NCBI GenBank assembly: GCA_027489365.1
Contig: JAIXZV010000218.1
Location: forward strand, 1-34,101
Length of the DNA: 34,101 bases
Source of the DNA: Sphingomonadales bacterium
Lineage (GTDB): Bacteria > Pseudomonadota > Alphaproteobacteria > Sphingomonadales > Sphingomonadaceae
Direction: 5' to 3'
A program made the position numbers and the translations under genes. Numbering within the stretch: the stretch's first letter is position 1; each line of letters opens with the position of its first letter. A model generated the notes under the pieces. That model saw nothing but the letters and a program-made list of their open reading frames with translations. It made no database searches and was not told where the DNA came from. Below are positions 1-34,101 of the stretch, piece after piece.

Positions 1-657
1 ACCGCTAACCGCCGGATCGACGAGCTGGAGGCGTTCTTCCTCGCCGAGTTCGAGGACCGGCTCGCCAATCCGCGTGACGATTTGCTGACCGCGCTCGCGC
101 AGACCGGCGAAGCCCCCGACGGCTTGAGCGTCCATGAGGCGACCACGGTGGCGATCGCGCTGTTCGGCGCAGGCTTCGAAACCACCGCCAATATCATCAG
201 CAATGGGCTATCTCTGCTCAGCCGCCATCCCGAGCAATGGGCGCGTTTGGTCGCCGACCCGACCGGGCTTGCCGGATCGACCAATGAAGAAGTGCTGCGC
301 TACGAAAGCTCGCTCGTCGCGACCTATCGCACCGCGCTCAACGACACGACGATCGCCGGGCATCCGGTGACCGCGGGACAGCGCGTGCTGGCGCTGGTCG
401 GCGCGGCGAACCGCGACGGGCGCAAGTTCGCCGATCCCGAGCGGTTCGACATCGCGCGTGGTTCCGCCGATCACATGTCGTTCGGCGGCGGCATCCATTT
501 TTGCGTCGGGGCCGAGCTCGCGCGGATCGAGGGACGGATCGCGTTCGAACATCTCGCCAGCGTGCTGCCCGGCTTAGAGGTCAATCTCGATACCGCGACG
601 TGGCGCGAGAACTTCCTCTTCCGCGGGCTGACCCGGCTCGAGGCGCATTGGAGCTAG
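1..657 (+). CDS. cytochrome P450, 5'-truncated by window edge
   Basis: Frame open from base 1; I-helix-like AGFETTANII, ExxR-like region, heme-binding FGGGIHFCVGAELAR. Confidence 0.95.
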   Translation, partial: TANRRIDELEAFFLAEFEDRLANPRDDLLTALAQTGEAPDGLSVHEATTVAIALFGAGFETTANIISNGLSLLSRHPEQWARLVADPTGLAGSTNEEVLRYESSLVATYRTALNDTTIAGHPVTAGQRVLALVGAANRDGRKFADPERFDIARGSADHMSFGGGIHFCVGAELARIEGRIAFEHLASVLPGLEVNLDTATWRENFLFRGLTRLEAHWS

Positions 658-662
658 CGGCG

Positions 663-1673
663 ATGGTTGAAAAGACCATGCACGCCTTCACCAGCGACAC
701 GCTCGGCCCGCCCGCAAGCTATCACTTTCGCCGCGTGCCCACCCCTCAACCGGGCACAGGCGAAGTGCGGCTGCGCGTCGAAGCCGTCGCGCTTGGCTAT
801 GTCGATGCGTTGATTGCGGCGGGCGGGTATCAGCACAAGCCGACCGCCCCCTATGTGCCCGGCGCGGAGATTGTCGGCGTGGTCGATTGGGTCGGGCGCG
901 ACGTGCACGGCATTGCGCTGGGCCAGCGGGTCGCGAGCTGGCAATTGCTGGCGGGCGGGGGCCTCGCCGACTATGCGATCGCACCCGCCGCCGCGTTGGT
1001 CGCCCTGCCCGATCGACTGTCGTCGCCGGTCGCCGCATCGATGCTGCTCGATCATTTGACCGCCTGGTATGCGCTGTTCGATCGCGGTGCGTTGAAGCCC
1101 GGCGAAACCGTGCTGGTGCTGGGTGCAGGCGGCGGCATCGGCAGCGCGGCGGTCCAGCTCGCCGCCAGCGCTGGTGCGCGCGTGATCGCCGCCGCGAGCA
1201 GCGCGCACAAGCGCGACTATGCGATCGCGCTGGGGGCCGATTTCGCGATCGATTATAGCGCACCCGACTGGCGCGATACGCTCCGCGACCAACTCGGCCA
1301 TGCGATCGATGTGGTGTTCGATCCGGTCGGCGGCGCGAGTTTCGAACCCGCGTTCCGCACACTCGCCAAGGGCGGGCGGCACCTGATCCTGGGCTTTGCC
1401 GGTGGTGCAGTGCCCACGCTGCCCGCCAATCTGCCGCTGTTGAAGGATGGCGCCCTGATCGGTGTCGATGCGCGCCATCTGTTCGAAAGCGATCCCGGCC
1501 GCGCGCGGGCGATCTGGGACGCGATCTTCGCGCGCGCTGCCGATGGGCATTTGGCACCGCGCCTGCTGCGACACTATGCCTTCGACGAAGCGGCCACTGC
1601 GTTCGGCGCGCTCGGCGGGCGCGACACCCTCGGCAAGATCGTCGTGACGATGGGAGATCGACGCGAGCGGTGA
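663..1673 (+). CDS. zinc-type alcohol dehydrogenase / NADPH:quinone oxidoreductase family protein
   Basis: MDR fold, Rossmann motif VLVLGAGGGIGSAAVQLA; ATG at 663, 5 nt after the P450 stop. Confidence 0.9.
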   Translation: MVEKTMHAFTSDTLGPPASYHFRRVPTPQPGTGEVRLRVEAVALGYVDALIAAGGYQHKPTAPYVPGAEIVGVVDWVGRDVHGIALGQRVASWQLLAGGGLADYAIAPAAALVALPDRLSSPVAASMLLDHLTAWYALFDRGALKPGETVLVLGAGGGIGSAAVQLAASAGARVIAAASSAHKRDYAIALGADFAIDYSAPDWRDTLRDQLGHAIDVVFDPVGGASFEPAFRTLAKGGRHLILGFAGGAVPTLPANLPLLKDGALIGVDARHLFESDPGRARAIWDAIFARAADGHLAPRLLRHYAFDEAATAFGALGGRDTLGKIVVTMGDRRER

Positions 1674-1693
1674 CGCCCGCCGATCGCGATCGG

Positions 1694-2389
1694 CTAAGCG
1701 GCGTCGCTGCGCCGCAAGCGATACCCCACGCCGGGTTCGTTGGTGATGAGCATCGGCCGCGCCGGATCCTCCTCCAGTTTCTGGCGGAGGTTGCGGATCA
1801 CGATGCGCAGATAATCGAGCTGGCGTTCATGCGCTGGTCCCCACACTTCGCGCAGCAAATGGTTATGGCGAATGACGCGGTCGGGGAAACGGGCGAGCTC
1901 GGCCAGCACGTCATATTCCTTGGGCGACAAATGCACCTCTTCCCCGCCGCGCCGCACGCGGTGATGCGCCAGATCGATCTCGATCGGGCCGATCGTCACG
2001 CAGTCGGCCTCGGCGCGGGTCTGGCGTCGGTGGCGGAGCGCCGCCCGAACGCGCGCGAGCAATTCGTCGGTATCGAACGGCTTGGTCAGATAATCGTCGG
2101 CGCCGAGATCGAGCGCGGCGACCTTCTCCGCAGTATCGGTGCGGGCCGAGACGACGATCACCGCCGCCCCGCCGGCGCGCAACAATTGGATCACTTCGAT
2201 CCCGTCGCGGTCGGGCAGGCCGAGGTCGAGCAGTACCACCTCGGGCCGATCGATCGCCAGCGCCGCCAGTCCTGCGCGGCCGTCCGCCGCTTCGATCGCT
2301 TGATACCCCTCGCGCGTCAGGGCGGCCCGGATCAGGCGGCGGATCGCGGCGTCGTCTTCGACGATCAGCACCTTGGCATGAGCGGACAT
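1694..2389 (-). CDS. kdpE: KdpE response regulator, OmpR family
   Basis: Receiver domain (VEDDAAIRRLIRAAL, LLDLGLPDRDG) plus winged-helix C-terminus; directly downstream of kdpC. Confidence 0.92.
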   Translation of the reverse strand: MSAHAKVLIVEDDAAIRRLIRAALTREGYQAIEAADGRAGLAALAIDRPEVVLLDLGLPDRDGIEVIQLLRAGGAAVIVVSARTDTAEKVAALDLGADDYLTKPFDTDELLARVRAALRHRRQTRAEADCVTIGPIEIDLAHHRVRRGGEEVHLSPKEYDVLAELARFPDRVIRHNHLLREVWGPAHERQLDYLRIVIRNLRQKLEEDPARPMLITNEPGVGYRLRRSDAA

Positions 2390-2398
2390 GCCGTCCGA

Positions 2399-2994
2399 TT
2401 AACGCGCCTGCCCCGCGCGGTCGAGCGCAAGGTTGAGCGCGAGGACATTGACGCGCGCTTCGCCGATAAAGCCGAGCCAGGGTTGTTCGGTCTGCGCCGC
2501 GATCAACGCGCGGACGCGCTCGATCGGAAGATTGCGTGCCGTTGCTACGCGCTGCGCCTGAAAAAGCGCCGCCTCCGGGCTGATATGGGGGTCGAGCCCG
2601 GAGGCGGAAGTTGTCACCAGATCGGCGGGAACAGTTGAACCTGGCGATGACGGAAGCGCGGCAAGATCGGTGCGGACGCGATCGGAAAGGGCTTTGCTGG
2701 TCGGCCCGAGATTGGAGCCGGACGAGGCGAGCGCGTCATAGCCCTTGCCCGCCGCAGACGGGCGACCGTGGAAATAGCGCTCGCCCTGGAACACCTGGCC
2801 GATCAGGGCGGAGCCGATTACACGGCCCTGCCCGTCGCGGACCAGGCTGCCGTTCGCCTGGGACGGGAACAGCGCCTGCGCGATGCCGGTCAGCGCGAGC
2901 GGATAGGCAAGCCCGAGCAACAGCGCGAACAGGGCGGTCATGACGAGCGCGGGGCGCAGCGAAGTCTTGAGATCGGTCAGCATGACGAGAACTT

Positions 2995-2998
<4 letters not shown>
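2399..2998 (-). CDS. kdpC: K+-transporting ATPase subunit C
   Basis: KdpC motifs ([46 protein letters not shown]); overlaps kdpB stop. Confidence 0.96.
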
Positions 2999-5028
<2,030 letters not shown>

Positions 5029-5031
5029 CCT

Positions 5032-6732
5032 TTAAAAGAGCTGACCGCGCAGCATCGCGACTTGTTCGGCGATCGGGCCGAGCGCGAGGCTGGGGAGGAA
5101 GGTGAGGCCGCCGAGGATCAGGATCACGCCGACCAGCAGACCGATCCACAGCGGACCGGTGGTGGGGAACGAACCCGGTCCGCCCGGCGCATGTTTCTTG
5201 GCGGCGAGGCTCCCGGCAATCGCGAGTGCCGGCACGATCACAAAGAAGCGGCCGAGCCACATCGCGATCGACAGCAACCCGTCATACCAGGGCGTGGCAG
5301 CGGTGAGGCCGGCGAAGGCTGAGCCGTTGTTGCCGGTCGCCGATCTGAAGGCGTAGAGGATCTCGGTGAAGCCGTGCGGCCCCTTGTTGAGCGGACCGGC
5401 CAGGCCGTCCGTGCTGATCGCCGACAGCGCGGTCAGGCCGAGGATGCACAGCGGCAGCACCGCGATCGCCAGCACCGCGAGCTTGACCTCGCGCGCCTCG
5501 ATCTTCTTGCCGACATATTCCGGCGTGCGTCCGACCATCAGCCCCGCCACGAACACGCTGAGGATGGCGAACAGCAGGAAGCCGTAGATGCCTGCGCCGA
5601 CGCCGCCGACGACGATCTCGCCGAGCTGGATGTTGACGAGCGGGATCATCCCGCCGATCGGCGTGAAGCTGTCGTGCATGGCATTGACCGCGCCGCACGA
5701 TGCCGCCGTCGTGACGACCGCGAAGAGCGAGGATGCGGCGACGCCGAAGCGCACTTCCTTGCCCTCCATATTGCCCCCGGCGACACCCGCCGCGTGCATC
5801 GCGGTGGTGCCGGCACTTTCCGCCCAATAGGTTACGGTGACGCCTGCGAGGAACAGCACCGCCATCGCCCCCAGGATCGCCCAGCCCTGGCGCGTGTCGG
5901 CGACCGCCTTGCCGAAAGTGTAGGTGAGGCCGACGCCGAGCACGAAGATCGACAGCATCTGGACGAGATTGGTCAGCGCGGTCGGATTTTCGAACGGGTG
6001 CGCCGAATTGGCGTTGAAGAAGCCGCCACCATTGGTGCCGAGCATCTTGATCGCTTCCTGGCTGGCGACAGGGCCGAGCCCGATCGTCTGCACCGCGCCC
6101 TCGATCGTGTGGCCGTCGATCGACGCGGCCAGCGTCTGCGGCACGCCGCTTGCGACGAGATACAGCGCATAAACGATGCTGACCGGCAGCAGGACGTAAA
6201 GCGTCACCCGCGTCATATCGGCCCAGAAATTGCCGATCGTGCCCTTCTCGCGCCGGGCAAAGCCGCGGAACAGCGCGAAGGCGATCGCGATGCCGGTCGC
6301 GGCGCTGGCAAAATTGTGGATGGTGAGCGCCAGCATCTGGCTCAGGTTCGACAGCGTCTCGCCCGAATAGCTCTGCCAATTGGTGTTGGTCGCGAAACTG
6401 ATCGCGGTGTTCATCGCGAGATGCGGGTCCTGCCCCGCCAGGCCGCGCGGATTGAACGGCAGCACCGCTTGCGCGCGCAGGATGACATAGGTCAGCAGCG
6501 CCAGCACCACGTTGAACGCGAGCATGTGCAGCGCATAGCGCCGCCAGCCTTGCTCCTCGCCGGGATCGATTCCGGCGGCGCGATAGAAACCGCGCTCGAC
6601 CGGACCGAGCACGGCATGAAGCGGCGTTTGGCGCCCTTCATACAGCGCAAACAGCCACAGCCCGACGGGCTTGGCGAGGGCCGCCATGATGGCGACGAAC
6701 AGCGCAATCAGCGCCCAGCCGGCAAGAGTCAT
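5032..6732 (-). CDS. kdpA: K+-transporting ATPase subunit A
   Basis: [34 protein letters not shown] selectivity filter regions. Confidence 0.98.
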
Positions 6733-6746
6733 CGGTGCCGTGTCCT

Positions 6747-6836
6747 TCAGAAGCGTTCGGGCCGCAGCAGAACCGCGACGAGGTAGATGAGGAGGGCGAC
6801 CGCGGTCAGCCCGGCGAGCAGAAGATCGTGCGGCAT
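6747..6836 (-). CDS. kdpF: KdpF small subunit (29 aa)
   Basis: Manual translation [29 protein letters not shown]; single TM, C-terminal RPERF typical of KdpF; immediately upstream of kdpA; absent from ORF track because of size. Confidence 0.9.
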
Positions 6837-6838
6837 CG

Positions 6839-6922
6839 TCACGCGCCGTCGCACAGCCGGACGAAGCCGAGGGTCAGCAGGACCAGCCCGCCGAAGATCG
6901 CGAGCCACAGGAGATCAGCCAT
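6839..6922 (-). CDS. small single-TM protein upstream of kdpF (27 aa; 28 aa if the ATG at 6925 is used)
   Basis: Manual translation [27 protein letters not shown]; ends 2 nt before kdpF start; hydrophobic helix followed by FVRLCDGA. Confidence 0.7.
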
Positions 6923-7092
6923 CATGCGCCTTTCATGTCCGCAGCGGTGCGGCGGATGGCGGCGATCTAGGCGCTCGGCGCATTAAGGTTCGCGGGCGAA
7001 AGCGATGCCGCGCCGTTAAGAAGCCATAAAGATCACCACGTACGGCGCGGCACGGGCTTGTCCTGAACGCCGCCGCGGCACAGGAATGGCGC

Positions 7093-9732
7093 GTGACCGA
7101 CGACCGCCCCTCCCCCGATGCCCTGCTCCGCGCCGCCCGCCGTGCCGGGCGCGGGCGGCTGAAGATTTTTCTGGGGGCCGCCCCCGGCGTCGGCAAGACA
7201 TTCGAAATGTTGCGCGAAGGAGCCGAGCGGCTGGCGGCGGGGGTCGATGTGGTCCTCGCGATCGTCGAGACGCACGGCCGCGCCGAGACCGAGGCGCTCG
7301 TCACCCCGTTCGAAGTCGTGCCGCGACGGCTGATCGATTATCAGGGCCACCAATTGGCAGAAATGGACCTCGATGCGGTCCTCGCGCGCCGCCCGGCGCT
7401 CGCGCTGGTCGACGAATTCGCCCATACCAACGTCACCGGCAGCCGCCACCCGAAGCGCTGGCAGGACGTGGCCGAGCTGCGCGACGCCGGCATCGATGTC
7501 TATACGACGCTCAACATCCAGCATGTCGAAAGCCTCAACGACGTGGTGGCGAGCTTCACCCGCGTCCGCGTCCGCGAGACCGTGCCCGACGGCGTGTTCG
7601 ACGATGCCGAGATCGAAGTGGTCGACCTGCCGCCCGACGAGCTGATCGAGCGGTTGCGGGCGGGCAAGGTCTACGTCCCGGCCGAGGCGACACGCGCGCT
7701 CGACCGCTTCTTTTCCAAGGCCAATCTGTCCGCTCTGCGCGAAATGGCGCTGCGCCGCGCGGCCGAAAGCGTCGACCGCGCGATGCTCGACGATCTCGAC
7801 GCCGCCGCGATTCCCGGCACCTTTGCCGGTGGCGAGCGCGTGCTGGTGGCGGTGAGCGAGCTGGCCGGGGCCGACGCGCTGGTCCGGGTCGGCAAGCGGC
7901 TCGCCGATGCGCTGAAGGCGCCGTGGCAAGCGGTCTTCATCGAAACCCCGCGCGCCGCCGCGTTCAAGGACGATCAACGGCGCGCGGTCGCGCAGACGCT
8001 GAGCCTCGCCGCCTCGCTCGGCGCGACGATCGCGACCGTCCCCGCCGCCAGCGTGACCGAGGGGCTGCTCACCCATATCGACGGAATGCGCGCGACGCAG
8101 CTCGTCATCGGGCGATCGGTGCGCACCGCCTGGTTCCGACTGCGCCATGGTTCGGTGGTCGATCGCGTGCTGGTCGCGAGCCGCAATTTGGCGGTCCATG
8201 TCATCCCCGCCGGGCCGACGCCCCCACCGGCGCGCGTGTCGGATTGGACCAGCGGATGGAGCGGCCCGGGCGACTATGCGATCGCCGCGCTGCTGATCGC
8301 GGCGACGGTTGGCCTCGGCAAGCTCAGCGAACCGTTGATCGGGGCGGGCGGCATCGATTTGCTGTTCCTGCTGCCGGTCATCATCGTCGCCAGCCGCTTC
8401 GGGTTTCGGCCCGGCATCGCGGCCAGTCTGCTCGCGGGCCTCGCCTATAATTTCTTCTTCCTTGTGCCGCTCTACACGTTCACGATTGCCGACCCGCAAA
8501 GCGTGCTGACGCAATTCGTGCTGATCGGGATCGCCGCGTTCAGCGCGACGCTAACCGACCGGCTGCGCGCCCGCGCGCGGATCGGGACGCGCAGCGCCGA
8601 GGAAAATGCCGCGATCGCCGCCTTCGGTCAGGCCCTCGCCCGCGTGTCCGATTGGGAGCGGACCAGCGCCACCGTCTGTGAAGAAATGCACCGCTTGCTC
8701 GGCGTGCCGATCGTCCTGCTCAACTGGCAGGAGGGCGAAGCGCAGGTCGCGGCGCAATGTCCGGCGGACGCCCCAATCCTGACCCCGGTCGATCGCGCTG
8801 CCGCCGATTGGGCGTGGAGCCGGGGCGAAGCCGCAGGAGCGGGCACGGGCACGCTGGTCGCCGCCGATTGGCAGTTTCAGCCGCTCAAGACCGCGCTCGG
8901 GGTGCTTGCCGTCGTCGCGATCGGTCGCCAGCCGAGCGGCGATCCGATCGGGGCGGATCGCGCCATGCTATTGACCACGCTGCTCGGCCAGGCAGCGCTG
9001 TCGCACGAGCGCTTGCGGCTGGAGGACGAAGTGCGCGAGGTCAGCGTGCTGAAGGAGCGCGACCGGTTGCGCGCCGCCTTGCTCTCTTCGATCGGGCACG
9101 ATCTGCGCACGCCGCTCACCGCGGTCGCGGCGTCGATCGATTCGCTCGCGCGGCAAGCGCCCGCCTCACCCGACATCGCCACCGCCCGCGCCGAAGTCGA
9201 TCGCTTGCGCCGCTTCCTCGACAATCTGCTCGATATGGTGCGGATCGATACCGGCGCGCTCAACGTCGAGCTCGAGCCGGTCGATCTGACCGACGCGGTC
9301 GCCGCCGCCGCCGCCGACCTGCGCGACGTGCTGGCCGGTCACCCGATCGATTTGCACGTGCCGCCCGATCTGCCGTTGGTGACGGTCGATCCGGTGTTGC
9401 TGCACCATATCCTGATCAATTTGCTGGCCAATGCGGCGGTCCACGGCGCAGCCGACGGGCGCATCGCGATCATCGGGCACCGCACGATCGACGGCGTCAC
9501 GCTGGCACTGCGCGATCAGGGCCCCGGCCTGCCGCCCGGCCCGCCAGACGCGATCTTCGAGACGTTCGTGCGCGGTGCCGGCTCGGACCGGCGCGGCGGC
9601 AGCGGTCTCGGCCTCGCCATCTCCAAGGGCTTCGCGGATGCGATGGGCGTGCGGATCGACGCGCGCAACGGCCCCGAAGGTGGCGCCGAGTTTGTACTGC
9701 GCTTCGATGCGGTGGCGGCATCGCCGGTTTGA
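7093..9732 (+). CDS. kdpD: KdpD osmosensitive K+ channel sensor histidine kinase
   Basis: N-terminal KdpD domain (RGRLKIFLGAAPGVGKTFEML), USP-like region, TMs, SSIGHDLRTPLTAV H-box, G-box GGSGLGLAISKGFADAMG. Confidence 0.96.
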   Translation: MTDDRPSPDALLRAARRAGRGRLKIFLGAAPGVGKTFEMLREGAERLAAGVDVVLAIVETHGRAETEALVTPFEVVPRRLIDYQGHQLAEMDLDAVLARRPALALVDEFAHTNVTGSRHPKRWQDVAELRDAGIDVYTTLNIQHVESLNDVVASFTRVRVRETVPDGVFDDAEIEVVDLPPDELIERLRAGKVYVPAEATRALDRFFSKANLSALREMALRRAAESVDRAMLDDLDAAAIPGTFAGGERVLVAVSELAGADALVRVGKRLADALKAPWQAVFIETPRAAAFKDDQRRAVAQTLSLAASLGATIATVPAASVTEGLLTHIDGMRATQLVIGRSVRTAWFRLRHGSVVDRVLVASRNLAVHVIPAGPTPPPARVSDWTSGWSGPGDYAIAALLIAATVGLGKLSEPLIGAGGIDLLFLLPVIIVASRFGFRPGIAASLLAGLAYNFFFLVPLYTFTIADPQSVLTQFVLIGIAAFSATLTDRLRARARIGTRSAEENAAIAAFGQALARVSDWERTSATVCEEMHRLLGVPIVLLNWQEGEAQVAAQCPADAPILTPVDRAAADWAWSRGEAAGAGTGTLVAADWQFQPLKTALGVLAVVAIGRQPSGDPIGADRAMLLTTLLGQAALSHERLRLEDEVREVSVLKERDRLRAALLSSIGHDLRTPLTAVAASIDSLARQAPASPDIATARAEVDRLRRFLDNLLDMVRIDTGALNVELEPVDLTDAVAAAAADLRDVLAGHPIDLHVPPDLPLVTVDPVLLHHILINLLANAAVHGAADGRIAIIGHRTIDGVTLALRDQGPGLPPGPPDAIFETFVRGAGSDRRGGSGLGLAISKGFADAMGVRIDARNGPEGGAEFVLRFDAVAASPV

Positions 9733-9970
9733 CGGGGCGCGGCGGTTACGGTCGCCGAGCATAAAAGCGGTTGTCCCCGCAGCGCCACCGACGGAACACA
9801 CTGGGGTATCGTACAACACTGTCCGAGTTTGCGATCGAAAAGATCGGCGAGGGACCGCCCCGAAAGTCCAAGCGCGATCGATCAGGTCCAAGCGTTGTTA
9901 CCGTGCACCCCACGCCGCCGCATCATCGCTGTTGATCGTAACCAGCCCGAATTGCGCACGAAGAAGTAGC

Positions 9971-10002
9971 CAAGTAATCATGCATTAATGCCTTGTTACT
10001 TG
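9971..10002. promoter_or_regulatory. concentric dyad, candidate operator
   Basis: CAAGTAA-TCAT-GCATTAATGC-CTTG-TTACTTG: 7-bp outer arms and a 10-bp inner palindrome share one centre. Confidence 0.5.
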
Positions 10003-10035
10003 CCGAGTATTTTAAATATTGTCGGAATTTTTGAA

Positions 10036-10064
10036 TTGACACTATGCAGGAAAATTTCGATACG
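10036..10064 (+). promoter_or_regulatory. candidate sigma70-type promoter for the 57-aa peptide gene
   Basis: Perfect TTGACA (10036-10041), 17-bp spacer, weak -10 GATACG; upstream sequence AT-rich. Confidence 0.4.
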
Positions 10065-10099
10065 CCGCTCCGTTATAAATTGATAAAGAAAGAATATTC

Positions 10100-10273
10100 A
10101 TGGATACGGATAATGAAATGCAGGCGGCCACTACGCAGAGCGTCGATTCAAAGAGAAAACCTTGGAAATCGCCTGCGCTGATATTCTCGGAATTTGTAAA
10201 GTCGACGGAGAAACTGTCGTCACCGACCGAGTTCTACGTGCCTCAGTTTCGCCGGACGCTGGGCCCCTCGTGA
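10100..10273 (+). CDS. 57-aa leader-like peptide, candidate modified-peptide precursor
   Basis: Manual translation MDTDNEMQAATTQSVDSKRKPWKSPALIFSEFVKSTEKLSSPTEFYVPQFRRTLGPS; purine-rich AAAGAAAGA upstream of ATG; not in ORF track because of size. Confidence 0.6.
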   Translation: MDTDNEMQAATTQSVDSKRKPWKSPALIFSEFVKSTEKLSSPTEFYVPQFRRTLGPS

Positions 10274-10434
10274 CCGGGCCGGTGGCGGGCCACTCCCAAT
10301 ATCGACGCATACAGATTCAGCCTTGTCCGAACCGAGCCTCCGCGCGGGAAACCCGTCGCTCTGGCCCCGGCTCGTAACCAAGGTTAATCATTCCGAGAAA
10401 TGCCGATTTCGGCAGCTCTCATACCAGGCCTGAT

Positions 10435-11355
10435 ATGCATCCGATTGACGCCCGCACCCTCGAAGTGTTTCGCGCCGTAGCCGAAACCGGCTCCGCAACC
10501 CGTGCGGCCGAACGGTTGAACTCAACCCAGCCGAGCATCACCCGCACGATCGGCGCGTTCGAACAGCAATGCGGCTTTTCGCTGTTCGATCGCGGGCGTT
10601 ACGGCATGACTTTGACCGAGGCCGGCAGTGTCCTGCTGGAATCGGTGGAGCGCAATTTCGCCGGCCTGAACAGGATCCAGCACGCGATCGGACAATTGCG
10701 CCAGGGGCTGCCCGGAACGCTGCGCGCCGTTGCCGTTCCGGTGATCGCGGAAGGCGCGCTGTGCACGATCTTCGGCGCCTTTACTCGCGCCCATCCGCGC
10801 GTCGGTATCAACATCAAATCGGCACGCCCGGAGATGGTGATCAACGACATCCTGACCGGCGACGTCGATATGGGGGCGATCATCGGCTCCCCGCCGCAGG
10901 GGTTCGATCTCGAAGTCCGGGTGATCGGACAGCGGCGCATGAAGCTGGCGGTGCCGAGCGACCATCGTCTCGCCAATCGCGAGCGCGTGCATTTCCGTGA
11001 GCTTCATGACGAAGCCTTTGTGCTGATCGTCCAGCCGCACAATATCCGGCTCGCGGTCGACCGGATGATGAACGATTTCGGGGTTCGCCCATCGGTAACC
11101 CACGAGGTGTCGACTCAGCGCACGGTTGTCGAACTGGCACGACGCAGCGGCGCGATCGGCTTTGCCGACGACGAGATCATCGCCTCGGTCGCCGATGGTG
11201 CGGTGAAAGCGATCGAGCTCGACCCGCCGACCGAGTGGAACATCAATCTGATCCACCGTCGTGACCGGAAATACTCCCAGGTGTTCACGGCTTTCCTGAG
11301 TTGGCTGGAGGAAAGCCATCCGGTCGCCCCGGCTCCTTCAGGCGTCGCGGGATGA
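10435..11355 (+). CDS. LysR-family transcriptional regulator
   Basis: N-terminal wHTH (LEVFRAVAETGSATRAAERLNSTQPSITRTIGAFEQQCGFSLFDR) plus substrate-binding domain. Confidence 0.95.
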   Translation: MHPIDARTLEVFRAVAETGSATRAAERLNSTQPSITRTIGAFEQQCGFSLFDRGRYGMTLTEAGSVLLESVERNFAGLNRIQHAIGQLRQGLPGTLRAVAVPVIAEGALCTIFGAFTRAHPRVGINIKSARPEMVINDILTGDVDMGAIIGSPPQGFDLEVRVIGQRRMKLAVPSDHRLANRERVHFRELHDEAFVLIVQPHNIRLAVDRMMNDFGVRPSVTHEVSTQRTVVELARRSGAIGFADDEIIASVADGAVKAIELDPPTEWNINLIHRRDRKYSQVFTAFLSWLEESHPVAPAPSGVAG

Positions 11356-12224
11356 TGACGCCGGATGGAAAGACCACGCCGTTCGCCGAGCTTATCGCGC
11401 CACTCTCGATGGCAGAGTTCCGGACGCTGCTGCAGAAGCGGACACCGTGTCACGTCAATGGCCCTGCCGCTGATCGCTATGCCCGCCTTGCAAGCTGGAA
11501 CGGCCTGATGGAGGCGTTGCGGAGCGGCGCGATTCCGGTCCGCAAACTGCGGCTCTCGCAGGGTTCCAAAATTCTGCCCGGCGCATTCTACCGCGACGGC
11601 AGCGGACTCCGGGTCGAAGTGCTGGAATCGGTGATGCGCTCCGGCGGCAGCGTGATCGTTGAGGATGTCGAGCCACACCATGAAGCGCTCGGGGCGCTTT
11701 GTGCCGCGCTGGCCGAACAGCTCGGCGAACGGATCGCGGCCGGCATGATCGCAACGACGGGCAGCGCTGGAGCGCTGGCACCGCACCATGATTCCGAGGA
11801 TCTGCTGATCCTCCAGGTCGAAGGCAGCAAACGGTGGTTGATCGAGCAGGACCCCGCCCCCGATCCGATCCCGTACCTCAATCCACTGAACGCGCCACAC
11901 GCCGCGCCGATCCTGATGGACATTACGCTGAACGCCGGAGATTGCCTGGTTCTGCCCGCCGGCTATCGCCACCGGTGCGAGACGATCGGGGCGCGATCGC
12001 TGCACATCGGCATCTTCCTCTGGCCGCTCACGGTGGCGCGGGCACTCGATTTGGTGGTGCGCGAGCTCGCCGACGATCCGGCCGCGCGACGGCCCCTGCG
12101 CGGCGATGAAGATGAAACCGTCGCCACGGAGACCCTGCGTCGCGCCTTGACCGACCGGATCGACCGGCTTTCGCTGCGCGAGCTCAGGCACCTGCATCAG
12201 GCCCAGACGCTCAAGGGGCGATAA
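11352..12224 (+). CDS. JmjC/cupin-like Fe(II)/2-oxoglutarate-type oxygenase
   Basis: HHDSEDLLILQVEGSKRW (HxD) and LPAGYRHRCE (distal His) pattern of cupin_4/JmjC hydroxylases; ATG overlaps the LysR stop (ATGATGA). Confidence 0.8.
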   Translation: MMTPDGKTTPFAELIAPLSMAEFRTLLQKRTPCHVNGPAADRYARLASWNGLMEALRSGAIPVRKLRLSQGSKILPGAFYRDGSGLRVEVLESVMRSGGSVIVEDVEPHHEALGALCAALAEQLGERIAAGMIATTGSAGALAPHHDSEDLLILQVEGSKRWLIEQDPAPDPIPYLNPLNAPHAAPILMDITLNAGDCLVLPAGYRHRCETIGARSLHIGIFLWPLTVARALDLVVRELADDPAARRPLRGDEDETVATETLRRALTDRIDRLSLRELRHLHQAQTLKGR

Positions 12225-12297
12225 AGCGGCTCCGCCCGCATCAAGCCGTTCCTCACGGACGGGAACGGTCGAAAGGGTCCAGACGAGATAGATGGCA

Positions 12298-12374
<77 letters not shown>

Positions 12375-12427
12375 CTGATGCTTCGCCTAGCAAAGGCGCG
12401 GGCGCTGCGCCAGCCCTTGCGTCACCG

Positions 12428-12799
12428 CTATTTGGCGAGCGTCACCGGCTGGAACGCGCCGAGGCCACAGCTGGCGCCGCGTTGCAGGACCGGAGTCGCA
12501 TAAAGCACGGTGATGATGTCGACCGAGCACAACTGACTGAGGCTGGTCTCATAGGTGAAGCGCTCCTCGAACCCCAGGCCGGGACAGGCGTTGGGCAGCG
12601 TGTTGCGATACACTTTGCCGCCGTTCATGATGAAATCGATCGTGCGGTCGCCGTGGACGCGGGTCTCGCGGATCTGGCGGAGCGGAATGCAGCTTTCGGG
12701 CTTGCCGACCTCGGTTGCGGCGGGGATGGCCTGGCGGTCGCGCGCCATGCCGGGGGCAGCGACGGCGGTAAAGGCGAGTGCGGCGAGCAGCATGCGCAT
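12428..12799 (-). CDS. small secreted hypothetical protein (DUF6491-like)
   Basis: Signal peptide [19 protein letters not shown]; conserved-looking [39 protein letters not shown]. Confidence 0.7.
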
Positions 12800-12800
12800 G

Positions 12801-13475
12801 TCATGTCTCCTGTTTGGCGCGCACCTTGGGCGCCACGGTCTTGGGCTTGAACGCACAGAGATCGGCGACGATGCAGCGCCAGCATTCGGGCGTCCGGGCC
12901 TTGCAGACGTATCGGCCGTGCAGGATTAACCAGTGATGAGCGTGCTGCCGGAACGGCTGCGGCGTCGCCTTGTCGAGCTTCAGTTCGACCGCGAGCGGGG
13001 TCTTGCCACGCGCCAGGCCAGTGCGGTTGCCGACGCGAAAGATGTGCGTGTCGACCGCAAAGGTCTCCGCGCCGAACGCGACGTTGAGCACGACATTCGC
13101 GGTCTTGCGCCCGACGCCGGGCAGCGTTTCGAGCGCGGCGCGGTCGGCGGGCACCTCGCCGTCATACTCGGCGATCAGGCGCTCCGACAAAGCGATGACG
13201 TTCTTGGCCTTGGTGTTGAACAGGCCAATCGTCTTGATGTGCTCCCTCAGCCCCGCCTCGCCGAGCGCGACCATTTGCGCGGGCGTCTTTACCTCCTCGA
13301 ACAGGCGGCGCGTGGCCTTGTTGACGCCGATATCGGTCGCTTGCGCCGACAGCGCGACCGCGACGACGAGCTGGTACGCATTGCCATAGGCAAGCTCGGT
13401 CTCGGGATGCGGATTCTCCGCCGCGAGCCGGGCGTAGAATTCGATGATTTCGGCTTTTTTCAAAAGCAGTCCCAC
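12801..13475 (-). CDS. nth: endonuclease III
   Basis: HhH-GPD (LPGVGRKTANVVLNVAFG, VDTHIFRVGNR) and Fe-S cluster CKARTPECWRCIVADLC; GTG start inferred. Confidence 0.95.
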   Translation of the reverse strand: MGLLLKKAEIIEFYARLAAENPHPETELAYGNAYQLVVAVALSAQATDIGVNKATRRLFEEVKTPAQMVALGEAGLREHIKTIGLFNTKAKNVIALSERLIAEYDGEVPADRAALETLPGVGRKTANVVLNVAFGAETFAVDTHIFRVGNRTGLARGKTPLAVELKLDKATPQPFRQHAHHWLILHGRYVCKARTPECWRCIVADLCAFKPKTVAPKVRAKQET

Positions 13476-14329
13476 GAATAGGCGACGCGCGAGAAATCGC
13501 CGCGCGCGAGATCCGCGCTGCGGATCAGGAACACGCATTCCCCGGCGTCGCCCCACATCAGATAGGCGTCGGAGGTCAGGCGCAGCAGGACATGGTCGAA
13601 CTCCGCAAAGGCGGGCTGGTAGCTTACGTCACTTTGGGTGAAGGCGGGATAGCCGCCGCTGTGATGCCGCGGCAAACGCGCCTTGGCTTCGCTTCTGAGG
13701 AAGGCTTCAAGCGCGGTGGCGTCGTAGCGTTCGTACAAGGCCATCACCCGCTTTTCCGCCGCCAGGACGGTGCGGTCGATCCGATCGGTGATCAACGTCG
13801 GGCGCAGGCCGATGCCGGTCGCGCGGACCGCCAGATCCTCGAAAGGCGAGAAATCCGAGAATTCCAGATCGGCGACTCGCGCAAGCGGGGGCGGCGGGAC
13901 GAGCGCGCCTGCACCGGTGACATCGCAGCGGCGGACCAGCATGGTCGCGCCCGCCGGATCGGCGAAATCGGCACCGTACACATCGTTGCGTGCCACGAAA
14001 AACTGGATAATCCCACGGTCGGGATAGCCCGCAAGCCCGCGACAATCGGCGCAATCGAGCTGCGCGATGAATTCCAACGGAACGCCGTGCGGGTCGAGCG
14101 GCCAGTCCTCCCCGGCCGCCAGCCATGCGGGGCCACCGAGGCGAGAGCCGGTGGCCCCGATTGGCAGGCTCGCATCCGGCGTCAGCTCCGTCGCCTGGCG
14201 CGTCTGCTGGCCGAACCAGGTCTTGAACGCCTCAAGCTCAGCCACGGGAAGCGGTGGCTTCGTCGTTCCCCGAGGGGCGGCGGCGGAAGGCCGTACTCCG
14301 CCGAACAGGCGCTGCAGGAAGCCGATCAC
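13460..14329 (-). CDS. DUF1963 (YwqG-like) family protein
   Basis: SRLGGPAWL, PLEFIAQLDCADC, GIIQFFVARND, HHSGGYPAFTQ, LLRLTSDAYLMWGDAGECVFLI; GTG start inferred. Confidence 0.75.
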   Translation of the reverse strand: MIGFLQRLFGGVRPSAAAPRGTTKPPLPVAELEAFKTWFGQQTRQATELTPDASLPIGATGSRLGGPAWLAAGEDWPLDPHGVPLEFIAQLDCADCRGLAGYPDRGIIQFFVARNDVYGADFADPAGATMLVRRCDVTGAGALVPPPPLARVADLEFSDFSPFEDLAVRATGIGLRPTLITDRIDRTVLAAEKRVMALYERYDATALEAFLRSEAKARLPRHHSGGYPAFTQSDVSYQPAFAEFDHVLLRLTSDAYLMWGDAGECVFLIRSADLARGDFSRVAYSWDCF

Positions 14330-15054
14330 AGTCCCAGCACCTCCTCCATGCCGTAGCGCCCGGCCGGTTTGCCGACCAGCCACAGCGCTGCGGTGATCGC
14401 GCCGCGCGCGAAGATCGCGCGGTTTTCGGCGCGGTGGCCGATCTCGATCCGCTCGCCCTCGCCTGCGAAGACGACCAAGTGATCGCCCGCGACCGATCCG
14501 CCGCGCAGCGAGGCGAAGCCGATCGTCCCCTCCGAGCGCGCACCCGTAAGCCCGGCGCGGTCGGCGACCTTGGCCTCGGCGAGCGTGATGCCGCGCCCCG
14601 CCGCCGCCGCCTCGCCGAGCAGCAGCGCAGTGCCCGAGGGCGCATCGACCTTATGACGGTGGTGCATCTCGGCGATTTCGATGTCCCATTCCGGCCCCAG
14701 CCGGGCGGCGGCATCACGCACCAGTTTGGCGAGCAAGGTCACGCCGAGCGAGACGTTGCCGGTCTGCAGCACTGCAATCTCGGTCGCGGCGGCATCGATC
14801 AGCGCATGGTGGGCGGCCGACAGACCGGTCGTACCGATCAGGATCGGCGTCCGCGCCGTCCGCGCGGCGGCGAGCGTGCGCTCCAGCGCGGCGGGCGTCG
14901 AGAAATCGATCAGCACCGCCGCATCGTGCGCGAGTGCCGCCGGATCACCCCCGGCATCGATCCCGCCAGCCAGCGTCGCCCCCAGATCGGGCACGGCGGC
15001 GGCGAGCGCCTGCCCCATCCGCCCCGCACTGCCGATAATGCCGATCGCGGTCAT
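14326..15054 (-). CDS. dapB: 4-hydroxy-tetrahydrodipicolinate reductase
   Basis: MTAIGIIGSAGRMGQ, IGTTGLSAAHHALI, EMHHRHKVDAPSGTAL. Confidence 0.97.
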   Translation of the reverse strand: MTAIGIIGSAGRMGQALAAAVPDLGATLAGGIDAGGDPAALAHDAAVLIDFSTPAALERTLAAARTARTPILIGTTGLSAAHHALIDAAATEIAVLQTGNVSLGVTLLAKLVRDAAARLGPEWDIEIAEMHHRHKVDAPSGTALLLGEAAAAGRGITLAEAKVADRAGLTGARSEGTIGFASLRGGSVAGDHLVVFAGEGERIEIGHRAENRAIFARGAITAALWLVGKPAGRYGMEEVLGL

Positions 15055-15321
15055 CGTCTCTCTCCCGAATCCTGTCGGGCTCCTCTACCGAGTCGGTGCG
15101 CGCGATGCCATGCGCGAGATGGGCTTAAAGTCACACCAGAGTCGCACCATCGGCGGGTAAGTGCGTGGGCGCGGAGGCGGGTGACTCCGGGGTAGCGACA
15201 CGACGACGTTTTCAAAGAGCGCAAGGACAGTGTGACAGATCGCGACCGTGTAGGACAGACAGCGACACCCGGTGGCATTCGGCCGATAGCGAAAGCCGCA
15301 ATCCCGCGATATCCTCCCCCC

Positions 15322-16023
15322 ATGACCAGCCACCGCAGCATCGTCATCCTCACCGGCGCGGGCATCTCCGCCGAATCGGGGATCGCCACCTTTCGCGGCC
15401 CCGGAGGCTTGTGGGAGGGTCACCGCGTCGAGGATGTCTGCACGCCCGAGGCGCTGGCCGACGATCCGGTGCTGGTGCACCGCTTCTACGATGCGCGGCG
15501 GGCGGCGCTCGCCACCGTGCAGCCCAATGCAGCGCATCACGCGCTTGCGCGGTTGGATGCGGAATGGCCGGGCGGATTGCTGATCGTGACGCAGAATGTC
15601 GATGACCTGCATGAACGTGCCGGAGCGAAGCGTCTGCTGCACATGCACGGGGAATTGCGGTCGGCGTTGTGCGCGGACTGTGGCGCGCAGGGCATTTGGG
15701 ACGGCGATCTGCCGCCGGGATCGATCTGTAGCGCATGCGGCGCGGCGGCGCTGCGGCCCGATATCGTTTTCTTCGGCGAGATGCCGTACCAGATGGACGT
15801 GATCGAGCGCGCGCTCAGCGAAGCCGATCTGTTCGTGTCGATCGGGACGTCGGGCGCGGTCTATCCCGCTGCCGGGTTCGTGCAAGGCGCGCGGTATGCG
15901 GGCGCGCAGACGCTGGAACTGAACCTCGAACGATCGGCGGGGAGCGGCTATTTCCACGAGACAAGGCTGGGTGCTGCGGGGGTGCTAGTGCCCGAATGGG
16001 TCGAGCAAATACTGGCGTCCTGA
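15322..16023 (+). CDS. NAD-dependent protein deacylase, sirtuin family
   Basis: LTGAGISAESGIATFRG, TQNVDDLHERAG, Zn Cys pairs CADC/CSAC, PDIVFFGE, SIGTSGAVYPA. Confidence 0.96.
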   Translation: MTSHRSIVILTGAGISAESGIATFRGPGGLWEGHRVEDVCTPEALADDPVLVHRFYDARRAALATVQPNAAHHALARLDAEWPGGLLIVTQNVDDLHERAGAKRLLHMHGELRSALCADCGAQGIWDGDLPPGSICSACGAAALRPDIVFFGEMPYQMDVIERALSEADLFVSIGTSGAVYPAAGFVQGARYAGAQTLELNLERSAGSGYFHETRLGAAGVLVPEWVEQILAS

Positions 16024-16133
16024 GCCGCCCAAACGGCCCGAAACGGACCCTGTGGAAACCTCTCGGACGGAGCGCGTTGTTTCGCCCAGTCCCTTACGGG
16101 CTGTCGTGAAAACCCAATTCCGATGAGGTCATC

Positions 16134-16403
16134 ATGAAAAACCTTCTTGCCGCCGCCTTGCTTGCGGGTGCGGCCACGCTGGGTACCACCGTTGCCGCAC
16201 CCCCCGCCGAAGCGCGCGATGGCTGTGGCCGCGGCGCGCATCGCGGGCCAGCCGGCTATTGCCGCCCCAATTTCAACCGCGGCTATGTCGCGCCGGGGCG
16301 TCTGCTCGTCGGGCGCTACTATGGCAATCGCGGCTATTGGGACGGGCGGCGTTACTGGCAGCACCGCTATCGCCACCGCTATGGCGGCTGGCGCTACCGG
16401 TAA
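16134..16403 (+). CDS. secreted Gly/Arg/Tyr-rich small protein, GCG_CRPN-type motif
   Basis: Signal peptide; GCGRGAHRGPAGYCRPN followed by RYYGNRGYWDGRRYW low-complexity tail. Confidence 0.7.
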   Translation: MKNLLAAALLAGAATLGTTVAAPPAEARDGCGRGAHRGPAGYCRPNFNRGYVAPGRLLVGRYYGNRGYWDGRRYWQHRYRHRYGGWRYR

Positions 16404-16471
16404 GGTTTATCGGGGGCGGGTTTCACGGTGCTTGACTCGGAATCTCCGAATCCTGATCCTGCCCCCACATC

Positions 16472-16542
16472 CCGTTCGTTTCGAGCGTAGTCGAGAAACT
16501 GGTGTCGGGAACAGGTTTCTCGACTGCGCTCGAAACGAACGG
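16472..16542. repeat. REPIN-like inverted palindrome doublet / possible bidirectional terminator
   Basis: CCGTTCGTTTCGAGCGTAGTCGAGAAACTG (16472-16501) against CAGGTTTCTCGACTGCGCTCGAAACGAACGG (16512-16542): near-perfect inverted arms between convergent genes. Confidence 0.85.
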
Positions 16543-16562
16543 AGAGAAAGGTTCGGTTGCGT

Positions 16563-17468
16563 TCACTCGACCCAGTCTAGCCCCATTTCTCGGTAGACGT
16601 CGCGCTCGTCGTCCCAGCCCGGCCGGACCTTCACGTGCAGATAGAGGTGCACCGGGCGGCCCATGATGCCGCTCAGTTCGGCACGGGCGCGCGCGCCGAT
16701 TTCCTTGATCCGGGCCCCACCCTTGCCGAGCACGATCGCGCGTTGCGTCGGGCGTTCGACCAGGATCTGCTGGTGGATTTCGACCGATCCGTCCTCGCGC
16801 TCCTTATATTGCTCGGTCTCGATCGCCGAGGCGTAGGGAAGTTCGGCGTGGAGCTGGAGATAGAGCTGCTCGCGCGTGACTTCGGAGGCGAGGCTGCGCT
16901 CGGTCGCGTCGGACACCTGATCCTCGGGGAAATGCCACGGACTCTCGGGCATCCGGGCGGCGAGATGCGCTTTCAGTTCGGGGAGGCCGTCGCCGGTCGA
17001 TGCGCTGACGAAGAAGACTTCGTCGAACTGGACGAGGCCAGTCAGGCGCTCGGCATGGAGCAGCAGCTTGCCCTTGTCGGCAAGATCGACCTTGTTGAGG
17101 ATGAGGTATTTCGGTTCGCGCCGGTCCTTGATGGCCTCGGCAATGGTGGTGACTTTGCTACCGAGCCCGCCCTTGGCATCGACCACCAGTGCGAGCACGT
17201 CGGCCCCCTCGGCTCCGCCCCAGGCCGCCTGCACCATCGCGCGATCGAGCCGGCGCTTGGGCTCGAAGATACCGGGGGTATCGACCAGCAGGAGCTGCGT
17301 ATCGCCCTCGATCGCCACGCCCATCAGCCGCACGCGCGTCGTCTGCGCCTTGGGGGAGACGATCGCGACCTTCTGCCCGACGAGCGCGTTGACGAGCGTC
17401 GATTTGCCGGCGTTGGGCGCGCCGAGGATTGCGACGAGGCCGCAGCGTTGGGGGGTGGGTTCGGTCAT
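16563..17468 (-). CDS. era: GTPase Era
   Basis: G1 GAPNAGKSTLVNALVG, G3 VDTPG, NKVD, KH-domain VLGKGGARIKEIG; start shares 4 nt with upstream GIY-YIG stop. Confidence 0.97.
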   Translation of the reverse strand: MTEPTPQRCGLVAILGAPNAGKSTLVNALVGQKVAIVSPKAQTTRVRLMGVAIEGDTQLLLVDTPGIFEPKRRLDRAMVQAAWGGAEGADVLALVVDAKGGLGSKVTTIAEAIKDRREPKYLILNKVDLADKGKLLLHAERLTGLVQFDEVFFVSASTGDGLPELKAHLAARMPESPWHFPEDQVSDATERSLASEVTREQLYLQLHAELPYASAIETEQYKEREDGSVEIHQQILVERPTQRAIVLGKGGARIKEIGARARAELSGIMGRPVHLYLHVKVRPGWDDERDVYREMGLDWVE

Positions 17469-17860
17469 TGCGGGTCCTTGGGCGGGGCGGGTCCTCCGAC
17501 AGGCTCGGTGCGAACGGAGGGGGTGCGAGAGCTGTCCTCCCAACCCGTTCGCCCTGAGCCTGTCGAAGGGCTCGCCTGATCTTGGCGATTGCGTGCCAGT
17601 AAGGAAAGCCTTTCCCAATCGCCAGCGATCAGTGCTTCCTTCTTGGCGCGGGTCCAGCCTTTGATGCGGCGTTCAGCTTCGAGTGCTTCGATCCTAGTGG
17701 GGAAGTCCTGCGTCCAGACCAGGATGACCGGGCGACGTTTGTGGGTGTAGCCGGGTATCTGGCCGGTCTGGTGCTGGCCGATGCGTTGTTCGAGTGCATC
17801 GGTATGGCCGACATAATAACCGCCATCGGAACAGCGCAGGATGTAGGTCCAGAATGCCAT
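17465..17860 (-). CDS. GIY-YIG nuclease family protein
   Basis: FWTYILRCSDGGYYVGHT...RIGQHQ...RPVILVWTQDF...EALEAERRIKGWTRAKKEALI; lies between rnc and era. Confidence 0.93.
   Translation of the reverse strand: MAFWTYILRCSDGGYYVGHTDALEQRIGQHQTGQIPGYTHKRRPVILVWTQDFPTRIEALEAERRIKGWTRAKKEALIAGDWERLSLLARNRQDQASPSTGSGRTGWEDSSRTPSVRTEPVGGPAPPKDPQ
17493..17520. repeat. outer palindrome variant, era side of GIY-YIG module
   Basis: CCTCCGACAGGCTCGGTGCGAACGGAGG. Confidence 0.7.
17545..17571. repeat. inner inverted repeat, copy 1
   Basis: CCGTTCGCCCTGAGCCTGTCGAAGGGC; exact reverse complement of 17886-17912. Confidence 0.95.
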
Positions 17861-17885
17861 TCCCGGCCTCCCTCGTGGTGCACGG

Positions 17886-17912
17886 GCCCTTCGACAGGCT
17901 CAGGGCGAACGG
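17886..17912. repeat. inner inverted repeat, copy 2
   Basis: GCCCTTCGACAGGCTCAGGGCGAACGG; exact reverse complement of 17545-17571. Confidence 0.95.
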
Positions 17913-17940
17913 TAGGTGGGTGACGCGCGCCAAAATGATC

Positions 17941-17965
17941 GTTCGTGCTGAGCGTGTCGAAGCAC
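17941..17965. repeat. outer palindrome variant, rnc side of GIY-YIG module
   Basis: GTTCGTGCTGAGCGTGTCGAAGCAC, abutting the rnc stop codon. Confidence 0.75.
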
Positions 17966-18631
17966 CTATCTGAGCTTCCCCAACAACGCCGCCGCCGCCG
18001 CGGTCTCCGCTTCCTGCTTCGAACTGCCCTCAGCCTCGGCCTCCGCAAACGTCCCGAGCATCGCCTTCACCCGGAAGCGCGGCGCGTGGTGCGGGCCGGA
18101 GCGTTCGACCACTTCATACGCCGGGGCCTTGCGATTGTGCGCGGCGGCCCATTCCTGCAGCGCGCTTTTGGGGTGTTGCGGAGCGGAGAGCACGCGGCTG
18201 GCGCGGTCACCCCAGGCGCTGCGGATGGCGCGGCGCGCGCCGTCGAGGCCGGTTTCGAGATAGAGCGCGCCGATCAGCGCCTCCATCACGTCGCCCAGCA
18301 CATTGTCCGAATCCGACGCGCCATCGTCGCGCGCTTGCTTACCGAGACGCAGATGCGCGGCGACGCCGAGGCCGCGCGCGACATCGGCGCAGATCGCGCC
18401 GGTCACCAGCGCGTTGAACCGCTTCGACAGCGCGCCTTCGGGCTCTTGCGGGAAGAGTTCGAACAGCCATTCCGCCATGACGAGGCCGAGGACGCGATCT
18501 CCGAGGAATTCGAGCCGTTCGTAATTGGCCGCCGCCTGACTGCCATGCGTCAGCGCGCGCTCGTACGGCGTCAGATCGACCGGCCGATGCCCGAGCGTCG
18601 CGGTCAGCCAGTCGCGCAAGGACTCGCTCAA
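17966..18631 (-). CDS. rnc: ribonuclease III
   Basis: NYERLEFLGDRVLGLVMAEWLF, DVMEALIGALYLE, dsRBD C-terminus; TTG start overlapping the lepB stop (TTGA) inferred. Confidence 0.95.
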   Translation of the reverse strand: MSESLRDWLTATLGHRPVDLTPYERALTHGSQAAANYERLEFLGDRVLGLVMAEWLFELFPQEPEGALSKRFNALVTGAICADVARGLGVAAHLRLGKQARDDGASDSDNVLGDVMEALIGALYLETGLDGARRAIRSAWGDRASRVLSAPQHPKSALQEWAAAHNRKAPAYEVVERSGPHHAPRFRVKAMLGTFAEAEAEGSSKQEAETAAAAALLGKLR

Positions 18632-19458
18632 AACCCCTCCCCGATCCGGTTCCAGCGCGCCGCCGAGAACCACGTCCACGGCAGGAACCAGTTGGCCGAG
18701 CCATCGGTCGAGAAGAACGACACCATCGCGCGGCCCTCGATCCGCTCCATCGGGACATAGCCCATGCCCTGCGGCGGATCGAACCGGCTGTCGCCGCTGT
18801 CGTCGCGATTATCGCCCATCACGAAGACGTTGCCGGCGGGGACCATATATACGCCGGTATCGTCGGCATTGGGTTGCTCGCCGCGATCGAGCACGGCGTA
18901 GCTCTTGCCGTTCGGCAAGGTCTCGCGGAATTGCTGGTAGCGGCAGACGGGCTTGCCATCCACGCTGTCCTCAAATTCGGTCGGACATTCGCTGCCGCCG
19001 GGATAGTTCGGACTGAGCGGGATGATGAAATCGGCGATGCGCTGTTTGGGGATCGGCGTACCGTTCAGGATCACCTGCCCGTTCCGCATCTGGATCGTAT
19101 CGCCGGGCAGGCCGATGACGCGCTTGATCACGTCATGATCATTGCCTTCGGGTCCGCGAAACACCACGACATCACCGCGTGCCGGATCGCGCCCGAGGAT
19201 GCGGCCGGGCAGCAGCGGCACGCCCCACGGCAGCGACCAGCGCGAATAGCCGTAATTCCATTTCGACACGAACAGATAGTCGCCGATGTAGAGGCGCGGC
19301 AGCATCGATTGCGACGGGATGCTGAACGGTGCCACGATAAAACTGCGCAGTACGAACACGATCAGCGCGAGCTTCAGGAAGAAGACGAGCGTCTCGCGCG
19401 TTTCGGAGCGCGGCGGTTTCGCGCGCTTGATCCGTGTGGGTTTGTCGGTGTCGGCCAT
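18628..19458 (-). CDS. lepB: signal peptidase I
   Basis: FIVAPFSIPSQSMLPRLYIGDYLFVSKW, RGDVVVFRGPEGNDHDVIKRVIGLPGD, FVMGDNRDDSGDSR. Confidence 0.97.
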   Translation of the reverse strand: MADTDKPTRIKRAKPPRSETRETLVFFLKLALIVFVLRSFIVAPFSIPSQSMLPRLYIGDYLFVSKWNYGYSRWSLPWGVPLLPGRILGRDPARGDVVVFRGPEGNDHDVIKRVIGLPGDTIQMRNGQVILNGTPIPKQRIADFIIPLSPNYPGGSECPTEFEDSVDGKPVCRYQQFRETLPNGKSYAVLDRGEQPNADDTGVYMVPAGNVFVMGDNRDDSGDSRFDPPQGMGYVPMERIEGRAMVSFFSTDGSANWFLPWTWFSAARWNRIGEGF

Positions 19459-19585
19459 CCGCGCGGTTTGGTGCTGCGTCGCCCCCCCGTCAAGTTGGTC
19501 GTCACGCTGGCGGTTGTAATGGCACGGCGCTAGGGCGATCTAACGCGGATTCGCATTCCCCTCCCCAAGACGTACGAGGTTTCCC

Positions 19586-21079
19586 ATGGCTGCCGACTGG
19601 ACCACGATCGAGGCGCTGCCCTCGCCCCGGCTTGAAACGCTGTTCGCCGAGGATGCGGCGCGGCTGGCGAGCTTCAGCGTCGATGTCGCGGGGCTGCATT
19701 TCGACTGGTCGAAGACGCATCTGACCGCCGAGGCCGTCGCGGCATTCAGTGCGCTCGCCAAGGCGCAGGATCTGCACGGCAAGCGCGAGGCGCTGTTCGC
19801 GGGCGAGGTGGTCAACACCAGCGAGGGCCGCGCGGTCACGCATGTCGCCGAGCGCGGTGAAGGCAGCGAGGACGATGTCGCCAAGGCACGCGTGCTGCAC
19901 GCCCGGATGCGCGCGCTGATCGACGCGATCGAGGGCGGGGCGCTCGGCGAAATCCGCCATGTGCTGCACGTCGGGATCGGTGGCTCCGCGCTCGGGCCGG
20001 ATCTGCTGATCGACGCGCTGGGTCGTGAGGACAGCCGTTATGAGGTCGCAATCGTCTCGAACATCGACGGCGCGGCGCTCGAGGAAGTGTTCGCCAAATT
20101 CGATCCGACCGCGACGCTGCTGGTGATCGCGTCCAAGACCTTCACCACCAAGGAAACGCTGACCAACGCCGATTCGGTGCTGCAATGGATGGGCGAGCAT
20201 GGCGTGGAGGACGCGTACGGCCGCGTCGTCGCGCTGACCGCCGCTCCGGATGCGGCGGTCGAATGGGGCGTCGATGAAACCCGCGTGCTGCCCTTCGCCG
20301 AGAGCGTCGGCGGGCGCTATTCGCTCTGGTCGTCGATCGGCTTTCCGGCGGCCCTCGCGCTGGGGTGGGACACGTTCGAGGAATTGCTCGAAGGCGCGGG
20401 CGAAATGGACCGGCATTTCCGCCAGACCTCGCTCAGCCAGAACGCACCCGTCCTCGCGGCGTTTGCTGACCTGTATTACACACAAGTCCGCCATGCCGAG
20501 ACGCGCGCGACCTTCGCTTATGACGAGCGGCTACGGCTGCTGCCGTCCTATCTCCAGCAGCTCGAAATGGAATCGAACGGCAAGGGCGTGACCGTCGACG
20601 GGCAACCGGTCGGGCGGCCGACCGCGGCCATCGCCTGGGGCGGGGTCGGCACCGACGCGCAACATGCGGTGTTCCAGTTGCTCCACCAGGGCACGCACCT
20701 CGTGCCGGTCGAATTCGTCGCGGTGATCGAGCCCGGCGATACGCTGTCGGAGGAGCATCACCGGCAATTGCTGCTCAACGCCTTCGCGCAGGGGGCCGCG
20801 CTGATGAAGGGGCGCCCGAACGACGATCTCGCACGCAGCTATTCGGGCGACCGGCCGAGCTCGACGATCCTGCTGGAGGAGCTCGACGCGCGGACTTTGG
20901 GCGCGCTGATCGCGTTCTACGAACAGCGCACGTTCGTGAACGGCGTGCTGCTCGGCATCAATTCGTTCGATCAGTTCGGGGTGGAATTGGGCAAGGAAAT
21001 GGCCAAGGCGGCGGACGCCGGTGGCCAGGAATTCGATGCCTCGACGACCGACTTGATCGCGCGTGCGGGGTTGGCGTGA
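19586..21079 (+). CDS. pgi: glucose-6-phosphate isomerase
   Basis: VGIGGSALGPDLL, SKTFTTKETLTNA, GGRYSLWSSIGFPAAL, NSFDQFGVELGKE. Confidence 0.98.
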   Translation: MAADWTTIEALPSPRLETLFAEDAARLASFSVDVAGLHFDWSKTHLTAEAVAAFSALAKAQDLHGKREALFAGEVVNTSEGRAVTHVAERGEGSEDDVAKARVLHARMRALIDAIEGGALGEIRHVLHVGIGGSALGPDLLIDALGREDSRYEVAIVSNIDGAALEEVFAKFDPTATLLVIASKTFTTKETLTNADSVLQWMGEHGVEDAYGRVVALTAAPDAAVEWGVDETRVLPFAESVGGRYSLWSSIGFPAALALGWDTFEELLEGAGEMDRHFRQTSLSQNAPVLAAFADLYYTQVRHAETRATFAYDERLRLLPSYLQQLEMESNGKGVTVDGQPVGRPTAAIAWGGVGTDAQHAVFQLLHQGTHLVPVEFVAVIEPGDTLSEEHHRQLLLNAFAQGAALMKGRPNDDLARSYSGDRPSSTILLEELDARTLGALIAFYEQRTFVNGVLLGINSFDQFGVELGKEMAKAADAGGQEFDASTTDLIARAGLA

Positions 21080-21094
21080 GCGCTTCAATCCTTT

Positions 21095-21124
21095 ATGTGT
21101 AAGATGCTGCGGAGTTATACACAT
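21095..21124. promoter_or_regulatory. inverted repeat over the vapB start, candidate autoregulatory operator
   Basis: ATGTGT (21095-21100) and ACACAT (21119-21124), the latter containing the start codon's AT. Confidence 0.5.
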
Positions 21125-21332
21125 GCGTACGAATATTGAAATCGACGACGCGTTGATGACGGAAGCAATGGCGGCTGCTGGGACGAGTACGAAGCGGCAG
21201 ACCGTCGAAGAAGCGCTCCGGCGAATGGTCGCGATATGGCGTCAGCGAGAATTGCTAGAGCTGCGCGGTCTTGGTTGGGAAGGCGACTTGGACGACATGC
21301 GAACCAGCAAATATGCGGGCGAGACTTGGTAA
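21123..21332 (+). CDS. vapB: VapB-family antitoxin
   Basis: MRTNIEIDDALMTEAMAAAGTSTKRQTVEEALRRMV; followed by overlapping PIN toxin. Confidence 0.88.
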   Translation: MRTNIEIDDALMTEAMAAAGTSTKRQTVEEALRRMVAIWRQRELLELRGLGWEGDLDDMRTSKYAGETW

Positions 21333-21742
21333 CGCTGGTCGATTCAAGCGTCTGGATCGATTTCCTTCGCGATCGCGATACTCGACAGACGGTCGCGCTA
21401 TCCCGGCTTTTGGTGACAGAGCGCATCCAAACCGCCGATCTCGTGCTCGCGGAGGTTCTGCAGGGCGTGAGAGACGATCGTGCGCACGCGAAGGCACTGC
21501 GATTGCTATCGCTGCCCGGCATTTTCGTGATCTCCAATCAATCTGTCGCTGTACAGGCGGCACGCAACTACCGCGCGCTTCGGGGACACGGTTTTACAAT
21601 CCGGAAGACGATCGACACGCTGATCGCCACGCGCTGCATTCTCGATCGCATCCCGCTTCTCTACGCCGACCGTGATTTCGATCCCTTTGTCGCACATCTA
21701 GGTCTGCGGTCCGCCCTCGATCCTTTCCCCGGAGCACCCTAA
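21326..21742 (+). CDS. vapC: VapC-family PIN-domain toxin RNase
   Basis: LVDSSVWIDFLRD, LAEVLQGVRDD, ADRDFDPF acidic residues; TTG start overlapping the vapB stop inferred. Confidence 0.9.
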   Translation: MVTLVDSSVWIDFLRDRDTRQTVALSRLLVTERIQTADLVLAEVLQGVRDDRAHAKALRLLSLPGIFVISNQSVAVQAARNYRALRGHGFTIRKTIDTLIATRCILDRIPLLYADRDFDPFVAHLGLRSALDPFPGAP

Positions 21743-23088
21743 TGTCTGATTACGACTACGACCTCTTCGTCATCGGTGCCGGTTCCGGCGGTACGCGCGC
21801 ATCGCGCGTGGCCGCGGCGCATGGGGCGAAGGTGGCGGTGGCGGAGGAATATCGCGTCGGCGGGACCTGCGTCATCCGCGGCTGCGTGCCCAAGAAGCTG
21901 CTCGTCTATGGCGCGCATTTCGCCGAAGATCTGAAGGACGCGCGGCGCTTCGGCTGGGACGTGCCCGAACAGCTCAACTTCGACTGGAAGCGGCTGCGCG
22001 ACAATGTGATGGAGGAGGTCGACCGGATCAACGGCGCCTATACCGCCACGCTCAACAACAATGGCGTCGAGATCATCCTCGACCGGGCGACGATCACCGG
22101 GCCGCACAGCCTGACGCTCGGCGATGGGCGCGAGGTGACCGCGAAATACATATTGATCGCGACCGGGGCGACGCCGGTGGTGCCGGAATGCCCGGGGCAC
22201 GAACTCGGCATCACCTCGAACGAAGTGTTCCAGCTCGACGCCGTGCCCAAGCGCATCCTAATCGCTGGCGCAGGCTATATCGCCAATGAATTCGCCGGCA
22301 TCTTCAACGAATTCGGCGCGAAGGTGACGCTGATCAACCGCAGCGACGTGATCCTGCGCGGCTATGACGAATCGATCCGCGACCGGCTGCTGCAGATTTC
22401 GATGATGAAGGGGCTCGATTTCCGCTTCAACGCGAAGTTTCAGGGGATCGAGCAGCAGCCCGACGGGTGTCTCCGCGTATCGATGACCAATCACGAGCCG
22501 ATCGACGTCGATTGCGTGCTATTCGCGACCGGGCGGGCGCCCAACACCGCCGGGCTGGGGCTGGAGAGTGCCGGGGTCGAGCTCTCCGACGGCGCAGTGG
22601 TGGTGGATGCCGACAACAAATCGACCTGCGACAGCATCTATGCCGTCGGCGACGTGACCAACCGCGTGCAGCTAACCCCGGTCGCGATCCGTGAGGGGCA
22701 AGCGTTCGCCGACACGATCTTCGGCGGCAAGCCTACCCAAGTGGATTACGAAAACATCCCGAGCGCGGTGTTCAGCCATCCGCCAATGGCGGGCGTCGGC
22801 CTGACCGAGGCGCAGGCCAAGAACAAGTTCGGATCGGTCAAGGTCTACACCTCCGACTTCCGCCCGATGAAGAACGTGCTGGCCAACCGCAACGAGCGCG
22901 CTCTGTACAAGATGGTGTGCCACGCGGAGTCGGGCGTGGTGCTGGGGCTGCACATGATCGGCCCGGATGCGCCGGAGATTTTGCAGGCGGCAGCGGTGGC
23001 GGTGAAGGCGGGCCTCACCAAGGACGCGTTCGATCAGACCGTCGCGCTGCATCCGTCGATGGCGGAGGAATTGGTGTTGCTGCGGTAG
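21742..23088 (+). CDS. gor: glutathione-disulfide reductase
   Basis: GGTCVIRGCVPKKLLVYG redox motif, FAD/NAD motifs, ALHPSMAEELVLLR C-terminus. Confidence 0.95.
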   Translation: MSDYDYDLFVIGAGSGGTRASRVAAAHGAKVAVAEEYRVGGTCVIRGCVPKKLLVYGAHFAEDLKDARRFGWDVPEQLNFDWKRLRDNVMEEVDRINGAYTATLNNNGVEIILDRATITGPHSLTLGDGREVTAKYILIATGATPVVPECPGHELGITSNEVFQLDAVPKRILIAGAGYIANEFAGIFNEFGAKVTLINRSDVILRGYDESIRDRLLQISMMKGLDFRFNAKFQGIEQQPDGCLRVSMTNHEPIDVDCVLFATGRAPNTAGLGLESAGVELSDGAVVVDADNKSTCDSIYAVGDVTNRVQLTPVAIREGQAFADTIFGGKPTQVDYENIPSAVFSHPPMAGVGLTEAQAKNKFGSVKVYTSDFRPMKNVLANRNERALYKMVCHAESGVVLGLHMIGPDAPEILQAAAVAVKAGLTKDAFDQTVALHPSMAEELVLLR

Positions 23089-23137
23089 GGTGTCGTACGG
23101 GGACCGGTTGCGGGCCTGGACGGCAGGAGCGTTCTTC

Positions 23138-23171
23138 CGTCACCCCGGCCTTGTGCCGGGGTCCACCGTGC
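23138..23171. repeat. hairpin palindrome, left arm of GIY-YIG module
   Basis: CGTCACCCCGGCCTTGTGCCGGGGTCCACCGTGC; internal stem ACCCCGGC/GCCGGGGT; exact reverse complement of 23507-23540. Confidence 0.97.
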
Positions 23172-23177
23172 AGCAAG

Positions 23178-23501
23178 ATGCCACGCATGACGATCGAGCG
23201 CGTCCCCTGCGTCTACATTTTGGCGAGCGGCTATAATGGTCGGCTCTACGTCGGCGTCACGTCGAACCTGATCGGCAGGATTTTACAACATCGCGCCGGG
23301 ACGTTCGACGGGCATACCAAGAAGTACCAGATAAAGCGGCTCGTCTATTTCGAAACCGCCGACACGATGGAATCCGTCTTTGCCCGCGAAAAGCAGTTGA
23401 AACGCTATCGGCGAGACTGGAAGCGCAATCTCATCGAGCATGAGAATCCGGCGTGGAATGACCTTGCGGTTGGGCTCGGCCTACCGCCCTTGGCTGGGTG
23501 A
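23178..23501 (+). CDS. GIY-YIG nuclease family protein
   Basis: VPCVYILASGYNGRLYVGVTSNLIGRILQHRAG...KRLVYFETADTMESVFAREKQLKRYRRDWKRNLIE. Confidence 0.95.
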   Translation: MPRMTIERVPCVYILASGYNGRLYVGVTSNLIGRILQHRAGTFDGHTKKYQIKRLVYFETADTMESVFAREKQLKRYRRDWKRNLIEHENPAWNDLAVGLGLPPLAG

Positions 23502-23506
23502 TCGCG

Positions 23507-23540
23507 GCACGGTGGACCCCGGCACAAGGCCGGGGTGACG
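23507..23540. repeat. hairpin palindrome, right arm of GIY-YIG module
   Basis: GCACGGTGGACCCCGGCACAAGGCCGGGGTGACG; 34/34 inverted match to 23138-23171. Confidence 0.97.
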
Positions 23541-23573
23541 ACTATAAACCCGCTCGCTTCTACCCCCCCACCC

Positions 23574-24407
23574 CTATTCCAACGCCACCCCGGAAATCGT
23601 GATCCGGTGCATCAGCCGCCGATGTCCCTGATAATCATTCGCAGCGAAGTGCCAGGTCGAGCGGTTATCCCACACCGCGACCGAGCCGGGCTGCCATTGC
23701 AACCGGCATTGAAACTCCTCGCGCATCGCAACCGAATAAAGATATTGCAGCAGCGGCTGGCTTTCCTCCCGCGTCCAGCCTTCGAAATGAAGCGTGAAGG
23801 CGGGGTTGACGTAGAGCAGCTTGCGGCCTGTCACGGGGTGGCGGATCACTGCCGGGTGGACGGCGTTGGCGCTGATGTCATGGCCTTTCAGGTCGGCGGC
23901 CTGGTCGGTCTTGGCGTAGATGCCGTCATGGCCATAGATGTGATCGGCGCTGTGGACCGCGCGTAAACCGCCAAGCGTCGCCTTCAGCCCGTCCGACAGC
24001 GCATCGTAGGCCGCGCCCATGCTCGCGAACAGCGTGTCGCCGCCCACCGGCGGCAGCTCGCGCGCGACGAGGATCGAGCCCATTGCGGGCACCGGATCAT
24101 AGCTGTGGTCGGTGTGCCAGCCGCCGCCGATATTGACGAACTGCGTCTCGGCTTTGCGGACCTCGGCGATTTCGGGATAGCCGCCGTTCGCCGGGAAATA
24201 ATTGTTGATGTCGATCTCGCCCCAGCGCCGCGCGAAGGCGATGTGATCTTCGGGGCTGAGTTGCTGGTCGCGCAGCATAACGACGCCGGTCTCGGCGAGC
24301 GCCGTGCGGATCGCGGCCATTTCTTCGTCGCCGATCGCGCGCACATCGACGCCAGTGACTTCCGACCCGCAGTGCGCGGCCAGCGGCTTGATCTGTATTT
24401 CGCCCAT
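23574..24407 (-). CDS. TauD/TfdA-family Fe(II)/2-oxoglutarate dioxygenase
   Basis: GVVMLRDQQLSPEDHIAFARRWG, WHTDHSYDPVPAMGSIL (HxD), WDNRSTWHFAANDYQGHRRLMHR. Confidence 0.95.
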   Translation of the reverse strand: MGEIQIKPLAAHCGSEVTGVDVRAIGDEEMAAIRTALAETGVVMLRDQQLSPEDHIAFARRWGEIDINNYFPANGGYPEIAEVRKAETQFVNIGGGWHTDHSYDPVPAMGSILVARELPPVGGDTLFASMGAAYDALSDGLKATLGGLRAVHSADHIYGHDGIYAKTDQAADLKGHDISANAVHPAVIRHPVTGRKLLYVNPAFTLHFEGWTREESQPLLQYLYSVAMREEFQCRLQWQPGSVAVWDNRSTWHFAANDYQGHRRLMHRITISGVALE

Positions 24408-24457
24408 GCTGCCTCTCCATATTTTATGGAGCGCAGCATGGGCGAAGGCAGGCCGTT

Positions 24458-26503
24458 TTACCAGATGTGGACGCGCTGCTCGGGCGGCAGGTACATCTTG
24501 TCGCCGGGCTTCACGTTGAAGGCGGTATACCAGGCGTCGACGTTCCGCACGATGCCGTTGACGCGGTAGTATGGCGGCGAGTGCGGATCGGTGAGCAGCC
24601 GCGCGCGCGCCGCGCCTTCGCGGACCTTGGCTTGCCAGGCTTGGGCGAAGGATAGGAAGAAGCGCGGGTCGCCGGTGAGCCCGCCGATGACGGGCGCCTT
24701 GCCATGCTTCGCCTGATAGCGCTGGTAGGCGGCATAGGCCATTTCGATGCCGCCGAGATCGCCGATATTCTCGCCCATCGTCAGCTTGCCGTTGATCTTG
24801 GTGCCGGGGATCGGCTCATACGCGTCATATTGCGTGCCGAGCGCTGCGGTGCGCGCGGTGAAGGCCTTTTTCGATTCGGGCGTCCACCAATTGGCGATCT
24901 TGCCGCTGCCGTCGAACAGGCTGCCCTGATCGTCGAAGCCGTGGCCGATCTCATGCCCGATGATCGCGCCGATCGCGCCGTAATTCACCGCCGGATCGGC
25001 CTTCGCATCGAAATAGGGCGGCTGCAGGATCGCCGCCGGGAAGGTAATCTGGTTCATCAGCGGGTTGTAATAGGCATTCACCGTCTGCGGCGTCATGTCC
25101 CACAGCGAACGATCGACCGGCTTGGTCAGCCGCTGCAGATCGAGTTCGTGGCGGAATTCGCCGGCGCGGATGGCGTTGCCGATCAGGTCGTTGCGATCGA
25201 TCTTGAGCGGCGCATAATCGATATATTTGACCGGATGCGCGATGCGTGGTTCGAACGCGTCGAGCTTGGCGAGCGCCGCTGTCTTGGTCTTTTCGTCCAT
25301 CCAGCTGTTGCTCTTCAGCCGCTCGGCCAGCGCGCCGCGCAGATCGGCGATCAACTCGCCCATCTTGGCTTCGCTTTCCGGCGGGAAGTGGCGCGCGACG
25401 TAGATTTGCCCGACCGCCTCGCCCAGCGCGCCATTGACCATCGCAACACCACGCTTCCAGCGCGCGCGCTGGGTCGGCTGGTCGCTCAGCGTCTTGCCGT
25501 AGAAAGCGAAGCTCGCATCGTCGAAACGCTTGGGCAGGAATTGCGCGTGATCGCTGACGAAGCGGAACGCCATCCAGTCCTTCCAGGTCTGCAGCGGCAC
25601 GCTGTCGAGCATCTTGCCGTTGGCGGTGAGCGCGGTGCTGGTCGCCATGATGACGGTCGGGATGCTGTCGAGCCCGGCGGTCTTGAGCATCAGATCCCAG
25701 TCGAATTCGGGCGCCAGCTTCTTCATGCCGGCGCGGTCCATCGGCTTGAACATTTCCATCAGATTGCGCTGCCGCTCGGGGCTCCATTGCTCCTTCGCCA
25801 TCGCGGTTTCGAGCGCGATGATCGCGTCGGCCTTGGCCGCAGCATCGGGGATGCCGGCCAGCGTCTGCATCTGGATGACGTATTCGCGGTAAGCCTTGCG
25901 GAAGGCGTCATATTTCGCGCCCTCGAGCAGATAATAATCGCGCCCGCCCATGCCGAGCCCGCCTTGCGAGGCGGCAGCGACGTAGCGCGTCGGGTTGGTC
26001 GGATCGGGCAATTGGCCGAGTTCGACCGGCGACGCATAGCCGACGCTGGCGAACAGCACTTGCAGCGCGGCCTTGTCGTTCACGGCGGCGATCTTCGCGA
26101 GATAGGGCTGCAGCGGCGCGGTGCCGCGCGCCTCGATTCCGGCTTCGTCCATCCAGCTCGCATACATATCGCCGATCTGCTTGCCCGATGCGCCATAGGC
26201 CTTGGGATTGGCGGCGAGATCGGCGACGATCGCGCGGACTTGCTGCTCGGCTTCATCGGTCAGGACCACACCGTAGCCGGCCGACGTGCGATCGGGGGCG
26301 ATCTGGGTGCGCTTGTCCCAATTGCCATTGGCGTAGGTCCAGAAATCGTCGCCCGGCTTCAGGTCGCGTTGTTGCGCGGTCAGATCGATCCCGAACGTGC
26401 CGTAGCGCGGACCCGCTTTGGGCGTGACCTTGGCGAGGCCGGGAACGGTGAGCGCGGCCACCGCAACGGCGGCAGACAAGCGTAGAAACGTGACACGGCG
26501 CAT
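24458..26503 (-). CDS. M13 family (neprilysin-like) zinc metallopeptidase
   Basis: VNAYYNPLMNQITFPAAILQPPYFD, IGHEIGHGFDDQGSLFDGSG, ENIGDLGGIEMAY; signal peptide at the inferred start. Confidence 0.95.
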   Translation of the reverse strand: MRRVTFLRLSAAVAVAALTVPGLAKVTPKAGPRYGTFGIDLTAQQRDLKPGDDFWTYANGNWDKRTQIAPDRTSAGYGVVLTDEAEQQVRAIVADLAANPKAYGASGKQIGDMYASWMDEAGIEARGTAPLQPYLAKIAAVNDKAALQVLFASVGYASPVELGQLPDPTNPTRYVAAASQGGLGMGGRDYYLLEGAKYDAFRKAYREYVIQMQTLAGIPDAAAKADAIIALETAMAKEQWSPERQRNLMEMFKPMDRAGMKKLAPEFDWDLMLKTAGLDSIPTVIMATSTALTANGKMLDSVPLQTWKDWMAFRFVSDHAQFLPKRFDDASFAFYGKTLSDQPTQRARWKRGVAMVNGALGEAVGQIYVARHFPPESEAKMGELIADLRGALAERLKSNSWMDEKTKTAALAKLDAFEPRIAHPVKYIDYAPLKIDRNDLIGNAIRAGEFRHELDLQRLTKPVDRSLWDMTPQTVNAYYNPLMNQITFPAAILQPPYFDAKADPAVNYGAIGAIIGHEIGHGFDDQGSLFDGSGKIANWWTPESKKAFTARTAALGTQYDAYEPIPGTKINGKLTMGENIGDLGGIEMAYAAYQRYQAKHGKAPVIGGLTGDPRFFLSFAQAWQAKVREGAARARLLTDPHSPPYYRVNGIVRNVDAWYTAFNVKPGDKMYLPPEQRVHIW

Positions 26504-26871
26504 CGAAAATAACCCCTCTTTCTGTGTATTGCCCGAATATAGCAGTGGCGCGAAACCGGCGCAACGGGACAGTCTCGACGAAAGCAGGCGGCGCGCCCAC
26601 TTTCGGGTGATCCACGACCTGCTACCCCGCAAGAAGGATTCGCTGCTTTTCCGAAGCGTTACAGTCCGCAGATCGGCAGAGGCGAAGTAAAAGGCCCCTC
26701 CGCAGCAGCGCATTTCATAAAATCATGAGTCGAAAAATTACGCCTCGGCACCGGCCCGGCGAATGCGCGCTCTATAATATTTCACAGCGCTGACGCGTCA
26801 CTGAAGAAAACCCTTTTTGCGCCCGCGTCACTGGGCCTGGGCGAACCGTTGTTCATGAGGTCGAAGTAGCA

Positions 26872-29400
26872 ATGAAAAAGTCCGTGATGATGTCGACCGT
26901 GGCATCGCTTGCACTGCTATATGCCGGTCTGGCGGCACCCGCCGCATCGGCCGCCGACCGCAAGCCCGCCGATACCGCGACGGCCGGCGCGGAGGCCGAT
27001 ACGCCCGCAGGCGAGCCGCAAGCCAAGGCACCGGTAGAAGCCGCCTTCTCGACCGGCGTCGCCAAGGGCCGCGACCGGCTCGACAGCGCGACCTCGACCA
27101 GCGCGCTGCGCGGCGACGACATCCAGAAGCTGAGCGCGCGCACCCTGGCCGATATCCTGCGCAACATTCCGGGGATCCGTACCGAATCTTCGACCGGCGA
27201 CGGCAATTCGAGCTACACGATCCGTGGCCTGCCGCTGGCATCGGGTGGGTCCAAATTCATGCAGATCGAGGAAGACGGCTTGCCCGTCCTCGAATTCGGC
27301 GATTTCTTCAACGTCGCGTCGGACATCTTCATCCGCGCCGATTTCAACCTGGCGGCGATTGAAGCAATCCGCGGCGGTTCGGCCTCGACCTTCGCGTCAA
27401 ACTCGCCCGGCGGCGTGATCAACCTGATCTCTAAGACGGGCGATGTCGAAGGCGGCGCGATCCAGGTCACCACCGGTCTCGGCTACGACACCAAGCGCGT
27501 CGATTTCGATTACGGCACGAAGATCAGCGACACGCTGCGCTTCCACATCGGCGGCTTCTATCGCTCGGGTGAAGGGCAGCGCCATGTCGGCTACAACGCC
27601 TATCAGGGCGGGCAGGTGAAGTTCAACATCACCAAGCAGCTCGCCAATGACGGTTACATTCGCCTGTCGGCCAAATATCTCGACGATCGCTCGCCGCAAT
27701 ATCTGCCTGGCCCGGTGCGCATCACCGGGACCGACGACAAGCCGGTCTATTCGAACTTCGCCAATTTCGACCTGCGGCGCGATTCGGTGCTGTCGCCTTA
27801 CCTCCCGGGTGTCATCACCCTCGACGGCAATAACAATCCGACATCGATCCCGCTGAGCCGGGGCATGGATGCGAAGGTCGCGTCGATCGGCCTCGAGACG
27901 CAATTCACCCTCGCCGGGTGGTCGATTACGGAGAAGGCGCGCTTCTCGAAGATTTCGGGCGGTACGACGCGCAATCTGGTCGCCAACATCTATCCGTCTA
28001 CCGCACTGCCCGCCTCGCTCGGCGCGGGCACGGGGACGTTCAGCTATGCCACCGGCCCCAAGACCGGGCAGGTGATCCCCAATCTGGCCGCGCTGAACGG
28101 CAACGGCCTGATCGTCGCGACCTCGCTCAACCGGGTCGATGCGAGTTCGCTCGACAATTTCACCAACGATCTGCGCGCCAACCGTGCCTTTGCGCTCGGC
28201 AAAGGCGAGCTGACCGTGACCGGCGGCGTCTACAAATCGATCCAGCAACTCCAGAGCGACTGGCTCTATGGCAACGTGTTGCAGGATGTGGCGGGCGACG
28301 GGCAATCGGCGCTGATCAACTATACCAATGCCGCAGGCGTGGCGCAGTCACAGGATGGCTATCTCGGTTACAACCGTTCGGGCTCGACCGCTTTCTTCCG
28401 CCGCAAGTACGACGTGCAATATGACGTGACCGCCCCCTATGGCTCGATCAATTACCGCTTCGGCAAGATCGCGATCGGCGGCAGCATCCGCTACGACATG
28501 GGCAAGGTGACCGGCCAGATCTACGGTGCCGACCTTGGCGATGGCCGGATCGGGATGCAGTCGTTCGATTTCAATCGCAACGGCGTCATCTCGGTCGCGG
28601 AATCGAAGACCGCGTTCACGCCGCTGACGCGCCCGGCCCCGGTCAATTACAAATATCAGTACATCAGCTATTCGACCGGCATCAATTACCGTGTCGCCGA
28701 GCAGCTCGCCGTATTCGCGCGCTACAGCCGCGGTGCGCGCGCCAATGCCGACAAGGTGCTGTTCTCGAACAAGGTGAGCGTCACCGACGGCAGTATGCCG
28801 AACAGCGCCGATGGCTATGACATCGTCAAGCAGTTGGAGGGCGGGTTCAAGTACCGCAATTCGGCGCTGACGGTGAACGTGACCGCGTTCCTCGCCAATA
28901 CCGAGGATACCAACGTCCAGGCAGGCGCGATCACCACCGACCGCAAATATCGCGCGTACGGTGTCGAGGCGGAGGCCGGCTATCGGCACGGCCCGTTCAG
29001 CGTGACCGGCGGCGTAACCTATACCAAGGCGACGTTGCAGAGCGACATGTTGAACGCAGCCGTGGCGGGCATGACGCCGCGCCGTCAGCCCGACCTCATC
29101 TTCCAGGCGACGCCGCAATTCGAAGTCCGCAAATTCACCATCGGCGCGAACTTCGTCGGCAGCACGGGCAGCTTCACGCAGGATATGAATGCGCTGCGCC
29201 TGCCGGGCTACACGCTGGTCAACGGCTTCATTCAGTTCCGCCCGGTCGACCGGGTGCAGGTGATGATCAACGCCAACAATCTGTTCGACACGCTCGGCAT
29301 GATCGAAGTCACGCAGCCCTCGGTCCCGGCCAACGGCGTCGGCGTGGGCCGGGCGTCGAACGGGCGCACCGTTTCGGCTTCGCTGCGGCTCGATTTCTAA
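26872..29400 (+). CDS. TonB-dependent receptor
   Basis: Signal peptide, plug domain (ADILRNIPGIRTESSTGDGNSSYTIRGLPL, GGSASTFASNSPGGVINLISKTG), beta-barrel, terminal aromatic F. Confidence 0.95.
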   Translation: MKKSVMMSTVASLALLYAGLAAPAASAADRKPADTATAGAEADTPAGEPQAKAPVEAAFSTGVAKGRDRLDSATSTSALRGDDIQKLSARTLADILRNIPGIRTESSTGDGNSSYTIRGLPLASGGSKFMQIEEDGLPVLEFGDFFNVASDIFIRADFNLAAIEAIRGGSASTFASNSPGGVINLISKTGDVEGGAIQVTTGLGYDTKRVDFDYGTKISDTLRFHIGGFYRSGEGQRHVGYNAYQGGQVKFNITKQLANDGYIRLSAKYLDDRSPQYLPGPVRITGTDDKPVYSNFANFDLRRDSVLSPYLPGVITLDGNNNPTSIPLSRGMDAKVASIGLETQFTLAGWSITEKARFSKISGGTTRNLVANIYPSTALPASLGAGTGTFSYATGPKTGQVIPNLAALNGNGLIVATSLNRVDASSLDNFTNDLRANRAFALGKGELTVTGGVYKSIQQLQSDWLYGNVLQDVAGDGQSALINYTNAAGVAQSQDGYLGYNRSGSTAFFRRKYDVQYDVTAPYGSINYRFGKIAIGGSIRYDMGKVTGQIYGADLGDGRIGMQSFDFNRNGVISVAESKTAFTPLTRPAPVNYKYQYISYSTGINYRVAEQLAVFARYSRGARANADKVLFSNKVSVTDGSMPNSADGYDIVKQLEGGFKYRNSALTVNVTAFLANTEDTNVQAGAITTDRKYRAYGVEAEAGYRHGPFSVTGGVTYTKATLQSDMLNAAVAGMTPRRQPDLIFQATPQFEVRKFTIGANFVGSTGSFTQDMNALRLPGYTLVNGFIQFRPVDRVQVMINANNLFDTLGMIEVTQPSVPANGVGVGRASNGRTVSASLRLDF

Positions 29401-29419
29401 GCGGGGTCCGGGTGGCGGC

Positions 29420-31357
29420 TTACGCCACCCGGTTCGCCACCAGATCGTCGACCACCGCCGGATCGGCGAGGGTCGAGGTGTCGCCCAGGCTGGACACGTC
29501 CCCTTCTGCGATCTTGCGCAGGATGCGGCGCATGATCTTGCCCGAGCGCGTCTTTGGCAGGCCCGGCGCGAATTGCAGCTTATCGGGCGCGGCGATCGGG
29601 CCGATTTCCTTGCGCACCCACACGATCAGTTCGCGGTGCAAATCGGGATGCGCATCAACGCCCGCGTTGAGCGTGACATAAGCGTAAATGCCCTGCCCCT
29701 TGATGTCGTGCGGCATCCCGACGACGGCGGCCTCGGCGACGTGCGGGTGGAGCACGAGCGCCGATTCCACCTCGGCCGTCCCCATGCGGTGACCGCTGAC
29801 GTTGATCACGTCATCGACACGGCCGGTGATCCACCAATAGCCATCGGCATCGCGCCGCGCGCCGTCGCCCGTCGTATATTTGCCGGGATAGGTGGTGAAA
29901 TAGGTCTGGAAGAAGCGGTCGCGATCGCCCCACACGCCGCGCATCTGGCCCGGCCAGCTCCGCGCGATGACGAGATTGCCCTCCGCCGGGCCGGTCAGCA
30001 CCTTGCCCTCCGGATCGACCAATTGCGGATCGACACCGGGCATCGGCTTGGTCGCCGATCCGGGTTTCAGCGCGGTCGCGCCCGGCAGCGGCGCGATCAT
30101 CGCGCCGCCGGTTTCGGTTTGCCACCAGGTGTCGATCACCGGGCAGCGGCCTTCGCCGACCACGTCATGATACCAGCGCCATGCCTCGGGGTTGATCGGC
30201 TCACCCACCGTGCCGAGCAGCTTGAGTGAGCTGCGGTCGGTCTTCGCCACGAACTCATCACCGTCCTTCATCAACGCTCGGAGAGCGGTCGGCGCAGTGA
30301 AGATCGTGTGGACCTTGTGCCGCTCGACCACTTGCCAGATGCGGCTGGCGTCGGGCCAATTAGGCAAGCCTTCGTACATCAGCGTCGTCGCGCCATTGGC
30401 GAGCGGACCGTAGAGAATATAGGTGTGCCCGGTCACACAGCCGATATCGGCGGCGCACCACCACACATCACCGGGGCGGTAATCGAAGGCGAGTTCGTGC
30501 GTCAGGCTCGCCCACAGCAGATAGCCGCCACTGGTGTGGAGCACGCCCTTGGGCTTGCCCGTGCTGCCCGACGTATAGAGGATGAACAGCGGGTCCTCCG
30601 CCCCCATCGGTTCGGGCGGGCAGGTCGCGGGGACGCCCTCGGCTGCCTCGTGATACCATAGGTCACGCGAGTGCCTCGTCACGGCGCCACCGGTCGCGCG
30701 CACGACGATGACGGTCTCCAGCCCCGGCGCGTGCGCCGCGGCGATATCGACATTGGCCTTGAGCGGTACACGCTTGCCACCGCGACGGCCCTCGTCCGCG
30801 GTGACCACCACGCGCGATCCGCAATCCTCGATCCGTCCGGCAAGCGCTTCGGGCGAGAAGCCGCCGAACACCACCGAATGGATCGCCCCGATCCGCGCGC
30901 ACGCCAGCACCGCGAACGCCGCCTCCGGGATCATCGGCAAATAGATAGTGACGCGGTCGCCTTTGGCGACGCCCTGCGCCTTCAGCACATTGGCGAAGGT
31001 GCAGACCTCGGCATGGAGTTCGCGGTAGGTGAAGCGGCGCGGTTCTTCGCTCGGTTCATCGGGTTCCCAGATCAGCGCAATCTCGTCCCCACGCTTCGCC
31101 AGATGGCGGTCGAGGCAATTCGCCGACACGTTCAACTTGCCGTCGGCGAACCAGTTGATGTGAAAATCGGCTTTATCGAACGACCAGTCGCCGGCAATCT
31201 CAGGCCGCTTGATCCAGTCGAGCCGCCGCGCCTGTTCGAGCCAGAAGCTGCCCGGATCGGCGAGCGAGCGACCGTAGAGCGTCTCATACCCCGCAGCATC
31301 GTAGCGCGCCTGCGCGGCCCATTCGGGCGGGACGGGGTAAAGGTCCTGATCGGCCAT
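29420..31357 (-). CDS. acs: acetyl-CoA synthetase
   Basis: [69 protein letters not shown]. Confidence 0.96.
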
Positions 31358-31472
31358 GTGCGCACTCTCCTCGGCGCGCCTTTTGCCGGGGGGACGCTGC
31401 GGAATGCAAGCATCACTTGGCGCGACTTTAGTTTCATTGTAAAATCGATCCCACACGGTCGGGGATTTTGCG

Positions 31473-32489
31473 ATGACGGGTACGGTTCTGGTCACGGGCG
31501 GCAGCGGCTACATCGCCGGGTTCCTGATCCGGCAGTTGATCGCGGACGGGTGGCACGTGAACACCACGATCCGATCACTCTCGCGCGAGGCGGAGGTGCG
31601 CCGTGTGCTGGCGGTCGACGATACGCGGCTCCATTTCTTTGCCGCGGATCTGCTGAACGATGCCGGATGGGCGGAGGCGGTCGCGGGGTGCAGCCATGTC
31701 GCGCATGTCGCCTCGCCGCTCCCGGCTGGTGCTGTCCGCCATGAAGACGATCTGATCGTCCCCGCGCGTGAAGGCGCGCTGCGTGCCCTGCGCTTTGCCA
31801 AGGCAGCAGGGGTCGCACGTTTCGTCATGACCTCCTCGGTCGCCGCGATCGCTTATGGCCACGGCACGAACAACGCGACCTTCAGTGAGGCGGACTGGAC
31901 CGATGTCGACGGCCCGCAAGTCCATGCCTATGCCAAATCGAAGACGCTCGCCGAACGCGCCGCGCGCGACTGGATCGCGGCCGAGGGCGGCGACATGGTC
32001 TATTGCACGGTCAACCCGGCTGCGGTGCTGGGGCCGGTACTCGGACCGGACTTCTCCGCCTCGATCGAAGTGGTCAAGCGGCTGATCAGCGGGTCGCTGC
32101 CCGGTCTGCCCGATTTCGGGTTCGGCGTGGTCGATGTGCGCGACGTGGCCGATCTCCACGTCCGCGCGCTGAATGCCGGGGACATGGCAGGCGAGCGCTT
32201 CATCGCCTGCGGCCCGTTCCTGATGATGGCCGATGTCGCCTCAGTGCTGCGCGATCGGCTGGGCACCGAGGCACGCAAGGTGCCGACGCGGAAGCTGCCC
32301 GATTGGCTGCTCCGGGCGGTCGCGCTGTTCGATCCGACGGTGCGGATGGTGACGGGCGAGCTCGGCAAACGGCGCATTACGCCCTCCGATCATGCGCGTG
32401 CGGTGCTGGGCTGGGTACCGCGGCCAGCCGCCGACACGATTGTCGATACCGCGCGAAGCTTGATCGATCAGCGGATCGTGACGCTCTGA
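31473..32489 (+). CDS. NAD(P)-dependent epimerase / dihydroflavonol-reductase-like extended SDR
   Basis: [50 protein letters not shown]. Confidence 0.92.
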
Positions 32490-32543
32490 GGCTTGCTCCC
32501 GGCCACCTCTTTTGCCAAGCCCGCGCGCAAAGGAGAGAGCCCT

Positions 32544-34070
32544 ATGTCCTCGACCATTGCCGAACTCGAACGCAAGCGTGCAGCAGCACGGCTGGGCGGG
32601 GGTGAAAAGCGCATCGCCGCACAGCACGCCAAGGGCAAGCTGACCGCACGCGAACGGCTCGACGTATTGCTCGACGAAGGATCGTTCGAAGAACTCGACA
32701 TGTATGTCGAGCATAATTGCGTCGATTTCGGGATGCAGGACCAGATCATCCCCGGCGACGGCGTCGTCACGGGATCGGGCACGATCAACGGGCGGCTGGT
32801 GTTCGTTTTCAGCCAGGATTTCACCGTGTTCGGCGGGTCGCTCAGCGAACGCCACGCGCAGAAAATCTGCAAGATCATGGACATGGCGCTGAAGGTCGGC
32901 GCGCCGGTGATCGGCCTCAACGATTCGGGCGGCGCGCGCATTCAGGAGGGCGTCGCCAGCCTCGGCGGCTATGCCGAGGTGTTTCAGCGCAACGTCCTGG
33001 CCAGCGGCGTCGTGCCGCAGATCAGCCTGATCATGGGGCCGTGCGCGGGCGGCGCGGTCTATTCGCCGGCGATGACGGATTTCATTTTCATGGTGAAAGA
33101 CTCGTCGTATATGTTCGTCACTGGCCCGGATGTAGTGAAGACCGTTACCAACGAGATCGTCACGCAGGAGGAACTGGGCGGTGCGGTGACGCACACCACG
33201 AAGTCGGGGGTCGCTGATGTCGCCTTCGAGGATGATATCGAGGTGCTGCTCGCGGCCCGCGACTTCGTGGACTTTCTCCCCGCCAGCAACCGCGAAGCCG
33301 CGCCGGAGCGGCCGTCTTCGGACCCGTGGGACCGGATCGAGGAGTCGCTCGACACTTTGGTGCCCGCCAGCGCGAACCAGCCGTACGACATGCACGAGCT
33401 GATCCGCAAAACCGTCGACGAGGGCGATTTCTTCGAGGTGCAGCCAACGCACGCCGGCAACATCATCATCGGCTTCGGGCGGATCGAGGGGCGCACCGTC
33501 GGCTTCGTCGCAAACCAGCCGATGGTGCTCGCCGGGTGTCTCGACATCAACAGCTCGAAGAAAGCAGCGCGCTTCGTGCGCTTCTGCGATGCGTTCGAGA
33601 TTCCGATCGTCACCTTCGTCGATGTGCCGGGCTTCCTTCCGGGCACCGCGCAGGAGCTGAACGGCATCATCAAGCATGGCGCGAAGCTGCTGTTCGCATA
33701 TGGCGAGGCGACCGTACCCAAGATCACCGTCATCACGCGGAAAGCCTATGGCGGCGCGTACGACGTGATGGCGTCGAAGCATCTGCGCGGCGATTTGAAC
33801 TATGCCTGGCCGACCGCCGAAATCGCGGTGATGGGCGCGAAGGGCGCGGTCGAAATCATCTTCCGTGGGCGTTCGCCTGCCGAAATCGCCGAGCAAACCG
33901 CAGCGTATGAAGCGCGCTTCGCCAACCCGTTCGTCGCGGCGAGCAAGGGCTTCATCGACGAAGTGATCCAGCCGCATTCGACGCGGCGGCGGATTGCTTT
34001 GGGGTTACGGAAATTGCGCGGGAAGCAGTTGGAGAATCCGTGGAAGAAGCATGATAATATTCCGCTGTGA
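32544..34070 (+). CDS. acyl-CoA (propionyl-CoA-type) carboxylase beta subunit
   Basis: [88 protein letters not shown] upstream. Confidence 0.95.
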
Positions 34071-34101
34071 GTGAAGTGGAGGAACCGCCGCTCAGCGCAA
34101 G

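Follow-up and report, generated by a model that had tools for sequence, protein, structure and literature searches.

A GIY-YIG nuclease gene enclosed by opposed repeats between rnc and era in a Sphingomonadales bacterium: a probable REP–nuclease module

The space between rnc and era in this Sphingomonadales genome harbours a small GIY-YIG nuclease gene enclosed by opposed copies of a dispersed repeat, and the locus is best explained as a REP–nuclease module. The encoded protein would be a hairpin-specific, probably single-strand nuclease that is cognate to its own REPIN family and perhaps aids the spread of that family, an explanation held here with reasonable confidence. The window, i.e., the whole stretch of DNA analysed (34,101 nt), carries the minus-strand gene order lepB–rnc–[GIY-YIG]–era, with an rnc–era gap at 17469–17965 (Table 1) between two genes that are both essential. 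The boundaries given in a preliminary description of this DNA (17966 for the end of rnc and 17468 for the start of era, two minus-strand genes) were confirmed, as were the perfect 27-bp inner inverted repeat and the divergent, opposed outer pair.

Table 1. Positions of the genes and repeat units of the two modules in the window.
Feature	Position	Strand	Remarks
GIY-YIG nuclease gene	17465..17860	minus	PF01541 (Pfam), E=3e-19; 131 codons; domain at residues 3–74
Inner repeat unit, era side, family A (CCGTTCGCCCTGAGCCTGTCGAAGGGC)	17545..17571	plus	motif match 17546–17568
Inner repeat unit, rnc side	17886..17912	minus	perfect 27-bp inverted partner of the era-side unit; motif match 17889–17911
Outer repeat unit, era side	17494..17516	minus	divergent, 2 mismatches to motif
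Outer repeat unit, rnc side	17940..17962	plus	motif match; divergent outer pair, opposed
rnc (RNase III), upstream neighbour	17966..18679	minus	
era (GTPase), downstream neighbour	16563..17468	minus	start overlapped by GIY-YIG stop
Second GIY-YIG gene, 104 aa, paired with family D	23187..23501	plus	
Family D REP (CGTCACCCCGGCCTTGTGCCGGGGTCCACC)	23138..23174	plus	CGTC-tagged
Family D REP, opposed partner	23504..23540	minus	

The motif of the rnc–era repeat, termed family A, matches the window at four units around the GIY-YIG domain and nowhere else, with a chance expectation of 0.03 and four matches in 0/100 shuffles. The open reading frame extends through both era-side repeats, so that the C-terminal tail of the protein is repeat-encoded, and ends in a TGA that shares an ATGA with the start of era; the rnc–era modules of two related genomes (G010 and G012) likewise run through the era-side repeats and share the ATGA overlap with era. 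The four units had been described as palindromic. They are indeed four units of one motif, but a single unit is only a weak palindrome, built of CCGTTC followed by a 5-bp stem that encloses an 11-nt loop, and does not fold significantly (z −0.7). Significant folding appears as a dimer only, paired units folding strongly both in a REPIN at another genomic position (z −6.5) and in the rnc-side pair (z −4.8). As judged from sequence, the fold of the GIY-YIG proteins is clear, and the motif residues (Y, Y-x-G, R, H, and E) are invariant in an alignment of 12 proteins. NCBIfam gave no name above its cut-off for either GIY-YIG protein of the window.

The second module, at 23138–23540, had been regarded as having the same architecture with another repeat. 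The layout is similar, with family D in place of family A, but only one repeat pair is present there instead of two and, thus, the two architectures are similar and not identical. Moreover, the family D hairpins have an 8-bp stem, unlike the weakly palindromic single units of family A, and combine the CGTC tag, 8–9 bp stem, 4–5 nt loop, and CCA tail of CGTC REPs, a set of features that family A lacks. Both modules, 5 kb apart, are real; however, they are two of six such modules in the genome and not the only two cases.

This genome is a 3.9-Mb draft in 421 contigs, about 87% complete, with seven PF01541 matches corresponding to six small genes and uvrC. Judged by its gene content and by similar loci in named genomes, it probably belongs to Sphingomonas. 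All six small genes are enclosed by opposed copies of dispersed repeats of at least five kinds, whereas uvrC is not. Two of the six are of the family A type (the rnc–era gene and a longer variant at trmJ), and around the remaining four the repeats belong to families B, C, and D or consist of a GTCATCCCCGCGAAAGCGGGGACCCATC unit. When up to 3 mismatches are allowed, the genome contains the family A motif 164 times (reversed-pattern control: 1); the family D motif was located at 41 places (control: 0). These REP units are abundant and mostly intergenic. Away from genes, the units form head-to-head dimers, namely 25/26 pairs of family A and 17/17 pairs of family D among the fetched loci, and this use of opposed REP dimers as the repeat unit is the REPIN arrangement. 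In the multi-genome sample described below, the unit nearest the gene points tag-outward in 84/90 cases, which is the orientation seen in REPINs, and thus the GIY-YIG gene is found where a REPIN would have its spacer.

The preliminary description had proposed a general repeat–nuclease pairing with cognate palindrome specificity, and its generality is borne out in a sample of 41 Sphingomonadales genomes (25 of the genus, this one included), which provided 89 small GIY-YIG loci and 24 usable uvrC loci. Taking an inverted-repeat score of at least 20 across the gene as the sign of opposed repeats, 61/89 small GIY-YIG loci qualified, versus 0/24 uvrC loci and 2/1306 displaced control positions; mixed flank pairs from the same genome reached this score in 7/228 cases. 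The other 28/89 small GIY-YIG loci score below 20, some of them being divergent or other GIY-YIG proteins. In two loci (L143 and L141) an in-frame stop interrupts the GIY-YIG domain while opposed repeats still flank it, and these are apparently decaying modules. The pairing of nuclease and repeat is therefore far beyond chance. Accumulation of repeats in intergenic space, where they would merely happen to border small genes, might be imagined since REPs are abundant and largely intergenic (PMC3733652), but this explanation is refuted by the controls (0/24 and 2/1306) and by the clade-specific matching described below, and its probability is negligible.

The repeat is also matched to the protein. 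From the nearest protein in a different genome, the repeat family was predicted correctly in 43/45 cases (27/29 without family A), a result with p of about 1e-23 against a chance level of 0.25, relatedness not being corrected for. The repeat was more similar for the closest protein in another genome than for the closest paralogue in the same genome in 53 comparisons versus 6. Protein distance and repeat distance were correlated (Mantel rho 0.34, 0/999 permutations) and the copy number of a repeat was higher in genomes that have its clade (p 1e-4 to 2e-3, 41 genomes), also in a test within the genus (B.003, D.004, E.005, A.016, C not significant); neither the correlation nor the copy-number tests are corrected for host phylogeny, so that relatedness inflates both, and the copy counts take in the few units beside the gene. 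Within the genus, the link between clade and copy number is most specific for clades B, D, and E. Some genomes retain numerous repeats although no cognate GIY-YIG gene is recognised in them; among these, G016 holds 43 units of a family C variant, mostly ending in CATCTC, as an orphan repeat population. These comparisons show that repeat sequence tracks protein clade, and the match extends to unrelated sites, as the CGTCATTCCCGCG repeat is found with the same protein clade in further families of the order and in other phyla. The proposed cognate specificity thus holds in that the protein predicts the repeat family, while specificity in the biochemical sense is presumed. Relatives do not uniformly carry a repeat-free gene at the rnc–era junction, nor do the GIY-YIG clades vary independently of the repeat type.

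The explanation favoured here assigns the following role to the enzyme. With the gene sitting inside an opposed REP pair in REPIN orientation, where it takes the position of the REPIN spacer, the enzyme may recognise its own REP as single-stranded hairpin DNA, such as that of the lagging strand or of transformation or repair intermediates, and nick next to it. Nicking beside the REP could keep the gene and its repeats matched and, directly or via host recombination, might help short REPINs to spread as non-autonomous derivatives, a role that would parallel that of RAYTs for GTAG REPs. The conserved sites of the modules, repeat-rich genomes such as G016 in which no cognate gene is recognised, and the 28/89 loci scoring below 20 count against it. 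A stronger version, in which GIY-YIG proteins are the missing mobilising enzymes of both the CGTC-type REPs and family A of the Sphingomonadales, and REPINs derive, as non-autonomous forms, from a GIY-YIG mobile element replicating by single-strand hairpin cleavage, is offered only tentatively; to our knowledge, no transposition chemistry of this kind has been described for the GIY-YIG fold.

A nuclease that moves no repeats is also conceivable, although clearly less probable than the favoured explanation. Such an enzyme would cut REP-bearing single strands and modulate DNA uptake or recombination, as Ssn and its NTS repeats are said to do in Neisseria, and the REPs would spread otherwise and be kept as targets. 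The cognate pairing fits this possibility equally well and the conserved home sites suggest a domesticated role, but neither the REPIN orientation of the gene nor the tracking of gene presence by copy number is explained by it alone.

Mobilisation of the REPs by a RAYT or another transposase, with the GIY-YIG gene as a hitchhiker, has to be considered as well since RAYTs are held to mobilise REPINs in gammaproteobacteria (PMC3116915, PMC2817692). However, Y1/RAYT transposases were found neither in this genome (G000) nor in 22/24 congeners, and the Y1 loci that were found carried none of these repeats. The absence in G000 alone is weak because the draft is about 87% complete, but the congeners agree. 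Moreover, CGTC REPs are only fortuitously associated with other transposases (Di Nocera 2013, PMC3733652). Action of a RAYT in trans is thus largely refuted by this survey of the Y1/RAYT class, and the hitchhiker explanation is very improbable.

Several clades hold a conserved home site across species. The trmJ site of the module is shared by 10 genomes and the rnc–era site by 4, and the sites of clades B, E, and C recur in 10, 9, and 4 genomes, respectively. This marked positional orthology indicates that the modules are largely inherited vertically, and the many modules at conserved sites imply that the gene itself moves rarely. At trmJ, a 353-aa open reading frame of this genome (L002:1495-2556, contig C1) joins a GIY-YIG domain to a SpoU-type RNA methyltransferase (TrmJ-like), both recognised by Pfam. 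This GIY-YIG–TrmJ-like frame is open in nine genomes (also L069, L070, L073, L074, L075, L076, L080, and L097), and its linker contains a repeat-encoded peptide in most of them. In two further loci (L086 and L118), a family A module lies directly upstream of a start that resembles DnaG primase by eye, the GIY-YIG stop overlapping its first codon.

Comparison of rnc–era junctions, suggested in the preliminary description, revealed that, among genus genomes with a readable junction, four (G000, G010, G011, and G012) carry the module. The others lack it, and their junctions measure about 7 to 60 bp or are longer gaps without the gene. Some gene-free junctions contain repeats, namely REPINs of different families in L182, L186, and L192 and a single unit in L193, and thus repeats have arrived at this junction on more than one occasion. 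In genomes from other families of the order, the two genes almost touch or overlap. A single origin of the rnc–era module may be compatible with the poorly resolved family A tree. A genome from a different family of the order (G026) has a clade B-like GIY-YIG gene (L102) at a distance of about 2 kb from rnc, and this gene seems to have reached the neighbourhood independently.

These junctions bear on a further alternative. GIY-YIG enzymes include homing endonucleases, and a homing-like selfish nuclease could have been inserted into pre-existing REPINs serving as its recognition sites. The location of the gene between two putative target copies in REPIN orientation and the gene-free REPINs at the rnc–era junction of relatives would suit such an enzyme. 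Homing endonucleases reside in an intron or intein or spread into empty alleles; here, the gene stands free between genes. Nevertheless, the gene occupies few sites while scores of REPINs are empty, and its sites are conserved between species; insertion by homing is therefore considered unlikely.

The association reaches well beyond the order. A cross-phylum set of 77 usable loci (80 named genome records), picked by one peptide pattern and thus not a random sample of the superfamily, covers alpha-, beta-, gamma-, and deltaproteobacteria, Nitrospira, candidate phyla, and others. Opposed repeats (score of at least 18) were found at 50/77 of these loci versus 9/778 control positions, and the GTC tag is present in 46 of the 50. 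Families C, D, and E and most cross-phylum loci share the GTC tag, 8-bp stem, 4–5 nt loop, and CCA tail of the CGTC REPs (PMC3733652), and head-to-head dimers have been shown for family D, whereas family A has neither the CGTC tag nor an 8-bp stem and the exact tag is mostly missing from family B. In alphaproteobacteria, CGTC REPs are widespread. They were described as having no association with transposase genes and seemingly no dedicated transposase, so that the enzyme serving them, if any, was left open (Di Nocera et al. 2013, PMC3733652); in the present loci, GIY-YIG genes are enclosed by such REPs. Small GIY-YIG nucleases are thus likely partners of the CGTC-tagged REPs left without an enzyme in 2013, and the clade-matched partner makes this question directly testable. 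In addition, the five repeat families, with several paralogues per genome, constitute a natural nuclease–target panel for how GIY-YIG nucleases read DNA.

Among known systems, the structures closest to the rnc–era protein are those of the UPF0213/YhbQ type (PDB 1ywl and 1zg2, E about 1e-13), although these are named merely as hypothetical UPF0213 proteins. We know of no repeat partner for this type. The RAYT–REPIN system (PMC3116915, PMC2817692) shares with the modules a conserved gene bordered by its own REP, genome-wide opposed REP dimers, and gene–repeat co-divergence, but the enzyme here is a GIY-YIG nuclease and not a Y1 (HUH) transposase, which offers a second enzyme fold for a relationship of this kind. 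A literature search found no paper linking GIY-YIG proteins to REP, RAYT, REPIN, or Sphingomonas palindromes.

Another close parallel is Ssn. A 2025 paper in Nature Communications reportedly describes Ssn proteins as a widespread family of GIY-YIG enzymes that cut single strands site-specifically, have cognate NTS repeats in Neisseria, and include homologues of other specificities. The system so reported shares with the modules a small stand-alone GIY-YIG protein, a many-copy cognate repeat, and homologues differing in specificity. Here too, the GIY-YIG domain stands alone with intact motif residues and a clade-matched repeat in many copies lies beside the gene; moreover, a Neisseriales locus (Silvimonas, L274) is flanked by CGTCATTCCCGCGCAGGCGGGAATCCAG. 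On this account, the repeat–nuclease pairing is probably known in kind. The modules, whose nuclease activity is a predicted one, differ from Ssn in the coexistence of six pairs in this one genome, the REPIN dimer layout with the gene inside, the non-CGTC family A, and the fusion to and coupling with host genes. The REPIN anatomy, the six coexisting pairs, the identity of the repeats as CGTC REPs, family A, and the absence of RAYTs look like additions to what the Ssn system offers.

Follow-up and report, generated by a model that had tools for sequence, protein, structure and literature searches.

A small GIY-YIG endonuclease gene takes the spacer position in a head-to-head dimer of CGTC-tagged REPs at positions 23138–23540 of the window, the 34,101-nt stretch of Sphingomonas DNA analysed here, and the same REP is dispersed elsewhere as gene-free dimers, which are its abundant form. 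We consider it likely that the unit consists of a site-specific single-strand GIY-YIG nuclease of the Ssn type together with its cognate CGTC-tagged REP. Since the pairing recurs with matching types across many bacteria, the GIY-YIG enzyme probably fills the place of the partner that a large class of repeats was long described as lacking.

The nuclease gene and its CGTC-REP arms

The two arms of the module are 37 nt each, inverted and 97% complementary, and the exact match spans their outer 34 nt (23138–23171 and 23507–23540). The left CGTC-REP (23138–23174, plus strand) is composed of the tag CGTC (23138–23141), stem ACCCCGGC (23142–23149), loop CTTGT (23150–23154), stem GCCGGGGT (23155–23162) and tail CCA (23163–23165), that is, an 8-bp stem with a 5-nt loop; its subterminal sequence is CCGTGCAGC. 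The right CGTC-REP (23504–23540, minus strand) lies head-to-head with the left. The core ACCCCGGC-CTTGT-GCCGGGGT, folded as DNA, reached -10.4 kcal/mol in one arm and -10.8 kcal/mol in the other and was more stable than all 200 shuffles. The earlier note had described each arm as a hairpin, which is correct for this core, the only part of the arm that folds. Coincidental pairing of the arms is negligible and can be excluded; the expected number of exact 27-mer inverted matches in the window is about 3e-8, and the corresponding figure for a gene with a repeat copy no more than 100 nt away on each side, given how densely the repeat occurs in the genome, is about 1e-6.

The enclosed open reading frame (23178–23501, plus strand; ATG at 23178, TGA at 23499–23501) encodes an Ssn-like protein of 107 amino acids, with an alternative in-frame ATG possible at 23187. 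The count of 108 codons, stop included, was confirmed, and the earlier placement of the gene, starting 6 nt past the left exact arm and stopping 5 nt short of the right, holds to the base. GIY-YIG (PF01541, E = 1.4e-11) is the sole Pfam match of the protein, and Tyr13, Tyr24, Gly26, Arg34, His38 and Glu71 (catalytic) are invariant among 16 aligned sequences. Its putative ssDNA recognition sequence is CGTCACCCCGGCCTTGTGCCGGGGTCCACC. Phage records gave no match, nor did the PADLOC anti-phage defence models (best only E = 0.036), and the Rfam matches, to microRNA-like hairpins, were all below threshold and attributable to chance. A window repeat, D6 (15512 versus 23163), was rejected as a candidate MITE remnant; because there is no REP at 15512, the match is taken as chance. 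Just upstream of gor, at 21063–21742, two small adjacent ORFs resemble a VapB/VapC-type toxin–antitoxin pair by eye.

According to a 2013 survey, CGTC-tagged REPs have an unpaired CGTC tag, an 8–9 bp stem, a 4–5 nt loop and a CCA tail, form head-to-head dimers, occur chiefly in Alphaproteobacteria and 'seem lacking a dedicated transposase' (PMC3733652). The window repeat shows the tag, stem, loop, tail and head-to-head dimers of this superfamily and fits its definition. Among parsed repeats that frame Ssn-like nucleases in Sphingomonadales, the GTC of the tag lies directly 5′ of the stem in 27 of 33. The source genome, a 3.94-Mb Sphingomonas draft that is 87% complete, holds 39 copies of the window repeat at up to two mismatches (reversed control, 1). 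The 16 close pairs formed by these REPs are without exception head-to-head; 15 of them span 78–183 nt, with the module as the outlier at 393 nt. The repeat of another module of this genome, CCCCGGCGNAGGCCGGGG, is present in 44 copies, and that of the sister module C243, CATCCCCGCGAAAGCGGGG, occurs at dozens of sites (the C243 locus gave 126 matches in total). The repeat of module C187, CATGCTGAACTTGTTTCAGCAT, is confined within its genome to its own module.

The window contains a second unit, which the earlier note had missed. Its GIY-YIG gene, of the 'RCxDG' type (17465–17860, minus strand; PF01541, E = 5.2e-19), is a 131-aa open frame that runs through its own distal repeat. The framing repeats are of the CCGTTCGCCCTGAGC type, with a CGTTCG-type arm at 17545–17574 (plus strand) and its inverted partner at 17883–17912 (minus strand); a divergent extra copy lies beside the module at 17487–17517 (minus strand), and at 16472–16542 (strand not assigned) two inverted copies of a related CGTTCG-type repeat (CCGTTCGTTTCGAGC...) form a dimer with no gene between them. 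The CGTTCG type has 111 copies in the genome, with 0 for a reversed-pattern control. Proteins of the RCxDG branch (window 17465–17860, L031, L032, L038–L045, L050, L067, L068 and L084) are only 31–34% identical to the window protein, and a single unit of their repeat, CCGTTCG...GTCGAAGG, forms no stable hairpin; the branch may be a separate nuclease–repeat system. At L032 (C1), L039, L040, L043, L044 and L067, in several species, the open frame of the RCxDG nuclease continues through the repeat into an RNA-methyltransferase-like gene downstream.

Framing of GIY-YIG genes and matching of repeat types

Framing by inverted repeats is general among stand-alone GIY-YIG genes. The source genome has seven GIY-YIG matches, one of them UvrC-like and unframed; the six stand-alone genes, two of which lie in this window, are all framed, by six different repeat types. 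Across 31 Sphingomonadales genomes, 54/68 stand-alone genes are framed (inverted-arm score of at least 18) compared with 0/28 UvrC loci, where the highest score was 15 (Fisher, 4e-14). In a set of named genomes, 54 of 75 assessable loci are framed versus 2 of 147 control windows shifted by 600 nt (1e-31). The inverted-arm score was used here instead of single REPs near the gene, for which 116/147 shifted windows score; the control is unfair for single REPs because the shifted windows overlap the module's own REPs. Framed loci in this set include Neisseria MAG, Endozoicomonas, planctomycete, Omnitrophus and Calditrichaeota records, and CGTC REPs also frame homologues in Aeromonas, Azospirillum, Novosphingobium and Rhizobium. 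A Pseudomonadota-wide sample gave a match in 255 of 398 genomes and framing at 22 of the 29 best loci assessed, the sets overlapping in taxa and the loci within each being phylogenetically non-independent.

Several further loci were observed in these searches. At L101 and L103 the nuclease ORFs are broken by stops and the CGTC-REP framing is retained, as in decaying modules. The nuclease is also present on 23 IMG/VR viral contigs (L317–L339), many of them REP-framed, which could be prophage or host DNA. A divergent homologue on Planktothrix plasmid p1 (L206) has an MmeI-type restriction gene on one side and DISARM drmA on the other.

Each nuclease lineage retains REPs of its own type. In a tree of 103 nucleases, 12 changes in loop length of the nearest REP were counted, where shuffled labels averaged 33.9 (minimum 26); for stem type there were 24 changes compared with 44 (minimum 38). 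Orthologous loci contribute to this signal. Protein and repeat distances correlated weakly in a Mantel comparison (r = 0.13; 191 of 5000 permutations reached this value), and the tree count is the clearer measure. When 81 genomes of the genus were compared, at least five copies of the window REP were found in 10 of the 13 with a close nuclease (at least 65% identity to that of the window) versus 9 of the 68 others (p = 1e-5, kinship ignored). In two of the three exceptions with a close nuclease and fewer than five copies, a variant, CCCCGGACTTGTTCCGGGG, surrounds the nuclease. These results strongly support the analogy first drawn with REP/RAYT pairs, a dedicated nuclease together with its own palindromic repeats. 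Small intergenic genes might also come to be bracketed by abundant hairpins through coincidence or terminator selection, and REPs are indeed intergenic and abundant, with several types following gor in relatives. Such an origin is nevertheless extremely improbable given the framing at 54/75 loci as against 2/147 shifted windows, the tracking of nuclease phylogeny by REP type and the occurrence of the C187 REP at its own module alone.

The reading of the unit as an Ssn-type nuclease with its cognate REP has points against it as well: the REP of the C187 module occurs nowhere else in its own genome, and G015 and G052 carry REPs without a close nuclease. The CGTC REPs, which are widespread and had no dedicated enzyme in the 2013 survey (PMC3733652), are now paired type by type with GIY-YIG nucleases; together with the position of the gene as a spacer, this pairing makes their origin and spread directly testable. 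With several such pairs, a single genome also provides a ready-made collection of single-strand nucleases, each matched to its repeat and possibly site-specific.

Turnover of REP loci and the spread of the repeats

Between the source species and its sister, nearly all REP positions have turned over. Comparison of 19 REP loci of the source genome with 34 of its nearest relative, the sister species G043, yielded three orthologous positions. At the gor locus, G043 carries a dimer of the window REP with no gene inside (L128, approximately 2006–2101). Its dimers are uniform, with 30 of 31 measured spans at 78–97 nt (modal 86, spacer about 40 nt), and their subterminal sequence (CCGTGCCGC) is much like the module ends. 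Such uniform dimers with fast turnover are best seen as REPIN-like, short-lived units, and the nuclease unit as a dimer of this kind with a gene as its spacer.

The gene gor was found in 80/80 relatives searched; the nuclease was absent beside it at all 29 best loci. Several REP types lie 3′ of gor in relatives. For the C243 sister module, the orthologous site is module-free in G034, a genome without a comparable set of that REP. The ten members of the window nuclease subclade occupy seven contexts; three other nuclease clades have fixed loci across species, and retention of the same locus in several sister clades suggests vertical inheritance rather than hopping, which also counts against a simple Ssn–REP interpretation. 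Among pairs of related loci, too few of which are close, neither an exact insertion boundary nor a target duplication was seen, a further point against that interpretation.

These observations bear on whether the module is an autonomous IS-like element, its REPs serving as terminal inverted repeats and its nuclease moving the whole 403-bp unit. Its absence beside gor in all 29 relatives, the seven contexts of its subclade and the module-free site in G034 would fit such an element. We nevertheless regard it as unlikely, as near-identical multiple copies were found within no genome examined (paralogues in the source genome are at most 60% identical to the window protein), no target duplications were seen in the few close pairs, three other clades are fixed at conserved loci and the abundant form is the gene-free dimer, not the module. 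Of the earlier note's proposal of a mobile unit, the absence of the module beside gor stands, the sister species having the dimer only; module-free gor sites were found as it had asked, though with no exact empty-site boundary, and because no exact-boundary excision or insertion was seen, autonomous mobility of the gene unit is something we can still only infer. Of the counter-evidence it had named, only part was found: gene-free dimers make up most of the REP copies, and in several sister clades of the nuclease the locus is fixed by vertical descent.

If the Ssn-type reading is right, the nuclease would, by analogy with its family, be specific for its own REP, recognising the REP hairpin in single-stranded DNA at the replication fork, during DNA uptake or in conjugation, and would nick REP-bearing ssDNA at or beside the hairpin. 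On this analogy the nuclease likely cuts its own REP, and cleavage would be limited to ssDNA if the reported Ssn biochemistry applies. Nicking could allow the host to process REP-bearing ssDNA or keep it out and so limit REP dimers, or REP dimers may excise or re-insert, as with RAYT for GTAG-REPs; the nuclease would then spread REPs. Tentatively, and with more doubt than confidence, we suggest that GIY-YIG nucleases mobilise CGTC-REP dimers across Pseudomonadota and beyond, as a non-HUH system independent of RAYT with several orthogonal pairs in some genomes. If true, this would be a second single-strand, non-HUH system spreading REPIN-like elements besides RAYT. A comparably doubtful possibility is that the nuclease is a domesticated modulator of uptake or transformation, as is reportedly the case for Neisseria Ssn/NTS, the repeats marking or modulating incoming ssDNA and owing their spread to other causes. 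Homology to a Neisseria gene within dRS3 repeats and the vertically fixed clades are consistent with such a role, but an uptake filter would call for neither several nuclease–REP pairs in one genome nor the near-complete replacement of REP positions seen from one sister species to the other.

Relation to Ssn and other known systems

A paper said to have appeared in Nat Commun in 2025 reportedly describes Ssn of N. meningitidis, a GIY-YIG nuclease specific for ssDNA, together with the NTS repeat with which it is paired, and also thousands of homologues that have sequences of their own. In a protein search that yielded two N. gonorrhoeae records of chromosome size filed as plasmids, the window protein was 52% identical to the homologue there (L199), which sits in a CGTCATTCCCGCGCAGGCGGGAATC repeat array with 16 CGTC-type hairpins in 2.26 kb. 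We take this gene within dRS3 repeats to be the published ssn gene. The dRS3 repeats are the CGTC-1 repeats of Neisseria (PMC3733652). The location of the gonococcal homologue inside dRS3 links the module to the Ssn family and, judged by homology and repeat plan, the module belongs with Ssn, as a further member of that family. The earlier note knew of no described GIY-YIG partner for such repeats, but the reported Neisseria Ssn/NTS pair appears to be the same arrangement; our literature search found no paper joining GIY-YIG with REPs, and RepRanger leaves GIY-YIG unmentioned. Three database records filed as plasmids look like chromosomes: NZ_CP119140.1 and NZ_CP119142.1 (N. gonorrhoeae, 2.17 Mb) and NZ_AP026896.1 (Aeromonas caviae, 4.9 Mb).

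Like Ssn, the window protein is a GIY-YIG protein of about 100 aa whose gene is flanked by its cognate repeat in a genome dotted with it, and the Neisseria repeat (CGTCATTCCCGCG...GCGGGAATC) shares the tag–stem–loop–tail plan. The window repeat differs in its stem and 5-nt loop and forms a clean head-to-head dimer where Neisseria has arrays; several nuclease–repeat pairs occur in one genome here. With the CGTC-REP superfamily it has in common the CGTC tag, 8-bp stem, 5-nt loop, CCA tail, head-to-head dimers and an alphaproteobacterial host, whereas the survey gives no enzyme gene (PMC3733652) and here a GIY-YIG gene replaces the dimer spacer. In RAYT/TnpA-REP systems, a nuclease gene is flanked by inverted dispersed GTAG REPs, which also form REPINs (PMC2817692, PMC3116915). 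The module gene is likewise flanked by dispersed inverted REPs, with REPIN-like gene-free dimers elsewhere, but it has a GIY-YIG fold, its only Pfam match, instead of the Y1 HUH (IS200-like) transposase of RAYTs, and a CGTC instead of a GTAG tag; since the catalytic fold differs, it works like a RAYT–REP pair without being a RAYT. Insertion sequences are set apart by their multiple near-identical genome copies, which its diverged paralogues are not. Free-standing GIY-YIG homing endonucleases share the catalytic domain, whereas the module shows no intron or sign of homing and is tied to dispersed REPs.
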